This document shows, in pieces, positions 1 through 64,000 of a stretch of DNA of 64,000 nucleotides. The first letter of the stretch is position 1; each line of letters opens with the position of its first letter. The notes beneath the pieces were generated by a model. The model worked only from the letters and a program-made list of their open reading frames with translations. It did no database searches and was not told the DNA's origin. The DNA comes from Geodermatophilus aquaeductus. GTDB lineage: Bacteria > Actinomycetota > Actinomycetes > Mycobacteriales > Geodermatophilaceae. Position numbers and translations under genes: made by a program. The DNA lies in contig NZ_FXTJ01000001.1 in assembly GCF_900182545.1 (NCBI RefSeq), positions 310,001 to 374,000 of the forward strand, read 5' to 3'.

Positions 1-655
1 GGACCACCGCGACCTGCGGCAGCTGCTCCCAGACGACGGTGGCGAGGAAGTAGATGCCCACCCCGGCGGCCAGCGCCAGGACGAGCTCCCCGGCGAAGCG
101 CAGCCACGCCAGCGCCCCCTCGCGGGCACCGAGCGGCTCGTCGAGCACCTCGGTCTCCCCGGGGCGGGTCACCGGGATCGGGCCGGTGGCGGGCGCGGCG
201 TCCGGCGCGGCACCCGGGACGCCGGGCTTGCGGGAGGGCCGGATCCCCGGGATGGCCGCCGTCGACGGCCCGTCCGGGCCGCGGGTCGCCCCGGCCGGCG
301 CCCCCGCGACGCGGCCGGTGTCCCGGGCCTCCTCGACCGCGCGGCTCCGGGCCTTGTCGGCCCCGCGGTCGCGGGCCTGACGTCCGGTGTCGGCGACCCG
401 CCCCGTGTCCCGGGAGGACCGGCCGGTCTCCGACACCCGGCCGGTGTCGCTCGCCCGGCGCCCGGGGTTGGGCTGCTCGACGTCGGTCTCGGGCTCGCGC
501 TTGCGCTGCTTGATCGGGATGTCGCCGGTGTCACCGCGGCGCCGGCGCACGCTGCGCGGGGCCTCGATGCCGGCCTCGCGCAGGATGTCGGCCAGCGGCC
601 GCCCGCCGGTCTCCGGTCCGCGCCCGGGATCGGGGTCCCTGCGGGGCTGTGCCAT
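1..655 (-). CDS. Partial Rv0497-like membrane protein, C-terminus outside window
   Basis: The frame stays open from an ATG at 655 to the window edge, so only the first 218 residues or so are visible. The ATG shares one base with the ppx stop (TGATG), which points to translational coupling. The first 170 residues are polar, rich in Arg, Gly, Pro and Asp, and carry a recurring DTGRV/ETGR motif. A hydrophobic segment then begins with ELVLALAAGVGIYFLATVVW and is probably a membrane helix. M. tuberculosis has a transmembrane protein (Rv0497) directly after ppx, which is the basis of the name. No catalytic motif is visible and the function is unknown. Confidence in a real gene is high because of the overlap with ppx and the clean frame. 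Confidence 0.75.
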   Translation of the reverse strand, partial: MAQPRRDPDPGRGPETGGRPLADILREAGIEAPRSVRRRRGDTGDIPIKQRKREPETDVEQPNPGRRASDTGRVSETGRSSRDTGRVADTGRQARDRGADKARSRAVEEARDTGRVAGAPAGATRGPDGPSTAAIPGIRPSRKPGVPGAAPDAAPATGPIPVTRPGETEVLDEPLGAREGALAWLRFAGELVLALAAGVGIYFLATVVWEQLPQVAVV

Positions 656-1599
656 CACGCGCCTCCCAAGGAGTCCAGTCGCCGCAGGATGACGCCCTCG
701 CGCAGCGCCCACGGACAGATCTTGACGGAGGGTAGTTCCAGCGCCTGCATGGCGGCCCGCGCCACGACCGCGCCGGCCGGCACCTGGTGAGCGCGGTCGG
801 GCGACACGCCGCGCAGCTCGGCCAGTCCGCGCGACTCGATGCGGGACACGAAGCCGATCAGCTGGCCCAGTCCGTCGAGGGTCAGGTTGCGCTCGACCCG
901 CAGACCGGCCGAGTAGGGCGCCGCGCCGGTCAGCCGCGCGAGCGTGCGGAAGGTCTTGCTCGTCGCCGCGACGAGGTCCGGCGGCCCGGCCGCGCGCAGC
1001 TTCTTCGCCGCGGGGCGGAGGACGTCGGCGGCGTGCTCGTGCAGCGCCTCGAGCTTGGCGAGATCGGGCTTGCCGCCCTCGGAGACGCTGGGCAGGAAGC
1101 GGCGGGTCATCCGCCCGGCGCCGAGCGGCACCGACAGCGCGACGTCGGGGTCCTCGTCGACGCCGCTGGCCAGCTCCAGCGAGCCGCCGCCGATGTCGAG
1201 GACGAGCAGCCGCCCGGCGCTCCACCCGTACCACCGGCGGACGGCGAGGAAGGTCAGCCGGGCCTCCTCCTCGCCGCTGGTCACCTGCAGCTGGACGCCG
1301 GTCTGCGCGCGGACGCGGTCGAGCACCTCCAGGCCGTTGACCGCCTCGCGGATGGCCGAGGTGACCAGCGCCAGGACCTCGTCGCAGCCCTGCTCCTCGG
1401 CCCGCCTGCACGCCTTGCGCACGGCGTTGACCAGGGCCTTCTCACCGGCCCTGGACAGGACGTCGTCCCTGCCGACGTGCTCGGCCAGCCGCAGGACGGC
1501 CCGGTCGTCGTAGGTCGGGGTCGGGTGGCCTCCGCGGTGGGCGTCGACCACCAGCAGGTGGACGGTGTTCGAGCCGACGTCCAGCACCCCGAGCCGCAT
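655..1599 (-). CDS. ppx: Ppx/GppA family exopolyphosphatase
   Basis: This 314-residue protein belongs to the Ppx/GppA phosphatases of the actin/HSP70 ATPase fold, which hydrolyse polyphosphate or pppGpp. The N-terminal phosphate-binding loop reads LDVGSNTVHLLV and the second loop VLDIGGGSLELA. ATSKTFRTLARLTGA and AGAVVARAAM follow near the C-terminus. At about 310 residues it is the short actinobacterial form that lacks the C-terminal HD-like domain of E. coli PPX. It lies in the same neighbourhood as regX3-senX3 and phoU, which fits a role in phosphate storage, and it overlaps the downstream membrane protein by one base. Whether it prefers polyphosphate or guanosine pentaphosphate cannot be told from sequence. 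Confidence 0.9.
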   Translation of the reverse strand: MRLGVLDVGSNTVHLLVVDAHRGGHPTPTYDDRAVLRLAEHVGRDDVLSRAGEKALVNAVRKACRRAEEQGCDEVLALVTSAIREAVNGLEVLDRVRAQTGVQLQVTSGEEEARLTFLAVRRWYGWSAGRLLVLDIGGGSLELASGVDEDPDVALSVPLGAGRMTRRFLPSVSEGGKPDLAKLEALHEHAADVLRPAAKKLRAAGPPDLVAATSKTFRTLARLTGAAPYSAGLRVERNLTLDGLGQLIGFVSRIESRGLAELRGVSPDRAHQVPAGAVVARAAMQALELPSVKICPWALREGVILRRLDSLGGA

Positions 1600-1639
1600 G
1601 CGGTCAGTCTGCAGGTCGAGGTCTCCCTAGGCTGGGCCG

Positions 1640-2446
1640 GTGCAGGACGTACCCCCGGAGGTCGACCCGGACTTCGCCCGCGAGTGGATCGAGTTCCCGG
1701 ATCCAGCCGACCCGCGGCACGTCGTCCGGGCCGACCTGACCTGGCTGGCCTCGGCCTGGACCTGCGTCTTCGGGCGCGGGTGCGCCGGCGTGGTCGAGGG
1801 CCGGGCCGACGACGGCTGCTGCAGCCACGGCGCCTTCTTCACCGACGAGGACGACCTCGCGCGGGTCACCGCCGCCGTCGCCGACCTCGCCGACGAGGAC
1901 TGGCAGCTCGCGCCGGTCGGCCGCGGCGCCTGGACCGAGGAGGACTCCGCTGACGAGGAGGGCGGGGTCCGCTCGCTGCGCACCCGTCTGGTCGACGGCG
2001 CCTGCGTCTTCCTCAACCGCCCCGGCTTCCCCGGCGGCACCGGCTGCGCCCTGCACCGCATGGCGCTGCGCGAGGAGCTGCACCCGCTGACCACCAAGCC
2101 CGACGTCTGCTGGCAGCTGCCGGTGCGCCGCGAGCAGGAGCACGTCGAGCGGCCCGACGGGACGACGGTGCTGGTCAGCACGATCGGCGAGTTCGACCGG
2201 CGCGGCTGGGGGCCGGGCGGCGCCGACCTGCACTGGTGGTGCACCGGCTCCCCCGCGGCGCACGTGTCCCCGGAGCCGCTGGTGGCCACCTACGCGGCCG
2301 AGCTCACCGCGCTGCTGGGCCCGGCCGCCTACGCCGAGCTCCGCCGGCTGACCGAGGCCCGCCTCGACCTCGGCCTGGTCGCCCCGCACCCCGCCAGCCC
2401 GGCGCCGGTGCCGCTGACGCTGCAGCTCCGGCGGCCGGGCGGCTGA
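1640..2446 (+). CDS. Conserved Cys-rich actinobacterial protein, possibly metal binding
   Basis: This 268-residue protein is not assigned to a characterised family. It has eight cysteines, including a Cys-Cys-Ser-His cluster (residues about 61-64) and a later [15 protein letters not shown]...KPDVCW block. The cluster spacing and the CALHR block resemble YkgJ/DUF3109-type proteins, which are thought to chelate zinc or an Fe-S cluster, but I cannot confirm membership. The GTG start at 1640 is chosen because a TAGGCT -10 element ends 6 nt before it, the arrangement of a leaderless mRNA. It is transcribed divergently from ppx with only 40 bp between them. Confidence 0.75.
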
Positions 2447-2541
2447 CCGGAACTCCCCCGTCCGGGTGCGGCGGGGGCCGGGACGTCCCCGCGCGCCACT
2501 ACCCTTCTCGGGACGACCGCGACGACCGGACGGCGGGAACT

Positions 2542-4725
2542 GTGAGCGACGGACAGGCGGCGGGCCCCGGCGCGCGCCCGGGCGGGTCGTCGGCCAGCGG
2601 CAGGGCGTCGGACAACGCCCTGCTCGCGCTGGTCCGGATCCCGGTGTTCCGCCGCATGTGGGCCGCGATCGCCGTCTCCAGCCTCGGCGACTGGCTCGGC
2701 CTGCTGGCGACCACCGCGCTGGCCCAGCAGCTCACCCGCGACCAGTCGCTCGGGGTCCAGGGCGCGGCGATCTCCGGCGTCATCCTCACCCGGCTGCTGC
2801 CCGACCTCCTCCTCGGCCCCGTCGCCGGCGCCCTGGCCGACCGGCTCGACCGGCGCACCACCGTCGTCGTCGGCGACCTGCTGGCCTGCGGGCTGTACCT
2901 GTCGATCGGGCTCAGCTACGAGCTGACCTGGCTCTACGTCGCCCAGTTCCTCGTCGAGGCCGTGGGCCTGTTCACCAACCCGGCCAAGCAGGCGATCTGG
3001 GTGGCGATCGTCCCGCGCGAGCGGCTGGCCGTGGCCAACCAGGTCTCGCTGTTCAGCGTCTACGGCGCGGTCCCGGTGGCCGCGCTGCTGTTCGCCCTGC
3101 TGTCCACGGTCGCCCGGGTGTTCCCCGGCAGCGGCCAGTACGGGGACACGCGGACGGCGATCGTCGTCGCCCTGCTGTTCAACTCCGCGACGTTCGCGGT
3201 CTCGGCCACCACCGTGCTGCTCTCCCGGCGCCTCATCCCGCCCACACCCACCGACCGCCAGGCGTCGACGAACGTCTTCTCCCTCATCGCCGAGGGCGTC
3301 TCGTTCCTGCGCGGGCAGCCGCTCATGCGCGCCCTCTACGTCGGCGTCATCGGCGCGTTCGGCGCGGGCGGGCTGATCATCGGCGTCGCCCAGCTCTACA
3401 TCGCGACGCTCGACGCCGGCGCGGCCGGCTACGGCGTCGTGTTCGGCATCGTGTTCACCGGGCTGGCCCTCGGCATGCTGGTCGGGCCGAAGATCCTGCC
3501 CACCATCCCGCGGCGCACCCTGTTCGCCCGCTCGATCGGGCTGGCCGGCATCGCGCTGCTGGCGATGTCGCTGCTGCAGGACTTCGTCCTCGCCACGGGT
3601 GCGGCGTTCCTCGTCGGCCTGTTCGCCGGGATCTCCTGGATCATCGGCTACACGCTCATCGGCTACGAAGTCGAGGACCGGCTGCGCGGGCGGGTGTTCG
3701 CCTTCGTCGTCTCCTCGGTGCGCATCGTGCTGCTGCTGGCGGTCGCGGTCGGCCCGGGGCTGGCCGGCGTGCTCGGCACCCACGACCTGCGCGTCGGCGA
3801 GCTCATGCTCACCCTCACCGGGCCCGGGCTGACCCTGATGATCGGCGGTGCGCTCGCCCTGCTGGTCAGCGCCTACGCCGTCCGCCAGGTGGTCCCGCGC
3901 GGCCGGCCGGGCACCCGGGCCCGCGACGTGTTCCGCCTGCTGTGGGGCAGCTCGGACATCCTCTCGGCCTCGGCCAGCGCCACCGGGCTCTTCCTCGTCG
4001 TCGAGGGCGCCGACCGCGACCTCACCCGCCGCTACACCGCCGACCTCGCGCAGGTGCTGCGCGAGTGCGGCTGTCCGGTGGTGGCCACGCACGAGCCCAG
4101 CGACACCGCGCTCGGCCGGCAGGTCCGCACGCTGCTCTACCCACCCGCACCGGACCCGGTGGCCGGCGTGACCGACGGCGAGGGCCACCCGGTGGCGGCC
4201 TACACCGCGGCGCTGCTGGCGGCGGCCGACCGCGCCGAGCACGTGGCCACGGTGATCCGTCCGGCGCTGCAGCGGCGCGAGGTCGTGGTGAGCAACCACT
4301 ACGTGGACACCTCGATCGCCTTCCACGGCGCCGGGCAGGGCCTCGACGCCGACCGCATCTACCGCACGTCGCTGTGGGCCACCCGCGGCCTGCTGCCCGA
4401 CCTCACCGTGGTCGTCGACTCCCCCGTCACCGCCGGTCCCGTCGACGCCGACGCCGACGCCGTGCGCGCGGCCTTCCTCGACCGGGCCGACGCCGCGCCC
4501 GACCGCTACGTCGTCGTCCCGGGCGAGCTGCTCGGCACCGACGGCAGCCCCGACGGCCCCGGACTGGTCTCGGCCGCCGTCCGGCGCAAGATCACCGCCC
4601 TGCTCGCCCAGCGCTACCCCGAGCTCGGTGAGACCGCCGCCGACGGCGCCTCGGGCGCGGCCGACCCGCCGGTCGGCGCGGCGCGGACCGGTACCGGGGG
4701 GATCCCGGGCGGCTCCGTAGGCTGA
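2542..4725 (+). CDS. MFS transporter fused to a degenerate thymidylate-kinase domain
   Basis: The protein has 727 residues. Residues about 25-460 form a major facilitator domain with about 12 hydrophobic helices. Residues about 485-690 align with thymidylate kinase as found in actinobacterial MFS/dTMP-kinase fusions. The kinase part keeps AADRAEHV and an EP(S)-containing region. Its P-loop, normally EGxDGxGKST, reads VEGADRDLTRRY; the DRY motif reads NHY; and the REP motif reads HEP. It is therefore unlikely to bind ATP or phosphorylate dTMP. The GTG at 2542 is preferred over upstream starts because the hydrophobic N-terminal region follows it directly and upstream sequence overlaps the previous gene. 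The transport substrate is unknown. Confidence 0.85.
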   Translation: MSDGQAAGPGARPGGSSASGRASDNALLALVRIPVFRRMWAAIAVSSLGDWLGLLATTALAQQLTRDQSLGVQGAAISGVILTRLLPDLLLGPVAGALADRLDRRTTVVVGDLLACGLYLSIGLSYELTWLYVAQFLVEAVGLFTNPAKQAIWVAIVPRERLAVANQVSLFSVYGAVPVAALLFALLSTVARVFPGSGQYGDTRTAIVVALLFNSATFAVSATTVLLSRRLIPPTPTDRQASTNVFSLIAEGVSFLRGQPLMRALYVGVIGAFGAGGLIIGVAQLYIATLDAGAAGYGVVFGIVFTGLALGMLVGPKILPTIPRRTLFARSIGLAGIALLAMSLLQDFVLATGAAFLVGLFAGISWIIGYTLIGYEVEDRLRGRVFAFVVSSVRIVLLLAVAVGPGLAGVLGTHDLRVGELMLTLTGPGLTLMIGGALALLVSAYAVRQVVPRGRPGTRARDVFRLLWGSSDILSASASATGLFLVVEGADRDLTRRYTADLAQVLRECGCPVVATHEPSDTALGRQVRTLLYPPAPDPVAGVTDGEGHPVAAYTAALLAAADRAEHVATVIRPALQRREVVVSNHYVDTSIAFHGAGQGLDADRIYRTSLWATRGLLPDLTVVVDSPVTAGPVDADADAVRAAFLDRADAAPDRYVVVPGELLGTDGSPDGPGLVSAAVRRKITALLAQRYPELGETAADGASGAADPPVGAARTGTGGIPGGSVG

Positions 4726-4730
4726 CCGCC

Positions 4731-5585
4731 GTGAGTGCCCCGGTGCCCCCGCCTCCGGTCACGTGGACCCCCGAGGACACCGAGGCGGTCGACTGCTGCC
4801 TGTGCGGCATCCCCGGCCGGCTCGTGCACGACCTCGCGCCCTTCGGCGTCGTCCGCTGCCCGTCCTGCGGCCTGGTGTTCGTCAGCCCGCGGCTGCGCCC
4901 CGAGGCGCTGCAGCGGCTCTACGACGACGTCGGCTACTTCGAGGGCGGCGTGTACGGGTCCGGGGTGGAGGACGACGCGTCCTCGTCCGCGGACCGCCGG
5001 TTCGACCCCGCGATGCTCCTGCAGCGCACCTGGACCGCCGGGCGGCTGGCGCTGCTCGACCGGGTCCGCGGCCGCGCCGCCGGGGGCCGGTTGCTCGAGG
5101 TCGGTGCCGGCTACGGCCTGTTCCTCGACGCCGCGCGCCGGGCCGGCTGGACGACCAGCGGGGTGGAGCTGTCCCGCACCGGCGCGAAGCACGCCACCGA
5201 CGTCCTCGGCCTCGACGTCTTCTGCGGCCAGCTCGCCGACGCGCCGCTGGAGCCCGGGTTCGACGTCCTCTGCGCGTGGGACACCGTCGAGCACGTGCCC
5301 GACCCGCTGGACTTCTGGCGGACGGCGCGCTCCCTGGTCGCCGACGACGGCGTCGTGCTGTTCTCCACGCCCTACGTCTCGTCGCTGCCCGCGCGGCTGC
5401 TCGGCACCCGCTGGTGGACGCTCAAGCCGGCCGAGCACATCTGGCACTTCACCCCGCGCACGCACGCGATGGTGCTGGCCCGCGCCGGGTTCGCCCTGAC
5501 GCAGGTGGTGCGCAGCCCGCTCGCACCGAGCAACGCCGGCCGCCTCGACTCCCTCGTCGGCGTCGCCCGCCCGATCCCCCGCTAA
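4731..5585 (+). CDS. Class I SAM-dependent methyltransferase with N-terminal zinc ribbon
   Basis: In this 284-residue protein, residues 20-50 hold two Cys pairs (CCLCGIPG and CPSCGLVFV) typical of a small zinc-binding element. A Rossmann methyltransferase domain follows, with the SAM motif LLEVGAGYGLFLDAAR, motif II (GVELS) and DVLCAWDTVEHVPDP. This layout is common in methyltransferases acting on lipids, sugars or secondary metabolites. The substrate cannot be predicted. The GTG start lies 7 nt after a TAGGCT -10 element at 4718, so a leaderless transcript is likely although the upstream MFS gene ends only 5 bp before. Its TAA stop overlaps the TAG stop of the convergent GlxA-type gene. Confidence 0.85.
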   Translation: MSAPVPPPPVTWTPEDTEAVDCCLCGIPGRLVHDLAPFGVVRCPSCGLVFVSPRLRPEALQRLYDDVGYFEGGVYGSGVEDDASSSADRRFDPAMLLQRTWTAGRLALLDRVRGRAAGGRLLEVGAGYGLFLDAARRAGWTTSGVELSRTGAKHATDVLGLDVFCGQLADAPLEPGFDVLCAWDTVEHVPDPLDFWRTARSLVADDGVVLFSTPYVSSLPARLLGTRWWTLKPAEHIWHFTPRTHAMVLARAGFALTQVVRSPLAPSNAGRLDSLVGVARPIPR

Positions 5586-6604
5586 GCGGCGGACTCCGCG
5601 CCGGCCGGGACCGCCTCGACCTGGCCGCTGGTCGTGCGGAAGGTCTGCCGGTAGGCGCGCGGGGAGACGCCGCGACGGCGGCTGAACTGGTCGCGGAACC
5701 CGGCGGCGGTGCCGAAACCGACCAGCCGGGCGATCTCCTCGACCGGGGCGTCGCTCGCCTCGAGCAGCGACTCGGCCGCGGTCAGCCGCTGGTCGAGCAG
5801 CCAGGCGTGCGGCGTCGTCCCGGTGGTCGCCTTGAACCGGCGGGCGAAGCTGCGCGGGCTCATCAGCGCGCGGCGGGCGAGCGCCTCGACGCTGATGTCC
5901 TCGGCCAGGTGCGCGCGGGCCCAGTCCAGCACCAGACCGAGCAGGTCGTCCTCGCAGCGGGCGACCGGGGTGTCGATGTACTGCGCCTGCCCGCCGTCGC
6001 GGTGCGGGGGCACGACCATCTCCCGGGCCAGGCCGTTGGCGGCCGTCGCGCCCCACTCGCGGCGGACGAGGTGCAGCAGGGCGTCGATCCCGCTGGCCGT
6101 CCCGGCACCGGTGATGATCCGGCCCTCGTCGACGTAGAGGACCCGCGGGTCGACGTCGACGGCCGGGTAGCGGGCGGCCATCTCGCCGGCGAAGCGCCAG
6201 TGGGTGGTGGCGCGCCGCCCGTCGAGCAGGCCGGTCTCGGCGAGGACGAAGGATCCGGTGCAGTGGCTGACCAGCTGGCCGCCGCGGGCGTGCACGGCGC
6301 GCAGCGCCTCGAGCACCGACGGCGGGACGGGGCTGGAGAGGTCCTCCCACGCGGTCACCAGCACGACGTCGGAGACGGTCAGCCGGTCGAGGTCGTGCTC
6401 GACGAGCAGCGACAGCCCGGTGTCGGTGCGCACGACCCCCGGCCGGTCGGTGACCAGCGCGAAGTCGAAGCGCGGCAGGCCCAGGCGGCTGTGGTCGTAG
6501 CCGAAGACCTCCGCGGCGACGCCCATGCCGAAGGCGCCGAGGACGCCGTCGCCCACGAGGAGGCTGACCACGAGGGGACGGTCCTCGACCGCGGCGAGAG
6601 TCAT
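5582..6604 (-). CDS. GlxA/FtrA-type AraC family transcriptional regulator
   Basis: This 340-residue protein has an N-terminal DJ-1/PfpI-like amidotransferase domain (residues about 10-195) with the family segment VSHCTGSFVLAETGLLDGRR. A C-terminal AraC double helix-turn-helix follows (about 215-320), with SPRSFARRFKATTGTTPHAWLL and VGFGTAAGFRDQF. Such regulators sense small metabolites or amines through the DJ-1 domain and usually control nearby catabolic or transport genes. None is obviously linked here, so the regulon is unknown. A CATACT element, close to but not matching TANNNT, precedes the ATG by 6 nt. Confidence 0.88.
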   Translation of the reverse strand: MTLAAVEDRPLVVSLLVGDGVLGAFGMGVAAEVFGYDHSRLGLPRFDFALVTDRPGVVRTDTGLSLLVEHDLDRLTVSDVVLVTAWEDLSSPVPPSVLEALRAVHARGGQLVSHCTGSFVLAETGLLDGRRATTHWRFAGEMAARYPAVDVDPRVLYVDEGRIITGAGTASGIDALLHLVRREWGATAANGLAREMVVPPHRDGGQAQYIDTPVARCEDDLLGLVLDWARAHLAEDISVEALARRALMSPRSFARRFKATTGTTPHAWLLDQRLTAAESLLEASDAPVEEIARLVGFGTAAGFRDQFSRRRGVSPRAYRQTFRTTSGQVEAVPAGAESAA

Positions 6605-6685
6605 GGCGGGAGTATGGCAGGAACGACGCGGTCCGTGTCATGCCTGCCACTCGTCGCCCGCGCGGACTCGGGCCACGCTCGTCCC

Positions 6686-6895
6686 ATGTTGCTGATCACC
6701 TGCCCCGTGACCCGGACCGACGAGCTGGTCGCCGACCGGCGGATCCGGTCGGTCGCCAACCACCCGACCCACGTGGCGCTGGCCGTGGAGTGCCCCTCCT
6801 GCGGGAGCGTGCACGTCTACCGCACCGGCCGGCGCTGGGAGGCCACCCGGGCCGAGCAGGCCGCTCGACCTGCGGCGGAGCTCGCCTCGGCCTAG
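6686..6895 (+). CDS. Small protein with a single CPSCG zinc-knuckle-like motif
   Basis: This 69-residue ORF starts at ATG 6686, inside a longer open frame. It begins MLLITCPVTRTDELVADRRI and has CPSCGSVHVYRTGRRW near residue 36. The pattern of one lone Cys and one CxxC is seen in small actinobacterial zinc-ribbon-like proteins. Codon-position GC bias and the tight fit with the next gene support it. Its TAG stop forms part of the -10 element (TAGCAT) of the following DUF3072 gene. Function unknown. Confidence 0.55.
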   Translation: MLLITCPVTRTDELVADRRIRSVANHPTHVALAVECPSCGSVHVYRTGRRWEATRAEQAARPAAELASA

Positions 6896-6905
6896 CATCG
6901 AACAC

Positions 6906-7127
6906 ATGAGCGAATCGAACGTGAACACCGGCCAGGCCGGCGATCCCACCGCGGAGAAGGACCCGTCGGACTGGGTGACCGGCGACGAGCCCGCCACCGG
7001 GGCGCAGAAGAGCTACCTGCACACGCTGGCCCGCCAGGCCGGCGAGGACGTCCCGGAGGACATCAGCAAGGCCGACGCCTCGCGCAAGATCGACGAGCTG
7101 CAGGAGGAGACCGGCCGGGGTCAGTGA
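6906..7127 (+). CDS. DUF3072 domain protein
   Basis: This 73-residue acidic protein has the DUF3072 core GAQKSYLHTLARQAGEDVPE, then a Lys/Asp-rich helix ending KIDELQEETGRGQ. The family is small and widespread in actinobacteria and proteobacteria, and its function is not known. The ATG lies 7 nt after TAGCAT (6893-6898), so the transcript is probably leaderless and its promoter overlaps the stop of the preceding small gene. Confidence 0.82.
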   Translation: MSESNVNTGQAGDPTAEKDPSDWVTGDEPATGAQKSYLHTLARQAGEDVPEDISKADASRKIDELQEETGRGQ

Positions 7128-7201
7128 CCCCGGCTGGCCCTCCCGACAGCCGAGGCACCGGGTCCGGGCGCCGGTCCCCACGGGTACGGACGCCGGAGGC
7201 G

Positions 7202-7243
7202 GTCAGCCCGGGCGGCGGGCCCGCAGGGTCCACCCGGGCTGAC
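7202..7243. terminator. Hairpin between DUF3072 and regX3 (convergent)
   Basis: GTCAGCCCGGG at 7202-7212 pairs perfectly with CCCGGGCTGAC at 7233-7243, enclosing a GC-rich loop. It sits between two convergent genes and could serve both. There is no U-tract, as is usual for actinobacterial hairpin terminators. Confidence 0.6.
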
Positions 7244-7259
7244 GGGAAGCGGCTCAGCG

Positions 7260-7308
7260 ACGGCCGACCCGGCACCTGGCCGCGGTGGAAGCCGGTGGGC
7301 CGAGCGTG
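7260..7308 (-). repeat. Post-gene element, family 2, copy 1 (after regX3)
   Basis: Read on the minus strand directly after the regX3 stop, this stretch holds the 20-mer TCCACCGCGGCCAGGTGCCG within a partly conserved GC-rich surround. The same 20-mer occurs downstream of phoU at 10179-10198. In both places it reads in the direction of the gene just ended. Confidence 0.5.
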
Positions 7309-7989
7309 TCACTGCTCGAACTTGTAGCCGAGTCCGCGCACGGTCACGAGGTGCTTGGGGTTGGCCGGGTCGGGCTCGATCTTGGCGCGCAGCCGCTTGA
7401 CGTGGACGTCGAGCGTCTTGGTGTCGCCCACGTAGTCCGAGCCCCACACCCGGTCGATCAGCTGCCCGCGGGTGAGCACCCGGCCGGCGTTGCGCAGCAG
7501 CAGCTCGAGCAGGTCGAACTCCTTGAGCGGCAGCGCCACCGGCTCGCCGTCGACGGCGACCACGTGCCGCTCGACGTCCATGCGCACCGGGCCGGCCTCG
7601 AGCGCGCCGTCGGCCGAGACCTCGACGTCGCCGCGACGGCGCAGCACGGCCCGGATGCGGGCGACGAGCTCGCGCGCCGAGTAGGGCTTGGTGACGTAGT
7701 CGTCGGCGCCGAGCTCCAGGCCCACGACCTTGTCGACCTCGGAGTCCTTGGCCGTGAGCATGATGATCGGGACGTTGCTGCGGGAGCGCAGCGCCCGGCA
7801 CACCTCGGTGCCCGGCAGTCCCGGGAGCATGAGGTCGAGCAGGACGATGTCGGCCCCTGCGCGGTCGAACTCGGCGAGCGCCTCGGGGCCGGTGGCGGCG
7901 ACGACCGCCTCGAACCCCTCGCGGCCGAGCATGTAGGACAGCGCGTCGGAGAAGGACTCCTCGTCCTCCACCACGAGCACTCGGGTCAT
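7309..7989 (-). CDS. regX3: Phosphate-responsive response regulator RegX3
   Basis: This is a 226-residue OmpR/PhoB-type regulator. The receiver domain has VVEDE at the N-terminus, the phosphoacceptor Asp52 in LLDLMLPG, and the conserved Lys in YVTKPYSAREL. The winged-helix DNA-binding domain includes LKEFDLLELLLRNAGRVLTRGQLIDRVWG. The ATG at 7989 overlaps the senX3 stop (ATGA), so the two are co-translated. Pairing with SenX3 and closeness to phoU and gpmA match the mycobacterial senX3-regX3 locus, which activates pst genes under phosphate limitation. The likely target sites in this window are at 9286-9314 and 40702-40774. Confidence 0.93.
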   Translation of the reverse strand: MTRVLVVEDEESFSDALSYMLGREGFEAVVAATGPEALAEFDRAGADIVLLDLMLPGLPGTEVCRALRSRSNVPIIMLTAKDSEVDKVVGLELGADDYVTKPYSARELVARIRAVLRRRGDVEVSADGALEAGPVRMDVERHVVAVDGEPVALPLKEFDLLELLLRNAGRVLTRGQLIDRVWGSDYVGDTKTLDVHVKRLRAKIEPDPANPKHLVTVRGLGYKFEQ

Positions 7990-9212
7990 GACCGTCCTTC
8001 CTGGAGGACCCCGCCGGCGTCGGACGCCGTGTCGGGAGGTTCGGGGCGGTCCTCGACCGCCAGGGGGATGCGCAGCGTGAAGGTCGAGCCGAGGCCCTCC
8101 TCGCTCCACACGCTGACCGAGCCGCCGTGGTTGCTGGCCACGTGCTTGACGATCGCCAGGCCCAGTCCGGTGCCGCCGGTGCTGGTGGCCCGCGACTGGT
8201 CGACCCGGTAGAAGCGCTCGAAGACCCGCTCGCGGTCGGCGCGCGGGATGCCGATCCCGCTGTCGGTGACCGCGATCTCGGCGAACCCGCCGCGCGCCCG
8301 TGCCCCGACGGCGATCTTGGTGTTCTCGGGGCTGTAGGCCACCGCGTTGGCCAGCAGGTTGGTCACCGCCGTCGCCAGTTGCGCCTCGACGCCGCGCACC
8401 AGGATGCCCCGCCCGCCGCCGACGGCGATCGTGATGCCCTTGGCCGCGGCGGCCAGGCCGGTGCGGTCGACGGCCTCGGCGAGGACGGTGTCGACGTCGA
8501 CCGGAGCCAGTTCCGGCAGCGGCTCGGCGCCCTGCAGGCGGGACAGGTCGATGAGCTCGCGGACCAGGCGGGCGAGCCGGTCGGCCTCGTGCGCCATCCG
8601 CGCGGCGAAGCGTTGCACCGTCTCGGGGTCGTCGGCGGCGCCCTGCATGGCCTCGGCGAGCAGGCCGAGCGCGCCGACCGGCGTCTTGAGCTCGTGGCCC
8701 ACGTTGGCGACGAAGTCGCGCCGGACCGCCTCGACCCGCCGGGCCTCGGTGACGTCCTGGAGGACCAGTGCCACGGGGCCGGGCACGGCCGACGGCGGGG
8801 TGTCGCCGGAGGCGGTCTCGAGCCGGATGGCGTGCGCGCCGACCAGCCGGGTGCCGCCGCCGACGACCTCGCCGGGCAGCGAGACGTCCGAGCGGCGGTT
8901 GCCCCAGCGGCGGACCTCGCGGACCAGGTCCTGCAGCGCGGGGACGACGAGGCGGCGGTCGCGGACGATCCCGAGTCCGCGCGCGGTCGGGTTGGCCACG
9001 ACGACGGCGTCGTCCTTGTCGAGCAGGAGCACCGCGGGATCCATGAGGTCGAGCAGCCGGCGGGCGAGCACAGCCTCGGCGGCGGCGTCGCGTCCCTCGT
9101 CGTCTCCCGCACGGTCGGCCCGCTCGGCGCCGCGGCGGGCGAGCACCATCACGGCGGCGGCCACGAGGGCCCCGACGACGAGACCGGTCACGAGGGCGAC
9201 CAGCGGACTCAC
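7986..9212 (-). CDS. senX3: Sensor histidine kinase SenX3
   Basis: The protein has 408 residues. An N-terminal membrane helix (PLVALVTGLVVGALVAAAVMVL) is followed by a PAS-like region that starts near LLDLMDPAVLLLDKDDAVVV. The HisKA dimerisation domain has the H-box FVANVGHELKTPVGALG, and the ATPase domain has NLLANAVAYS, DSGIGIP and GGTGLGLAIVKH. In the mycobacterial system SenX3 is held off by PhoU and Pst when phosphate is plentiful. The GTG start is 7 nt after a TAGCAT -10 element at 9220-9225, which indicates a leaderless mRNA. Transcription is divergent from phoU across a shared PHO-box region. Confidence 0.93.
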   Translation of the reverse strand: MSPLVALVTGLVVGALVAAAVMVLARRGAERADRAGDDEGRDAAAEAVLARRLLDLMDPAVLLLDKDDAVVVANPTARGLGIVRDRRLVVPALQDLVREVRRWGNRRSDVSLPGEVVGGGTRLVGAHAIRLETASGDTPPSAVPGPVALVLQDVTEARRVEAVRRDFVANVGHELKTPVGALGLLAEAMQGAADDPETVQRFAARMAHEADRLARLVRELIDLSRLQGAEPLPELAPVDVDTVLAEAVDRTGLAAAAKGITIAVGGGRGILVRGVEAQLATAVTNLLANAVAYSPENTKIAVGARARGGFAEIAVTDSGIGIPRADRERVFERFYRVDQSRATSTGGTGLGLAIVKHVASNHGGSVSVWSEEGLGSTFTLRIPLAVEDRPEPPDTASDAGGVLQEGRS

Positions 9213-9285
9213 GGGGCCGATGCTAGGCCGCCCGGGAGGGCCGTCATCCCCCGTGTGAGTGGCGTCGGAACAGCGGAGAGCGACT

Positions 9286-9314
9286 GTTCACGCCCGGGTG
9301 TCCCCCCGTTCACC
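9286..9314. promoter_or_regulatory. PHO-box-like direct repeats between senX3 and phoU
   Basis: GTTCACG at 9286 and GTTCACC at 9308 lie 22 bp apart, two units of the 11-bp spacing used by actinobacterial PhoP/RegX3-type regulators. They lie between the leaderless senX3 promoter and a phoU promoter with TACCCT at 9346-9351. Autoregulation by RegX3 is the likely role. Confidence 0.6.
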
Positions 9315-9429
9315 GACGGCACCCGTCGGGTGTCGCCGCAGCACCTACCCTCGGGACGTCAGGGCGGAACACCGAGCAGCGAGTGTCCGGCCGGCGGCAC
9401 CCGGTGGACGGCCGGTACGAGGAGGACCC

Positions 9430-10089
9430 GTGCGCGAGCACTACCGCGAAGAGCTCGAGGACATCAACGCCTGCCTGGTGGAGATGTCGAACTCCGTCGG
9501 GTCGGCGATGAGCAAGGCCACCACCGCCCTGCTCGACGCCGACGTGGCACTCGCCGACCTGGTGATCGCCGGGGACGAGCACATCGACGCGGTCCGCGAG
9601 AGCATCGAGGAGCGCTGCTTCACCCTGCTCGCCCGTCAGCAACCCGTCGCCACCGACCTGCGCACGGTCACCACCGCGATGCGCATCGTCGGCGACCTCG
9701 AGCGCATGGGCGACCTCGCGGTGCACGTGGCCAAGCTGGCCCGGATGCGCTTCCCCGAGTCCGCCGTCCCCGTCGAGGTGCGGCCGATCTTCCTGGAGGC
9801 CGGTCACGTGGCACACAGCCTGGTCACCCAGGTCGGCACCGTGATCGCCCAGCTCGACGTCCGGGGCGCCCTCCAGCTGGAGAAGGACGACGACCTCATG
9901 GACCAGCTGCACCGCCAGCTGTTCACCGAGGTCCTCAGCCCCGGCTGGCCGCACGGCATGGAGTCGGCCATCGACATCACGCTGCTCGGCCGCTACTACG
10001 AGCGCTTCGCCGACCACGCCGTCAGCGTCGCCCGCCGCGTCGTCTTCCTGGTCACCGGCGAGCGGGACATGGCTGCGCTGCACCACTGA
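9430..10089 (+). CDS. phoU: Phosphate signalling protein PhoU
   Basis: This 219-residue helical protein has two PhoU repeats. The first metal-binding loop reads RTVTTAMRIVGDLERMGDLAVHVA and the second YYERFADHAVSVARRVVFLVTGE. PhoU mediates inhibition of the histidine kinase by the Pst transporter when phosphate is sufficient. The GTG at 9430 is chosen over upstream starts because GGAGG lies at 9421-9425. It sits opposite senX3-regX3, so the sensing module is complete here except for pst, which is at 40.9 kb. Confidence 0.92.
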   Translation: MREHYREELEDINACLVEMSNSVGSAMSKATTALLDADVALADLVIAGDEHIDAVRESIEERCFTLLARQQPVATDLRTVTTAMRIVGDLERMGDLAVHVAKLARMRFPESAVPVEVRPIFLEAGHVAHSLVTQVGTVIAQLDVRGALQLEKDDDLMDQLHRQLFTEVLSPGWPHGMESAIDITLLGRYYERFADHAVSVARRVVFLVTGERDMAALHH

Positions 10090-10118
10090 GCCGCGCTGCC
10101 TCCCCGAGCAGCACACAC

Positions 10119-10162
10119 ACGACGAGGGCCTCTCCACCACGCGGTGGGGAGGCCCTCGTCGT
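10119..10162 (+). terminator. Strong hairpin after phoU
   Basis: The 20-nt arm ACGACGAGGGCCTCTCCACC at 10119-10138 pairs with 10143-10162 with a single T-G wobble and a 4-nt loop. It lies 29 nt after the phoU stop and can also act on gpmA transcripts arriving from the other strand. Confidence 0.8.
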
Positions 10163-10164
10163 CT

Positions 10165-10202
10165 CTGGTCGCCCTACCGGGCTCCACCGCGGCCAGGTGC
10201 CG
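10165..10202 (+). repeat. Post-gene element, family 2, copy 2 (after phoU)
   Basis: It contains the 20-mer TCCACCGCGGCCAGGTGCCG shared with the stretch after regX3 (7260-7308), here on the plus strand just after the phoU hairpin. The flanks are only partly alike. Confidence 0.5.
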
Positions 10203-10274
10203 TCCCCAGCTGCGCGGAGCCCCGACCGCCCCTCCTCGCGGAGGCCTCCGGCCCCCACTCGTCGGCGCGAGGCG

Positions 10275-11054
10275 CTACTTCTTGCCCTGGTTCTTGACCG
10301 CCTCGATGGCGGCCGCGGCGGCCTCCGGGTCGAGGTACTCACCGCCGGGCTTGAGCGGCTTGAGGTCGGCGTCGAGCTCGTAGCGCAGCGGGACGCCGGT
10401 GGGGATGTTGAGCCCGACCACCTCGTCCTCGCCCATGCCGTCGAGGTGCTTCACCAGCGCGCGCAGGCTGTTGCCGTGCGCGGCCACCAGCACGGTGGCA
10501 CCGCTGCGCAGGTCCGGCACGATCGCGTCGTACCAGTACGGGAGCATCCGGACGACGACGTCGGCCAGGCACTCGGTCGCCGGTCGCACCTCCGGCGGGA
10601 GGAACGCGTACCGCGGGTCGGCGTCCTGCGAGTACTCGCTGCCGGCCTCGATCGGCGGCGGCGGCGTGCTGTAGGAGCGGCGCCAGAGCATGAACTGCTC
10701 CTCGCCGTACTCGGCGAGGGTGGCCGCCTTGTCCTTGCCCTGCAGCGCGCCGTAGTGCCGCTCGTTGAGCCGCCAGGAGCGCCGCACCGGGATCCACTGC
10801 CGGTCGGCGGCGGCCAGGGCCAGCTCCGCGGTGGTGATCGCCCGCCGGAGGACCGAGGTGTGCAGGACGTCGGGCAGCAGGCCGTGCTCGGCGAGCAGCT
10901 GACCGCCGCGGGCGGCCTCGGCACGGCCCTTCTCCGACAGCTCGACGTCGACCCAGCCGGTGAACAGGTTCGCCTTGTTCCACTCGCTCTCGCCGTGGCG
11001 GAGCAGGACCAGGGTGCCGGGCGCGCCAGCCGCAGACGTCGTCACGCCGCCCAT
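10275..11054 (-). CDS. gpmA: 2,3-bisphosphoglycerate-dependent phosphoglycerate mutase
   Basis: This protein of about 259 residues interconverts 3- and 2-phosphoglycerate in glycolysis. The histidine-phosphatase signature [12 protein letters not shown] carries the phosphorylated His. [30 protein letters not shown] and [19 protein letters not shown] complete the active site. The C-terminus is Lys-rich (VKNQGKK), as in mycobacterial Gpm1. ATG 11054 is used; GTG at 11045 has the better-spaced GGGCAGG and is an alternative three codons shorter. It lies in the senX3-regX3 neighbourhood as in mycobacteria. Confidence 0.93.
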
Positions 11055-11083
11055 CCTGCCCGACGCCGCCGCGCCCGGTCCGC

Positions 11084-11383
11084 TCAGCTCACCAGCGGCC
11101 AGAGCACCCAGGCCTCGTAGAGCACCGGCGGCGCCAGCCCGGCCAGCAGCCACGGGCTCCGCACCCGCCGCGAGGCACCCCAGCGGACGGCGGCGACCAG
11201 CGCCACGCTGCAGGTCAGCGCGACCGCCAGCCACAGCGCGGTGGCGGCGACGTCGACGACGAACAGCTGGGTGAGCACGAGCTGCACGGCGCACAGCAGC
11301 AGCGGGTAGACCAGCCCGGACGCGGCCACCACGCCGATCAGCGCGCGGCCGAGCCTCTCCTGCGCGGCGGGCGGGTCCTGCAC
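11084..11383 (-). CDS. Small membrane protein of unknown function
   Basis: In 99 residues there are three to four hydrophobic segments ([46 protein letters not shown] and a C-terminal helix ending [10 protein letters not shown]). I do not recognise a family. The GTG at 11383 is chosen over GTG 11392 because TAGCGT ends 7 nt before it, giving a leaderless start. That -10 element overlaps the TAG stop of the MFS gene upstream. It ends 29 bp before gpmA begins, so the two may share a transcript. Confidence 0.65.
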
Positions 11384-11393
11384 CCCCTCCACG

Positions 11394-12995
11394 CTAGGGG
11401 GAGGAGGCCTCCTGCGCGCCCGGCCGGCGCCTGCCGGGCATCCAGACCAGGACGACGGCGGCGGCCACCGCCGCGGCCGCCGCGGTCCCGACCGCGGTCA
11501 GGTGCATCGCCGAGACGAAGGCCTCGCGCGCGGTGTCGGCCAGCGCGTCGGCGGCCGCGGCGGCGCCGGGCTCGCCGGCCGCCCGCGCCTCCTCCGCCGT
11601 CGTCCGGGCCGCCTCGAGCGTGGCGGCGATCGAGGTGCTGGCCTCGTCGCGCGCGCCGGCGGGCAGCACGTCGACGGCGGGGCCGAGGTTGGCGGCGTAG
11701 GCGGTGGCCAGCACCGAGCCGAGGATGGCCACCCCGAGCGCCCCGCCGACCTGGCGGACGGTGTTGTTGACCGCCGCGCCCGCGCCGGCCTTGTCCCGCG
11801 GCACCACCGACATGATCGACTCGGTGGCCGGCGCCATCACCGCGCCCATGCCGAGCCCCTGCACGGTGAGCGTGGTGAGCAGCAGCCACAGCGGAGCGGC
11901 CTCGTCGAGCAGCTGGAAGCCCAGGAACGACAGCGTGATGAGCACGAAGCCGGTGGCGCAGACGGCCTTGGCGCCGAACCGCTCGGCCAGCCGGGAGCTG
12001 CGCGGCGCCATGACCGCCATGCCCAGCGCCACCGGGATGAGCGCGGCACCGGACTGCAGGGGGTCGTAACCGCGGGCGCCCTGCAGGTAGTACACGAGGT
12101 AGAAGGTGGCGCCCATCAGGGCGAAGAAGTTCAGCCCCAGCGCGGCCGCCGCGGCGGAGAACGCCGGGTTGCGGAACAGCGAGACGTCGAGCGCCGGGTG
12201 CGAGGAGCGCCGCTGCAGCCAGACGAACAGCACCATGAGCAGCGCGCCGCCGACGAGCGGGACCAGCACGCCCGGCGTCGCCCAGCCCACCCCCGACCCG
12301 CCGTGGATGATCCCGTAGACCAGCCCGGCCAGGGCGGCGATCGACAGCAGCACGCCCGGGAGGTCGAGCCGGCCGGGGTCGGGGTCGCGCGACTCCGGCA
12401 CGAACACCAGCGTGCCGACGACGCCGAGCACGGCGACCGGCACGCCGATGAGGAAGATCGCACCCCACCAGAAGTGCGTGAGCACCAGCCCGCTGGCCAG
12501 CGGTCCGCCGGCGACGGCGAGCCCGGCCGTCGCCGCCCAGATGCCGATGGCGCGGCCGCGCTCGCCGGCCGGGAAGACGTTGGTGATGACGGCGAGCGTC
12601 GTCGGCTGCACCGCCGCGCCGCCGATCCCCATCACCGCCCGCCAGGCGATGAGCTCCAGCGGGCTGTCGGAGAACGCCGCGAACACCGAACCGCCGGCGA
12701 AGATCGACAGCCCGATGAGCAGGACGCGGCGGCGGCCGATGCGGTCGCCGATGACGCCCCAGGTGAACAGCAGCCCGGCGAAGACGACGATGTAGGCGTC
12801 GACGGCCCACTGCAGCTCGCCCTGGGTGGCGCCGAGCTCGCGCTGCAGGGTCGGGATGGCCACGTTGAGCGTCGTGTTGCCCGTGATCACCACGAGCAGG
12901 CAGACGGTCATGGTGGCGAGCACCCACCAGCGCCGGGCGTAGCCGGGGCGCTCCTCGACGGCCGGCGCCGCCGGGGCCCGCCCGGTGGTGGTCAT
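11394..12995 (-). CDS. MFS drug exporter, DHA2/EmrB-QacA type
   Basis: The protein has 533 residues. About 14 membrane helices are arranged as in the DHA2 family of proton-coupled multidrug exporters. Motif A-like GVIGDRIGRRRVLLIGL follows helix 2, and motif C-like ATAGLAVAGGPLASGLVL lies in helix 5. The N-terminus MTTTGRAPAAPAVEERPGYARRWW is cytosolic. The ATG overlaps the stop of the YbjN-like gene (ATGA), so the two are translated together. The substrate is unknown. A long Ala-rich stretch between the last two helices (about residues 430-500) is lower in similarity and looks periplasmic. Confidence 0.85.
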   Translation of the reverse strand: MTTTGRAPAAPAVEERPGYARRWWVLATMTVCLLVVITGNTTLNVAIPTLQRELGATQGELQWAVDAYIVVFAGLLFTWGVIGDRIGRRRVLLIGLSIFAGGSVFAAFSDSPLELIAWRAVMGIGGAAVQPTTLAVITNVFPAGERGRAIGIWAATAGLAVAGGPLASGLVLTHFWWGAIFLIGVPVAVLGVVGTLVFVPESRDPDPGRLDLPGVLLSIAALAGLVYGIIHGGSGVGWATPGVLVPLVGGALLMVLFVWLQRRSSHPALDVSLFRNPAFSAAAAALGLNFFALMGATFYLVYYLQGARGYDPLQSGAALIPVALGMAVMAPRSSRLAERFGAKAVCATGFVLITLSFLGFQLLDEAAPLWLLLTTLTVQGLGMGAVMAPATESIMSVVPRDKAGAGAAVNNTVRQVGGALGVAILGSVLATAYAANLGPAVDVLPAGARDEASTSIAATLEAARTTAEEARAAGEPGAAAAADALADTAREAFVSAMHLTAVGTAAAAAVAAAVVLVWMPGRRRPGAQEASSP

Positions 12996-13573
12996 CCCCC
13001 GCTCTCCGGCGGGGGCGCTCCTCCGCCGTCGGCGGGCTCGGTCCGGCCCGCCTGCGCGAACGCGGCGAAGGCCTCGAGGTTGCGCAGCGACTCCCCGCGC
13101 TTGACCCGCCAGTCCCACTCGCGGCGGATCGAGGTGCCGAAGCCGATCTCGAGCATCGTGTTGAAGTGGTCGTCGGCGTAGTTGAGGACCGCGCCGAGCA
13201 GCCGGTCGAGCTCCTCGGGGGTCACCGCGGCGTGCGGCACCCGGCCGGTGAGATAGACGTCGCCGACGCGGTCGACCGAGTACGCGACGCCGTACATGCG
13301 CGCGTTGTGCTGCAGCAGGTAGGTCCACAGCTGCTCGCGGTTCTCGTCGGGCTGGCGGCAGACGAAGGCCTCCACCCGCAGCGCGTGCTCGCCCACGATC
13401 AGGCCGCACACGGTCTTGAGCTTCTTGGTGCCGGGCAGGTCGACCAGCCACCGCCCGGGCGCGGGGTGCTCGTGCACCAGCTCGGCGTCGCGCAGGGTCC
13501 GGTCGATGACCGCGTCCAGCGCGGCGACGACGACCGCGCGGGCGGTGCGCGCCTCGCCGATGCCCTCGCTCAC
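12992..13573 (-). CDS. YbjN domain-containing protein
   Basis: This 193-residue protein has the YbjN fold (type III secretion chaperone-like). Conserved stretches are WLVDLPGTKKLKTVCGLIVGEHALRVEAF, REQLWTYLLQHNARMYGVAYSVD and NYADDHFNTMLEIGFGTSI. The gene next to mshA in mycobacteria (Rv0487) is of this kind, which supports the identity. Molecular role unknown. The GTG at 13573 is preferred; upstream codons have poor coding character. The C-terminus is Pro/Gly rich. Confidence 0.85.
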   Translation of the reverse strand: MSEGIGEARTARAVVVAALDAVIDRTLRDAELVHEHPAPGRWLVDLPGTKKLKTVCGLIVGEHALRVEAFVCRQPDENREQLWTYLLQHNARMYGVAYSVDRVGDVYLTGRVPHAAVTPEELDRLLGAVLNYADDHFNTMLEIGFGTSIRREWDWRVKRGESLRNLEAFAAFAQAGRTEPADGGGAPPPESGG

Positions 13574-13586
13574 CGGGAACCTCCGC

Positions 13587-14912
13587 TCACCAGGCCACCT
13601 GCGTCCCGAGGGCGACGCCGGCCACCGGCCGCAACGCCCGCCGCGCGACACCGGCCATCTCCGCGGCGGCCGCGGCGTAGGCGTCGACCAGCGCGTCGGC
13701 GGTGCGGTCCCAGGAGAAGGCGGCGGCGTGCCGGCGGGCTCCGGCGCCCATCAGTTCCCGGCGCTCGAGCACCGCGCGGACGGCCGCGGCGTAGGCCGCC
13801 GGGTCCCGGCCGTCGACCAGGACGCCGGAGACGCCATCGCGGACCGCCGTCCGCAGCCCGCCGACCGACGCGGCGACCACCGGCGTCCCGCAGGCCTGCG
13901 CCTCCAGGGCGACCAGGCCGAAGGACTCGTTGTGGCTCGGGACGACGGCGACGTCGGCGGCGCGGTAGTGCAGGGCCAGCCGCTCGGGCGGCTGCGGCGG
14001 CAGGAAGCGCACCAGGTCGGCGATGCCCAGCGACGCCGCCAGCTCCTCCAGCTGCCGCGGCGCCTCCAGCCCCGAGCCGCTGGGCGCCCCGACGACGTGC
14101 ACCTGCAGCCGCGACCGCAGCGCCGGGTCGTCGTCGAGCATGCGGGCGGCGGTGGTGAGCAGCAGGTCGGGCGCCTTGAGCGGCTGGATGCGGCCGACGA
14201 AGGTCAGGACGACGGCGTCGGCGGGCACGCCCAGCGCGCGGCGGGCGGCGGCGCGGTCGCCGGGGGTGAACCGGTCGAGGTCGACGCCCGGCGGGACGAC
14301 GAGGGTGCGGCGCGGGTCGGCGCCGTAGTGCTCGACGAGCTGCCGGGCCTCCTCCTCGGTGTTGGCCACCAGGCGGTCGGCCTCGGCCACCACCTGCTCC
14401 TCGCCGATCACGCGGGCGCGCGGCTCGGGCCGGTCGCCGTCGGCCAGCGCGGCGTTCTTCACCTTGGCGAGGGTGTGCGCGGTGTGGATCAGCGGCACGC
14501 TCCACCGGTCGCGCGCCAGCCAGCCGACCTGGCCGGACAGCCAGTAGTGCGAGTGGACGACGTCGTAGTGGCCCGGCTCGTGCTGGGCCTCCTCCCGCAG
14601 CACGCCCGCGGTGAACGCGCACAGCTGGCCGGGCAGCTCCTCCTTGCCCAGGCCCTCGAACGGGCCGGCGCTGACGTGCCGCACGGTGACGCCCGGGCTC
14701 ATCTCGACCACGGGCGGCAGGTCGCTGGAGGTGGCGCGGGTGAAGACGTCGACGGCGATGCCGCGGGCGGCCAGCCGGCGGGAGACCTCGACGATGTAGA
14801 CGTTCATGCCCCCGGCGTCACCGGCACCGGGCTGGTCGAGCGGGCTGGTGTGCACCGAGATCGTCGCCACCCGGCGGGGCATGCGCGCGGGGAGGAAGCG
14901 GCGAGCAGGCAC
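13587..14912 (-). CDS. mshA: D-inositol-3-phosphate glycosyltransferase MshA
   Basis: This 441-residue GT4-family enzyme catalyses the first step of mycothiol synthesis, transferring GlcNAc from UDP-GlcNAc to 1-L-inositol 3-phosphate. The N-terminal loop [21 protein letters not shown] is the MshA signature. [40 protein letters not shown] and [21 protein letters not shown] (nucleotide-sugar binding with the EX7E pair) are all present. The GTG at 14912 has AGGAGG five bases upstream, better placed than the internal ATG at 14882. The later mycothiol enzyme MshD is at 39.7 kb. Confidence 0.95.
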
Positions 14913-14996
14913 TCCGACCTCCTGCCTCGCCCGTCCCGGGCACCGTTCCGGCACCCCTGTCGACTCTCCATCCTGCAACAGCGTCAGGATGACCAC

Positions 14997-15785
14997 ATGC
15001 CCGGTGTTGCCGATGTCTCCTCCTCCGGCCCGCGTCCGCTGCCCGGGAGCGGCCGCACCGCCGTCGTCACCGGCGCCTCGAGCGGCATCGGCGCCGCCAC
15101 CGCCGAACGGCTGGCGGCCGAGGGCTTCGACGTCGTCCTCGGGGCCCGGCGGATGGACCGGCTGACCGCACTGGCCGGGCGGATCGGCGCCCGGGCGCTG
15201 CCCCTCGACGTCACCGACCCCGCGTCGGTGGAGGCGTTCGCGGCGGAGCTGCCGCAGGTCGACGTGCTGGTCAACAACGCCGGCGGTGCCTTCGACGCCA
15301 CCCCCGTGGCCGAGGCCGACCTGGACTCGTGGGCGCGCACCTACGAGGTCAACGTGCTGGGCACCGTCCGGCTGACCAAGGCGCTGCTCCCCGCGCTGCG
15401 GGCCTCCGGCGCCGGCGACGTGCTCTTCGTCGGCTCGACGGCGGGCCTGGTCAGCTACGAGGGCGGCGCGTCCTACACCGCGGCCAAACATGGCGTGCAC
15501 ACGCTGGCCGGCACGCTGCGGCTGGAACTGGTCGCCGAGCCGGTGCGGGTCATCGAGATCGCGCCCGGGATGGTGCGCACCGAGGAGTTCTCCCTCAACC
15601 GCACCGGCAGCAAGGAGAAGGCCGACGCCGTCTACCGGGGCGTGCGCGAGCCGCTGGTGGCCGAGGACGTCGCCGACTGCATCGCCTGGGCGCTGACCCG
15701 CCCGCACCACGTCAACGTCGACCTGCTCGTCGTCCGCCCGCGCGCCCAGGCCGCCCAGCACAAGGTCCACCGCGAGACCGACTGA
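14997..15785 (+). CDS. Short-chain dehydrogenase/reductase
   Basis: This 262-residue Rossmann oxidoreductase has the cofactor loop TGASSGIG, the structural NNAG, and the catalytic Ser-Tyr-Lys as [22 protein letters not shown]. An Arg shortly after the loop (GARRMDRL) suggests NADP preference. M. tuberculosis has an SDR (Rv0484c) between murB and mshA in the same setting, so this is probably its orthologue. The substrate is not known. The ATG is used because the reading before it is out of character. The gene is immediately followed by an intergenic palindromic element. Confidence 0.88.
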
Positions 15786-15786
15786 G

Positions 15787-15847
15787 TAGGGACCCTCCTG
15801 CCCCCACCGCTCGCAGGCTCGCGGCGGGCCCCTGCAGGAGGGCCGTC
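15787..15847 (+). repeat. Stop-proximal palindromic element, family 1, copy A
   Basis: It begins one base after the SDR stop. The outer arms GACCCTCCTGC and GCAGGAGGGCC pair, and the centre CCGCTCGCAGGCTCGCGG is partly self-complementary. Four more copies occur at 19314, 23866, 52 kb onward at 57052, and 58521. In all five the element reads in the direction of the gene just ended. Here it lies between convergent SDR and murB. Confidence 0.75.
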
Positions 15848-15863
15848 CGAGAGGGCGACCGGG

Positions 15864-16865
15864 TCACAGCCTCGTGGGCTCGGGGACCAGGGTGACGCCG
15901 AAGCGGTCGCGGACGGCCTCGATCACGCGGGCGGCGAAGGCCATGAGCTCCGCGGCGGTGGCGCCGGGTTCGGTGGTCAGCGCCAGGCTGTGCCGCGACG
16001 ACGTCCCGACCCGGCCCGCGCGGGTGCCGCGGCCGAAGCCGGCCGACTGCACGAGCCAGGCGGCGCTGAGCTTGACCATGCCGTCGCCGGCCGGCCAGCT
16101 CGGGCAGCCGGGCACGGCCTGCTCGGCCGGGACCACGGGGTTGGTGAAGAACGACCCGGCGCTGCGGGTGTCGGGGTCGGCCGGGTCGACGACCATGCCC
16201 TTGCCCCGGCGCAGGTCGAGCACGGCCGCGCGGACGTCGGCCAGCGGCGCCCGCCCGCCCAGCTCCACGCCCAGCCGCTTGGCCAGCTCCGCGTAGCCCA
16301 CCGGCCGGGACAGCGGCCCGGGTTCCAGCGCGAAGGTGACGGTGAGGACGACGAACCGGCCGGGCTCGCGCTTGAGCCGGCTGTCGCGGTAGCCGAAGGC
16401 GCACTCCGCGGCGCCCAGCGTCCGCTCACGCTTCTCGGCGCGGTCGTAGACGCGGACGGCGGTGAGCGTCTGCGCGACCTCTTGGCCGTAGGCGCCGACG
16501 TTCTGCACCGGGGTGGCGCCGGTCGAGCCGGGGATCCCCGACAGCGCCTCCATCCCGGCCAGCTCCGCCTCCACGGTGAGCGCGACCAGGTCGTCCCAGT
16601 CCTCGCCGGCCTGCACCTCCAGGACGTCGCCGCGCCGCTCGACGCCGCGGCTGCGCACCGCGACGACGTCGCCGGCCCACCCGTCGTCGGGCGCGACCAG
16701 GTTGGAGCCGCCGCCGAGCACCAGCAGCGGCCGGCCGGCCTCGTCGGCCTCCCGGACGGCGGCGACCAGCTCGGCGGCGTCGGTGACCTCGACCAGGCGC
16801 TCGACGGGGCCGCCGACCCCCAGCGTGGTGAGGTCGGCGAGACGGGCGTCGGATCGGACGAGCAC
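15864..16865 (-). CDS. murB: UDP-N-acetylenolpyruvoylglucosamine reductase MurB
   Basis: This 333-residue FAD enzyme reduces UDP-GlcNAc-enolpyruvate to UDP-MurNAc in peptidoglycan synthesis. The FAD-binding PP loop reads LLVLGGGSNLV, and EALSGIPGSTGATPVQNVGAYGQE holds the flavin region. GYRDSRLK carries the type I MurB Tyr loop, and SAGSFFTNPVV the catalytic Ser. The GTG at 16865 lies 6 nt after TACCGT, a leaderless arrangement, and is divergent from the methyltransferase at 16925. Confidence 0.94.
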   Translation of the reverse strand: MLVRSDARLADLTTLGVGGPVERLVEVTDAAELVAAVREADEAGRPLLVLGGGSNLVAPDDGWAGDVVAVRSRGVERRGDVLEVQAGEDWDDLVALTVEAELAGMEALSGIPGSTGATPVQNVGAYGQEVAQTLTAVRVYDRAEKRERTLGAAECAFGYRDSRLKREPGRFVVLTVTFALEPGPLSRPVGYAELAKRLGVELGGRAPLADVRAAVLDLRRGKGMVVDPADPDTRSAGSFFTNPVVPAEQAVPGCPSWPAGDGMVKLSAAWLVQSAGFGRGTRAGRVGTSSRHSLALTTEPGATAAELMAFAARVIEAVRDRFGVTLVPEPTRL

Positions 16866-16924
16866 CCGCCCACGGTAGCCGCGCGGCGCAGACCGGCCGG
16901 GGACGCCGACTACCCTCGGCACCG

Positions 16925-17782
16925 GTGAGCGAGGGGGGCAGCGGGCACAAGCGCCGGGCTGAGCTGGCCCCGAAGAAGGCCCACCCGCGGCTGGCGGCGG
17001 GCCGGGCCCGGGCGCTGGGGCTGCCCACGCGGGGCACCACCAACGCCAACCGGCTGCGCCGCGTCGACCGCTGGCTGGTGGCCACCCAGGTCCCGCGGCT
17101 GCGCGACGCGGCCCGCCCGCTGGTGGTCGACCTCGGCTACGGCTCCTCGGCGGTGACCACCCTGGAGCTGGCCGAGCGGCTGGGCGCCGAGGTGCAGGGG
17201 CTCGAGGTGGTCGGCCTGGAGATCGACCCGGAGCGCGTGGCCGCCGTCGCCGACGACCGCGACCCGCCGCGCGTGGACTTCCGCGTGGGGGGCTTCGAGC
17301 TGGCCGGGCTGCAGCCGGTGCTGGTGCGGGCGTTCAACGTGCTGCGCCAGTACGACGAGGCGTCGGCCGCGCGCGCCTGGGAGACGATGTGCGCCGCCCT
17401 GGGGCCGGGCGGGCTGCTGGTCGAGGGCACCTGCGACGAGTGGGGACGGCGCTCCACCTGGGTGGCGCTCGACGCGGACGGGCCGCTGACCCTCACCCTG
17501 GCCGCCCGGGTCTCCGACCTCGACCGTCCCTCCGACCTCGCCGAGCGGCTGCCCAAGGCGCTCATCCACCACAACGTGCCCGGGCAGCCGGTGCACGACC
17601 TGCTGCGCGCTCTGGACGCCGCGTGGGCCTCGGCGGCGGGCCTGTCGACGTTCGGTCCGCGGCAGCGCTGGGTCGCCGCGGTCCAGGCGCTCGCCGACGA
17701 CGGGTGGCCGCTGGTGGGCAGCAGCCGGCGCTGGCGGCACGGGGAGCTGACCGTGCGCTGGTCGGCCGTGGCGCCGTCGTGA
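16925..17782 (+). CDS. Class I SAM-dependent methyltransferase beside murB
   Basis: In this 285-residue protein, LVVDLGYGSSAVTTLELAERL is the SAM-binding glycine motif and VVGLEIDPERVAAV the acidic motif II. The N-terminus is basic (KRRAELAPKKAHPRL), suggesting nucleic acid contact or simply a tail. The family is conserved next to murB in many actinobacteria but is functionally uncharacterised as far as I know. The GTG follows TACCCT by 8 nt. Its stop overlaps the next start (GTGA), so the two methyltransferase-like genes are coupled. Confidence 0.8.
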   Translation: MSEGGSGHKRRAELAPKKAHPRLAAGRARALGLPTRGTTNANRLRRVDRWLVATQVPRLRDAARPLVVDLGYGSSAVTTLELAERLGAEVQGLEVVGLEIDPERVAAVADDRDPPRVDFRVGGFELAGLQPVLVRAFNVLRQYDEASAARAWETMCAALGPGGLLVEGTCDEWGRRSTWVALDADGPLTLTLAARVSDLDRPSDLAERLPKALIHHNVPGQPVHDLLRALDAAWASAAGLSTFGPRQRWVAAVQALADDGWPLVGSSRRWRHGELTVRWSAVAPS

Positions 17783-18636
17783 GGCGTGCGCGGCCGGAGG
17801 TGCTCCCGCCGGGCCCCACCGAGGTCGACGGCGGGACCGCCGAACTGCTCGGCGACGCCGACCGCGACGGCTGCTGGGTGCTGATGGTGAACGGCACGCC
17901 GCAGTCCCACGTCGACCTCGACGAGCCCGCCCACCTGGAGTTCGAGTACGTCCGCCGGATGGGCCACGTGCTCGACCTCGCCGCGCCCGAGGGCGACCCG
18001 CTCGACGTCGTCCACCTCGGCGGCGGTGCGCTCACGCTGGCCCGCTACGTGGCGGTGACCCGCCCGGGCTCGCGGCAGCGGGTGGTGGAACTCGACCAGC
18101 GGCTGACCGACCTCGTGCGGACGCACCTGCCCCTCCCCCGGGGCGCGCGCGTCCGGGTTCGGGCGGCCGACGCCCGCGCCGGGCTGGCCGCCCTCCCGAC
18201 GGGGAGCGCCGACGTCGTGGTCAGCGACGTCTTCGCCGGTGCCCGCACCCCCGCCCACCTGACGACGGTCGAGTACGCCGCCGAGGCGCACCGGGTCCTG
18301 CGGCCGGGCGGGGTGCTGGCGGCCAACGTCGCCGACGGCCCGCCGCTGCGCTTCGCCCGCGGCCAGGTGGCGACGCTGTGCGCGGTCTTCCGGCAGGTCG
18401 CCGTACTCGCCGAGCCGGGCACGCTGCGCGGACGCCGCTTCGGCAACCTCGTGGCGGTGGCCTCGGACGCGGAGCTGGCGGTGGCGGCGCTGACCCGGCG
18501 CTGCGCGGGCGATCCGATGCCCGCGCGGGTGGTGGCCGGGGACGACCTCAGCCGGTTCGCCGGGAACGCCCGGCCGGTGCACGACGCCGACGCCGCGCCC
18601 TCACCGGAGCCACCCCCAGGGGTCTTCGGCCGCTGA
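17779..18636 (+). CDS. Spermidine-synthase-like methyltransferase-fold protein
   Basis: This 285-residue protein has the spermidine synthase fold: LDVVHLGGGALTLARYV (glycine loop), VVELDQRL (motif II) and VVVSDVFAGARTPAHLTTVEY in the active-site region. The substrate-binding Asp pattern of true polyamine synthases is incomplete (DVFAGARTPAHL rather than D-x-x-D-P), so polyamine formation is doubtful. It is translationally coupled to the upstream methyltransferase through GTGA. Function unknown. Confidence 0.78.
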   Translation: MRRARPEVLPPGPTEVDGGTAELLGDADRDGCWVLMVNGTPQSHVDLDEPAHLEFEYVRRMGHVLDLAAPEGDPLDVVHLGGGALTLARYVAVTRPGSRQRVVELDQRLTDLVRTHLPLPRGARVRVRAADARAGLAALPTGSADVVVSDVFAGARTPAHLTTVEYAAEAHRVLRPGGVLAANVADGPPLRFARGQVATLCAVFRQVAVLAEPGTLRGRRFGNLVAVASDAELAVAALTRRCAGDPMPARVVAGDDLSRFAGNARPVHDADAAPSPEPPPGVFGR

Positions 18637-18687
18637 CCAGGGTCTTCCCCGATGCCCGCGGCGGCCGGCCGCGCCTAGGGTCGGGAC

Positions 18688-18897
18688 ATGACGTATCCCG
18701 CACCCGTTCCCCGCCGGCTGGCCCGTGACTCGCGCAACAAGGTGATCGCCGGGGTGTGCGCCGGGATCGCGCGCCGCTACGGCATCTCCACCGGGGCCCT
18801 GCGACTGGCCTTCGTCGTCTCCTGCATCCTGCCGGGCCCGCAGTTCATCGCGTACCTGGTCCTGTGGGCGCTGATGCCCCGGGACGACCGCTACTGA
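18688..18897 (+). CDS. PspC domain membrane protein
   Basis: This 69-residue PspC-type protein has the conserved RRLARDSRNKVIAGVCAGIARRYG and one or two hydrophobic segments (LAFVVSCILPGPQFIAYLVLWALM). PspC proteins take part in envelope stress sensing in proteobacteria; the short actinobacterial forms are uncharacterised. TAGGGT at 18676-18681 ends 6 nt before the ATG, indicating a leaderless transcript. Confidence 0.88.
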   Translation: MTYPAPVPRRLARDSRNKVIAGVCAGIARRYGISTGALRLAFVVSCILPGPQFIAYLVLWALMPRDDRY

Positions 18898-18922
18898 CCC
18901 GCCGCACGCGCGGCGGGCCGGC

Positions 18923-19207
18923 TCACCAGCTGTTGTTGCCGCGCTGGACCCCGCGGACCGCGGGGCGCACGTCGACCAGGTAGACCACGGTGGCGATCAC
19001 CGCGGGCAGCCCGAGGAAGCTCATCGGGCCCTGCAGGTAGAGGATCACGGCGGCCAGCGCGGTGATCGCCGCCCAGGCCGGCTTGGTGAGCTTGCCGACG
19101 GCGACGTAACCGGCGGCCGGGCGGATGACCGCGTCGACGAACGCCCAGGCGGCGACGGCGAGCATCACCAGCCGCAGGCCCTCGACGAGCGCGAAGTCGA
19201 ACCCCAT
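18923..19207 (-). CDS. DUF2516 family membrane protein
   Basis: This 94-residue protein has an N-terminal helix (LRLVMLAVAAWAFVDAVIRP), the conserved basic loop GKLTKPAWA and a second hydrophobic pair (AITALAAVILYLQG, LPAVIATVVYLVDVRPAV). It sits downstream of the hbhA-like gene as in mycobacteria. TACCCT precedes the ATG by 7 nt, so it also has its own leaderless promoter after the hairpin at 19271. Confidence 0.85.
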   Translation of the reverse strand: MGFDFALVEGLRLVMLAVAAWAFVDAVIRPAAGYVAVGKLTKPAWAAITALAAVILYLQGPMSFLGLPAVIATVVYLVDVRPAVRGVQRGNNSW

Positions 19208-19270
19208 GCCGGGGAGGGTACCCGCCGGGGACGCCGTCGGGCCTCCCCCGCGAGGGGTCCCGGACGCGAC

Positions 19271-19305
19271 AGGGCCCCGGAGCGCTGGTGCAGCTCCGGG
19301 GCCCT
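19271..19305. terminator. Hairpin between hbhA-like and DUF2516 genes
   Basis: AGGGCCCCGGAGC at 19271-19283 and GCTCCGGGGCCCT at 19293-19305 form a perfect 13-bp stem with a 9-nt loop, downstream of the leftward hbhA-like gene. Confidence 0.75.
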
Positions 19306-19313
19306 GGTCTGTG

Positions 19314-19372
19314 TGGCCCCCTCCAGGGCACCGCCCCGAGCTAGCGAGGGGTGGGGAGGAGGGGGTCCTTGC
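19314..19372 (-). repeat. Stop-proximal palindromic element, family 1, copy E
   Basis: On the minus strand it starts two bases after the TGA of the hbhA-like gene with AAGGACCCCCTCC and ends with CCTGGAGGGGGCC. It is the most divergent of the five copies, with centre CCCCTCGCTAGCTCGGGG. It is followed by a separate 13-bp hairpin. Confidence 0.7.
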
Positions 19373-20104
19373 TCAGTCGGTGCTCTTGGTGGTGCGGGCG
19401 CGCGACACGCGGGTCGAGGTGCCGGTGGCCTTGGCGCGGGCCGGGGTGGTGCGCTTGGCCGGCTTGCGGGCGGCCTTCGCGGTCGCCTCGTCGGCGGCCT
19501 CGGCGGTCTCCTCGATCACGGACTTGGCCTGCTCGGCGGCCTCGTCGACGGCCTTCTCGGCCTTGGCGGCGGCCTTGGTGGTCTTGCCGGCGGCCTTCTG
19601 GACCAGCGAGGTGACCTCGTTGGAGGCCTCGTTCACGGCCTCCGCGGTCTCCTGGATGGCGTCCTCGACGACGTCCTCGACGGTGTCGACGGCCTGCTCG
19701 GCGCGGACGACGAAGCGGCGGATGCCGGGCTGGCGACGCAGCTCCTGCAGCACGTCGGCGCCACGCTCGGCCAGCTGCTCGACGGCGGTGGTGGCCTGGG
19801 CGCGGGCCTGCTCGACCAGGCCGGCGACGGTGCTCACGACCGTGTCGGGACGGACGGCGACGGCCAGCTGGCGGCTGTTCTCGCGGGCCTGGGCGACGGC
19901 CTGCTCGGCGCGGGTGCGGGCCTCCTTGGTGGCCAGGTCGACCTGGACCTGGGCCTCGCCGGGGAGGGCCTCGGCGCGGGCGCGCAGCGTGGTCAGGACG
20001 GTGCGGGCCTGCTCGACGGCGAGGTCACCGGCGCCGACGGCGACGAGGAGGGGACGGCGGCCGCGCTCGGCGACCTGCTCGAGCAGGGTGGTGGCGGTGG
20101 TCAT
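19373..20104 (-). CDS. Heparin-binding-hemagglutinin-like coiled-coil protein
   Basis: The protein has 243 residues. Residues about 20-180 are a long Ala/Glu/Gln-rich amphipathic helix. The C-terminal 60 residues are Lys/Ala/Thr rich (KAARKPAKRTTPARAKATG), the layout of mycobacterial HbhA (Rv0475), whose lysine tail binds sulfated sugars. Flanking XRE regulator and DUF2516 genes match Rv0474 and Rv0476. In a free-living organism the role is more likely in cell-surface, lipid or cell-cycle function than host adhesion. There is no signal peptide, as in HbhA. The ATG overlaps the regulator stop (ATGA). Confidence 0.78.
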   Translation of the reverse strand: MTTATTLLEQVAERGRRPLLVAVGAGDLAVEQARTVLTTLRARAEALPGEAQVQVDLATKEARTRAEQAVAQARENSRQLAVAVRPDTVVSTVAGLVEQARAQATTAVEQLAERGADVLQELRRQPGIRRFVVRAEQAVDTVEDVVEDAIQETAEAVNEASNEVTSLVQKAAGKTTKAAAKAEKAVDEAAEQAKSVIEETAEAADEATAKAARKPAKRTTPARAKATGTSTRVSRARTTKSTD

Positions 20105-20622
20105 GCGGACTCCTTGGAGGGGTTCGGGTCGGTTCCGGGCGCGGAGCTCGGGGTGGGGTGCTGCGGGGTGCTCGTGGCCGCGAACTCGCGGACGTAGGTC
20201 TCGTACAGCTCGATCAGCACGGCCTTGTGCCGCTCGGAGAGCTGGTCGTCGGACCGGATGGCCGCGACCGTGTCGGGGTTGCCGGCCCGCCGGTCGAGGA
20301 TCCCGGCCTGCTCGTAGAGCGACTCGGCGGAGATCTTCAGACCCCGGGCGATGGCGGCGAGGATCTCCGCCGACGGCTTGCGCAGCCCCCGTTCCACCTG
20401 GGACAGGTAGGGGTTGCTCACCCCCGCGGTGCGGGCGAGCTCGCGCAGGGACACCCGGGCGGCGCTGCGCTGCTCCCGGATGTACTCACCCACCTGCGAG
20501 CGCACCGCCGAGACCTGCTGGGCCTCGGCCGCGACCGTCTCCGCGACGCTGCCCGCGAGGAGGTCCACCTTCTCGCGGACCGACCTCACCTGACCGCTCA
20601 CGAACTCGCCGGGGGTCTGCAC
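20101..20622 (-). CDS. XRE family transcriptional regulator upstream of hbhA-like gene
   Basis: In this 173-residue protein the helix-turn-helix (residues about 60-115) reads SLRELARTAGVSNPYLSQVERGLRKPS, classic XRE/Cro. The N-terminal 45 residues are helical. The longer frame could start at TTG 20658. GTG 20622 is chosen because a promoter with TTGCAA, 17-bp spacer and TACCGT ends 7 nt before it, which makes the mRNA leaderless. A perfect 11-bp inverted repeat over the -35 region (20642-20675) probably gives autoregulation of this gene and the coupled hbhA-like gene. Confidence 0.85.
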   Translation of the reverse strand: MQTPGEFVSGQVRSVREKVDLLAGSVAETVAAEAQQVSAVRSQVGEYIREQRSAARVSLRELARTAGVSNPYLSQVERGLRKPSAEILAAIARGLKISAESLYEQAGILDRRAGNPDTVAAIRSDDQLSERHKAVLIELYETYVREFAATSTPQHPTPSSAPGTDPNPSKESA

Positions 20623-20629
20623 GTACTCG

Positions 20630-20675
20630 ACGGTAACCAGGGGTGCTAGCAGTTGCAAGCGCTACTGCTAGCACC
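20630..20675 (-). promoter_or_regulatory. Promoter and operator of the XRE/hbhA-like operon
   Basis: On the minus strand, TTGCAA (20658-20653), a 17-nt spacer and TACCGT (20635-20630) form a near-consensus promoter. GGTGCTAGCAG (20642-20652) and CTGCTAGCACC (20665-20675) are perfect inverted repeats with a 12-bp spacer that holds the -35 hexamer, so a bound dimer would block RNA polymerase. Confidence 0.75.
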
Positions 20676-20715
20676 GGCGCGTGAGTCCCCTCACACCCGG
20701 CGTGTCGCTGCCCGC

Positions 20716-21621
20716 TCAGCCGGTGAGGACCGCCGAGGGCCGGACCTCCCCGACGACGCCGTCGCCGCCGGTGACGGGCGTGACGGTCCACCGGGCGAGC
20801 GCGTCGGCGTCCACCCCGAGCCGGCGCAGCGCCGCGGCGAGCACCGGCGACCGGCCGCGGTCACCGCCGTCGTCGAGCTTGTAGGCGATCGCGCCGCGGC
20901 CCGGGAGCGCCGCGACGTGCACGCCGTCGGCCCCGCCCTTTCCGAGCAGGCCGGGGACGGTCTCCATGAGGAGGGTGTCGTCGCGGTCGGTGCCGGCGAC
21001 GTACCAGGGGTGGGCACGCATCGCGTCGGCGACGGCCCGTCCCGGGGTGCCGGGCTCGGCGTCGACCAGCGAGCGCAGCCCGCGCGCCAGCCCGGCGAGC
21101 GACAGCCCGTGCTGGGGCGCGCCGCACCCGTCGACGACGACGGCGGCCACCGGCTCCTCCGCCGCCTCGCCGAGCCGTGCCTCGATGGCCTGCTGCAGCG
21201 GGTGGCCGGGGTCGAGGTAGCCGTCGGTGGGCCAGCCCGCGGCGACGCAGGAGGCCAGCATCGCGGCGTGCTTGCCGGAGCAGTTGAAGGCCAGCCGCTC
21301 GGGCGCGCGGCCGGCGACGGTCCAGGCCGCGCGGGTCGGCTCGTGCCCGGGCAGCGCGGCCGGGCAGCCCAGGGCGTCGGGCCCGAGGCCGGCGGTGGCG
21401 AGGATCCCGGCGGCGGTGTCGCGGTGGCCGTCCTCGCCGGCGTGCGAGCCGGCGGCGATGGCGAGCTCCTCACCGGAGCGCGGCTGCCACCCGGCGTCGA
21501 GGTAGGCGGTGGCCTGCACCGGCTTGTTGGACGAGCGCGGCAGCACCGGGCGGTCGACGTCGCCGGCCGACCAGCGCACCGCGCCGTCGGGCCCCAGGAC
21601 GACGACCGCGCCGCGGTGCAC
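20716..21621 (-). CDS. L-asparaginase II family protein (start region shifted)
   Basis: The recognisable core matches the asparaginase II family: NCSGKHAAMLASCVAAGW, VDGCGAPQHGLSLAGLARG and a C-terminal AYKLDDGG. This family differs from E. coli AnsB and is common in actinobacteria and rhizobia. The first legal start in this frame is GTG 21621. Family-like sequence continues 5' of it (PVLVEVWRSGFLES) up to about 21672. No ATG, GTG or TTG opens that segment; only ATT at 21685 does. A GTG at 21676 would be in frame if one C of a CCC run were removed. The true N-terminus is therefore uncertain. Confidence 0.8.
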   Translation of the reverse strand: MHRGAVVVLGPDGAVRWSAGDVDRPVLPRSSNKPVQATAYLDAGWQPRSGEELAIAAGSHAGEDGHRDTAAGILATAGLGPDALGCPAALPGHEPTRAAWTVAGRAPERLAFNCSGKHAAMLASCVAAGWPTDGYLDPGHPLQQAIEARLGEAAEEPVAAVVVDGCGAPQHGLSLAGLARGLRSLVDAEPGTPGRAVADAMRAHPWYVAGTDRDDTLLMETVPGLLGKGGADGVHVAALPGRGAIAYKLDDGGDRGRSPVLAAALRRLGVDADALARWTVTPVTGGDGVVGEVRPSAVLTG

Positions 21622-21679
21622 GGACTCCAGGAACCCCGAGCGCCAGACCTCGACGAGGACCGGCGCGTCGGGCCACCCG

Positions 21680-22249
21680 CTAATGGCGACCCTCGGAGGC
21701 GAGCAGGGCGGCGACGTCGGCCTCGCCGCTGCGGTAGCGGCGGGCCAGCTCCCCGGCGAGGGCGTCCATCACCTGCTGCACGCCGCGGCGCCGCTCCGAC
21801 AGCGACCCCTCGGCGGCGGCCAGCGCGCGGGCGGCCCGCTCGAGGTCGGCGTCGGGGAGGCCGGCGACGTCGGACAGGTCGACGTCGGGCGTCAGGCCGT
21901 GCACCCAGGACTCGTAGACCTCCGGCGCGGCCGGCTGCACCGTCTGGTGCCGGCCCAGGCCGTGCGCGGGGCCGCGGCCCTTCTCGGAGAGGATCTCCGG
22001 CAGCAGGTCGACCAGGGAGCGCCCGTCGTGCTCGGCCCGGCGCTGCAGCTCGCGGCGGACGATGTCGAGCCGGCCCTGCAGCAGCCGCCGCGTGTAGGAG
22101 AGGTTGACCTCCTCCTGCTCGGCGCGCCGGCGCAGCCCGCGCACCTCGCCCATGGGGCGGGACTGCACGTCCTCGAGGAAGCCGGGGTCGAGCAGCGCGT
22201 CGACGGCCGCACCGCCGGCGGGCGTCGGGGAGGGGCTCACGGAGGTCAC
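21680..22249 (-). CDS. rsiG: RsiG-type c-di-GMP-binding anti-sigma factor
   Basis: This is a 189-residue two-helix protein. The RsiG signature E(X3)S(X2)R(X3)Q(X3)D occurs twice: E47-S51-R54-Q58-D62 and E147-S151-R154-Q158-D162, one in each predicted long helix. In Streptomyces RsiG forms an antiparallel coiled coil that needs c-di-GMP on these motifs to hold the sigma factor WhiG. Both copies are intact here, so the protein probably restrains a WhiG/FliA-type sigma factor encoded elsewhere. The GTG start overlaps the ygfZ stop (GTGA). An alternative start three codons in is GTG 22240. Confidence 0.85.
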   Translation of the reverse strand: MTSVSPSPTPAGGAAVDALLDPGFLEDVQSRPMGEVRGLRRRAEQEEVNLSYTRRLLQGRLDIVRRELQRRAEHDGRSLVDLLPEILSEKGRGPAHGLGRHQTVQPAAPEVYESWVHGLTPDVDLSDVAGLPDADLERAARALAAAEGSLSERRRGVQQVMDALAGELARRYRSGEADVAALLASEGRH

Positions 22250-23352
22250 CGCCCGATGGTGGCAGACCGGACCGCGCGGACCCGGTCGCGGGCCGCCGCC
22301 CGGGTGTCGTCGAGCGCGGCGGGGGCGTCGTCGGGGTCGACGGACGCGCGGGAACCGCCCACGGTGAGCTCGGCGTCGGGGGCCACCGACTGCTTGACCA
22401 GCGCGAGCGCGACGACGCCGAGCTCGTGGTGGCGCACGACGGTGCCGGTGCGGCCGACCTCGCGGGCACCCGAGAGCACCGGTGTGCCGGGGACGGCGAG
22501 GTCCTCGCTGACGCCGTCGAGGTGCAGCAGGACCAGCCGCCGCGGCGGGCGGCCGAGGTTGTGCACCCGCGCCACGGTCTCCTGACCGCGGTAGCAGCCC
22601 TTCTCGAGGTGGACGGCGCTGGTCAGCCACTCCAGCTCGTTGGGGATGGTGCGGTGGTCGGTGTCGACGCCGAGCCGCGGCCGGCGGGCCTCCACGCGCA
22701 GGGCCTCGTAGGCGTCGAGCCCGGCGGGGCCGGCGCCCGCGGCGGTGAGCGCGTCGGCACGGGCGGTGAGGTCGGCACGGGGCACGAGCAGGTCGAACGC
22801 CGTCGCGCCGCCGTCGCCGAGGGCCGGCATCCGGCGCACCCAGCCGCCGTCGGGCAGCGGGGTGACGGCGTACGGCGCGTCGGGCGCGGGCAGCCCGGCG
22901 GCGGCGAGCACCTCCGGCGCGCGCGGGCCCACGAGGGACAGCAGCGCCCAGTCGGCGGTGACCAGCGCGGGCTCGACGCGGAGCATGAACCGCATCCGGT
23001 CGAGGAAGGTCTGCAGCGCCGCGCCCGTGCCGGGCTCGACGTCGGCCCAGGTGGTGCCGCCGAGCTCGGCGAGGACCAGGTGGTGCTCGACGTGGCCGTT
23101 CGGGGAGAGGACCAGCGCCTCGGTGCCGGTGCCGTCGGCCAGCCGCTCGAGGTGCTGGCTGGTCAGGCTGTGCAGCCAGGGGAGCCGGTCGGCACCGGGG
23201 ACGGTGAGGACGTCGCGGTCGCTGCGGTCGACGAGCCCGGCCCCCTCGGCGAGCAGGCGCTGCTCGCGCAGGGGGTCGCCGTGGTGGGCGGCGACGGTCG
23301 TGCCCTCGGCGACGACGGCCCCCGGCCGTTCGGCCAGTGGTGAGGTGGTCAT
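22246..23352 (-). CDS. ygfZ: YgfZ/GcvT-like folate-binding protein
   Basis: The protein has 368 residues. The diagnostic YgfZ motif K-G-C-Y-x-G-Q-E is present as LEKGCYRGQETVARVHNLGR. YgfZ/IBA57 proteins use tetrahydrofolate to help assemble or repair certain Fe-S enzymes. The N-terminal T-protein-like domain has LVDRSDRDVLTVPGADRLPWLHSLTSQ. It lies between fur and rsiG, all leftward. rsiG is coupled to it by GTGA, so RsiG synthesis would follow YgfZ synthesis. The intergenic region to fur carries a 14-bp triplicate repeat. Confidence 0.9.
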   Translation of the reverse strand: MTTSPLAERPGAVVAEGTTVAAHHGDPLREQRLLAEGAGLVDRSDRDVLTVPGADRLPWLHSLTSQHLERLADGTGTEALVLSPNGHVEHHLVLAELGGTTWADVEPGTGAALQTFLDRMRFMLRVEPALVTADWALLSLVGPRAPEVLAAAGLPAPDAPYAVTPLPDGGWVRRMPALGDGGATAFDLLVPRADLTARADALTAAGAGPAGLDAYEALRVEARRPRLGVDTDHRTIPNELEWLTSAVHLEKGCYRGQETVARVHNLGRPPRRLVLLHLDGVSEDLAVPGTPVLSGAREVGRTGTVVRHHELGVVALALVKQSVAPDAELTVGGSRASVDPDDAPAALDDTRAAARDRVRAVRSATIGR

Positions 23353-23362
23353 GCGTGCCTCG

Positions 23363-23404
23363 TCATTCCTGCGGTGTCATTCCTGCGGTGTCATTCCTGC
23401 GGTG
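23363..23404. repeat. Three tandem 14-bp copies at the fur stop
   Basis: TCATTCCTGCGGTG is repeated exactly three times. On the minus strand each copy reads CACCGCAGGAATGA. The fur gene ends (T-P-Q-E-stop) in the copy at 23391-23404 and the other two lie between fur and ygfZ. Each copy brings an AGGA and an ATGA, so the expansion also multiplies weak ribosome-binding sequences before ygfZ. Confidence 0.85.
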
Positions 23405-23846
23405 TCCCGGACTCTCGACAGCGGCGGCACGTCCCCGACAGCGCGACGTGCCCCACGTCCAGGGTGAAACCCAGGTCGGCGGCCAGACGTTCCGCGGCCT
23501 CCTCCAGCAGTGCCGGGTCGGCCGAGGAGATCTCCCCGCAGGAGGCGCAGACGACGTGCAGGTGCGGGTGCTCGGAGGCGTGGTAGACCGGCGCGCCCTT
23601 GCCCAGGTGGGTGTGCCAGACCAGGCCGAGGCGCTCGAGCAGCTCCAGGGTGCGGTAGACCGTCGAGGTGTCCGGCGCCGCGCCGCCGGGCCCGGCCTGC
23701 TCCCGCAAGCGCGCGCCGATGGCCTCGGGCGTGGCGTGGTCGAGCTCGGCGACGGCGGCCAGCACCTGCTGGCGCTGCGGCGTCAGCCGCAGGCCGCGGG
23801 CCCGCAGCCGCTCGGCCAGCGGGGCCGGACCGTGCTCGGTCGTCAC
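23391..23846 (-). CDS. Fur family metalloregulator (Zur/FurB-like)
   Basis: This 151-residue protein has the winged helix LRARGLRLTPQRQQVLAAV, with the recognition helix region TSTVYRTLELLERLGLV. The metal region HASEHPHLHVVCASCGEI is followed by CRRC near the C-terminus, giving two CxxC pairs for structural zinc. Two-CxxC Fur proteins in actinobacteria are often zinc regulators (Zur/FurB), but iron or peroxide sensing cannot be excluded. The GTG start is 7 nt after TAGGCT, so the message is leaderless. Confidence 0.88.
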   Translation of the reverse strand: MTTEHGPAPLAERLRARGLRLTPQRQQVLAAVAELDHATPEAIGARLREQAGPGGAAPDTSTVYRTLELLERLGLVWHTHLGKGAPVYHASEHPHLHVVCASCGEISSADPALLEEAAERLAADLGFTLDVGHVALSGTCRRCRESGTPQE

Positions 23847-23865
23847 GTCCGCGAGCCTATGTCCC

Positions 23866-23927
23866 GGCCCTCGTGCAGGGTCCCGCCGCGAGCCTGCGAG
23901 CGGAGGGGGGGCACGGGGGTCCCTACT
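23866..23927 (-). repeat. Stop-proximal palindromic element, family 1, copy B
   Basis: On the minus strand, right after the murL TGA, it reads TAGGGACCCCCGTGC through the centre CCGCTCGCAGGCTCGCGG (identical to copy A) to TGCACGAGGGC. It separates murL from the fur promoter. Confidence 0.75.
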
Positions 23928-25262
23928 TCACAGGACGGCGCTGCGGGCGCCGGCCAGCACCCGCTCCAGGGACTCCAGGTAGCGCTCGGGGATGGCGTGC
24001 TCGCCGCGCGGCGGGAGGAACCGCGCGACGGTCGCGCCGGTCACCTCCGCCGCGGCCGCGGCCTCGGCGCCCAGCTCCCGCACGACCGGGGCGTCGCCCC
24101 ACGACCGGCTGGCCGCCAGGTGGGCCATCGCCGCGGCGCTCTCGGCGCGCTCGCCCACGCAGTCGAACGGCTTCTCCGTGGCCCACAGCTTCCGGAACCC
24201 GTCGGCCAGCGAGCGGTCGGCGAGCGGATTGCCCCCGAACATCTCCTCCGCCTCGGCCGGGGTGAGGAAGACGGCGAAGCAGAGGAAGGTGAACAGGCAC
24301 TTGTCGCAGTGCAGGCACCAGCGCTGCTCGGCCTGCCCGCCCAGGTGCCGCTGGGTGTAGGAGCGGTTGCAGCTGAGTATGTCGGCCCGCAGCGGCAGGG
24401 CGGCGACGGCGGCCACCGTGGCCAGCTCTGACAGCTGCCGGGTGAGGCTGAAGTAGCCGGCGCCCACCTCGGCGGCGGCCGCGGCGAAGAACCGCTCGAA
24501 CTCGTAGGACTTCGAGTACTGGTGGTTCACGCTGGCGCCGTCGACGGTGAGGGTCTCCTCGTCGGCCGAGCGCTCGTTGGCGAACACGACCGGGTCGTGA
24601 CCGCCGAGGACGGCGACCAGCGTGGCGATCGCGGAGTTGATGGCGGTCACCGGCACGTGGCCGTTGAGACCGCCCTGCGCCGTCCGCTCGGCCAGCAGCG
24701 GGTCCAGCTTCCGCCGCACCTCGACCAGAGGCACGCCGGCCGCGCGGGCGACGTCACGCTGGGCGCCGGTCGGGTTGACCGCCAGCGCCGTCCCGTCGGG
24801 GATGACGACGAGCGCCAGCGCGGAGTCCTTGCCGCCGCCGACGGGCAGCAGCGCGCCGCGCGTGCCGCGGGCCGGGGCCGGGCCGGGCTCGCGCACCTCG
24901 ACGTCGAACTCCACGCGGTGCGGCACCGGCAGGTGGTTGACCGCGGCGAACTCGCCGAGGCCGTGCGTGTAGGCGGCCTGCGCGACAGCGAGCTGCGCGG
25001 CGGTGACCGGCCGCTCGACGGTGACCCGGCCGGGCGCGGCGAGCTTGTAGTAGCTCGTGCCCATGACCAGGTGCACGAGGTCCAGCGCGGCGTCGAGCTG
25101 CGCCGGCGCCGGGCCGGTCAGCAGCCCCGGGTCGAGGGTGAGCCGCTCGGTGAACTCGTCGCCGCCGAGGCGGTAGGTGAAGGCCGCCTCGCCGGTCGCG
25201 AGGTCGAGGGACCGGTCGGCGACGGTGAAGGAGCCGGTCGCGGCGACGCCGGTCTCAGACAC
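23928..25262 (-). CDS. murL: UDP-MurNAc-L-Ala-L-Glu epimerase MurL
   Basis: This 444-residue protein is similar to MurL, which epimerises the L-Glu of UDP-MurNAc-L-Ala-L-Glu to D-Glu using ATP and Mg. A PP-loop-like ATP site ([11 protein letters not shown], residues 141-151) fits an adenylating mechanism. A later [13 protein letters not shown] cluster is part of the family. The partner ligase MurD2 lies directly upstream, which strongly supports the assignment. GTG 25262 overlaps the murD2 stop by 8 nt. An ATG at 25304 would add 14 low-complexity residues and is less likely. Confidence 0.87.
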
Positions 25263-26622
25263 CGGGGACGCGCTCGGCGCCGGCGTCGACGAGGATCTGC
25301 TCATAGGTGGCTGCCAACTCCTCGAAGTCGCGGAAGCGGTTGTAGCTCGGGGCGCCGGGCGAGAGCAGCACGACGCCGCCGGGTGCGGTGCCCGCGATCG
25401 CCGCCGCGACCGCCTCGGCCAGCGACGCCGTCTCGGTCAGGCGCACGGCGGCACCGGCTGCTGCCCGGCGGACGTCGTCGGCCAGCCGGGCCCCGGTGTC
25501 GGGGACGGTCACCAGGGCGACCTCCTCCCGACGGGCCACCAACGTCGCGGCCAGGCCCGTGTAGTCCAGACCCCGGTCCTGGCCGCCGGCGATGAGCGTC
25601 ACCGGGCGGCCGGCCAGCGCGTCGAGGGCGGCCAGGACGGAGACCGGCGTGGTGCTCAGCGTGTCGTCGACGAACGTGACGCCGTCCCGCGTGGCCACCG
25701 GCGAGAGCCGGTGCGGCAGCGCGCGGAAGGCCGCGACGGCGGCGGTGACGTCGTCGGCGCGGGCGGCGAGGTCGAGGCCGAGCAGCGCGCAGGCGGCCAG
25801 CGCGACCTCGACGTTGCTGCGGTTGTGCGCGCCGGGCAGGTGGACCGGCTGCACGCGCGAGGCGAGGCCGGCGGGCAGCACGTCGGCGGGGTCGACCAGC
25901 TGGGCGGCGTCGAGGTGCTGCTCGGCGAGCAGCCGGGCCTGGGCGCTGACCACGACCGACCGCTCCGGGCAGGAGGCGAAGACGCGCAGCTTGTCGCGGT
26001 AGTAGGTCTCGGCCGAGCCGTGCCAGTCGAGGTGCTCCGGCGCCAGCGAGGTGAGCGCGCCGCGGCCGGCGAAGTCCGGGACGGCGGCGGCCTGGTAGCT
26101 CGACACCTCGACGACGAGCGTCCGGTCGCCGACCTCGTCCAGGACGTCGAGCAGCGGGGTGCCGATGTTGCCGGCGTGCACGGCCGGGCGCCCGGCGGCG
26201 GTGAGGACCGCGGCGGCCAGTGCGCTGGTCGTGCTCTTGCCCTTCGTGCCGGTGACGCACAGGACCGGGATCTCCCGCGCGGCGGCCTCCGCCAGCGCGA
26301 CCCCGGTGCCGGTGGTCACGAGCGTGCGGTCGGCCAGCGCCCGCGCGTCCTCGCGGTAGGGGCTGATGCCCGGGGACCGGAAGACGACGTCGCAGCCGCC
26401 CAGGTCGGCGACGTCGGGGGTGGCGGTCACGCCCGGGGGCAGCGCCGCCGGGTCCACGGGACGGCTGTCGGCCACCAGGACCGACGCCGCACCGGCCGCC
26501 AGCGCCGCCGAGACCGCGGCGCGCCCCTCCCGGCCGTGGCCCCAGACGCCGACGCGGCGGCCGGCCAGCTCCGCCAGGCGGAGGGACCGCTCCCGCGGGG
26601 GCGGTGCCGGGCGGGGGTCCAC
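25255..26622 (-). CDS. murD2: MurD2: UDP-MurNAc-L-Ala:L-glutamate ligase
   Basis: This 455-residue Mur ligase has the P-loop [19 protein letters not shown], the second ATP-site Glu in [34 protein letters not shown] and [19 protein letters not shown]. Standard MurD adds D-Glu; the enzyme paired with MurL (MurD2) adds L-Glu, which MurL then inverts. Adjacency to murL is the reason for the MurD2 call. The GTG at 26622 is chosen because TAGAGT (26635-26630) ends 7 nt before it. Transcription is divergent from nhaA. Confidence 0.87.
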
Positions 26623-26686
26623 GGCGCCCACTCTACGGACCGGGCCCCTCGCGGACGGCGACGACGGAGGGCACCCGCTAGGGTCG

Positions 26687-26692
26687 CGACCG
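26687..26692 (+). promoter_or_regulatory. -10 element of nhaA
   Basis: TAGGGT lies 59 nt before the nhaA ATG and would start a leader of about 50 nt. It is one of the cleanest TANNNT matches in the window. Confidence 0.55.
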
Positions 26693-26751
26693 GTGTGCCG
26701 GGAAGTCTGGTCGGCGGCGTCCCACCCGACCCCCTCCCCCGGAGCTGCCCC

Positions 26752-28101
26752 ATGAACGGACCCCACGGCTCCACCCGGGTCTTCTCCCGCGGCTCGTGGA
26801 CCGAGGCCAGCCGCATCGCCGCCGTCCTGCGCGAGGAGACCGTCGGCGGGATGCTGCTCCTCGCCGGCACGGTGGTCGCCCTCGTCTGGGCCAACTCGCC
26901 GTGGTCGGCGGCCTACGAGGCCGTGCGCGACACCCGGGTCGGCCCCGCCTCGCTGCACCTGGACCTCACCCTGGGCACCTGGGCCGCGGACGGGCTGCTG
27001 GCCGTCTTCTTCTTCGTCGCGGGCCTCGAGCTCAAGCGGGAGTTCGTGGCAGGCGACCTGCGCGACCCGCGCCGGGCGGCGCTGCCGGTGGCCGCGGCCG
27101 TCGGCGGCATGGTGGTGCCCGCGGTCCTCTACACGCTGCTCAACCTGGGCGGCGACGGCGGCCTGCGCGGCTGGGCCATCCCGACGGCGACCGACATCGC
27201 CTTCGCCCTCGCCGTCCTCGCGGTGATCAGCACGCACCTGCCCAGCGCGCTGCGGACGTTCCTGCTCACCCTCGCCGTCGTCGACGACCTGCTGGCCATC
27301 ACGATCATCGCGCTCTTCTACACGTCGTCACTGGCGGCCGGGTGGCTGGCGCTGGCGCTGGTGCCGCTCGCCGTCTTCGGCTTCCTGGTGCAGAAGCGGG
27401 TGCGCTCGTGGTGGCTGCTGCTGCCGCTGGCGCTGCTCACCTGGGTGTTCGTCCACGAGTCCGGAGTGCACGCCACCGTCGCCGGCGTGCTGCTCGCGTT
27501 CACGGTGCCGGTGGTGCGCAGCGACGCGGCCGGCGGGCCGGACGCCGGACCGGGCCTCGCCGAGCACCTCGAGCACCGGTTCCGGCCGATCTCGGCGGGG
27601 ATCGCCGTCCCGGTGTTCGCCTTCTTCGCCGCCGGGGTGACCGTCGGCGGGCTGTCCGGGCTGGTCGAGTCCCTGGGCGACCGGGTGGCGCTGGGCATCG
27701 TCGCCGGTCTCGTGCTCGGCAAGGTCGCCGGCATCGTCGGCGCGAGCTGGCTGGTCACCCGGTTCACCCGGGCCGAGTTCGCCGACGACCTGGGCTGGCC
27801 CGACCTGGTCGGGGTGGCCCTGCTCGGCGGCATCGGCTTCACCGTGTCGCTGCTCATCGGCGAGCTCGCCTTCGGCCTGGGCTCCGACCGCGACGACCAC
27901 GTGAAGGTCGGCGTGCTGGTCGGCACGCTGCTGTCGGCGCTGCTCGCGACGGTCGTGCTGCGGCTGCGCAACCGGCGGTACCGGCGGATCGAGGAGCTCG
28001 AGGCCGTCGACGCCGACGCCGACGGCATCCCCGACGTCTACCAGCAGGGTCCTGACACGCCCGGCACGCCGGGCTCTCCAGGGCGTTCCGCTGACGGCTG
28101 A
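26752..28101 (+). CDS. nhaA: Na+/H+ antiporter NhaA
   Basis: This is a 449-residue inner-membrane antiporter that exports Na+ in exchange for protons. Family motifs are [33 protein letters not shown] and [17 protein letters not shown], which contain the Asp pair of the ion site, and [15 protein letters not shown] near the end. The unusual feature is a 50-residue cytosolic tail holding DADADGIPD, a DxDxDGxxD loop like those that bind calcium, followed by Pro/Gly repeats. Confidence 0.92.
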
Positions 28102-28444
28102 ACAACGTCGTTGCCGACCGCGGAACCGCGACGTACCGTCGAGGCACGCGAGAGGGGAGGTGGTCCGAACAATTGATTTCTCATCGGACTCGTGAGGTGG
28201 CTGTCCGCTAGCCGCCGTCCAGATGGGCCGCCCGTTCGGAGTGGAATCCGAGCGGTGGCACGTCGTCGCCCGTCCGTCGCACGGCGGCGAGCGAGAACCG
28301 GACAGTCACCCGACCCCCGGGCTGCCGACACTTGTCCAGTCGGCCCGTGAGCTGCCGCCCATGTGGCGCCACGGAGCAGCCCGGGGGTTGTCCGTCCCCG
28401 GGTACGGATGGGACCCGGACCACCGTGGGGGAGGAACGGCGGCC
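28102..28444. other. 343-bp stretch without a convincing gene
   Basis: TTGCCG (28111-28116), 17 bp and TACCGT (28134-28139) form a good plus-strand promoter. AT-richer sequence follows (28168-28185) with GGGGAGG just before it, and a 12-codon frame TTG 28172 to TAG 28210. An ATG at 28223 is in frame with the next gene, but the 74 codons it would add look non-coding. What the promoter drives is not clear; a long leader or a small RNA are options. Confidence 0.45.
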
Positions 28445-29143
28445 GTGCAGACCGCTGGGCGCACCGCGCCGGCCGGCCGCTGGGTCGCCGAGGCCGTCCG
28501 CGCCGCTCCCCCCGACACCGTCGCCGCACTGGTCCCGGCCCGTTTCCCCGCCTACGCCCGGGTCTTCCACCCCGCCGTCCGGTACGACGGCGACGACGAC
28601 GTGTTCGTCCGCTGGGACGAGGTCGCCGCGGCCAACGGCACCACCGCGCACCGGCTCATGCAGTGGCCCGGCATCACCGGCTCCTGGGACCACCTCGGCG
28701 AGGCCGACCAGCCCGGGCTGTGGAACGACGCCCCGGCGGAGGGGCACCTGGTCGCGCACGTCGCGCGGGAGCTGGCCACCGTCCTCGAGGACCAGACGAC
28801 CACGCCGGGCGAGTGCTGGTTCGGCTGGGACGACGGCGGCGCCGCCGACCTGCCGCGTCTGTGCCTCCCCCGCGCCGACCTGCTGCTGACCCGCGGGCCG
28901 GTGGAGCGGGCCGCCACCAACTTCGCCCCCGAGCCGCGCGAGCAGAGCGCCGCCCTGTGGTGGCCGGCCGACCGTGCCTGGTGCGTCGTCACCGACCCCG
29001 CGCTGACCAGCACCTACGTCGGCGGCGCAGTGGCCACCGTCGACGCGCTGCTGGCCACCCGGCTCGAGGTGGCCCCCGCCGGGCCCGGCGACCCGGTCAC
29101 CCCCGACAGCGACCCGGTCAACCCGGTGCTGTCCCACGCCTAG
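28445..29143 (+). CDS. Conserved actinobacterial protein of unknown function
   Basis: This 232-residue soluble protein begins with GTG 28445 after GGGGGAGG at 28426-28433. It is acidic with many Trp and Pro residues (FPAYARVFHPAVRYDGDDDV, QWPGITGSWDHLGEA, GECWFGWDDGG, ALWWPADRAWCVVTDPALTSTYVGG). Similar proteins occur in many actinobacteria without known function. Its stop shares CTAG with the convergent epimerase gene. Confidence 0.75.
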   Translation: MQTAGRTAPAGRWVAEAVRAAPPDTVAALVPARFPAYARVFHPAVRYDGDDDVFVRWDEVAAANGTTAHRLMQWPGITGSWDHLGEADQPGLWNDAPAEGHLVAHVARELATVLEDQTTTPGECWFGWDDGGAADLPRLCLPRADLLLTRGPVERAATNFAPEPREQSAALWWPADRAWCVVTDPALTSTYVGGAVATVDALLATRLEVAPAGPGDPVTPDSDPVNPVLSHA

Positions 29144-30072
29144 GCCCGCGCGGGCACCGGGGCACCGGCGGTCGCGGCGACCACCGCGTCCCACGGGGTG
29201 GCGGTCAGGCCGAAGGTCTCCGTGGTCGCCGTCGCGTCCAGCACGTACTCCTGGTCGAACTGGTGCCGGACGTCGACGATCTCGCGCATCCTCGGCGAGA
29301 ACCAGCCGAGCGCGGTGAGCGCCGGCCACGGGACGCCGCTGACCGGCACCGGCGCCCGCCCCATCGCGCGGGCGAGGTCGCCGAGGGCCTGGCGCTGCGA
29401 GCGCGGCGGGGCGCTCGGCACGTGCCACGCCCGGCCCAGCGCCCGCTCGTCGGTGCCGAGGGTCGCCAGGGTGGCGGCGACGTCGGGCAGGTAGGCCCAG
29501 CTGCGCAGCACGTCGGGGTCGCCCACCACCCAGGCGCGGCGGCCGCGGCGCAGCGTCGGCAGCTGGCGCACCAGGTGCGACTGCGCGGGCGGCACCTGCG
29601 GCCCCACGAAGTCCGCGGCGCGGGCCTCGGTCATCCGGATGCGGCCGGCCTCGTGCGCGGCCAGCGCCTCGCGCCACATCGCGGTCCGCACCCGGCCCTT
29701 GGTGTCGGTGGCCGCCAGCGGGGTGTCCGGCGCCATCGGCCCGGAGGGTCGGCCGTAGACGTAGAGGTTGGCCATCGTGACCAGCCTGGCGCCGGTGCGC
29801 TCGGCCGCGGCGAGCAGTGCCGCGGCCACCGGCGGCCAGTCGGTGGCCCAGCGGTGGTACTCCGGGTTGACGGCGTTGTAGAGCGCGTCCGCCCCCTCGG
29901 TGGCCGCGGTCAGCGCCGCGGCGTCGGTGGCGTCCACCCGGCGGTGCTCGACCGCGCCGGTCGACGTCCCGCCGCTGCGCGAGAGCACCCGCACCTCGTG
30001 CCCTCGGGCGACCAGCGCGTCCGCCGTCGTCGTGCCCACCGGGCCCTTGCCCACGATCACGTGCAGTCCCAT
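29140..30072 (-). CDS. NAD-dependent epimerase/dehydratase family protein
   Basis: This 310-residue extended SDR has GKGPVGTTTADALVARGHEVRVLSR at the N-terminus, where the usual GxxGxxG is altered to GKGPVG. ANLYVYG provides a Tyr but the canonical YxxxK is not evident, so it may be an NmrA-like or atypical member. The ATG at 30072 has GAGGAG six bases upstream. It is divergent from a TetR regulator, the usual layout for a repressor and its target. Confidence 0.8.
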   Translation of the reverse strand: MGLHVIVGKGPVGTTTADALVARGHEVRVLSRSGGTSTGAVEHRRVDATDAAALTAATEGADALYNAVNPEYHRWATDWPPVAAALLAAAERTGARLVTMANLYVYGRPSGPMAPDTPLAATDTKGRVRTAMWREALAAHEAGRIRMTEARAADFVGPQVPPAQSHLVRQLPTLRRGRRAWVVGDPDVLRSWAYLPDVAATLATLGTDERALGRAWHVPSAPPRSQRQALGDLARAMGRAPVPVSGVPWPALTALGWFSPRMREIVDVRHQFDQEYVLDATATTETFGLTATPWDAVVAATAGAPVPARA

Positions 30073-30149
30073 GACGAACTCCTCGTCGCTCGGCGAGAGC
30101 GGTGCTCTCGTTCCGGTGCAACCGTCGCGCTCAGGCGGGAGCCTGTCAA

Positions 30150-30179
30150 GAGCAGTGCTCGCACTTGCGGACACTGCTC
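30150..30179. promoter_or_regulatory. Candidate TetR operator between epimerase and tetR genes
   Basis: GAGCAGTG (30150-30157) and CACTGCTC (30172-30179) are perfect inverted repeats with a 14-bp spacer. TTGACA on the minus strand (30149-30144) abuts the left arm and could be the -35 of the epimerase gene. The position fits a repressor site acting on both genes. Confidence 0.55.
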
Positions 30180-30200
30180 GCAGTGGCCCATCATCGGGAC

Positions 30201-30878
30201 GTGCCCACCGCCCGCGAGCGCGTCCGCGCCGAGCTGACCGCCGAGATCACCGCGGCCGCGCGCCGCCAGCTCGCCGAGGTCGGCGCGGCCGCGCTGTCGC
30301 TGCGGGCGGTGGCCCGCGAGGTGGGCATGGCGTCGTCGGCGGTCTACCGCTACTTCCCCAGCCGCGACGACCTGCTGACCCGGCTGATCATCGACGGCTA
30401 CGACGCCCTCGGTGAGGCGGCCGAGGCCGCCGACGACCCGGCGGCACCGCCGGAGCAGCGCTGGTCGGCCGTCTGCGGCGCCGTGCGCGACTGGGCGCTG
30501 GCCCACCCGCACGAGTACGCGCTGCTCTACGGCTCCCCCGTGCCCGGGTACTCCGCGCCGCAGGACACCGTCCCGGCCGCGTCGCGGGTCGGGATCGTCC
30601 TCGGCCGGATCCTGGGCGACGCCGCCCGCGCCGGGCGGCTGTCCGGCGGGGGCGTCCGCGTGCCCGGCCTGCTCGGGGACGCCGCCGTCGAGGTCCTCGG
30701 GCAGGACGCCCCGGGCATCGACGACGCCGTCCGGGTGCGCGCCCTGCTGGCCTGGAGCTCGCTGTTCGGCACGGTGAGCTTCGAGCTGTTCGGCCACCTC
30801 GTCGGGTCGGTGGAGGACGCCGACGCCTACTTCGCCCGCGCGGTGGCCGAGCTCGGCGCGCTGATCGGCCTGGACTAG
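30201..30878 (+). CDS. TetR family transcriptional regulator
   Basis: This 225-residue regulator has the N-terminal helix-turn-helix ALSLRAVAREVGMASSAVYRYFPSRDDLLTRLI, typical of TetR, and a TetR_C-type ligand domain of actinobacterial sort (WSAVCGAVRDWALAHPHEYALLYGSPVPGY). The start GTG 30201 removes 33 non-coding residues. It probably represses the divergent epimerase gene. Its stop shares the tetranucleotide CTAG with the convergent DUF885 gene. Confidence 0.88.
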   Translation: MPTARERVRAELTAEITAAARRQLAEVGAAALSLRAVAREVGMASSAVYRYFPSRDDLLTRLIIDGYDALGEAAEAADDPAAPPEQRWSAVCGAVRDWALAHPHEYALLYGSPVPGYSAPQDTVPAASRVGIVLGRILGDAARAGRLSGGGVRVPGLLGDAAVEVLGQDAPGIDDAVRVRALLAWSSLFGTVSFELFGHLVGSVEDADAYFARAVAELGALIGLD

Positions 30879-32575
30879 AGCTGCGCCAGCTCCGCCTCGA
30901 GGTCGTCGAGGCCGAGCGAGCCCTGCGACAGCGCGGCCATGTGCCAGGCCTTGAGGTCGAAGTCGGCGCCGCGGGCGCGCTGCGCGGCCGCGCGGCCGGC
31001 CAGCCAGGCGCGCTCCCCGAGCTTGTAGCTGATCGCCTGGCCGGGCAGGCCGAGGTAGCGGATCAGCTCGCTGTCGAGGAACGCCGGGTCGCTGCCGAGG
31101 TGCTCGCCGGCGAAGGCCCGCGCGAGCTCCGGCGTCCACGGCCGGCCGCGGGAGCCGGCGAGCACGCCCTCGGCGTCGTCGGGGACCGGCAGCCGCAGGT
31201 GCATGCCGATGTCGATGACCACCCGGATCGCGCGCAGCTGCTGGGCGTCGAGGTAGCCCATCCGGGCGCCGGGCTCGGTGAGGTGCCCGAGCTCGTCCAT
31301 CAGCCGCTCGGCGTAGAGCGCCCAGCCCTCGACGTTGGCGCTCACCGAGCCCAGCGACGTCTGGTAGGTCGACAGGTCGCGGCTGACGTAGGCCCACTGG
31401 GCCAGCTGCAGGTGGTGGCCCGGGACGCCCTCGTGGTACCAGATCGAGACCAGGTCCCACAGCGGGAAGCGCTCGCGGCCCAGCGTGGGCAGCCAGGTGC
31501 GGCCCGGGCGGGAGAAGTCCTGCGCGGGGCGGGTGTAGTACGGCGCCGCCGCGCTGCCGGGCGGCGCGATCATCGCCTCGACGTGGCGCACCGGCTCGGC
31601 GAGGTCGAAGTGCGTGCCGTCCAGCGCGGTGATCGCCTCGTCCATCATCGCCTGCAGCCGCTGCCGGACGGTCTCCACGCCGTCGACCGCGGGGCCGTGC
31701 TCGTCGAGCCAGCGCATCGCCTCGACCGGGGTGGCGCCCGGCCGCAGCGCCTCGGCCTCGGCCCGCTGCTCGGCGAGGATCCGCCGGTACTCCGACCAGC
31801 CCCAGGCGTAGGCCTCCTCCAGGCCCTGCCCGGCGCCGAGGTCCGAGCCGTTCCAGCGCCGCGCGGCGATGGCGTAGCGGTCCCGGCCGACGGCGTCCGG
31901 CGTCCCCTCGGCCCGCGGCAGGTACTCGTCGCGCAGGAAGTCGCGCACCTCGGCCACCGCGGCGTCGGCGTCCCGCGCGGCGGCGTCGAGCTCGCCGCGC
32001 ACGGCGTCGGGCCCGGAGCCGGCCAGGCCGCCGAAGAAGGGCCCGCGCAGCCACTCGTCGAGCTGGCCGACGACCGTGGACACCTGCCGCGGCGCCACGA
32101 GCAGCCCGCGCCGGGCGCCCTCGCGCAGCGTCTCCACGTAGCCGCGGTAGGCCTCGGGCACCCGGGCCATCCGGCGGGCGACGACGCCCCAGTCGTCCTC
32201 GGTCGCCGTGGGCATGAGCAGGAAGACCTGGCGGATCGAGTGCACGGGGCTGAACAGGTTCGACAGCGCCCGGAAGCCCTCGCCGGCCTCGTGCGCGGCC
32301 TCCTCGGCACCGAGCCGCTCGCGCAGCAGGCGGGCGCAGCGGCGCTCGATCGGGTCGTCGTCCAGCGACGGGTCGGTGACGAGGACCGCGTCGAGCTCGG
32401 CGAGCGTGCGGCGGGTCAGCTCCGCCTCCGCCTCCAGGCCGGCCGGGCTGGGGTCGGGCAGCCGGTCGTCGCCGGGGCGGGTGCCCAGCGACGTCGCGAC
32501 GATCGGGTCGAGCTCGCAGACGGCGTCGACGTAGCGGTCGGCCACCTGCCTCGGCGTGCCCACCGGACCGCTCAC
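30875..32575 (-). CDS. DUF885 family protein (putative zinc peptidase-like)
   Basis: This 566-residue member of DUF885 has the zinc-hydrolase-like WYHEGVPGHHLQLAQWAY (HExxHH-type helix), then EGWALYAERLMDELG with the third metal-ligand Glu, and RVVIDIGMHL. The family looks like M3/M32-type metallopeptidases, but the substrate is unknown. No signal peptide is seen. The GTG overlaps the stop of the upstream nitrobindin-fold gene (GTGA), suggesting an operon. Confidence 0.85.
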   Translation of the reverse strand: MSGPVGTPRQVADRYVDAVCELDPIVATSLGTRPGDDRLPDPSPAGLEAEAELTRRTLAELDAVLVTDPSLDDDPIERRCARLLRERLGAEEAAHEAGEGFRALSNLFSPVHSIRQVFLLMPTATEDDWGVVARRMARVPEAYRGYVETLREGARRGLLVAPRQVSTVVGQLDEWLRGPFFGGLAGSGPDAVRGELDAAARDADAAVAEVRDFLRDEYLPRAEGTPDAVGRDRYAIAARRWNGSDLGAGQGLEEAYAWGWSEYRRILAEQRAEAEALRPGATPVEAMRWLDEHGPAVDGVETVRQRLQAMMDEAITALDGTHFDLAEPVRHVEAMIAPPGSAAAPYYTRPAQDFSRPGRTWLPTLGRERFPLWDLVSIWYHEGVPGHHLQLAQWAYVSRDLSTYQTSLGSVSANVEGWALYAERLMDELGHLTEPGARMGYLDAQQLRAIRVVIDIGMHLRLPVPDDAEGVLAGSRGRPWTPELARAFAGEHLGSDPAFLDSELIRYLGLPGQAISYKLGERAWLAGRAAAQRARGADFDLKAWHMAALSQGSLGLDDLEAELAQL

Positions 32576-33108
32576 CGCAGCCGCTCCAGGCGCGCCGACA
32601 TGGTGGGCCGCAGCGGCGTGTCCGCGCCGGCGCGGTCGATGGCGTACATGAGCGCCCCCTCGACGATGCCGTACAGCCGCACGGCGCGGGTGGTCTCCGG
32701 CGCATCGGGGGTCCGGGCGACGACGTCGCTGGTCAGCTCCCAGCTCGTCGTGGTGCGGGCCGTCCCGACGTAGAGCTCGAGCAGGCCGTCGGCGCCGGCG
32801 ACCAGCAGCTCCACCTCGTCCTCGCCGCGGGGCCGCCAGAAGCCGGACTCGCGCAGCGCGGGGCCCTCGGGCCGGCCGTCGTCGCCGATCAGCCAGGTGC
32901 GCGACTCGTAGGCGAGGAAGTCGCGGCCGTCGTGCGCGAAGCGCACCCACTGGCCGAAGCGCCGGTCACCGGCGCCCTCGCCGGCGAGCACGCCCTCGCC
33001 GTGCCACTCGCCCAGCAGGGGCAGCACCGACAGCAGGCCGTGCGCCACCTCGGGGCCCTCGCGGACGTCGACGGTGTCGACGACGGGCAGGTCGGTCGGG
33101 CCGGTCAC
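32572..33108 (-). CDS. Nitrobindin/FABP-like beta-barrel protein (Rv0813c type)
   Basis: The protein has 178 residues. The N-terminal motif LLGEWHGEGVLAGEGAG is the GxWxGxG of the nitrobindin (DUF1794) beta barrel. In haem-binding nitrobindin the proximal His lies in a near-C-terminal PHLSA-type segment; here that segment reads TPLRPTMSARLERL and lacks His. The protein may thus be the non-haem FABP-like type, as for Rv0813c, which in M. tuberculosis lies beside the sseC2-cysA2-thiX cluster also found here at 34.9-37.1 kb. It is preceded by an 8-residue upstream ORF. Confidence 0.82.
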   Translation of the reverse strand: MTGPTDLPVVDTVDVREGPEVAHGLLSVLPLLGEWHGEGVLAGEGAGDRRFGQWVRFAHDGRDFLAYESRTWLIGDDGRPEGPALRESGFWRPRGEDEVELLVAGADGLLELYVGTARTTTSWELTSDVVARTPDAPETTRAVRLYGIVEGALMYAIDRAGADTPLRPTMSARLERLR

Positions 33109-33131
33109 CGGCCGGCGTCCGAGGCAGACAT
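33105..33131 (-). CDS. Leaderless 8-codon upstream ORF
   Basis: ATG 33131 follows TACCGT (33144-33139) by 7 nt. The frame encodes MSASDAGR, and its TGA overlaps the GTG of the nitrobindin-like gene (GTGA). It could ensure translation of the main gene by re-initiation. It is too short for homology. Confidence 0.4.
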   Translation of the reverse strand: MSASDAGR

Positions 33132-33145
33132 GCCCGTCACGGTAG

Positions 33146-33298
33146 TCAGCGCCCGCGGGCGGCGCGTCCGGGTGTCGACGGCGGCACGCGCGGGGGCTCG
33201 CGCCGGGCGCGGGGGCGGCGGGCCAGCCGGCGGACGGCGACCCCGCACGCGGCCGCCATCAGCAGGGCGAGCGCGACGAGGACCCAGGCGGCGACCAC
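33146..33298 (-). CDS. Small single-helix membrane protein
   Basis: This 50-residue frame starts at GTG 33298. It has one hydrophobic helix (VVAAWVLVALALLMAAACGV) followed by a strongly basic tail (RRLARRPRARREPPR), a layout in accord with the positive-inside rule. It fills an otherwise empty region and its stop touches the promoter of the upstream ORF. No homology is claimed. Confidence 0.4.
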   Translation of the reverse strand: MVAAWVLVALALLMAAACGVAVRRLARRPRARREPPRVPPSTPGRAARGR

Positions 33299-33366
33299 GA
33301 CGCCACGGTAGGCAGCCCGCCCGGCGGTGCGCGGGTGGACCCGCCGGGCCGGGGAGGATGAGCGCC

Positions 33367-34173
33367 GTGCCGTTCACGGGAAGCCACCCCGCGGCCGTGC
33401 TGCCGCTGCTGCGCACGGGCCTGCCGGCCTCGGCACTGGTCGCCGGGTCCACGGCTCCCGACCTGCCCTTCTACCTGCCGGTCGACCTCGGCGTGCCGAC
33501 CCACACCGCGCTGGCCGTCGTCACCACCGACGTCCTGCTCGGCGGCGCGCTCTGGGCGCTGTGGCACGGGCTGCTATCCCGTCCGGCGCTGGCCTGGGCA
33601 CCGGGGTCGGTGACCGCCCGGTTGCCCGCCGCGGCGGCGCCCGGGCTGGGCCGGCGGCTGCGCACACCCGCGCAGGGCGTCCGGCTGGTCACCGCCCTGG
33701 CCGCGGGCGCCGCCACCCACGTGCTGTGGGACGAGTTCACCCACCCCGGCCGCTGGGGCGCCGAGAACGTGCCGGCGCTCTCCGCCACCTGGGCCGGGGA
33801 GGCCGGCTACTCCTGGGCGCAGGACCTCAGCGGCGTGGTCGGAGCCCTGGTCCTGGCCGGCTGGCTGGCCCGCTGGTGGCGGCGCACTCCGGCGGCGCCG
33901 TCGGCGGGGTCGCGGCCGGGCTGGTGGCTGCCGTGGACGGCCCTCGCGGGAACCGCCGCCGTCGCGGGTGCGGTCGCGGCCACGGGCGCGCCGGACGTGC
34001 GGTCCGGAGCCGTGGCGGCCGCCTTCGCCGGCGGCGGCGCCGCCCTGGGGACCGCGGTCCTGCTGGCGCTGGCGGAGACGGTGCGCGCGGGGACCCGGCA
34101 GCGGGTCACGCCTCCTCGGGGTCCGCTCCCCGGACGGCGCGGCCGCCGTCGACCGGCAGCACCGCCCCCGTGA
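33367..34173 (+). CDS. DUF4184 family membrane protein
   Basis: This 268-residue protein starts PFTGSHPAAVLPLL, the diagnostic N-terminus of DUF4184, and has conserved GSTAPDLPFYL and THVLWDEFTHPGRWG with buried His and Asp. It has about six membrane helices. The family resembles membrane-bound metal-dependent hydrolases (YdjM/LexA-binding-like) but is uncharacterised. GTG 33367 is chosen because family members start with (M)PFT and GGGGAGG lies 9 nt upstream. Its last 68 nt overlap the convergent SDR gene. Confidence 0.85.
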   Translation: MPFTGSHPAAVLPLLRTGLPASALVAGSTAPDLPFYLPVDLGVPTHTALAVVTTDVLLGGALWALWHGLLSRPALAWAPGSVTARLPAAAAPGLGRRLRTPAQGVRLVTALAAGAATHVLWDEFTHPGRWGAENVPALSATWAGEAGYSWAQDLSGVVGALVLAGWLARWWRRTPAAPSAGSRPGWWLPWTALAGTAAVAGAVAATGAPDVRSGAVAAAFAGGGAALGTAVLLALAETVRAGTRQRVTPPRGPLPGRRGRRRPAAPPP

Positions 34174-34858
34174 CGAAGCCGGCCGCGTCCGAGAGCAGGA
34201 AGGCCACGACGTCGGCCACCTCCTCCGGCGTCCCGACGCGCCCGAGCGGGTGCAGGGCGACCATCTGCGCCTCGGTGCGGGCGGCCTGCTCCGGTCCCTG
34301 GCCGGCGAGCAGTGCCCGGTAGCGGGCGGTGTCGACCGACCCGAGCGCGACCGCGTTGACCCGGGTCCCCGACGGGCCGGCGTCGACCGCCAGCGCCCGG
34401 GTCAGGCCCTCGACGGCGGCCTTCGCGGTCGCGTAGGGCAGCGCGCCGCGCACCGGCCGCTGCGCCTGGTGGCTGGACACGTTGACGACGGCCCCGGCCG
34501 TGCCCGCGCGGGCGAACCGGCGGAGGGCGGTCGAGCACCCGGTCACCACCGGCGCGAGGTTGGCGACGACGAGGTCCAGGACCGCGCCGGCCGGGTCGCG
34601 GCCGAGCACGGCGTCCCGGAACACCGCCGCGTTGTTCACCCAGCCGGCCAGCGGACCGGCCGCCTCGGCCCGGTCGGCGGCCTCCTCGGCCACCGCCTCG
34701 TCGGCCGCGTCGCCCGTCACGGACACGAGCCCGGCCGCGGGCCGCTCCGGCGGGTCCCGGTCGAGCACGACGACGGTCGCGCCGTCGCCCAGCAGCCGGG
34801 CCGCGACCGCCCGCCCGATGCCGCGCGCGCCGCCGGTCACCACGTACGACCCGCCCAC
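34106..34858 (-). CDS. SDR family oxidoreductase
   Basis: This 250-residue classical SDR has the cofactor loop VTGGARGIGRAV, acidic D in VVVLDRDPP (NAD preference), NNAA, the catalytic Ser in VNVSSHQAQ and YATAKAAVEG, and a C-terminal SDAAGFVTGAVLPVDGG. The substrate is not predictable. The C-terminus overlaps the DUF4184 gene on the other strand. Confidence 0.88.
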   Translation of the reverse strand: MGGSYVVTGGARGIGRAVAARLLGDGATVVVLDRDPPERPAAGLVSVTGDAADEAVAEEAADRAEAAGPLAGWVNNAAVFRDAVLGRDPAGAVLDLVVANLAPVVTGCSTALRRFARAGTAGAVVNVSSHQAQRPVRGALPYATAKAAVEGLTRALAVDAGPSGTRVNAVALGSVDTARYRALLAGQGPEQAARTEAQMVALHPLGRVGTPEEVADVVAFLLSDAAGFVTGAVLPVDGGRAVRGADPEEA

Positions 34859-34886
34859 GGCGCCATCCTGGCCCCGGGCGAACGAC

Positions 34887-34920
34887 AGCGCCCCTCCCGG
34901 CCGGAGCCGGGAGGGGCGCT
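34887..34920 (-). terminator. Terminator of the sulfurtransferase operon
   Basis: AGCGCCCCTCCCGGC and GCCGGGAGGGGCGCT form a perfect 15-bp stem with a 4-nt loop, 14 nt after the DUF1416 stop in the leftward direction. Confidence 0.85.
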
Positions 34921-34934
34921 GCGGTGTCCTGCGG

Positions 34935-35228
34935 TCAGTCCAGGACGACGGTGGTCTCGGTCAGGCCGACCTCGGCGTCGACGAGGCGCTCACCGCGGCC
35001 GACGGGGGCCAGCGACCGCAGCTTCCACTTCCCGGGGGCGGCGAAGAAGCGGAACTCGCCCTCCGGGCTGGTCACCACCTCGGCGGTGAACTCGTCGGTG
35101 GAATCGAGCAGCCGGACGTACGCGCCGGCCACCGGGGCGCCGTCGTGCCAGACCTGACCCTGGATGACCGTCTGGGTGCTCAGGTCGATGCCGGCGAGGG
35201 CACCGCCCTGCTTGGGGGCTCCGCACAT
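34935..35228 (-). CDS. sseC: DUF1416 (SseC-type) protein
   Basis: This 97-residue protein begins MCGAPKQGGALAGIDLSTQ, the DUF1416 signature, and has a beta-rich Ig-like remainder (GQVWHDGAPVAGAYVRLLDS). It is consistently encoded directly after the CysA2-type sulfurtransferase in actinobacteria (sseC2-cysA2 in M. tuberculosis). The gap is 2 bp here. It is likely to assist sulfur transfer; the exact role is unknown. Confidence 0.88.
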   Translation of the reverse strand: MCGAPKQGGALAGIDLSTQTVIQGQVWHDGAPVAGAYVRLLDSTDEFTAEVVTSPEGEFRFFAAPGKWKLRSLAPVGRGERLVDAEVGLTETTVVLD

Positions 35229-35230
35229 GC

Positions 35231-36064
35231 TCAGGCGCCCTTCTCGATCGGGACGCCGACCAGCGAGCCGTACTCGGTCCAGGAGCCGTCGTAGTTCTTG
35301 ACGTTCTCGTGGCCGAGCAACTCGCGCAGGACGAACCAGGTGTGGCTCGAGCGCTCGCCGATGCGGCAGTAGGCGATGGTGTCCTTGGACTCGTCGAGGC
35401 CGGCGTCGGCGTAGAGCGCGCGCAGCTCGTCGTCGCTCTTGAAGGTGCCGTCCTCGTTGGCCGCCTTGCTCCACGGCACGTTCACCGCGGTCGGGATGTG
35501 GCCGGGGCGCTGCGCGCCCTCCTGCGGCAGGTGGGCCGGGGCGACGAGCTTGCCGGCGAACTCGTCGGGCGAGCGCACGTCGACGAGGTTCTGCTGGCCG
35601 ATCGAGGCGACGACCTCGTCGCGGAAGGCGCGGATGGAGGTGTCGGCGTCCTTGGCCTGGTACTGCGTGGCCGGGCGCTCGACGGTGTCCGGCGAGAGCG
35701 GACGGCTGTCGAGCTCCCACTTCTTGCGACCGCCGTCGAGGAGCTTGACCTGGTCGTGGCCGTAGAGCTTGAAGTACCAGTAGGCGTAGGCGGCGAACCA
35801 GTTGTTGTTGCCGCCGTAGAGGACGACGGTGTCGTCGTTGCCGATGCCCTTGGCCGACAGCAGCTCCTGGAACTGCTCCTTGCTGACGAAGTCGCGGCGC
35901 AGCGGGTCCTGCAGGTCGAGCTTCCAGTCGAGCTTGACCGCGCCCTCGATGTGGCCCTTGTCGTAGGCGCTGGTGTCCTCGTCGACCTCGACGAAGACGA
36001 TGCCGGGCTGGCCGATGTGCTCCTGGGCCCAGTCGGCGGTGACGAGCACGTCGTTGCGGCTCAT
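35231..36064 (-). CDS. cysA2: Thiosulfate/3-mercaptopyruvate sulfurtransferase (CysA2 type)
   Basis: This protein of 277 residues, the same size as mycobacterial CysA2, has two rhodanese domains. The catalytic Cys is in TIAYCRIGERSSHTWFVLREL, and the first domain has VLYGGNNNWFAAYAYWYFKLYGH. It moves sulfane sulfur from thiosulfate or mercaptopyruvate to acceptors such as cyanide or thioredoxin. The operon order is leader peptide, DUF4395, this gene, DUF1416. Expression is probably controlled by cysteine supply through the leader at 36591-36665. Confidence 0.93.
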   Translation of the reverse strand: MSRNDVLVTADWAQEHIGQPGIVFVEVDEDTSAYDKGHIEGAVKLDWKLDLQDPLRRDFVSKEQFQELLSAKGIGNDDTVVLYGGNNNWFAAYAYWYFKLYGHDQVKLLDGGRKKWELDSRPLSPDTVERPATQYQAKDADTSIRAFRDEVVASIGQQNLVDVRSPDEFAGKLVAPAHLPQEGAQRPGHIPTAVNVPWSKAANEDGTFKSDDELRALYADAGLDESKDTIAYCRIGERSSHTWFVLRELLGHENVKNYDGSWTEYGSLVGVPIEKGA

Positions 36065-36098
36065 GGGAGGTTCCTCCGTGTGGTGGGTGTACGGACGA

Positions 36099-36536
36099 TC
36101 AGGCGGTGCGGACGGGGCGGACCCGCCGGACGGTGAGGTACAGCTCGCAGCCGAGGCAGAAGCCGGTGGCCGCGTTGAGCAGGGCCGCGACGAGGGCGAG
36201 GCCCGTGGCGACGGCGCCGAGCACCGGCACCCCGAGCAGGTACCCCGCCACGCCGACGCCGGCGAAGACGAGCCCGACGAACTGGGCGAAGCGCACCGGC
36301 GCCTCGGGCTCGCGCTCCCGGGCCGGCCCCAGCCGCGGGGCGACCAGGGTGCGGAACAGCACCGCGTACGGCGCCGACCGCAGGCCGGCGGCCGCACCGA
36401 CGGCGAAGACGGCCGCCTGGACGGCGGCCAGCCAGCCGCTCGCGGTCAGCAGGACGACGGCGAGGACGGCACTGGTGACCCACGCGGCGAAGCGCGGGCC
36501 GCGCACGTCGACCGTGCGGGCAGGACTCTGCGACAT
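36099..36536 (-). CDS. DUF4395 family membrane protein
   Basis: This 145-residue protein has four hydrophobic segments, VRFAQFVGLVFAGVGVAGYLLG, and a C-terminal ATGFCLGCELYLTVRRV with a CxxC near the membrane surface. DUF4395 proteins are often encoded with thioredoxins and sulfurtransferases, so a thiol-redox or sulfur-trafficking role at the membrane is plausible. Confidence 0.85.
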   Translation of the reverse strand: MSQSPARTVDVRGPRFAAWVTSAVLAVVLLTASGWLAAVQAAVFAVGAAAGLRSAPYAVLFRTLVAPRLGPAREREPEAPVRFAQFVGLVFAGVGVAGYLLGVPVLGAVATGLALVAALLNAATGFCLGCELYLTVRRVRPVRTA

Positions 36537-36571
36537 GGATGGGCTCTCCGGACGGCGGTCAGGGCACGTCT

Positions 36572-36590
36572 GGGCGGAGCGGGGCCGCCC
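36572..36590 (-). promoter_or_regulatory. Hairpin directly after the cysteine leader stop
   Basis: GGGCGG and CCGCCC form a 6-bp stem starting at the base after the leader TGA. It may be part of an attenuator that responds to ribosome position on the leader. Confidence 0.45.
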
Positions 36591-36665
36591 TCAGGAGGCG
36601 CGACACAGGCAGCTGCCGACGCGGCACAGGTCGACTGTGCGGCGCGAGGTCAGCAGGGTGCCCAC
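36591..36665 (-). CDS. Cysteine-responsive leader peptide
   Basis: This 24-codon ORF encodes LLTSRRTVDLCRV followed by GSCLCRAS, with three Cys in the last 11 residues. It matches the actinobacterial leader peptides (xxLTSRRxVDLxRxxSxLC) found before sulfur-assimilation genes; in mycobacteria such leaderless Cys-rich ORFs act as attenuators. Here TACCCT (36677-36672) ends 6 nt before the GTG, so it too is leaderless. The DUF4395-cysA2-DUF1416 operon starts 54 nt downstream. Slow translation at the Cys codons when cysteine is scarce would raise expression of that operon. Confidence 0.85.
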   Translation of the reverse strand: MGTLLTSRRTVDLCRVGSCLCRAS

Positions 36666-36682
36666 GCGGCGAGGGTAGCCGA

Positions 36683-37126
36683 TCACGACCGGGCCCCCGT
36701 GTGGGCGTCGACAACGGCGGTGAGCTCCTCCGGCCGCGGGGCGCCGCTGCTGCGCCCGAGCAGCCGCCCCTCGCGGTCGAGGTAGAACAGCGTCGGCGTG
36801 CGCCGGACGTCGAGCTCGCGCACCGCCTCGAGGTGGCTCTCGGCGTCGACGTGGACGTAGGCCAGCCCCGGCCGGGTGGCCTGCAGGTGCTGCAGCCGCG
36901 CGCGCGTGGTCCGGCAGGGCCCGCAGAACGCGGTGGAGAACTGGACGACGGTCAGGTCCGCGTCGGCCGGGCGCACGCCCAGGCCCTCGAGCACCGCGGT
37001 GGGTCCGCCCACGCCCTCCTCCTCCTGCGCCGTGCGCAGCCGGCCGTCGCGGGTGCGCAGCCACCAGGACGCCGCGGCGGTGAGCACGAGCGCCACGGCG
37101 AGCACGGCCAGTCCGGTCCCGCTCAT
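36683..37126 (-). CDS. thiX: Membrane-anchored thioredoxin-like protein ThiX
   Basis: This 147-residue protein has an N-terminal membrane anchor (GLAVLAVALVLTAAASWWL) and a thioredoxin domain with the redox pair in STAFCGPCRTTRARL (C68, C71) and the cis-Pro loop RRTPTLFYLD. In mycobacteria thiX (Rv0816c) is adjacent to cysA2. ATG 37126 is chosen; ATG 37159 would add a short basic extension. It ends 18 nt before the leader-peptide start, so its transcript probably runs into that promoter region. Confidence 0.88.
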   Translation of the reverse strand: MSGTGLAVLAVALVLTAAASWWLRTRDGRLRTAQEEEGVGGPTAVLEGLGVRPADADLTVVQFSTAFCGPCRTTRARLQHLQATRPGLAYVHVDAESHLEAVRELDVRRTPTLFYLDREGRLLGRSSGAPRPEELTAVVDAHTGARS

Positions 37127-37170
37127 CCCCCGCACCAACCCGACCGTCCCGATGGGCATTCCCGCCCGCG

Positions 37171-37860
37171 TCAGGTCGCGCGCAGCACCGTGCCGGTGGC
37201 CTCGGCGGTCACGTCGACGCCGTCCTCGGCGGGCCGCAGACCGGTGAGCTGCAGGCCGAACGGCAGCTCGACGGGGTAGCGCAGGTCGAGCAGGTCGCTG
37301 GCCCGGTCGACGAGGACGTCCGGCACGTCGACGCCGGCCGCCTCCGCGTCCTCGACGTCGACCACGAGGTCCTGGCCGTCGAGGGACACCGTGCCGACGG
37401 CGGTGAGCGGCACGTCGCGGCCGAGCACCTCGACCGTGCGGGTCACGCGGAGCCCGTCGCCCTCGCGCGCCAGCGTGGTGTCGCCGCCGAGCTGGGCGGC
37501 CAGCAGCGCGTAGGACAGCGTCGCGGTGCCGTCCAGACGGTCGACCGGCACCTCCCGCACCGATCCCGACAGCGCGTCGGACAGCGGCACGTGCGCCCCG
37601 CGCAGGCGGACGTCGGCGCGGGTCCCCTCGGGCTGGCCGAGCTCGTCGGCGGTCAGGGAGATGCGGACGTCGTCGTAGGTGCCCGACACGGCCTGGGTCA
37701 TGAACGGCCACCCGCGGACGTCGACGTCAGGGGTCCCGGCCAGGCCACCCGCGTCGCGCAGCGCCTCGGCCACCCGGTCCTCGGCGACGCCCTCGGCGAC
37801 CGGGTCGGCCACGAGCGCGAGCACGACGAGCAGCGCCAGGACGACGAGGAGGGCGCGCAC
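37171..37860 (-). CDS. LmeA-like DUF2993 phospholipid-binding protein
   Basis: This 229-residue DUF2993 protein has an N-terminal signal or anchor (RALLVVLALLVVLALVADPVAEG) and then a lipid-binding TULIP-like fold with PFMTQAVSGTYDDVRISL. The mycobacterial counterpart at this locus, Rv0817c/LmeA, is a periplasmic phosphoinositide-binding protein needed for lipomannan maturation. Conservation of place supports orthology. GTG 37860 is four bases beyond the stop of the upstream membrane-protein gene. Confidence 0.85.
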   Translation of the reverse strand: MRALLVVLALLVVLALVADPVAEGVAEDRVAEALRDAGGLAGTPDVDVRGWPFMTQAVSGTYDDVRISLTADELGQPEGTRADVRLRGAHVPLSDALSGSVREVPVDRLDGTATLSYALLAAQLGGDTTLAREGDGLRVTRTVEVLGRDVPLTAVGTVSLDGQDLVVDVEDAEAAGVDVPDVLVDRASDLLDLRYPVELPFGLQLTGLRPAEDGVDVTAEATGTVLRAT

Positions 37861-37864
37861 CGGC

Positions 37865-38692
37865 TCAGACGACGGCCAGCGCCAGGAGCACCGGCGCGCA
37901 GACGGCCAGCGGCAGGACGGCCTCGACCGCGACACCCCCGGCCACGGCACCCCGGCCCCGCGACTCCCCGAGGACGGAGGAGGCGGCGGTCCCGGCCAGC
38001 GCGGCGACCAGGCCGAGCACCAGGCCGGTGGTGGTGCCGGAGACGACGTCGACCAGTTCCCCGGTGCCGCTCTCGAACAGCGCGACGACGACCCCGGCCG
38101 CGACGGCGGCCAGCAGCCCCGGCACACCGCGGTCGGACCCCTCGGCGAGGGCCGGCCGCGGCAGGACGGCGTCGACGAGGTGCCCGGCGACCAGCGCGGC
38201 GCCGACGACCAGCAGCGGCGAGCCGCCGACGCCGTCCTCGTCCCCCACCACGTCGGGCAGCAGGAGGAGCGCCAGCGCGCAGGCGGCCGCGACCAGCAGC
38301 GCGACGCTGGCGAGCGAGCCGACGACGTCGGTGCGCGGCGGCCGGCGCAGCATCTGGTGCAGCACGGCGGCGATCAGCGCGGGACCGAGCACGGCCAGCA
38401 GCAGCCCGGGACCGGGCGGGTCGCCGGAGGGGGCGAGCAGGCCGACGGCGAGGTCGGCGCCGACGGCGGCCGCGGCCCCGAGGACGGCGACGCCGACGGC
38501 ACCCGCCGGTGCGGTCGCGGGCAGCCAGCCGGCCACCAGGACCGCCTGCAGCACCAGGACCGCGGCCAGCCGGCCGTGCTCGCCGACCTGGTCCGGCGCG
38601 AGCAGCAGGAGCGCGACGGCGGCTCCCGCGACGACCGCGGCGGCGACGTGCCGCGCCCGGGCGGCGGGCCGGGTGTCCAGCGCCGTGGTCAC
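37865..38692 (-). CDS. Polytopic membrane protein of unknown function
   Basis: This 275-residue protein is highly hydrophobic (Ala, Val, Leu) with about eight to nine predicted helices, for example HVAAAVVAGAAVALLLLAP and GLVLGLVAALAGTAASSVLG. No family is recognised. The GTG has GGAGGGTGC just before it. It appears to be co-transcribed with the LmeA-like and ThiX genes, so an envelope role is plausible. Confidence 0.72.
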   Translation of the reverse strand: MTTALDTRPAARARHVAAAVVAGAAVALLLLAPDQVGEHGRLAAVLVLQAVLVAGWLPATAPAGAVGVAVLGAAAAVGADLAVGLLAPSGDPPGPGLLLAVLGPALIAAVLHQMLRRPPRTDVVGSLASVALLVAAACALALLLLPDVVGDEDGVGGSPLLVVGAALVAGHLVDAVLPRPALAEGSDRGVPGLLAAVAAGVVVALFESGTGELVDVVSGTTTGLVLGLVAALAGTAASSVLGESRGRGAVAGGVAVEAVLPLAVCAPVLLALAVV

Positions 38693-38879
38693 GCACCCTC
38701 CAGGCCGGGACCGCCCGGCAGCCCCGCCGGTGCCGTCGTCTCCCGCTCGTCCCGATCGTCGCAGACACCGCCCACGCGGCGCGCGCAGCGGCCGGTGCTC
38801 AGCGGCGTGTCCCGGGGGTCGCGGGATCCGTCACGCAACCGACACCCGGCGGTACGTGGGGTGACGGCAGCACGTCGGT

Positions 38880-38885
38880 TATCCT
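38880..38885 (+). promoter_or_regulatory. -10 element of glnR
   Basis: TATCCT lies 48 nt before the glnR ATG, giving a leader of about 40 nt. Confidence 0.5.
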
Positions 38886-38933
38886 GCTGTCTCGGTTCGA
38901 CAGCGCCGTCGACGCCCTCCCCGAGGAGACGAC

Positions 38934-39704
38934 ATGCGACTCGTGCTCATGACCGCGGCGCGTCAGGCCACGACCGAGGTGCTGCCCGCCCTGGGCCTGC
39001 TCGGCCACCAGGTGCGCGTCGTGGCCCCCGAACTGTCGAGCCTGCTCGACGGCGACTCCGGCGACGTGGTGCTCGTCGACGCCCGCCACGACCTCATCCA
39101 GGCCCGCACGCTGTGCGGCCTGCTGTCCTCCACCGGGGTCGCCTCCGCCCTCGTCGCGGTCCTCTCCGAGGGTGGGCTGGTCGCGCTGTCGGCCGACTGG
39201 GGTGTCGACGACGTCCTGCTCGACACCGCCGGGCCGGCCGAGGTCGACGCGCGATTGAAGTGGGCCACCGCCCGCCGGCTGGCCGCGGCCACCCCGGCCG
39301 ACGGCCCCGACGGCGGCGTCACCCAGGCCGGCGAGCTGGTCATCGACGAGCACAGCTACTCGGCCAAGCTCCGCGGCCGCCCCCTCGACCTCACCTACAA
39401 GGAGTTCGAGCTCCTCAAGTACCTCGCCCAGCACCCCGGTCGGGTGTTCTCCCGCGCCCAGCTGCTCCAGGAGATCTGGGGCTACGACTACTTCGGCGGC
39501 ACGCGCACCGTCGACGTCCACGTGCGCCGGCTGCGCGCCAAGCTCGGCACCGAGCACGAGGCGCTGATCGGCACCGTCCGCAACGTGGGCTACAAGCTCG
39601 ACCAGCAGGTCGCCGACGCCACCGCCGCGGCCGCCCGCGCCCAGGCCGAGGAGCCGGCCGCCCCCACGGTCGCCGGCGCCCGCGACGCCGCTCCGCTGCT
39701 CTGA
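38934..39704 (+). CDS. glnR: GlnR-type orphan OmpR-family nitrogen regulator
   Basis: The protein has 256 residues. The receiver domain keeps the Asp (D49 in VVLVDARHD) but the usual acidic pair near the N-terminus is absent ([17 protein letters not shown]), as in GlnR, which works without phosphorylation. The DNA-binding domain is strongly conserved ([53 protein letters not shown]). Rv0818 (GlnR) is at the same place in M. tuberculosis, followed by mshD. It should control glutamine synthetase and ammonium genes elsewhere. No partner kinase is present. Confidence 0.92.
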
Positions 39705-40639
39705 GCACCGCCGCCGTCTCCGACACCGCGCGGCTCGACCCCGCGCGGACCGCGGCCGTCCTCGCGCTGCTGCGCGCGGCGGCCGCGGCCGACGGCGTGC
39801 GCCCGCTGTCGGAGGAGGCCGAGCTGCGGCTGCAGCACGGCGGACCGGCCGGCGGCCACGACGTCCTGGCCACCGACGCCGACGGCGCGGTGACCGGCTA
39901 CGCCCGCCTCGAGCTCGGCGACGGCACCGGGGACGCCGAGGCCGAGCTCGTCGTCGCGCCCGGCGCCCGGCGGCGCGGGACCGGGCGGGCGCTGCTCACC
40001 CGGCTCGAGGAGCTCGCCGGCGACCGCCCGCTGCGGGTGTGGGCGCACGGCGACTCACCGGCCGCCACCGCGCTGGCCACCGGGCGCGGCTACACCCGGG
40101 CCCGCGTGCTGCTGCAGATGCGCCGTCCCCTGGGCGACGCCGACCTGACCGGGGGCCCCGCCCTCCCGGAGGGCGTGTACGTGGCCGCCTTCCGACCCGG
40201 CCGCGACGAGGCGGCTTGGCTGCGGCTCAACGCCCGCGCCTTCGCCGCCCACCCCGAGCAGGGCGCGTGGACGCCGGAGGACCTGCGGCTGCGCGAGGCC
40301 GAGGCCTGGTTCGACCCGGCCGGCTTCCTGCTCGCCTGGCGCGGGGACCGCGACGCCGGCGGCACGCTGCTCGGCGCGCACTGGACCAAGGTGCACCCGC
40401 CGGGCGACGCCGGACCCGACGCCGTCGGCGAGGTCTACGTGCTCGGCATCGACCCCGACGCCCAGGGCCTGGGGCTCGGCAGGGCGCTCACCGTCCGTGG
40501 CCTGGCGCACCTGCGCGGCCGCGGGCTCGACGAGGTCCTCCTCTACGTCGAGGAGGACAACACCGCCGCGGTGGCCCTCTACGGGCGCACCGGCTTCACC
40601 CGGTACGCCGTCGACGTCTCCTGGCGGCGCACCCCCTGA
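39701..40639 (+). CDS. mshD: Mycothiol acetyltransferase MshD
   Basis: This 312-residue protein has two GNAT domains. The N-terminal one has [18 protein letters not shown] and the C-terminal one [23 protein letters not shown] followed by [28 protein letters not shown]. It makes mycothiol by acetylating Cys-GlcN-Ins. No ATG, GTG or TTG precedes the conserved N-terminus in frame. CTG 39701 overlaps the glnR stop (CTGA) and is the probable start; the next GTG lies inside the first domain. With mshA at 13.6 kb, two mycothiol genes are in the window. Confidence 0.88.
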
Positions 40640-40701
40640 GCGGGGTGCAAACGCTCCTTCCTCCCGCACACCCGGCACGCTCCGCCACCGGAAACGCGCC
40701 G

Positions 40702-40774
40702 GTTCACCGACTGGACGTGACGGCGTTCTCACCCGGTCGGGAAAGGCTCCGCGGGCGTTCACCGGCCGTTCATC
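40702..40774 (+). promoter_or_regulatory. PHO boxes upstream of pstS
   Basis: GTTCACC at 40702, GTTCTCA at 40724, GTTCACC at 40757 and GTTCATC at 40768 all fall on one 11-bp grid (offsets 0, 22, 55, 66). The last two form a complete adjacent repeat pair. This is the expected binding array for RegX3/PhoP-type regulators, 100-170 bp before the pstS start. Confidence 0.78.
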
Positions 40775-40872
40775 GAGCGACCCGGGACCGGCCACCTGGG
40801 CTCCCTACCGTCCCTCTCGTTGGTCCTCCCCTGCCCGGCAACGAGGTCCGGGCTCCTCCGAAAGGCACTGGC

Positions 40873-41988
40873 TTGAAGCTCAGCACCCGGTCGCGCGCCG
40901 TCGTCCTCAGCACGGCGCTCGCCAGCACCCTCACGCTCGCCGCGTGTGGCGCCGCCAACGAGTCCGAGGGCTCCTCGGGCGGCGGCAGCGGCTCGAGCGC
41001 CGCTGAGCTCAGCGGCGAGCTCGTGGGCGTCGGCGCCACCAGCCAGCAGTCCGCCATGGAGGCGTGGCAGGCCGGCTTCGAGGGCGAGTACCCCGACGTG
41101 CAGTTCAGCTACGCCCCCGAGGGCTCCGGCGCCGGCCGCGAGCAGTTCGTCAACGGCTCCGCCGACTTCGCCGGCTCCGACGCCGCGCTGGACGAGGAGG
41201 AGCTGACCGCTGCCGCGGAGCGCTGCGGCGGTGGCGAGGTCTTCGAGCTGCCGAACTACATCTCGCCGATCGCCGTCGCCTTCAACCTCGAGGGTGTCGA
41301 CGAGCTGAACCTCTCCCCGGCCACGATCGCGGGCATCTTCAGCAACACCATCACGACCTGGAACGACCCGGCGATCGCCGCCGAGAACCCCGACGCGACC
41401 CTGCCCGACACCGCGATCACCGCGGTGCACCGCGCCGACGACTCGGGCACCACCGAGAACTTCACCGACTACCTGTTCCAGGCCGCCGGTGACGTGTGGA
41501 CGTCGGAGCCGGACGGCGAGTGGCCGCTGCCGGGCGGCGAGTCCGCCCAGGGCACCTCCGGCGTGATCGAGGTCGTCACCAACACCCCCGGCGCCATCAC
41601 CTACGCGGACGCCAGCCGCGCCGGTGAGCTCGGCGTGGCCGCCGTCGCGGTCGGCGGGGAGTTCGTCGCCCCGTCCGCCGAGGCCGCTGCCGCCGTCGTC
41701 GAGAACTCCCCGGCCGTCGAGGGCCGCGGCGAGTACGACTTCGCCATCGAGGTGAACCGGCTGACCGAGGAGTCGGGCGAGTACCCGATCGTCCTGGTCA
41801 GCTACCACATCGGCTGCATCGAGTACGACGACCAGGCGAAGGCCGACAACGTCAAGGCCTTCATGTCCTACGTGATCAGCGAGGACGGCCAGGCCACGGC
41901 CTCCGAGAACGCCGGCAACGCCGAGATCTCCGACACCCTGCGCGAGCAGGCCCAGGGCGCCGTCGACGCCATCACCGCCGCCGCCTGA
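40873..41988 (+). CDS. pstS: Phosphate-binding lipoprotein PstS
   Basis: This 371-residue periplasmic phosphate receptor of the Pst ABC transporter has a basic N-terminus and lipobox LTLAACG with the acylated Cys25. A Gly/Ser linker and VGVGATSQQSAMEAW...YAPEGSGAGREQFVNGSADFAGSDAAL follow, the last holding phosphate-binding Ser, Arg and Asp. TTG 40873 is the start, with GAAAGG upstream; an ATG is not available. The array of PHO boxes upstream marks it as a target of RegX3. Confidence 0.95.
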   Translation: MKLSTRSRAVVLSTALASTLTLAACGAANESEGSSGGGSGSSAAELSGELVGVGATSQQSAMEAWQAGFEGEYPDVQFSYAPEGSGAGREQFVNGSADFAGSDAALDEEELTAAAERCGGGEVFELPNYISPIAVAFNLEGVDELNLSPATIAGIFSNTITTWNDPAIAAENPDATLPDTAITAVHRADDSGTTENFTDYLFQAAGDVWTSEPDGEWPLPGGESAQGTSGVIEVVTNTPGAITYADASRAGELGVAAVAVGGEFVAPSAEAAAAVVENSPAVEGRGEYDFAIEVNRLTEESGEYPIVLVSYHIGCIEYDDQAKADNVKAFMSYVISEDGQATASENAGNAEISDTLREQAQGAVDAITAAA

Positions 41989-42005
41989 CGACGGCTCACC
42001 GCGAT

Positions 42006-42035
42006 GGCCCGGGACGTCGACCGACGTCCCGGGCC
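42006..42035 (+). terminator. Attenuating hairpin between pstS and pstC
   Basis: GGCCCGGGACGTCG and CGACGTCCCGGGCC are perfectly complementary and almost contiguous. Lying 18 nt after pstS, it probably stabilises or terminates part of the mRNA so that PstS is made in excess of the permease. Confidence 0.75.
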
Positions 42036-42092
42036 TTCGCCCCGCCCGGACCCGGGCACCGGAACCCCACGAACGACCCCCACGGAGCAGCG

Positions 42093-43046
42093 GTGACCGC
42101 CACGAAGGCCCCGATCGAACCACCGTCGCAGCAGCGCACCGTCCGCAGGCCGGGCGACCGGCTGTTCTCCGGCGCTGCCAAGGGCTCCGGCATCTTCATC
42201 CTGCTGGTCCTGGCCGGCGTCGCCGCCTTCCTGATCAGCGAGGCGCTGCCCGCGCTCACCGCGCCGTCGGAGGAGATCCCCGGCGGCGAGGGCCTGGCCA
42301 GCTACGTCGGCCCGCTCATCCTCGGCACGCTGCTCGGTGCCGTGATCGCGCTGCTCGTCGCCACGCCGCTCGCCGTCGGCATCGCGCTCTACGTCACGTA
42401 CTACGCCCCCCGGCGCATCGCCGCCGGCATGGGCTACGTGATCGACCTGCTCGCGGCGATCCCCAGCGTCGTCTACGGCTTCTGGGGGATCGCCGTCCTC
42501 GCGCCGCAGCTGGTGCCCTTCCACCAGTGGCTCACCGACACGCTCGGTTTCCTCCCCTTCTTCGCCGGCCCGGCCTCCACCAGCGGCCGCACGATGCTCA
42601 CCGTCGGGATCGTGCTCGGGGTGATGATCCTGCCGATCATCTCGGCCATCTCGCGGGAGGTGTTCAGCCAGGCGCCGGCGCTGCACCGCGAGGCGGCGCT
42701 GGCCCTGGGCGCCACCCGCTGGGAGATGATCCGGATGGCCGTGCTGCCCTACGGCAAGTCCGGCGTCATCGCCGGCGCGATGCTCGGCCTGGGCCGCGCG
42801 CTCGGCGAGACGATGGCCGTGGCGATCATCCTCTCCGGTGGTGCCGGCGCGACGCTGAACGTCATCAGCAACTCGAACCCCTCGACGATCGCGTCGAACA
42901 TCGCCCTGTCGTTCCCCGAGGCGACCGGGCTCGACGTCAACACCCTGATCGCCAGCGGCCTGGCCCTGTTCCTCATCACCCTCGTGGTCAACATGCTCGC
43001 CCGCTGGATCGTGAACCGGCGCGCCGACTTCTCCGGAGCCAACTGA
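42093..43046 (+). CDS. pstC: Phosphate ABC transporter permease PstC
   Basis: This 317-residue protein has six membrane helices and the EAA loop HREAALALGATRWEMIRMAVLPYGKSG, which contacts the ATPase. GYVIDLLAAIPSVVYGFWG is the conserved PstC segment. A GTG start follows GGAGCAGCG. It forms the channel with PstA. The stop overlaps the pstA ATG (TGATG). Confidence 0.94.
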   Translation: MTATKAPIEPPSQQRTVRRPGDRLFSGAAKGSGIFILLVLAGVAAFLISEALPALTAPSEEIPGGEGLASYVGPLILGTLLGAVIALLVATPLAVGIALYVTYYAPRRIAAGMGYVIDLLAAIPSVVYGFWGIAVLAPQLVPFHQWLTDTLGFLPFFAGPASTSGRTMLTVGIVLGVMILPIISAISREVFSQAPALHREAALALGATRWEMIRMAVLPYGKSGVIAGAMLGLGRALGETMAVAIILSGGAGATLNVISNSNPSTIASNIALSFPEATGLDVNTLIASGLALFLITLVVNMLARWIVNRRADFSGAN

Positions 43047-44125
43047 TGAGCATCGACACCCAGTCCGCGCCGCAGCCGACCCGGCACGCCGCCGGGCCCG
43101 TCCGGACTCGGCGCCGGCTCCCCCGGTTCGCTCCGCTCGGCGTCTACCTGGCCGGCATCGCCGCGGGAGCCGCCCTGTCGGCCCTCACCGGCTTCAGCGT
43201 CGTGACGACCGTGGTCTACGGCGTCGTGCTCGGGACGCTGGCCGTCTACGTCGTCTCGCGCTCGGTCGAGGGCCAGCGCAAGGCGACCGACCGGCTGGTC
43301 ACCTCGCTGGTCACCACGGCGTTCGCGATCGCGATGGTCCCGCTGGTCTCGCTGGTCTACACCGTGCTCGACAACGGCCTCCCCCGCTTCGACGCCGCCT
43401 TCTTCACCAACTCGATGTACCGGGTCGTGGGCGAGGGCGGCGGTGCCTACCACGCGATCCTCGGCACGGTGATCATCACGGCGCTGGCCACGGTCATCTC
43501 GGTGCCGATCGGCCTGCTGACCGCCATCTACCTCGTCGAGTACGGCACCGGCCGGCTCAAGCGGGCGATCACCTTCTTCGTCGACGTCATGACCGGCATC
43601 CCGTCGATCGTGGCCGGCCTGTTCTCCTTCGCGCTGTTCACCCTGGTCTTCGGCAACTCCGTGCGACTCGGGGTCATGGGCGCCGTCGCCCTCTCGGTGC
43701 TGATGATCCCGGTGGTCGTGCGGTCCTGCGAGGAGGTCCTCAAGCTCGTCCCCAACGAGCTGCGGGAGGCCAGCTACGCCCTCGGGGTGCCCAAGTGGCG
43801 CACCGTCGTCAAGGTCGTCCTGCCCACGGCGGTCGCCGGCCTGGGCACCGGCATCACGCTGGCCGTGGCCCGCGTGGTGGGCGAGACCGCACCGCTCCTG
43901 GTGACCGTCGGCCTGATCACCGGCACGAACCTCAACCCGTTCGACGGGCGCATGGCGACGCTGCCCGTCTTCGCCTACTTCCAGCTGACCCAGCCGGGCA
44001 CGGCCACCCAGGCGTTCCTGGACCGGGCCTGGACGGCAGCCCTGGTGCTCATCATCCTGGTCATGGTCCTCAACGTGGTGGCCCGCCTGATCAGCCGCTT
44101 CTTCGCCCCCAAGACCGGTCGCTGA
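43046..44125 (+). CDS. pstA: Phosphate ABC transporter permease PstA
   Basis: This 359-residue protein has an N-terminal extension of about 65 residues including two extra helices before the usual six. The EAA loop is [22 protein letters not shown], and [21 protein letters not shown] is the family segment. ATG 43046 overlaps the pstC stop, giving tight coupling. Confidence 0.94.
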
Positions 44126-44150
44126 CCGACAGATCCGGAGGGATCCGCAC

Positions 44151-44930
44151 GTGGCCAAGCGCATCGAGGTCTCCGACCTCAACATCTACTACGGCAACTT
44201 CCTGGCCGTGGAGGGCGTCAACGTCTCCATCGAGCCGCGCAGCATCACCGCGCTGATCGGGCCGTCGGGCTGCGGGAAGTCGACGTTCCTGCGCTCGCTC
44301 AACCGCATGCACGAGGTCATCCCCGGCGCCCGCGTCGAGGGGAAGGTCGTCATGGACGGCCAGGACCTCTACGGCGCCGACACCGACCCGGTCGACGTCC
44401 GCCGGCAGATCGGCATGGTCTTCCAGCGGCCCAACCCGTTCCCGACGATGTCGATCTACGACAACGTCATCGCGGGGAACCGGCTCAACAACAAGAAGAT
44501 GAAGAAGTCCGAGACCGACGACCTGGTGGAGCGCGCGCTGCGCGGCGCCAACCTGTGGAACGAGGTCAAGGACCGCCTCGCCCGTCCCGGCTCGGGCCTG
44601 TCCGGCGGCCAGCAGCAGCGGCTGTGCATCGCCCGCGCGATCGCCGTCGAGCCCGACGTGCTGCTCATGGACGAGCCCTGCTCGGCCCTGGACCCGATCT
44701 CCACGCTGGCCATCGAGGACCTCATGGCCGAGCTCAAGGAGCGGTTCACCATCGTCATCGTCACGCACAACATGCAGCAGGCGGCGCGGGTGAGCACCTC
44801 CACCGGCTTCTTCAACCTCAACGGCGTGGGCCAGCCGGGCCGGCTGATCGAGTTCAACCCGACCGAGAAGATCTTCAGCAACCCCGACCAGAAGGCGACC
44901 GAGGACTACATCTCCGGCCGCTTCGGCTGA
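44151..44930 (+). CDS. pstB: Phosphate ABC transporter ATPase PstB
   Basis: This 259-residue ATPase has Walker [11 protein letters not shown]-loop [21 protein letters not shown], signature [16 protein letters not shown] and Walker [13 protein letters not shown], with the H-loop His in [12 protein letters not shown]. It powers high-affinity phosphate import and with PhoU conveys phosphate status to SenX3. The GTG follows CGGAGGGA. Confidence 0.95.
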
Positions 44931-44947
44931 GCCTCACACCGTCCGAC

Positions 44948-44978
44948 AGGGCCGCCGCGGGACTCCCGCGGCGGCCCT
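44948..44978. terminator. Terminator after pstB
   Basis: AGGGCCGCCGCGGG and CCCGCGGCGGCCCT form a perfect 14-bp stem with a 3-nt loop, 18 nt past the pstB stop. Confidence 0.88.
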
Positions 44979-44984
44979 CGTCGT

Positions 44985-45035
44985 GTGTGCACCCAGCGTC
45001 GTGCGGCGGGCGGATCGACCGCGCTGCGTGCACAC
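44985..45035 (-). terminator. Inverted repeat after the LCP gene
   Basis: GTGTGCACCCAGCG (44985-44998) pairs with CGCTGCGTGCACAC (45022-45035) with one mismatch. It begins six bases after the LCP stop in the leftward direction, so it is probably its terminator. Confidence 0.6.
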
Positions 45036-45040
45036 GCGGG

Positions 45041-47236
45041 TCAGTCGCAGCTGACCGGGCCGGCGCTCGTGGGAGGCGTGGCGGCGGGCGTGGACTCCGC
45101 GGCCGGCGCCGGCGCGACCGCCGCGGCGGGGGCCGGGGCGGGCACCTGCACCGGCACGACGCCGGTGTAGCCGGGACCCAGGACCAGCTGCACGGTGTCG
45201 CCGATGGCGTCGCTGGGCTGCAGGACCGCACCGGGGACGGCGGCCGCCACGGTGCGCGCCTGCTCGACCACCCCGGGACCGTGCCGGACGACGGTCTGGT
45301 TCACCGTGCCGCGCTCGTTGCCGACCTGCCCCACGGTGAAGCCCTGCTGGCGCAGCAGGTCCCCCACGGTGGAGGCCAGCCCGGCGGTGGCGGTGCCGTT
45401 GAGGACGTCGAGGCCCACCGCGGCCGGGGCGACGGTGAGCGGCTGCGCGGCGGGGCTGGCGGGCGCCTGCTCGGCGCCGGTGTCGAGCGCGGGGCTCTCC
45501 GCGGCCGGGGACGCGGCCGCCGCGGGGTCCGCGACTGGCTCGGTGGCCGCCGCGGCGACGGGGACGGCCAGCTCGGCGGGCACCGAGCTGTCCTCGATGA
45601 CGCCGTCGAACAGCGAGCGGGTGGCCGCGCCGTCGAGCAGCACGACGGCCTGGTCGCTGCCGGCCGGCACGTAGCCGACCTGCGCCACCGGCAGGACGGC
45701 GTGCTGCACGGCGTCGCCGTCGAGGCTCCCGAGCGCCGAGGCCAGCGTGCGCAGGTCACCGAGCGTCGTCTGCTCGTCGACGGTGAGCGCGTCCGCGGCG
45801 CGGGTCAGGAAGCGGGTCAGCTCGTAGGTGTTGGCGAGCGTCCCCACGGTCATGGCCGAGCGCATCGTGGCCGACAGCAGCTGCTCGGTGCGCTCGGCGG
45901 CGGCGACCCCGGTGACGTCGGACCCGGCGTCCCCGGGCGCGAGGTAGCGGCTCGCCTCGGCGCCGGTCAGCTCCGAGGTGCCGGCCGGCAGCGGAGCCGC
46001 GGACGCGGCGTCGGCCGGGCCGGTGGTGGGCAGGCAGAGGCTCACACCGCCGACGGCGTCGACCATCGCGGGCAGCCGGCCGAGGTCGACGGCGAGGTAG
46101 TGGTCGACGCGCAGCCCGGACAGCTGCTGCACCGCGCGCACCATGCACGACGGCCCGCCGGCCAGCAGCGACGACGCGAAGGCCTCGGACACCGGCTCGC
46201 GCAGGGAGCCGTCGTCGGCGCGGCAGCCGGGGGTGTCGACCAGCGCGGTCGGCGGCACGCTGACCAGGACGGCGCGGTCCCCGGCGGCGGCCACGTGGAC
46301 CAGCATCGTGGTCACCGAGGCGGGACCGTCGGTGCCGGGCAGGCCGGTGCCGACGACGAGGTAGGTGGTCGCCCCCTCCTGCAGCTGCGGGGCGATGACC
46401 TCCGGGCCCTCGGGGGCGAGCGCGGTGACGCGGGCGATGCTGCGGTCGACGTAGGCGTACAGCCCGGCGTGGTAGCCGACGACGAGGCCGAGCAGCACGC
46501 CGAGGACGACGGCGGCGCGGACCAGCCGCCGCCGCCCGGGGCTGCGCGGCGGACGCTCGGCCAGCGGGCGCCGGGTGCTGCCGGCGCCGGACATCGCCGG
46601 GCCGTCGAGGCCGGGGATCGGCGGGTGGGCTGGGCGGCCGGGCAGCGGCGGGACGGGACGGGAGTACTGGACGCCGGCGGCCGGGGTGCCCGGCAGCGGC
46701 GGGACCGGCCGCGAGTACTGGACGCCGGACGCGGGGATCCCGGGCAGCGGCGGCACCGGACCCGACCGGTGCACGGCCGGCAGCGGCGGCACCGGGCCGG
46801 ACCGGTGGACGGCCTGCTCGCGGAGCGTCCCGGGCAGCGGCGGGACCGGGCCCGACCGGTGGGCGCCGCCGAGCGGCGGCAGCGGCGGGACCGGGGCGGA
46901 GCGCTGGGCACCGGCGGGGGAGCCAGGGACCGGCGGCAGCCCGCGGCGGGGGCCGGCGGGGTCGTCGCTCACGTCCGGCGTGGCGGGCGCGGCCGGGGAC
47001 CGCCCGGCCGCGGACGCGGCGGGTGACCCCGGCACGGGCGGGAGGGGGCCGCGGTGCGGCGGCAGCGACTCACCGGGCTCGAGGGGGATGGGCACCTCGC
47101 CGGTGCGCCGCGCGGCCCGGCGGCCCGTGGCGCCGCCCTGGCGGGCCAGCAACTGCTCGACGGTCACCGGACCGGGCGCATCGCGGTCGCCGCCCCGCTG
47201 GTCCCGCCCCCGCTCGTCCCCCACCGGTGTCGACAT
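45041..47236 (-). CDS. LytR-CpsA-Psr family protein with Pro-rich N-terminal repeats
   Basis: The protein has 731 residues. Residues 1-240 are cytosolic and Pro-rich with at least six copies of a (H/Y)-R-S-(G)-P-V-P-P-L-P motif. One membrane helix follows (LVRAAVVLGVLLGLVVGYHAG). The LCP catalytic domain spans about 290-500 (TYLVVGTGLPG, MLVHV, GLRVDHYLAVDLGRLPAMVDAVGGVSLCLP), and a C-terminal LytR_C domain contains VGLDVLNGTATAGLASTVGDLL. LCP enzymes attach glycopolymers to peptidoglycan. Rv0822c lies in the same place after the pst and phoY2 genes in M. tuberculosis. Confidence 0.88.
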   Translation of the reverse strand: MSTPVGDERGRDQRGGDRDAPGPVTVEQLLARQGGATGRRAARRTGEVPIPLEPGESLPPHRGPLPPVPGSPAASAAGRSPAAPATPDVSDDPAGPRRGLPPVPGSPAGAQRSAPVPPLPPLGGAHRSGPVPPLPGTLREQAVHRSGPVPPLPAVHRSGPVPPLPGIPASGVQYSRPVPPLPGTPAAGVQYSRPVPPLPGRPAHPPIPGLDGPAMSGAGSTRRPLAERPPRSPGRRRLVRAAVVLGVLLGLVVGYHAGLYAYVDRSIARVTALAPEGPEVIAPQLQEGATTYLVVGTGLPGTDGPASVTTMLVHVAAAGDRAVLVSVPPTALVDTPGCRADDGSLREPVSEAFASSLLAGGPSCMVRAVQQLSGLRVDHYLAVDLGRLPAMVDAVGGVSLCLPTTGPADAASAAPLPAGTSELTGAEASRYLAPGDAGSDVTGVAAAERTEQLLSATMRSAMTVGTLANTYELTRFLTRAADALTVDEQTTLGDLRTLASALGSLDGDAVQHAVLPVAQVGYVPAGSDQAVVLLDGAATRSLFDGVIEDSSVPAELAVPVAAAATEPVADPAAAASPAAESPALDTGAEQAPASPAAQPLTVAPAAVGLDVLNGTATAGLASTVGDLLRQQGFTVGQVGNERGTVNQTVVRHGPGVVEQARTVAAAVPGAVLQPSDAIGDTVQLVLGPGYTGVVPVQVPAPAPAAAVAPAPAAESTPAATPPTSAGPVSCD
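46600..46960 (-). repeat. Pro-rich coding repeats in the LCP gene
   Basis: DNA units built around GGCAGCGGCGGGACCGG on the plus strand recur at irregular 33-54 bp spacing, encoding the PVPPLPG copies of the LCP N-terminus. Two adjacent units around 46665-46730 are nearly identical over about 50 bp, which indicates recent duplication. Confidence 0.7.
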
Positions 47237-47452
47237 CCCATCGTCGTGGTCCGCGCCGTGCTGTCCGTGTCACGCTGTCCGTGTCGTTGCGCCCCGCAAG
47301 CGGGACAGCACTCAACGATACGGCCGCAAGCCGCCGTCGACCGGTTCCACGCGCCGTGACCCGCCGGGCGGGCGCGTCCCGGAGGCCCCCGTTCGGGCGG
47401 GAACCGGCCGTCCGACCAGGCAGGGCGCCAGGTCCGGACGTAGCGTCGGCGC

Positions 47453-48706
47453 GTGAGGCTCCCGTCGATCCCCGGTCCGTCCGACGTCTTCTCCGCCGTC
47501 GACAGCCTGCGCGAGGGGGTCGCCGAGGCGCTCGCCCTCGTGCCCCGGGTCGCCGCGGCGGTGGGTCGGCTCGAGGGGCTGCTGGACCGCGTCGACGCCG
47601 TGGTGGACCGTGCGGAGGGTCTGGTCGACCGGGTCGACGACGCGGTGACCGCGCTGGACTCCACCCGCGAGCGGGCCGACGGTCTGGTCGCCGGCGCGGG
47701 GTCCACGATCGCGGCGGCCGACCGGGCCATCTCGTCGGTGGGCCAGACCCAGCAGCGGGCCGACGCCGCCATCGGCAACGTCGAGGCCACCCAGCAGCGT
47801 GCCGATGCCGCGATCGGCAACGTCGAGGCCACCCAGCAGCGGGCCGACGCCGCGATCGGCAACGTCGAGGCCACCCAGCAGCGGGCCGACGCCGCGATCG
47901 GGAACGTCGAGGCCACCCAGCGGGCGGCCGACGCCGCGATCGGCAACGTCGAACGGACGCAGCAGAAGGCCGACGCCGCCATCGGCGCCGTCCAGCAGAC
48001 CCAGCAGAAAGCCGACGCCGCCATCGGCGCCGTCCAGCAGACCCAGCAGAAAGCCGACGCCGCCATCGGCGCCGTCCAGCAGACCCAGCAGAAAGCCGAC
48101 GCCGCCATCGGCGCCGTCCAGCAGACCCAGCAGAAAGCCGACGCCGCCATCGGCGCCGTCCAGCAGACCCAGCAGAAAGCCGACGCCGCCATCGGCGCCG
48201 TCCAGCAGACCCAGCAGAAAGCCGACGACGCCATCGGCGCCGTCCAGCAGACCCAGCAGAAAGCCGACGACGCGATCACGGCCGTGGACGCCATCACCGG
48301 GCGGGCAGGTGGCGCGGTGGCGCGGGCCGAGGGCGCGGTCGGCGGGGCCGAGGCGCTCGTCGGGCGGATCGACCCACTGCTGGCCGGGTACGAGGAGCCG
48401 CTGACCCGCCTGGCGCCGTCGGTGCGCCGGCTGGCCGAGACGCTCGAGCCGCACGAGGTCGAGGCGCTGGTCACCCTCGTGGACCGGCTGCCCACCCTGG
48501 TGACCCACCTGGACGAGAGCATGCTGCCGGTGCTGGAGTCCCTCGGTGACGTCGGCACCGACGTGCACGACCTGGTCGACACGATGCAGGACATCCGCGA
48601 GGTGGTGAAGGGCTTCCCGGGCTCGAAGCTGTTCCGCCGGCGCGGCCGGGAGGAGATCGCCGAGGACGGGGACGACGAGGGGGCCCAGGAGCGCACCGGC
48701 TCCTGA
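47453..48706 (+). CDS. Coiled-coil protein with 13 tandem 14-residue repeats
   Basis: In this 417-residue protein, residues 1-100 are helical with DRV/DRA heptads. Residues about 103-281 consist of thirteen 14-residue units, first TQQRADAAIGNVEA (four copies and a variant), then TQQKADAAIGAVQQ (six identical copies) and two Asp variants. Two heptads per unit give an uninterrupted amphipathic helix of about 25 nm or more. The C-terminal 120 residues are also helical and end acidic. No signal peptide or membrane helix is seen. TAGCGT lies 6 nt before the GTG (leaderless). I do not recognise a family; apolipoprotein-, phasin- or scaffold-like roles are possible. Confidence 0.8.
   Translation: MRLPSIPGPSDVFSAVDSLREGVAEALALVPRVAAAVGRLEGLLDRVDAVVDRAEGLVDRVDDAVTALDSTRERADGLVAGAGSTIAAADRAISSVGQTQQRADAAIGNVEATQQRADAAIGNVEATQQRADAAIGNVEATQQRADAAIGNVEATQRAADAAIGNVERTQQKADAAIGAVQQTQQKADAAIGAVQQTQQKADAAIGAVQQTQQKADAAIGAVQQTQQKADAAIGAVQQTQQKADAAIGAVQQTQQKADDAIGAVQQTQQKADDAITAVDAITGRAGGAVARAEGAVGGAEALVGRIDPLLAGYEEPLTRLAPSVRRLAETLEPHEVEALVTLVDRLPTLVTHLDESMLPVLESLGDVGTDVHDLVDTMQDIREVVKGFPGSKLFRRRGREEIAEDGDDEGAQERTGS
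47759..48294 (+). repeat. 42-bp tandem coding repeat array
   Basis: Units are exactly 42 bp. Six consecutive copies (47969-48220) are identical in DNA sequence and the seventh (48221-48262) differs at one base. The five units before (47759-47968) form a related but distinct subfamily. Such identity including third positions points to recent expansion or ongoing homogenisation. Confidence 0.93.
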
Positions 48707-48727
48707 GCCCCCTGCGGGTCCTGCCGG

Positions 48728-49159
48728 TCAGGTCTCGGTCGGGTACCCCAGCGCGCGGGCGACGTCGCCGATCCGCTCGAAGGTCTCGCCCTCGGGCAGC
48801 CGCTGGAGCTCCCCGACGACGGCGTCGGGCGCGCGGTGGTCGAGGGCGGCCTCGACGAGGGCGGGCCCGTCGGCGGGGAAGTCGGCGCGGACCAGCCAGC
48901 GGGCCAGCTCGGCCCGGGCCACCACGGCGTCCTCGGTCATGCCGACCGGCACACCCCCGATCAGCGTGCTGTTCGGGCTCGTCGCGGTGTCCGGCTCGCC
49001 CTCCGCGACCGGCTCGACCTCGCGGAACTCCTCGGACCGCGTGGCGTGGCCGGACTTGAGCATCCCCTGGATCTCGTGCTCGAGTTCCTCGTCGACCCGG
49101 GGGCTGTGCTTGTCACTGCGGGAAGACGCTCCGGCGAAGCGGTCGTCCATCTCGCTCAT
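48728..49159 (-). CDS. DUF2795 domain protein
   Basis: This 143-residue acidic protein has an N-terminal half that is disordered with many charged residues and VDEELEHEIQGMLKSGHATRSEEF. The C-terminal half has two short DUF2795-like units (ELARWLVRADFPADGPALVEAALDHRAPDAVVGELQRLP). Function unknown. It lies 9 bp after the DUF2945 gene and is likely in one operon with it. Confidence 0.82.
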   Translation of the reverse strand: MSEMDDRFAGASSRSDKHSPRVDEELEHEIQGMLKSGHATRSEEFREVEPVAEGEPDTATSPNSTLIGGVPVGMTEDAVVARAELARWLVRADFPADGPALVEAALDHRAPDAVVGELQRLPEGETFERIGDVARALGYPTET

Positions 49160-49167
49160 GGTTCCTC

Positions 49168-49377
49168 CTACTTCCTGTCGAGCGCGGAGGGCTTGTGCAC
49201 CGCCGTGTTGCCGCTCTTGTCGCTCTTGACCTCGTACTGGGGCTCGTCGGAGCTGGCCTTCACCTTCCGACCGCCCGCCTCCGCCTCCTTCGTGATCTTC
49301 TTGGTGACGGTGCCCTCGGCCTTGCTGCCGTGGCTGTTCCAGGTGACGTGGTCACCCTTCGTGAAGTCGTCGGCCAT
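49168..49377 (-). CDS. DUF2945 (HVA1/Tudor-like) small protein
   Basis: This 69-residue basic protein has FTKGDHVTWNSHGSKAEGTVTKKIT and QYEVKSDKSGNTAVHKPSAL, the SH3-like HVA1/TUDOR fold of DUF2945. Similar proteins are common in stress-tolerant actinobacteria; the role is unknown. The ATG follows GGAGG. Confidence 0.88.
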   Translation of the reverse strand: MADDFTKGDHVTWNSHGSKAEGTVTKKITKEAEAGGRKVKASSDEPQYEVKSDKSGNTAVHKPSALDRK

Positions 49378-49702
49378 CTGACGGACCTCCGTGGTCGTCG
49401 AACGCGGTCATCGAGTCGTGACTCCCCGGTGCCCGGCGCCCGCGGGGCACACACATCGGGCCGCCGGGCGACGCAGATCACCCCCGCGGACCCGCACGTC
49501 ACCCGCTCGTGCGGTGGCAGGACCGCCGCGCTCACGTAGCGTGGTCACCGACGGGGAGGTCACGGGCGAATCCGCTGCTGAGAGTCGAGCAGCGATGACG
49601 CTGAGTGAGACGACCCGTCCTCGATCGCCGGCCCGGTCGACCCCATTCCCCCGGGGTCGGCCGGGTCGGCCCGTCGTCGGCCCGGTCCCTACGCTCGCCG
49701 CC
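49378..49702. other. 325-bp region with two promoters and a candidate small RNA
   Basis: TAGCGT at 49537-49542 is a promoter -10 element. The transcribed stretch that follows has a 6-bp hairpin (GCTGCT 49574-49579 with AGCAGC 49588-49593) and a GC hairpin near 49638-49660 (CGACCCC with GGGGTCG). A second -10, TACGCT at 49690-49695, serves the leaderless gene at 49703. No ORF is convincing. The first 150 bp (49378-49530) show nothing. Confidence 0.5.
49549..49660 (+). ncRNA. Candidate small RNA or leader upstream of the SIP gene
   Basis: It would start about 7 nt after TAGCGT and end at the CGACCCC/GGGGTCG hairpin. I checked it by eye against TPP, SAM, SAH and cobalamin riboswitch cores and found no match. 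It stays a candidate only. Confidence 0.25.
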
Positions 49703-50512
49703 GTGACAGAACCCGCGGGCTCCCGCGCCCAGGGGGACGCCCACCTGCCGGGCAGTCCCCGCCCCGTCGACGTGCTCACCGTCGTCTCGGTCTCCGACGT
49801 CACGCCGTCCGTGCGCCGCGTCGTGCTGTCGGGGACGCCGGACGCCGTCGCCGCGGCCGGGCCGACGGTCAACCTCCTCGTGCCGCGCGTGGGCGACCCC
49901 GACCCGCGCTGGCCCGCGGTGGCGCGGGACGGGCGGATCGTGTGGCCCTCCGGGTCGCACGGCATCAGCCTGCGCAGCTACACCGCCCGCCGCCAGGACC
50001 CCGCCCGGGGCGAGGTGGACGTCGACTTCGTGCTGCACGGCGACGGGCCGGCCGCCGCGTGGGCCGGCGCCGCCGCGCCGGGCGCGCTGCTCGGCGTGGC
50101 CGGCAGCGGCGCGCTGGGGGACCGCCCGGCCGGCACGCTGCTGCTGGCCGGCGACGAGACGGCGCTGCCGGCGATCAGCCGGATCCTGGCCGCGGCCGAC
50201 CCGGCCGCGCGCGGCGTCGCCCTGGTCGAGGTGGCCGGGCCCGAGGAGGAGCAGGTCCTCGCCGCGCCGCCGGGGGTGGAGGTGCGCTGGCTGCACCGCG
50301 GGGACACGGCTCCGGGCGAGAGCACGCTGCTCGCCGACGCGGTCGCGGCGCTCGAGCGGCCGGCCGGGGACGACGTCTTCGCCTGGGTGGCCGCCGAGTC
50401 GGCCGCGGTCCGGGCGGTGCGCGCCGACCTGCGCGGCCGCTGGGGCCTCTCGCGCGCCCAGCACCACGCGATCGGCTACTGGCGGCGCGGCCGCGCCATG
50501 GCGCCCGCCTGA
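49703..50512 (+). CDS. Siderophore-interacting protein (flavin reductase fold)
   Basis: This 269-residue protein has the FAD-binding motif LRSYTARRQ of SIP/ViuB-type ferric-siderophore reductases, followed by VDVDFVLHGDGPAAAWAGAA. The NAD(P)H-binding domain has LLLAGDETALPAISRIL and AWVAAESAAVRAVRADLRGRWG. It releases iron from siderophores in the cytosol using NAD(P)H. The GTG is 7 nt after TACGCT. No siderophore synthesis or uptake gene and no obvious iron box is adjacent. Confidence 0.9.
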   Translation: MTEPAGSRAQGDAHLPGSPRPVDVLTVVSVSDVTPSVRRVVLSGTPDAVAAAGPTVNLLVPRVGDPDPRWPAVARDGRIVWPSGSHGISLRSYTARRQDPARGEVDVDFVLHGDGPAAAWAGAAAPGALLGVAGSGALGDRPAGTLLLAGDETALPAISRILAAADPAARGVALVEVAGPEEEQVLAAPPGVEVRWLHRGDTAPGESTLLADAVAALERPAGDDVFAWVAAESAAVRAVRADLRGRWGLSRAQHHAIGYWRRGRAMAPA

Positions 50513-50595
50513 GCCTGCGCCCGAGGACGGCCGCCCACAGGCAACTCACAGGTAGCGTCCAGTGCGACCGCAGCCCCGACGCAGAACCTGAGGGC

Positions 50596-51360
50596 ATGAC
50601 CACAGCAGCCAGGCGTCCGACGGGAGTTGTCGTGACGGGAGCACGCGGCGCTCGACCCACCGCTCCGGAGGCGCGGCTCCTGGTGGTCGACGACGAGCCC
50701 AACATCCGCGAGCTGCTGTCGGCGAGCCTGCGCTACGCCGGCTTTGAGGTGGCGACGGCGGCCGACGGGCAGCAGGCGCTGTCGCTGGCCTCGACCTTCC
50801 GCCCCGACCTGCTGGTCCTCGACGTCATGATGCCGGGGCTCGACGGCTTCGGCGTCGTCCGCCGGCTGCGGGAGAGCGGACGGCACACGCCGGTGCTGTT
50901 CCTCACCGCGCGCGACGCGGCCGAGGACAAGGTCTCCGGGCTCACCCTCGGCGGTGACGACTACGTGACCAAGCCGTTCAGCCTCGACGAGGTCCTCGCC
51001 CGCATCCGGGCGGTGCTGCGCCGCAGCACCGGCCAGCAGCGCGCCGTCGAGACCAGCCGGCTCACCTTCGCCGACATCGAGCTCGACGAGGAGTCGCACG
51101 AGGTCGTCAAGGCCGGCCAGGTGGTCAGCCTCTCCCCCACCGAGTTCAAGCTGCTGCGCTACCTCATGGCCAACGCCGGGCGCGTGCTGTCGAAGGCGCA
51201 GATCCTCGACCACGTGTGGAACTACGACTTCAACGGCGAGGCGAACGTCGTCGAGTCCTACATCTCCTACCTGCGGCGCAAGGTGGACACCACCGAGCCG
51301 CGTCTGCTGCACACCATCCGCGGGGTGGGCTACACCCTGCGGTTGCCACGCGGCGCGTGA
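50596..51360 (+). CDS. phoP: PhoP-like response regulator
   Basis: This 254-residue OmpR-family regulator is closely similar to mycobacterial PhoP over the whole length. TPEAR-like N-terminus (APEARLLVVDDEPNIRELL), Asp76 in LLVLDVMMPGLDGFGVVRRL, FLTARDAAEDKVSGLTLGGDDYVTKPFSL, and a DNA-binding domain with LTFADIELDEESHEV and NVVESYISYLRRKVD. The kinase gene overlaps it (GTGA). TAGCGT about 35 nt upstream is the likely -10. The TrcR regulator is another relative, but similarity to PhoP seems greater. The signal is unknown. Confidence 0.87.
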   Translation: MTTAARRPTGVVVTGARGARPTAPEARLLVVDDEPNIRELLSASLRYAGFEVATAADGQQALSLASTFRPDLLVLDVMMPGLDGFGVVRRLRESGRHTPVLFLTARDAAEDKVSGLTLGGDDYVTKPFSLDEVLARIRAVLRRSTGQQRAVETSRLTFADIELDEESHEVVKAGQVVSLSPTEFKLLRYLMANAGRVLSKAQILDHVWNYDFNGEANVVESYISYLRRKVDTTEPRLLHTIRGVGYTLRLPRGA

Positions 51361-53063
51361 GCACGCCCGCCGGGCTCCCCGGAGCGACCGCCCGCGGCGG
51401 CCCCCGCCTCCCGCGGGTGCCGCTGCGGATCACGCTCGTCGCGATGCTGCTCGTCCTCGTGGCCCTGGCGCTCGTCGCGACCGGGGTGACGGCGACCTCC
51501 CTGCTCAAGCGCTACCTGGTCGCCCAGCTCGACCAGCAGCTCGAGGCCACCGTCCGCGACGCGATCTCCGACGACCGCATCCTGGCCGGCTGCTACCTCG
51601 GCGGCCGGCAGCGGTACGTCGACCCCGACAGCTATCTGGCCTGCGTCGTACCCGGCGAGGACGACCCGATCGTGCTCAACGGCCCGCTCGGGACGAGTCA
51701 CCTGCCCGACCTCGACGCCGAGGACGTGGAGGAGATCGCCGACGACGCCGCCACGGCGTGGGGCGGCCCGCGGGGTGAGAGCCGCCCGCCGGGCGAGGGC
51801 GGCCCGCCGGAGTCGACGTCTCAGACGGTGGCCTCCGGCGACGGGGACACCAAGTGGCTGGTCACGGCCGAGCGGATGCCGGGCGGGTTGACCCTCGTCG
51901 TCGGCGGCGACCTCGACCGCGACGACCGGGTCATCGCGCGGCTGGTGTACATCGAGATCGTCGTCGGGCTGGTCGTCCTGGTGGCGCTCGGCCTGACCGG
52001 GTACTGGCTGGTGCGCAGCAGCCTGCGCCCGCTGACCGAGGTGGAGCGCACGGCCCAGGCCATCGCCGCCGGCGACCTGTCCCAGCGGGTGCCCGCCGGC
52101 GACGACCGCACGGAGGTCGGCCGGCTGTCGCAGGCGCTCAACGGCATGCTCGCGCGGATCGAGGCCGCCTTCCGGTCCCAGCAGGCCTCCGAGGAGCAGG
52201 CCCGGGCCTCGGAGGAGCGGATGCGCCGGTTCATCGCCGACGCCAGCCACGAGCTGCGCACCCCGCTGACCTCCATCCGCGGGTTCGCCGAGCTCTACCG
52301 CCAGGGCGCGGTCGGCAGCCCCGAGGAGGTCGCCCGCCTCATGCAGCGCATCGAGAGCGAGGGCGGCCGGATGGGCGTCCTGGTCGAGGACCTGCTGCAG
52401 CTGGCCCGGCTCGACCAGCAGCGGCCCCTGAGCATCGCCCCGGTGGACCTCGCGGAGGTCGCCGGCGACACCGTCCACGACGCGCGCGTCCTGCAGCCCG
52501 GCCGGCCGGTCGGCCTCCACCTCGACGACTCCCTCACGGAGGTGCCGGTCGTCCTCGGCGACGAGGCCCGGCTGCGCCAGGTCGTGGGCAACCTGGTCAC
52601 CAACGCGCTCGTGCACACCCCCGAGACCGCCCCGGTCACCGTCTCGATCGGCGAGGACACCAGCGACGGAGGCGACCGGGTGGTGCTCCGGGTGACCGAC
52701 GAGGGCCCCGGCATGGCACCCGAGGACGCCGCCCGGGTGTTCGAGCGCTTCTTCCGCGCCGACGCCTCGCGCAGCCGAAGGGCCGGCGGGACGGGGCTCG
52801 GGCTGTCGATCGTGGCCTCGCTCGTGGCCGCACACGGCGGGGACGTGCACCTCCACACCGCGCCCGGACGCGGCGCGACCTTCACGGTGCGGCTGCCCCG
52901 CTCCGGCCCCGACCTGCCCGGTGGGGGCCCCGGCAGCGCTCCGGGTGACGACGCCGACGGCGACCGCGGCGATGGGGCGACGGTCGCGCCGTGGGGTCTG
53001 CCCGGCAGTGCCCCCGGAGGGGCCGCCGCCCCCGCGGGGCTACCGTCCGCCGGTGAGCACTGA
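51357..53063 (+). CDS. phoR: PhoR-like sensor histidine kinase
   Basis: The protein has 568 residues. Two membrane helices (LRITLVAMLLVLVALALVAT and RLVYIEIVVGLVVLVALGLTGYWLV) enclose an extracytoplasmic domain of about 170 residues with two Cys (C79, C96) and an acidic segment. HAMP follows, then the H-box FIADASHELRTPLTSIRGF and ATPase motifs NLVTNALVHT, DEGPGMAP and GGTGLGLSIVASL. The Gly/Pro-rich C-terminus overlaps the next start by 11 bp. The Cys pair might form a disulfide. Confidence 0.88.
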   Translation: MSTPAGLPGATARGGPRLPRVPLRITLVAMLLVLVALALVATGVTATSLLKRYLVAQLDQQLEATVRDAISDDRILAGCYLGGRQRYVDPDSYLACVVPGEDDPIVLNGPLGTSHLPDLDAEDVEEIADDAATAWGGPRGESRPPGEGGPPESTSQTVASGDGDTKWLVTAERMPGGLTLVVGGDLDRDDRVIARLVYIEIVVGLVVLVALGLTGYWLVRSSLRPLTEVERTAQAIAAGDLSQRVPAGDDRTEVGRLSQALNGMLARIEAAFRSQQASEEQARASEERMRRFIADASHELRTPLTSIRGFAELYRQGAVGSPEEVARLMQRIESEGGRMGVLVEDLLQLARLDQQRPLSIAPVDLAEVAGDTVHDARVLQPGRPVGLHLDDSLTEVPVVLGDEARLRQVVGNLVTNALVHTPETAPVTVSIGEDTSDGGDRVVLRVTDEGPGMAPEDAARVFERFFRADASRSRRAGGTGLGLSIVASLVAAHGGDVHLHTAPGRGATFTVRLPRSGPDLPGGGPGSAPGDDADGDRGDGATVAPWGLPGSAPGGAAAPAGLPSAGEH

Positions 53064-53766
53064 CAGCGGAGGGGCCCCGTACGACGCCGTCCTGATGGAC
53101 GCCGTCGCCGACCTCGGCGGAGCCCTGCGCGGCCTGGTCGACGCCTCGGTGCGCACGGCGGTCCCGGCCGCCGACCTCGCCGAGGCCGCCGCGGTCGTGC
53201 GCGAGGTCACCGGCCGGCTCACCGCTTCGGTGCGCCCGCCCGGGCAGCTCCCGGCGCTCGACGACCCGGTGCAGTTCCGCCGCGTCTACAACCCGGCGAC
53301 GGGGGTGGGCAGCGCGCTCGCCCCGCCGCTGCGGCTGCGCGAGGAACCCGGCGGCGTCGTCGGCGAGGCGGTTTTCGGGCTGGCCTACGAGGGACCGCCC
53401 GGCTTCCTGCACGGCGGGATGAGCGGCCTGGTGATGGACCAGGTGCTGGGCGCGGCCACGATCCGCGCGGGCCTGTGGGGCATGACCGCCCGGCTGGAGC
53501 TGGACTACCGCCGCCCCGTGCCGCTGGACACCCCGATCGTCTGCCGCGCCCGGGTGACCGAGGCCGGCGGCCGCAAGTCCGTCGTCACCGGCACGATCGC
53601 GCTGGCCGACGAGCCGGACCGGCCGCTGGTGGAGGCGCGAGCGGTCTTCGTCCTGCCGCGGGAGGAGCTGCGCGCGGAGTACTTCGCGCGGGTCACGGAC
53701 GCCTCCGGCCGGCACGCGCCGCCGTCGCGGCCCACCGACGCGACCGCGCCGGGGAGCGCGGAGTGA
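53053..53766 (+). CDS. PaaI-type thioesterase (hotdog fold)
   Basis: This 237-residue protein has a helical N-terminal region (about 65 residues) before a hotdog domain with EGPPGFLHGGMSGLVMDQVLG, which is the HGG-containing active-site region of PaaI/YbgC-like acyl-CoA thioesterases, and RLELDYRRPVPLDTP. The GTG lies 6 nt after TACCGT (53041-53046), so a leaderless promoter sits inside the end of the kinase gene. Its stop overlaps the next start (GTGA). Confidence 0.85.
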   Translation: MSTDSGGAPYDAVLMDAVADLGGALRGLVDASVRTAVPAADLAEAAAVVREVTGRLTASVRPPGQLPALDDPVQFRRVYNPATGVGSALAPPLRLREEPGGVVGEAVFGLAYEGPPGFLHGGMSGLVMDQVLGAATIRAGLWGMTARLELDYRRPVPLDTPIVCRARVTEAGGRKSVVTGTIALADEPDRPLVEARAVFVLPREELRAEYFARVTDASGRHAPPSRPTDATAPGSAE

Positions 53767-54488
53767 GGGACGTCGAGGTCGCCGCCGCCGCGGCGCGGGC
53801 GGCCGCGGACGTGCTCATGGCGCTGCGCGCCGGCGGGCTGACCGGTCGCGCACTGGGGGACGCCGGGGACGCCGCGGCGCAGGAGGCGATCACCGCCGTC
53901 CTCGCCGCCGAGCGTCCCGACGACGTCGTCTTCAGCGAGGAGGCCGCCGACGACCGCAGCCGGCTCGAAGCCGGGCGGGTGTGGATCGTCGACCCGCTCG
54001 ACGGCACGCGGGAGTACGGCGAGACGGACCGGTCCGACTTCGCCGTGCACGTGGCGCTGTGGGCCGGCGGGACGCTGAGCGCCGCCGCCGTGGCGCTGCC
54101 CGCCGTCGGGGAGGTGCTGGTGACCGACCCCGCCCCCGGGCTGCCGCCGGCGGTCGCCCGGTCGCCGCGGATCGCGGTCAGCCGCACCCGCCCGCCCGCA
54201 CAGGCCGGCGCGGCCGCCGGCGCGGTGGGCGGCGAGCTGGTGCCGATGGGCTCGGCCGGCTTCAAGGTGACCGCGGTGGTGCGCGGCGAGGTCGACGCCT
54301 ACGTGCACGCCGGCGGGATGTACCAGTGGGACTCGGCCGCGCCGGTCGCCGTCGCCCTGGCCGCGGGGCTGACCGCGCTGCGGCTGGACGGGTCGCCACT
54401 GCGCTACAACGAGCCCGATCCCTCGCTGCCGGACCTGCTGGTGTGCCGCCCGGAGCTGGCCGGCGACCTCCTGGCCGCCGTCCGCTGA
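53763..54488 (+). CDS. cysQ: 3'(2'),5'-bisphosphate nucleotidase, CysQ-like
   Basis: This 241-residue member of the inositol monophosphatase superfamily has metal site residues in FSEEAADD, the signature WIVDPLDGTREYGETDRSDFAVHVAL, and YQWDSAAPVAVALAAG. Being next to cysD it most likely hydrolyses PAP/PAPS and so balances sulfate assimilation. Some relatives act on fructose-1,6-bisphosphate or inositol phosphate. The start is coupled to the thioesterase by GTGA. Confidence 0.88.
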   Translation: MRDVEVAAAAARAAADVLMALRAGGLTGRALGDAGDAAAQEAITAVLAAERPDDVVFSEEAADDRSRLEAGRVWIVDPLDGTREYGETDRSDFAVHVALWAGGTLSAAAVALPAVGEVLVTDPAPGLPPAVARSPRIAVSRTRPPAQAGAAAGAVGGELVPMGSAGFKVTAVVRGEVDAYVHAGGMYQWDSAAPVAVALAAGLTALRLDGSPLRYNEPDPSLPDLLVCRPELAGDLLAAVR

Positions 54489-54544
54489 GGGCCCGGGCGA
54501 GGGGCCGGGCCGGGCGGCGCAGCCGCGTGACGGACACTGGGGCG

Positions 54545-55453
54545 GTGACGACCCCCGACTACCGGCTCACCCAGCTGGAGACGCTCGAGGCCGAGTCGAT
54601 CCACGTCATCCGGGAGGTGGCCGCCGAGCTCGAGCGCCCGGTGCTGCTGTTCTCCGGCGGCAAGGACTCCATCGTCATGCTGGAGCTGGCCCGCAAGGCG
54701 TTCGCGCCGGCGCGCATCCCGTTCCCGGTCATGCACGTCGACACCGGGCTGAACTTCCCCGACGTCCTGGAGTTCCGCGACAAGCGGGTCGCCGAGCTCG
54801 GCGTCGAGCTGGTCGTCGCCTCCGTGCCCGACGCGATGGCCCGCGGCCTGGTGCGGGAGGAGCCCAACGGCTCGCGCAACCGGATCCAGACGCCGGTGCT
54901 GCTCGAGGCGGTCGAGGAGCACGGCTTCACCGCGCTGTTCGGCGGCGCCCGCCGCGACGAGGACAAGGCGCGGGCCAAGGAGCGGGTGTTCTCCTTCCGC
55001 GACGAGTTCGGCCAGTGGGACCCGAAGAACCAGCGCCCCGAGCTGTGGGACCTCTACAACGGCCGGATCCACCTGGGCGAGTCGATCCGCGTCTTCCCGT
55101 TGTCGAACTGGACCGAGCTCGACATCTGGCAGTACATCGCCCGCGAGGGCATCGAGATCCCCGGGCTGTACCTGGCGCAGGAGCGCGAGGTCGTCGAGCG
55201 GCAGGGGATGCTCTACGCCGTCAACGAGTTCGTCCGCCCGCGCGGGGGCGAGCAGGTGTTCCGCGAGACGGTGCGCTACCGCACGGTCGGCGACGCCAAC
55301 CTGACCGCCGCGGTGCGCTCGCAGGCGACGACCGTCGCCGACGTCATCGCCGAGATCGCGGTGACCCGGATGACCGAGCGCGGCGCCACCCGCGGCGACG
55401 ACAAGGTCAGCGACGCCGCGATGGAGGACCGGAAGAAGGAGGGCTACTTCTAG
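54545..55453 (+). CDS. cysD: Sulfate adenylyltransferase subunit CysD
   Basis: This 302-residue PP-loop ATPase has VLLFSGGKDSIVMLELARKAF, the catalytic core that forms APS from sulfate and ATP, and GGARRDEDKARAKERVFSFRDEFGQWDPKNQRPELW, typical of CysD. The C-terminus is MEDRKKEGYF. GTG 54545 is used; GTG 54527 would add six residues. It acts with CysN, whose gene follows after a 284-bp interval that carries a leftward small gene. Confidence 0.94.
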   Translation: MTTPDYRLTQLETLEAESIHVIREVAAELERPVLLFSGGKDSIVMLELARKAFAPARIPFPVMHVDTGLNFPDVLEFRDKRVAELGVELVVASVPDAMARGLVREEPNGSRNRIQTPVLLEAVEEHGFTALFGGARRDEDKARAKERVFSFRDEFGQWDPKNQRPELWDLYNGRIHLGESIRVFPLSNWTELDIWQYIAREGIEIPGLYLAQEREVVERQGMLYAVNEFVRPRGGEQVFRETVRYRTVGDANLTAAVRSQATTVADVIAEIAVTRMTERGATRGDDKVSDAAMEDRKKEGYF

Positions 55454-55637
55454 CCCTCCTCCTCCGGCGGCGGTAGCGGAGCAGCGCGACGACGGTGACC
55501 GCGAGCAGCAGGAACCCGGCCGGCCAGGCCACCGCCTCGGGCGCCGGAACGCCGAGCGCCTCCGCGACGACGTAGCCGACGGAGTACCCGGCGACGACGA
55601 CCAGCAGCACCGGCACGAGGAACACGAACGCGCCCAC
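55407..55637 (-). CDS. Small two-helix membrane protein antisense between cysD and cysN
   Basis: This 76-residue frame has a GTG start at 55637 preceded by GGGGAGGG with an 8-nt spacer. Helices are AFVFLVPVLLVVVAGYSVGYVV and AVAWPAGFLLLAVTVVALL, with a highly basic C-terminus ([11 protein letters not shown]). Its last 47 bp overlap the cysD 3' end on the other strand. The good ribosome site and clear topology argue that it is real despite its odd place inside the cys operon. Confidence 0.5.
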   Translation of the reverse strand: MGAFVFLVPVLLVVVAGYSVGYVVAEALGVPAPEAVAWPAGFLLLAVTVVALLRYRRRRRRARSSPPSSGPPSRRR

Positions 55638-55737
55638 GCCCGCCCCTCCCCGCGGGCCCGGTGGCGCCGCTCACACCAGCGTCCTCCGTTCCGGCCCCGG
55701 CCGCCGCGGCCCGGACCGGCGGGGGAGGATGGAGGCC

Positions 55738-57051
55738 ATGTCCGAGCAGTCCGCCGTCGACGTCCACTCCCCCGCCGCCGAGCAGGCGGCCGAGCTGGCG
55801 ACGGCGCGCAAGGACATCATCCGCATCGCCACCGCCGGGTCGGTCGACGACGGCAAGAGCACGCTGATCGGCCGGCTGCTCTACGACAGCAAGGCCGTCT
55901 ACGAGGACCAGTACGCCGCGATCGAGCGGGCCAGCAAGGGCGACTACGTCGACCTGGCGCTGCTCACCGACGGCCTGCGCGCCGAGCGCGAGCAGGGCAT
56001 CACCATCGACGTCGCCTACCGGTACTTCAGCACCCCGCGGCGGACGTTCATCCTGGCCGACACCCCCGGCCACGTGCAGTACACGCGGAACATGGTCACC
56101 GGCGCCTCCACCGCCGACCTCGCGATCGTGCTGGTCGACGCCCGCAAGGGGATGCTCGAGCAGAGCCGCCGGCACGCCTTCCTCGCCTCGCTGCTGCGGG
56201 TGCCGCACCTGGTGGTCGCGGTGAACAAGATGGACCTCGTCGACTGGTCGCAGGAGGTCTTCGAGTCCATCCGCGACGAGTTCAGCGCCTTCGCCGCGCG
56301 GCTCGACGTCCCCGACCTGACCGTCGTCCCGATCTCGGCACTGCACGGTGACAACGTGGTCACCCGGTCGGAGCGGGCGCCCTGGTACCAGGGGTCCTCG
56401 CTGCTGCACCACCTCGAGCACGTGCACGTGGCCAGCGACCGCAACCTCGTCGACGTCCGCTTCCCCGTGCAGTACGTCATCCGGCCGCAGTCCGACGCCT
56501 TCCACGACTACCGCGGCTACGCCGGGACCATGGCCAGCGGCGTGCTCCGCCCCGGCGACGAGGTGCAGGTGCTGCCGAGCGGCCTGACGACGACGGTCGC
56601 GGGCATCGACGGCCCGCGCGGCCCGGTCGAGCAGGCGTTCGCGCCGATGGCGGTGACGGTGCGCCTCGCCGACGACGTCGACGTCTCCCGCGGGGACCTG
56701 CTGTGCCGCCCGGGCAACGTGCCGCAGGCGACGCAGGACCTCGACGCCCTCGTCTGCTGGATGGCCGACGAGCCGCTGCGCCCGCGCCAGCGGCTGGCGG
56801 TCAAGCACACGACCCGCACGGTGCGCGCGATGGTCAAGGAGCTCACCTACCGGCTCGACGTCAACACGCTGCACCGCGACCTGGAGGCCGCCGAGCTCGG
56901 CCTCAACGACATCGGCCGCGTGAAGCTGCGCACGACGCAGCCGCTGTTCGTCGACGACTACAACCGCAACCGGGTCACCGGCCGGTTCATCCTCGTCGAC
57001 GAGGCGACCAACGCCACGGTCGGCGCCGGGATGCTGCCCCCGCACCGCTGA
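55738..57051 (+). CDS. cysN: Sulfate adenylyltransferase GTPase subunit CysN
   Basis: This 437-residue EF-Tu-like GTPase has G1 TAGSVDDGKSTLIGRLLYDSK, G3 ADTPGHVQYTRNMVTGAS and G4 NKMDLVD. It drives APS synthesis by CysD through GTP hydrolysis. The length shows that there is no fused APS kinase (CysC) domain, unlike mycobacterial CysNC. ATG 55738 is preferred to ATG 55729 because GGGGAGG is only one base before the latter. A family 1 palindromic element begins right at its stop. Confidence 0.94.
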   Translation: MSEQSAVDVHSPAAEQAAELATARKDIIRIATAGSVDDGKSTLIGRLLYDSKAVYEDQYAAIERASKGDYVDLALLTDGLRAEREQGITIDVAYRYFSTPRRTFILADTPGHVQYTRNMVTGASTADLAIVLVDARKGMLEQSRRHAFLASLLRVPHLVVAVNKMDLVDWSQEVFESIRDEFSAFAARLDVPDLTVVPISALHGDNVVTRSERAPWYQGSSLLHHLEHVHVASDRNLVDVRFPVQYVIRPQSDAFHDYRGYAGTMASGVLRPGDEVQVLPSGLTTTVAGIDGPRGPVEQAFAPMAVTVRLADDVDVSRGDLLCRPGNVPQATQDLDALVCWMADEPLRPRQRLAVKHTTRTVRAMVKELTYRLDVNTLHRDLEAAELGLNDIGRVKLRTTQPLFVDDYNRNRVTGRFILVDEATNATVGAGMLPPHR

Positions 57052-57109
57052 AGGACCCCCTTGCCTCCCGACGCTCGCGAGCTCGCGTCGGGGCCCTGCA
57101 AGGGGGCCG
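57052..57109 (+). repeat. Stop-proximal palindromic element, family 1, copy C
   Basis: It starts at the base after the cysN stop with AGGACCCCCTTGC and ends with GCAAGGGGGCC. The centre CGACGCTCGCGAGCTCGCG differs from the other copies by compensating changes on both arms. It fills the entire gap between the convergent cysN and P450 genes. Confidence 0.78.
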
Positions 57110-58468
57110 TCAGCCCAGGCGCACCGGCAGGGTCTCGAAGCCGCGCAGGGTCTGCAGGTCGCGCCGGACCGGGCGGCCGGCCACGCGCAGCCGCGGGAAG
57201 CGCTCGGTCAGCACCCGCAGCCCGACGACGCCCTCCAGCCGGGCCAGGCCGGCGCCCAGGCAGTAGTGGATGCCGCCGGAGAAGGCCAGGTGGTCGCGGG
57301 CGTTGGCGCGGGTGACGTCGAAGCGGGCGGGGTCGTCGAACACCGCGGGGTCGCGGTTGGCCGCGCCGAGCAGCAGCGTGACCCGGGTGCCGGCCGGCAG
57401 CCCGATCCCGGCGACCTCGGTGTCGCGGACGATGCTGCGGCCGGTCAGCTGCACCGGGCTGTCGTGGCGGAGCACCTCCTCGACCGCGCCGTCCCAGCCG
57501 GCGGGGTCGGCGCGCAGCGCGTCCCACTGGTCGCGGTGGGCGTCGAGCAGGACGACGGCGTTGCCGAGCAGGTTGACCGTCGTCTCGAAGCCGGCGCCGA
57601 GCAGCAGCATGACCGTGGCGTGCAATTCCCGCTCGGTCAGCGCCTCGTCGCCGGGGAGGGTGAGCAGGCGGCTGACCAGGTCCTCGCCCGGGTCACGGCG
57701 CAGCCGGTCGAAGTGCACCCGCAGGAAGGCGTGCATGGCCCGCAGCCCGCGCTCGGCGGCCAGGTAGCGGCGCAGCGGCAACCCGGCGTCGAGGGTCGCG
57801 GCCGCCGCGGCGCCCCAGCGCAGGAAGTCCTCGCGCCGCTCGGTCGGGACGGCGAGCAGGTCGGCGATGACGAGCACGGGCAGCTGCGCGGCGTAGGCGT
57901 CGACCAGGTCGACGACGTCGTCGCGGCCGGCCAGCCGGTCGAGCAGGGACTCGGCGGTGCGCTGCACCATCGGCGCGGAGGCCAGCGTGGCGCGCGGCGT
58001 GAAGGCCCGGCTCACGAGCCGGCGGAAGCGGGTGTGGTCGGGCGGGTCGGTGACCAGCATCGACGGCGGCTCGGCGACCCCGGTGGCGTCCAGGTCGTCG
58101 CCGAAGCGCAGCGCCCAGCGGATGAGCGGCGGCGCCTGCGAGCGGTCCCACCCCACGCCGGCGGCGTCCGAGCGCAGCACCTCGGTGGCGACGGCGTGCG
58201 AGGTGGTGACCGGGCCGAGCGTGCTGGTCGACAGCGGCCCGCGGGCGCGCAGCTGCTCGTGGAGGTCGTAGGGGTCCTCGCGCACGGCCGGGTCGCGCAG
58301 CAGGCGGCCGACGGGGTCGCCCCGGCGGGCGGCGCGGGCGAGGTAGACCGCCGGCAGGCCGTGGCGCACCGCGTAGCGGGTGGCCGTGCGCACCGGCCGC
58401 AGCAGGTCGGGCCGCGCGGGGCCGGCTCCCGGGACGGTCCGGGCCGGGCGCGGGGACGTCGTCGTCAT
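57110..58468 (-). CDS. Cytochrome P450
   Basis: This 452-residue soluble P450 has the I-helix LLLGAGFETTVNLLGNAVVLL with Glu-Thr in the oxygen-activation pair, the ExxR motif in EEVLRHDSPVQLTGR and the haem loop FSGGIHYCLGAGLARLEG with the Cys ligand. It needs a separate ferredoxin and reductase, none of which is nearby. The substrate is unknown. The ATG at 58468 has GGGAGG five bases upstream. Confidence 0.92.
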   Translation of the reverse strand: MTTTSPRPARTVPGAGPARPDLLRPVRTATRYAVRHGLPAVYLARAARRGDPVGRLLRDPAVREDPYDLHEQLRARGPLSTSTLGPVTTSHAVATEVLRSDAAGVGWDRSQAPPLIRWALRFGDDLDATGVAEPPSMLVTDPPDHTRFRRLVSRAFTPRATLASAPMVQRTAESLLDRLAGRDDVVDLVDAYAAQLPVLVIADLLAVPTERREDFLRWGAAAAATLDAGLPLRRYLAAERGLRAMHAFLRVHFDRLRRDPGEDLVSRLLTLPGDEALTERELHATVMLLLGAGFETTVNLLGNAVVLLDAHRDQWDALRADPAGWDGAVEEVLRHDSPVQLTGRSIVRDTEVAGIGLPAGTRVTLLLGAANRDPAVFDDPARFDVTRANARDHLAFSGGIHYCLGAGLARLEGVVGLRVLTERFPRLRVAGRPVRRDLQTLRGFETLPVRLG

Positions 58469-58520
58469 GGGCACCTCCCGCCCGGTCGGTGCCGGGCGGG
58501 AGGCAGTCTGTCAGTCGATC

Positions 58521-58580
58521 GGCCCCCCCTGCAGGGTCCCGTCGCGAGCGTGCGAGCGGCGGGGGGCAGGGGGGTCCTTA
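58521..58580 (-). repeat. Stop-proximal palindromic element, family 1, copy D
   Basis: On the minus strand it includes the TAA of the 56-residue gene (GAGTAAGGACCCCCC) and ends TGCAGGGGGGGCC, with the centre CCGCTCGCACGCTCGCGA. It separates that gene from the P450 gene. Confidence 0.78.
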
Positions 58581-58748
58581 CTCCGTGTCCGGCGGCGCGG
58601 GCGTCTGGCTCGCGTCGCCGTCCCAGTCCTTGCCGGCCTTGTAGGCGTGACCCGAGGCGCTGTCGGTCTGGCCGGCGACGGTCTCGACCATCTCCTCGTC
58701 GGACAGGCCCTCGCCGGCTGCCTCGGTGTGGCTGGTGGGCTCGCTCAT
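58578..58748 (-). CDS. Small acidic protein, 56 residues
   Basis: It starts ATG 58748 after GGAGACAG and encodes MSEPTSHTEAAGEGLSDEEM, then VETVAGQTDSASGHAYKAGKDWDGDAS and an acidic end. It is hydrophilic with no Cys and looks disordered. The palindromic element that follows stops of other genes also begins at its stop, which supports that it is real. Function unknown. Confidence 0.65.
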   Translation of the reverse strand: MSEPTSHTEAAGEGLSDEEMVETVAGQTDSASGHAYKAGKDWDGDASQTPAPPDTE

Positions 58749-58808
58749 CCTGTCTCCATCCGTCGAACGGCGTCGGTCTCCCTTAGCCCTCCCCGGCGAG
58801 CCCCGCGG

Positions 58809-59204
58809 TCAAACGCCGGGGTCCTGGCGGGGCGAGGACGAACCAGACCCGCTTGCCGCCGTCGACGTCCCGACGCCCCAGTGGTCGGCGATGGCGTCGA
58901 CGATCTGCATCCCGCGGCCGCGCGGCTTGTCTCCGCGCAGCTCGCCGACGACGGGGCGGACGGCGGACCCGTCGGTCACCGCGATGCGCAGCCAGCCGTC
59001 GGAGTACTCCAGCTCCAGCGACAGCGTGGCGTCCCCGCCCACGTGGTCGACGACGTTCGCCACGAGCTCGGTCACCAGGAGGGCGACGTCGTCGGCGTCC
59101 TGCGGCGCCCGCCAGGCGCGCAGCGCCTCGGTGACCACGTGCCGCGCAGCGGGGACGCTGCGCGGCGACGGCGGCAGGTCCACCCGTGCGGTGAGTGTCG
59201 ACAT
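58809..59204 (-). CDS. RsbW-like ATP-binding regulator, C-terminus apparently frameshifted
   Basis: This 131-residue protein has the HATPase_c_2 fold of anti-sigma/serine kinases: N-box LLVTELVANVVDHVGG and RGRGMQIVDAIADHWGV. Family members end with (G)GKRVWF(V/E)L. Here the reading frame leaves that ending after WGVG and runs into a Ser-rich tail. The missing end, DVDGGKRVWFVLAPP, is encoded one frame over and continues to 58783. A one-base loss in the GGG run near 58869-58871 would explain this. It is either a sequencing indel or a genuine truncation. Confidence 0.78.
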   Translation of the reverse strand: MSTLTARVDLPPSPRSVPAARHVVTEALRAWRAPQDADDVALLVTELVANVVDHVGGDATLSLELEYSDGWLRIAVTDGSAVRPVVGELRGDKPRGRGMQIVDAIADHWGVGTSTAASGSGSSSPRQDPGV

Positions 59205-59289
59205 CCGTCCCCCCGAGACCGGCTCCTCGGAGGGCAGGTCGGTTGTGTGCTACTGAGTCGCGGTCAAACTTCCCAGGCCGGGACGGCCC

Positions 59290-59360
59290 ACGCAACCCCC
59301 GTTGCGTGCAAGTGCCGTTGCACGTCACACCTGTTGCATGCAACGGGTGTTCAGTATGGT
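59290..59360 (+). promoter_or_regulatory. Palindrome cluster and promoter of the HTH gene
   Basis: ACGCAAC-4 nt-GTTGCGT (59290-59307), GTTGCACG (59317-59324) and the perfect 12-bp palindrome GTTGCATGCAAC (59333-59344) crowd the 60 bp before TATGGT (59355-59360). The spacing puts the last palindrome on the -35 region, the position expected of an autoregulatory operator. Confidence 0.65.
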
Positions 59361-59409
59361 GGCGCACAACCGATCACGGTGGAACAACCCGCCGTCCGCA
59401 GGAGGACCC

Positions 59410-59820
59410 GTGTCCGCAGGCCCCGCACACCCGCCGACGACACCCGACGACCCCGGGGACACCGCGGTCGCGGCGCTGGAGCAGCTCGTCCGCGAGATCG
59501 ACCGGTGCGCGGTCGAGCTGCAGGACGCCCGCGAGCGCGCCCAGCAGCTGCTCACGCAGCGCCGCTCCGGGGACAGCTGGCTCGACATCGTCACCGGCGA
59601 GGCCCGCCCGCTGGTCGTCGAACGGATCTCCACGGTGCTGTCCACGCTGGCCGGCGCCGGCTCCTCCTGGCGCCGCGCCCAGGCCCGGGCGCTGCAGGCG
59701 GAGCAGGTGAGCATCAACCGGATCGCCGCGATGTTCGGCGTCACCCGTCAGCGGATCTCCGCGCTGCTGCGCGACGCCCCCGGGTCCTCGACCGGGACGC
59801 TCGAGGACCCTCCCGCCTAG
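59410..59820 (+). CDS. Small protein with C-terminal helix-turn-helix
   Basis: In this 136-residue protein, residues 1-95 form Ala/Arg/Glu-rich helices (AALEQLVREIDRCAVELQDARERAQQ). Residues about 100-125 read EQVSINRIAAMFGVTRQRISALLRD, a sigma-like or Xre-like helix-turn-helix. The GTG has GGAGG at 59401. The palindrome cluster upstream suggests that it binds its own promoter. No family name is offered. Its TAG shares CTAG with the convergent hrpA stop. Confidence 0.8.
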   Translation: MSAGPAHPPTTPDDPGDTAVAALEQLVREIDRCAVELQDARERAQQLLTQRRSGDSWLDIVTGEARPLVVERISTVLSTLAGAGSSWRRAQARALQAEQVSINRIAAMFGVTRQRISALLRDAPGSSTGTLEDPPA

Positions 59821-62800
59821 GCCGTGAGGGCGTCGATGGCCTTGTAGACGCGCTGCTCGGAGATCGGCCGCGGCGTCCCGAGCTGTTGGGCGAACAAGCC
59901 CACGCGCAGCTCCTCCACCATCCAGCGGATGCGGGCCACCGCGTCGTCCGGCGCACCCGTGGGCGGCAGCTGACGGCGCAGCTGCTCGTACTCGGCGGTG
60001 ACCGCGGCGACCTGGTCCATCCAGAGGGCGTCGCGCACCGCGTTGGCCGGGAGCTTCTCCAGCCGCAGCGCCATGCCCCTGAGGTAGCGGACCAGGTCGG
60101 GCAGCCGCCGGCGGCCGGCGTCGGCGACGAAGCCGCGGTGCAGCAGACCGGCCATCTGCCGGCGCAGGTCGGCGATCGCCGCCTCGGGCACCCGCCGGCC
60201 CGGCGCGCCACCGATGGCGACGGCGACCTCGCGTGCCTGGGTCAGCACCGCCTCGACCCGCCGGACGGCGTCCTGGGTGATCGGCAGCAGCTGCTGCCGC
60301 GCCGTCGCCACGAGCGCGGTGAAGGCGGCCTCGTCGCGCGGCGGTCCGCCGGCGGCGGCGATCAGCTCGTCGGCGGCGGCGTCGACGCAGTCGTCGACCA
60401 GCGCGGGGATCTCGCCGTCGGGGTTGAACTGCAGCGCCAGGCGGCTCCTCGGGCCCAGGCCCTTGACCACCTGCCGGGTCGGCGAGCCCGCGACCAGCAC
60501 GAGCAGCCGGCGGGCGCCGCGCCAGCTCAGCCGGGTGGCCTCGGCCTCGGTGGCCACCACGCGGACGCCGGCCGTCGTCCCCTCGTCGACCAGCGCCGGG
60601 TACGCGGTCACCACGTGCCCGCCGCGGCGCACCTCGACGGTGCGCGGCAGCTCGCCGATCGTCCAGGCGGTCAGTCCGGTGCGCTCGAGGTCGGAGGCGG
60701 CCCGGGCGAGGCTGGCGCGGCTGGCCGGGGCGACCTGGGCGCGCAGCGCGCCGAGCTCCTTGCCCCGGGCCAGCTCGCGGCCACCGTCGTCGAGCACGCG
60801 GAACGTCGCCCGCAGGTGCGCGGGCACGTCCGCCGGCGACCAGGCGTCCGGCGGCACGACGACGGCCGCCGACCGGCGCAGCTCCCGCTCCAGCGCCGGC
60901 AGCAGCGGCTCGGTGGGGCTGATCCGCGGCAGGACCTCGCGCACGCGGTCGGGGATCGGCACGAGCGCGCGGCGCAGCTGCTTGGGCAGCGTCCGCAGCA
61001 GCGCCGTCACCAGCTCCTCGCGCAGGCCCGGGACGGTGAACGCCAGCGACTCCCCCGACGTCCGCTCGGCCACGGTGTCGAGCACCGCGAGCGGGACGTC
61101 GACGGTGACGCCGTCCTGCGGCGTTCCGGGGGCGAAGGCGTAGGACAGCGGCAGGGTCAGGCCCTGCATCAGCGGCACCTCGTCGGGGAAGTCCTCGACG
61201 CGCACCTGCCCGGCCGCGGCGGCGTTGGTGAGCACCTCCGGCGTGAGGGTGAGCAGGTCCGGCGTGGCGCGCCGCGCGGACTTCCACCACCGGTCGAAGT
61301 GCCGGGTGGAGACGACGTCGGCGGGGACCCGCGCGTCGTAGAGCTCGTAGAGCGTCTCGTCGTCGACGCGGATGTCGCGGCGGCGGGCCCGCTCCTCGAG
61401 CTCGGCGACCCGCTCGATGGCGCGCTGGTTGTCGGTCCAGAACCGGTGGTGCGTCGTCCACTCGCCCTGGACGAGCGCGTGCCGGATGAACAGCTCCCGG
61501 GAGACGACGGGGTCGATCGAGCCGTACTGCACGCGCCGGCCGACGACCAGCGGGATCCCGTACAGCGTCACGCGCTCGGTGGCGACGACGGAGCCCCGCT
61601 TGGCGTCCCACCGCGGCTCGGAGTACTCCCGCGTGACCAGGTGCGCGGCCAGCCGCTCGACGTCGTCCGGGTCGACACGCGCCACGGTGCGGGCGAACAG
61701 CCGGCTGGTCTCCACCAGCTCGGCGGCCACCACCCAGCGCGGCGGCCTCTTCGCCAGCGGCGTGCCCGGGGCGATGACGAACCGGGCGCCGCGGGCGCCG
61801 AGGTACTCACGGCCGCCGCGGCGCCGGTCGCCGTCCCGCTTGCGGGTGTCCTCGACCTGCAGGCCGACCTGGGACAGCAGCCCGGCCAGGAGCGCGACGG
61901 AGATCCCGCGCTCGTCGGGCTCGGCGGCGAGCGAGCCGGGGGTCATGCCGAGGCGGCGGGCGGTGCTGCGCAGCTGGCCGTGCAGGTCCTGCCACTCGCG
62001 GATGCGCAGGTAGTGGAGGAACTCGCGCTTGACCGTGCGGCGGAACGCGCTGCCCGAGAGCGCCTCCTGCTGCTCGGTGAGGTACCGCCAGAGGTTGAGC
62101 AGGGTGAGGAAGTCGGAGTGCTCGTCGGCGAAGCGGGCATGCATCTCGTCGGCGGCCTGCTGGTGCTCGCTCGGCCGTTCGCGCGGGTCCTGGATGGTCA
62201 GGCCCGCCGCGACGACGAGCACCTCCTCCAGCACGCCGCGCCGGTCGGCCTCGACCACCATGCGGCCGAGCCGGGGGTCGAGCGGGAGCTGGGCGAGGGC
62301 GCGCCCGGTCTCGGTGAGCCGCCCGTCCGCGTCCAGGGCGCCGAGCTCCTCGAGCAGGGCACGGCCGTCGGCGACCGCGCGCCGGTCCGGCGGGTCGACG
62401 AACGGGAAGTCCTCGACCGCGCCGAGGTCGAGCGCGGCCATCTGCAGCAGCACCGAGGCCAGGCTGGTGCGGAGGATCTCCGGGTCGGTGTACTCGGGCC
62501 GGCCCTCGAAGTCCTCCTCGGTGTAGAGGCGGATCGCGATGCCCTCGGCCACGCGCCCGCAGCGACCCGAGCGCTGCCGCGCCGAGGCCTGGCTGACCGG
62601 CTCGATCGGCAGCCGCTGCACCTTCGTCCGGGCGCTGTAGCGGGAGATGCGCGCGGTGCCGGGGTCGACGACGTAGCGGATGCCGGGCACGGTCAGCGAC
62701 GTCTCGGCGACGTTCGTGGCCAGTACCACCCGGCGGCCGGTGTGCGGCTGGAACACCCGGTGCTGGTCGGCGGCCGACAGGCGGGAGTAGAGCGGCAGCA

Positions 62801-63776
62801 CCTCGAGGCCGGGGAAGCGGTCGGTGAGGGCGTCGGCGGTGTCGCGGATCTCGCGCTCGCCGGCGAGGAAGACCAGCACGTCGCCCGGGCCCTCGTGCGC
62901 CAGCTCCTCCACGGCGTCGCCGATGGCGGTGACCTGGTCGCGGTCGGGATCGGCGGCGGGGTCGCCCTCGGGGGCGTCGGGGTCGACGACGGGGCGGTAG
63001 CGGATCTCCACCGGGTACGTGCGGCCGCTGACCTCGACGACGGGCACGTCGGCGCCGTCGACGGAGAAGTGCTTGGCGATCCGGTCGACGTCGATCGTGG
63101 CCGAGGTGATGACGACCTTGAGGTCGGGCCGGCGCGGCAGCAGCTGGGCGAGGTAGCCCAGCAGGAAGTCGATGTTGAGGCTCCGCTCGTGCGCCTCGTC
63201 GACGATGATCGTGTCGTACTGACGCAGCAGCCGGTCGTGCGCGATCTCGGCCAGCAGGACGCCGTCGGTCATGAGCTTGACCAGCGTGCCGTCGCCGACC
63301 TGGTCGGTGAAGCGGACCTTCCAGCCGACCGCGCCGCCCAGCGGGGTGTCGAGCTCCTCGGCGATCCGCTCGGCCACCGTGCGGGCGGCGATCCGGCGCG
63401 GCTGGGTGTGCCCGATCCGGCCCCGTACGCCGCGGCCGAGCTCGAGGGCGATCTTGGGCAGCTGGGTCGTCTTGCCCGAGCCGGTCTCCCCCGCGACGAC
63501 GACGACCTGGTGCTCGCGCAGGGCCGCGGCGATGTCCTCGCGGCGGGCGCTGACCGGCAGCTGCTCGGGATAGCGGATGACCGGGACGGCGGCCCGCCGG
63601 CGGGCGATGCGCTCCTCGGCGGCGGCGACGTCGGCGGAGATCCGCTCCAGCGCGCGCTCGCGGGCGGCGTCGTCCCGGGTGCGCCGCAGGCCCTCGAGCC
63701 GCCGGCCCAGCCGGTGCTCGTCGTCGAGGGTCAGCGCGGCCAGCCGGGACCGGAGGTCCGGGAGGGTCGCGGTCAC
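59817..63776 (-). CDS. hrpA: ATP-dependent RNA helicase HrpA
   Basis: This 1319-residue DEAH-box helicase has motif I VVVAGETGSGKTTQLPKIALELG, motif II VDEAHERSLNIDFLLGYL, motif III TSATIDV and motif VI QRSGRCGRVAEG. HA2 and OB-fold regions and the long HrpA-specific C-terminal domain (DUF3418) follow. The length is normal for actinobacterial HrpA. The GTG at 63776 is chosen because the 52 residues that a start at 63932 would add are low-complexity. HrpA rescues stalled or colliding ribosomes in E. coli. Confidence 0.92.
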   Translation of the reverse strand: MTATLPDLRSRLAALTLDDEHRLGRRLEGLRRTRDDAARERALERISADVAAAEERIARRRAAVPVIRYPEQLPVSARREDIAAALREHQVVVVAGETGSGKTTQLPKIALELGRGVRGRIGHTQPRRIAARTVAERIAEELDTPLGGAVGWKVRFTDQVGDGTLVKLMTDGVLLAEIAHDRLLRQYDTIIVDEAHERSLNIDFLLGYLAQLLPRRPDLKVVITSATIDVDRIAKHFSVDGADVPVVEVSGRTYPVEIRYRPVVDPDAPEGDPAADPDRDQVTAIGDAVEELAHEGPGDVLVFLAGEREIRDTADALTDRFPGLEVLPLYSRLSAADQHRVFQPHTGRRVVLATNVAETSLTVPGIRYVVDPGTARISRYSARTKVQRLPIEPVSQASARQRSGRCGRVAEGIAIRLYTEEDFEGRPEYTDPEILRTSLASVLLQMAALDLGAVEDFPFVDPPDRRAVADGRALLEELGALDADGRLTETGRALAQLPLDPRLGRMVVEADRRGVLEEVLVVAAGLTIQDPRERPSEHQQAADEMHARFADEHSDFLTLLNLWRYLTEQQEALSGSAFRRTVKREFLHYLRIREWQDLHGQLRSTARRLGMTPGSLAAEPDERGISVALLAGLLSQVGLQVEDTRKRDGDRRRGGREYLGARGARFVIAPGTPLAKRPPRWVVAAELVETSRLFARTVARVDPDDVERLAAHLVTREYSEPRWDAKRGSVVATERVTLYGIPLVVGRRVQYGSIDPVVSRELFIRHALVQGEWTTHHRFWTDNQRAIERVAELEERARRRDIRVDDETLYELYDARVPADVVSTRHFDRWWKSARRATPDLLTLTPEVLTNAAAAGQVRVEDFPDEVPLMQGLTLPLSYAFAPGTPQDGVTVDVPLAVLDTVAERTSGESLAFTVPGLREELVTALLRTLPKQLRRALVPIPDRVREVLPRISPTEPLLPALERELRRSAAVVVPPDAWSPADVPAHLRATFRVLDDGGRELARGKELGALRAQVAPASRASLARAASDLERTGLTAWTIGELPRTVEVRRGGHVVTAYPALVDEGTTAGVRVVATEAEATRLSWRGARRLLVLVAGSPTRQVVKGLGPRSRLALQFNPDGEIPALVDDCVDAAADELIAAAGGPPRDEAAFTALVATARQQLLPITQDAVRRVEAVLTQAREVAVAIGGAPGRRVPEAAIADLRRQMAGLLHRGFVADAGRRRLPDLVRYLRGMALRLEKLPANAVRDALWMDQVAAVTAEYEQLRRQLPPTGAPDDAVARIRWMVEELRVGLFAQQLGTPRPISEQRVYKAIDALTA

Positions 63777-64000
63777 GGGCGCGCTCGGCTCTCTTCCAGG
63801 TGAGGGGACGGCAGGCGGCGACCGGGGCCACCGCCCCCAGGATCGCACCGGATCGGACCCGCACCGCCGGACGTCCGGCACCTCAGGTCCGAGGGGGACA
63901 ACGCCGCGGGGCGACCGGACCTTCCCCGCCACGTGCAGCGGCCGCCGTCGGCGGGTACTCCACGGTTCCTGTTCTCCACATCACGGATGCATGCAACCTG
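63777..64000. other. Upstream region of hrpA to the window edge
   Basis: No gene is convincing. At 63986-63997 the sequence GATGCATGCAAC matches 11 of 12 bases of the palindrome GTTGCATGCAAC found before the HTH gene at 59333. Nothing else is clear; the gene beyond the right edge is not visible. Confidence 0.4.

Follow-up and report, generated by a model that had tools for sequence, protein, structure and literature searches.

A repeat-variable, predicted coiled-coil protein of Geodermatophilus aquaeductus and the heptad phase between its conserved ends

The M-type proteins of streptococci are coiled coils whose genes contain differing numbers of tandem repeats, and they are secreted and wall-anchored, while FilP, Scy and DivIVA are scaffolds among the cytoplasmic coiled-coil proteins of the actinobacteria. 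Two further systems connect the length of a coil to its seven-residue period. In one study, the cytoplasmic hairpins of chemoreceptors (MCPs) vary in length by whole heptads (PMC5907407), and in another the function of histidine-kinase coiled-coil linkers, YF1 and others, depends on linker length in seven-residue steps (PMC6798134). The gene described here lies in a stretch of 64,000 nucleotides from Geodermatophilus aquaeductus (contig NZ_FXTJ01000001.1, positions 310,001 to 374,000), which is referred to as the window. Literature searches on the gene and on heptad-quantised coil evolution returned work on other proteins and nothing on this family. The gene probably encodes a repeat-variable coiled coil, and the phase rule relating its two ends, which is strong and open to test, is its most interesting feature.

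The gene, its 42-bp array and its surroundings

The gene occupies positions 47453..48706 on the forward strand, starts with GTG and encodes 417 amino acids. Its 42-bp array of 12.7 copies (47744-48277) has a TRF score of 676, compared with 237 for the next-best array in the window, and can be divided into two parts. The younger sub-array (47957..48292, forward strand) consists of eight 42-bp units of the TQQKADAAIGAVQQ type, five of which are identical when the units are read in the register that places Thr first. The original prediction described six identical units and a seventh that differed by one base, and this is confirmed: identity at period 42 is unbroken over 259 bp (47969-48227, equal to 6.17 units), six identical 42-mers exist in a suitable register, and the Thr-first register gives five identical units with the next off by a single base. 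The older sub-array, which the prediction overlooked, holds five 42-bp units (47747..47956, forward strand), of which four are TQQRADAAIGNVEA and neighbours differ by 1-8 bases.

The array units are not chance matches, because their identity extends to the level of the codon. If codon usage is taken from seven genes of the window, the probability that two copies of a unit arising independently agree at every codon is ~0.008. The codon AAA accounts for 7 of 10 Lys codons in the array gene, with one in each of seven units, as opposed to 0 of 32 in the seven window genes. The array is real and recently expanded, in support of the recent tandem copying that had been claimed for it. In three genomes, contigs stop inside or beside the array (L072-L075, L079 and L080), and database entries may under-report the length of the gene, with assemblies breaking at this point. 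Elsewhere in the window, a perfect 14-bp repeat (GTCATTCCTGCGGT, 3.2 copies, 23362-23406) lies ~10 bp upstream of a 368-aa ORF on the reverse strand (22246-23352, a mechanical ORF call).

Expression would proceed from a leaderless promoter, as originally proposed. A -10 box, TAGCGT (47441..47446, forward strand), is located 6 nt before the GTG, and TANNNT begins at -14 to -12 from the start codon in 92 of 96 upstream regions, a set made up of relatives together with the window gene itself. The promoter thus appears to be conserved and leaderless, with the transcript probably starting at the start codon. Outside of the Geodermatophilaceae, a strict TANNNT at -15..-11 was found in 5/32 upstream regions against a background of 3/256 five-base windows, which suggests a leaderless-type motif that is above background, yet not general. 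Some of the other outside upstream regions have a C-for-T variant of TANNNT when inspected by eye.

Based on Pfam, the divergent neighbour is an LCP protein (LytR_cpsA_psr + LytR_C; 45041..47236, reverse strand), and two reverse-strand neighbours on the other side encode a DUF2795 protein (48728..49159) and an Hva1_TUDOR protein (49168..49377). Among 69 named loci, the divergent LCP gene is directly upstream in 45, and a further 19 lie on contigs that stop before or soon after this point; a downstream forward gene, of siderophore-interacting type by eye, is present in 64, and the other five are MAG contigs. Neighbours are mostly fixed in the Geodermatophilaceae, and those of the inspected outside loci differ. 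One outside relative is positioned head to head with ftsE-ftsX-M23 peptidase (L164, 6986-10627). This arrangement was considered as a general partner neighbourhood and rejected, with ftsE close in 3 of 19 relatives (flanks of ~1.5 kb), all from one genus. The presence of LCP beside the gene in one lineage and of ftsEX in another offers a hint of the cell envelope, though not a general one. The divergent LCP gene has tandem repeats of its own at 46637-46892 (TRF periods of 51, 36 and 90), which encode proline-rich units (HRSGPVPPLPG and QYSRPVPPLPG) in the N-terminal tail of the LCP protein.

Predicted structure and family identity

A conserved module is present at each end of the protein. The N-terminal module (aa 1-62; 47453..47638, forward strand) has the pattern RLPSxPGPSDV...ALALVPR...E41, and the C-terminal module (aa 297-405; 48341..48667, forward strand) carries the GFPGSKLFRRRG motif, has predicted helices at 297-330, 333-387 and 393-405, and is constant in length from about aa 317 onward. 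Compared with six relatives, both end modules are under purifying selection; against G046, the N-terminal module has a dN of 0 and a dS of 0.18, and the C-terminal module a dN of 0.022 and a dS of 0.103.

Between the ends, AF2 (51 sequences) predicts a single helix of 246 residues, a putative coiled-coil rod (aa 30-275; 47540..48277, forward strand), and then a low-confidence linker (aa 276-296; 48278..48340, forward strand). The model has a pTM of 0.26, with block pLDDT >90 over residues 91-240 and <70 for 1-70 and 261-310, such that the helix is of low confidence before aa 71 and after aa 260. For a relative of 190 aa, in which the middle is nearly missing, AF2 returned a long helix at 7-111 and further helices at 114-168 and 173-179, also with a pTM of 0.26. 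The continuous heptad pattern expected of a coiled coil is present in the window protein, and the residues at its heptad positions form a canonical wheel (a = I/Q/V, d = A/V/L, e = D/E/Q and g = A/T). The predicted helix and the wheel together support the earlier proposal that the 14-residue unit gives a long regular helix. That proposal also held that the protein has no anchor, which agrees with the absence of a clear membrane segment from the window protein: the highest 19-residue hydropathy is 1.35 (aa 26-44). In 7 of 88 relatives this value is >1.6, hydrophobic enough for membrane contact, and the N-terminal segment could conceivably touch a membrane.

By its sequence, the window protein appears to be a member of an RLPxPGP...LPG..RRRG coiled-coil family that is spread over several actinobacterial families. 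The RLPxPGP/LVPR N-terminal helix with its conserved Glu is present, and the Glu occurs in 26 of the 29 proteins compared. No Pfam or NCBIfam model scored above cut-off for the window protein and the matches were limited to sub-threshold coiled-coil models, among them DUF948 (14.6 bits, gathering threshold 37.2, confined to the C-terminal helices), DUF1664 (14.1 bits, threshold 34.6) and Alanine_zipper (16.3 bits, threshold 23.1) in Pfam, and SMC in NCBIfam (40.6 bits, cut-off 567, coil region only). The same scans returned no MCP signalling domain, no wall anchor and no FilP/Scy/DivIVA-type family for this protein. The claimed absence of a known family, which homology in a profile search was to have refuted, therefore holds for the window protein in that no curated model exceeds its cut-off. 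Precomputed Pfam labels are nevertheless attached to 6 of 109 relatives (DUF948 to four, DUF1664 to one, Mce4_CUP1 to one and Alanine_zipper to none). A Pfam scan of 51 relatives gave 52 families at E <=0.1, with a best E of 1e-6, and DUF948 (YoxC-like, PF06103) matched 37 of the 51 at this threshold.

Searched by sequence, the PDB gave a best E of 8e-4, to designed coiled coils, and by fold it gave no match for one model and a best E of 7.3 for the other, results of little weight for models with a pTM of 0.26. In UniRef, several Micromonospora members are entered as 'Ribulose 1,5-bisphosphate carboxylase large subunit' and others as 'MlaD', 'YoxC' or hypothetical, and the 120 relatives listed for an outside-family query include one argininosuccinate lyase and one methyl-accepting chemotaxis name. 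Enzyme names such as ribulose bisphosphate carboxylase are automatic labels, and neither they nor the chemotaxis name found support in this analysis. The family is widespread and had no curated description in the scans and literature searches performed.

Two functions that have been assigned to long helices elsewhere can be weighed against these results. In the first, the coil would carry a rotation or a change in supercoil from one end to the other, as in chemoreceptors and histidine-kinase linkers, systems in which length likewise counts for less than heptad phase. Studies of these linkers and hairpins report strict heptad quantisation (PMC6798134, PMC5907407), and the window family displays it too (see below). 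However, neither the Pfam and NCBIfam scans nor the best 25 of the 52 families in relatives include a sensor, kinase or receptor-tip domain, the window protein is without a clear membrane segment, and the neighbours vary in the inspected outside loci, all of which make signal transmission unlikely.

In the second, the helix would lie flat on a hydrophobic surface, as part of a lipid- or granule-surface protein of the phasin or apolipoprotein type. The alanine-rich amphipathic helix is consistent with such a role, as is an N-terminal segment that is fairly hydrophobic (mean of 1.35, and >1.6 in the 7 relatives noted above). The periodicity of the middle argues against it: all 81 middles that are 79 aa or longer have their maximum of hydrophobic power at 3.5 residues per turn, far above the power at 3.6-3.67, a difference that is partly automatic for a 14-residue repeat. 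A period of 3.5 points to a left-handed coiled coil and away from an 11/3 surface helix. Additionally, the Pfam and NCBIfam scans of the window protein gave no phasin match, nor did a phasin appear among the best 25 of the 52 families from 51 relatives, and a surface role is very unlikely.

Distribution, length and heptad phase

The gene is present in 102 of 112 Geodermatophilaceae genomes and in 94 of the 96 with a completeness of >=90% and contamination of <=5%. With 8000 candidates scored, 109 database proteins match at E <=0.001, and the named organisms among them are Geodermatophilus, Blastococcus and Klenkia. The scan of named genomes placed its 69 loci in Geodermatophilus, Blastococcus, Modestobacter, Klenkia, Goekera, Trujillonella, a number of unclassified relatives and a single Bacillus record marked 'unverified'. 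The range widens when the C-terminal module is searched as a profile (A3), with matches in 132 of 248 genomes and 34 of 62 genera of the order and, outside the Geodermatophilaceae, in 87 of 202 sampled genomes of the order. In a sample of the phylum, 5 of 296 genomes match, the genome studied here among the five, and two of the five fall outside the order. Most outside members score between E 1e-35 and 1e-22; the window protein scores E 8e-49, a match that is by construction because it is one of the 11 rows of the profile. The outside-family query yielded 394 relatives, and most of the 120 listed are Micromonospora. The original view of the gene as lineage-specific is not supported for a gene found in nearly all good-quality genomes of its family and also in other actinobacterial families; what is lineage-specific is the near-identical array. 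The genome studied here also encodes a 439-aa paralogue (L003, contig C9, 1405-2724) that shares the N motif and the C-terminal module, has other repeats in its middle (DERVxRxLDLL type) and gave no Pfam match.

Both end anchors were recovered on one locus in 96 of the 102 matched genomes, the remainder being three genomes with ends on separate contigs, two in which the contig examined carries the C end only and one further genome. After the removal of 8 of the 96 loci for N runs or a broken frame, 88 family loci could be measured. A constant repeat number, named beforehand as an argument against the original prediction, was looked for, and the middles instead span 30-352 residues in 28 distinct lengths, and four genomes have a near-absent middle of 30-37 residues. 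Of the 88 loci, 35 have at least two identical units in a row and 12 at least three, and by eye many species have a unit sequence of their own. Length differs in 25 of 32 pairs with end domains that are >=90% identical. On a tree of the ends, in which 36 of 84 inner branches are well supported, there are at least 64 length changes and 14 changes of modulo-14 class, and none of modulo-7 class.

These values bear on the earlier suggestion that the protein is a molecular ruler, in which the number of units sets a physical distance in the cell. A long regular helix of ~246 residues is predicted and unit number would alter its length in equal steps, as a ruler demands. Conversely, the relative with ends 98.0% identical to those of the window protein has a middle of 352 residues against 254, a difference of +7 units, and the relative at 95.3% has 170 residues, or -6 units. 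Combined with 28 lengths in 88 loci, at least 64 changes and four genomes in which the middle is nearly gone, this makes the ruler highly improbable.

Outside of the family, the array itself is rare. Of 79 loci examined, 78 were different, and one of these, L296, has two or more identical adjacent 42-bp units. Four outside loci have perfect period-42 runs of 20-41 bases. In L296, which comes from a relative outside the order, perfect identity at lag 42 extends over 179 bases, and array expansion appears to have arisen again there. By eye, the middles of L152, L156 and L255 contain apparently independent ~14-residue repeats with other unit sequences.

Length varies freely, and the register between the ends hardly ever changes. 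The distance from the N to the C anchor equals 2 mod 7 in all 88 in-frame, N-free family loci; in arrayed genomes the copying of 42-bp units keeps this phase partly by itself, and the outside sets are the stronger test. Micromonospora-type proteins have a distance of 2 mod 7 in 120 of 120 cases (values of 37, 44, 51, 65, 79, 93 and 107), where 89 of the 120 share one length and the set therefore represents fewer independent changes. Measured from E41 to P347, the distance is 5 mod 7 in 29 of 29 proteins (9 from the family and 20 from outside, two of the latter of Micromonospora type) over spans of 89-306 residues, the window protein having the span of 306. A profile-based test of 40 further outside loci found that 31 of the 34 with an N anchor obey the rule and six lack the anchor, and with an N score of >=10 the result is 28 of 31; for several of the 40 loci, the N profile can match mid-coil heptads, which are in phase by construction. 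The three exceptions are one divergent type, one protein without the start of the C module and one that is apparently a true exception. A third outside set was drawn from another family of the class, to which one genome outside the order belongs, and here 18 of 19 obey; one gene was already among the proteins measured from E41 to P347, so that 17 of 18 new ones agree. Pooling these three outside sets (20, 34 and 18 proteins), the phase is kept in 68 of the 72 in which both anchors are present and broken in 4, in sequences that are related to one another. When moduli from 3 to 12 were compared for the first two outside sets, 7 alone stood out, with agreement for 51 of the 54 proteins and for 19 of the 22 distinct distances among them. 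From the modulo-7 result, it would seem that selection tolerates almost any number of heptads and hardly ever a shift in phase between the ends.

The least probable of the readings is a passive array, in which neutral slippage acts on a dispensable linker and the heptad phase is a mere by-product of 42-bp copying, for despite the recent identical copies, the rapid change in length and the contigs of some assemblies that end at the array, such copying does not account for a phase rule that holds outside the family, where identical neighbouring units were seen in 1 of 78 loci, and the 14 changes of modulo-14 class on the tree also keep the modulo-7 phase.

Proposed role and comparison with described systems

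The observed combination of conserved ends, a copied middle, a helix pattern and a kept phase is probably best explained by a homo-oligomeric coiled-coil rod, likely cytoplasmic, with ends that are held to one heptad phase and a length that drifts through unit duplication, and which would serve as a spacer or scaffold and not as a ruler. The variable helix would have to pair with another chain, because the C-terminal part is fixed in length and provides no variable partner arm; since the variable arm would then pair between chains, the rod would be homo-oligomeric. In the Geodermatophilaceae, slippage or unequal recombination of the 42-bp (two-heptad) unit would lengthen and shorten the middle, and units are likely made uniform within each species, as the identical and species-specific units suggest. 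Because length varies among near-identical species and phase hardly ever does, the requirement would be for an angle or an uninterrupted seam and not for a distance. The ends would stay rotationally aligned along a single uninterrupted hydrophobic seam, with the distance between them free, and the rod could act as a phase-locked spacer or scaffold that joins two docking sites. The pTM of 0.26 and the low pLDDT at 1-70 and 261-310 weigh against this reading, and the oligomer is a prediction.

A more specific form of the rod can be put forward tentatively, and is possible rather than probable. The proteins may constitute an undescribed actinobacterial family of 'torsion-locked, length-free' coupling rods, with a free length (30-352 residues in one family) and a kept rotational phase. 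For the Geodermatophilaceae, the hypermutable 42-bp array would be the generator of length, and the rod would transmit or enforce an angular alignment between two partners and not a distance.

Whichever form the rod takes, the family separates two properties of coiled coils, length and phase, that are usually confounded. At least 64 changes in length with the phase kept on one tree amount to a natural experiment, and whether the cell needs a distance or only an alignment becomes testable. The analysis also provides a coherent description for an actinobacterial family with some members under unsupported enzyme labels, and a warning that assemblies can break within an array gene.

It should be noted how the window family relates to the described systems. 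The likeness to DUF948 (YoxC-like) is a label on 4 of 109 relatives, and the window protein is below the cut-off (14.6 compared with 37.2 bits). M-type proteins are secreted and wall-anchored. For the window protein the Pfam and NCBIfam scans gave no wall-anchor profile, and with a highest 19-residue hydropathy of 1.35 a signal segment is not evident. Histidine-kinase linkers differ from the window family in that no sensor or kinase domain was found here and the range of lengths is much larger. MCPs possess a conserved signalling region and membrane segments, neither of which was found in the window protein, and their indels are symmetric in two arms, while in the window family the N-side arm alone varies and the C module is fixed from about aa 317. 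The closest counterparts are within the family itself: the Micromonospora-type members have the same N motif, C-terminal helices, LPG..RRRG tail and heptad phase as the window protein, and they bridge their anchors with 37-107 residues, where the window member has 12.7 near-identical units.
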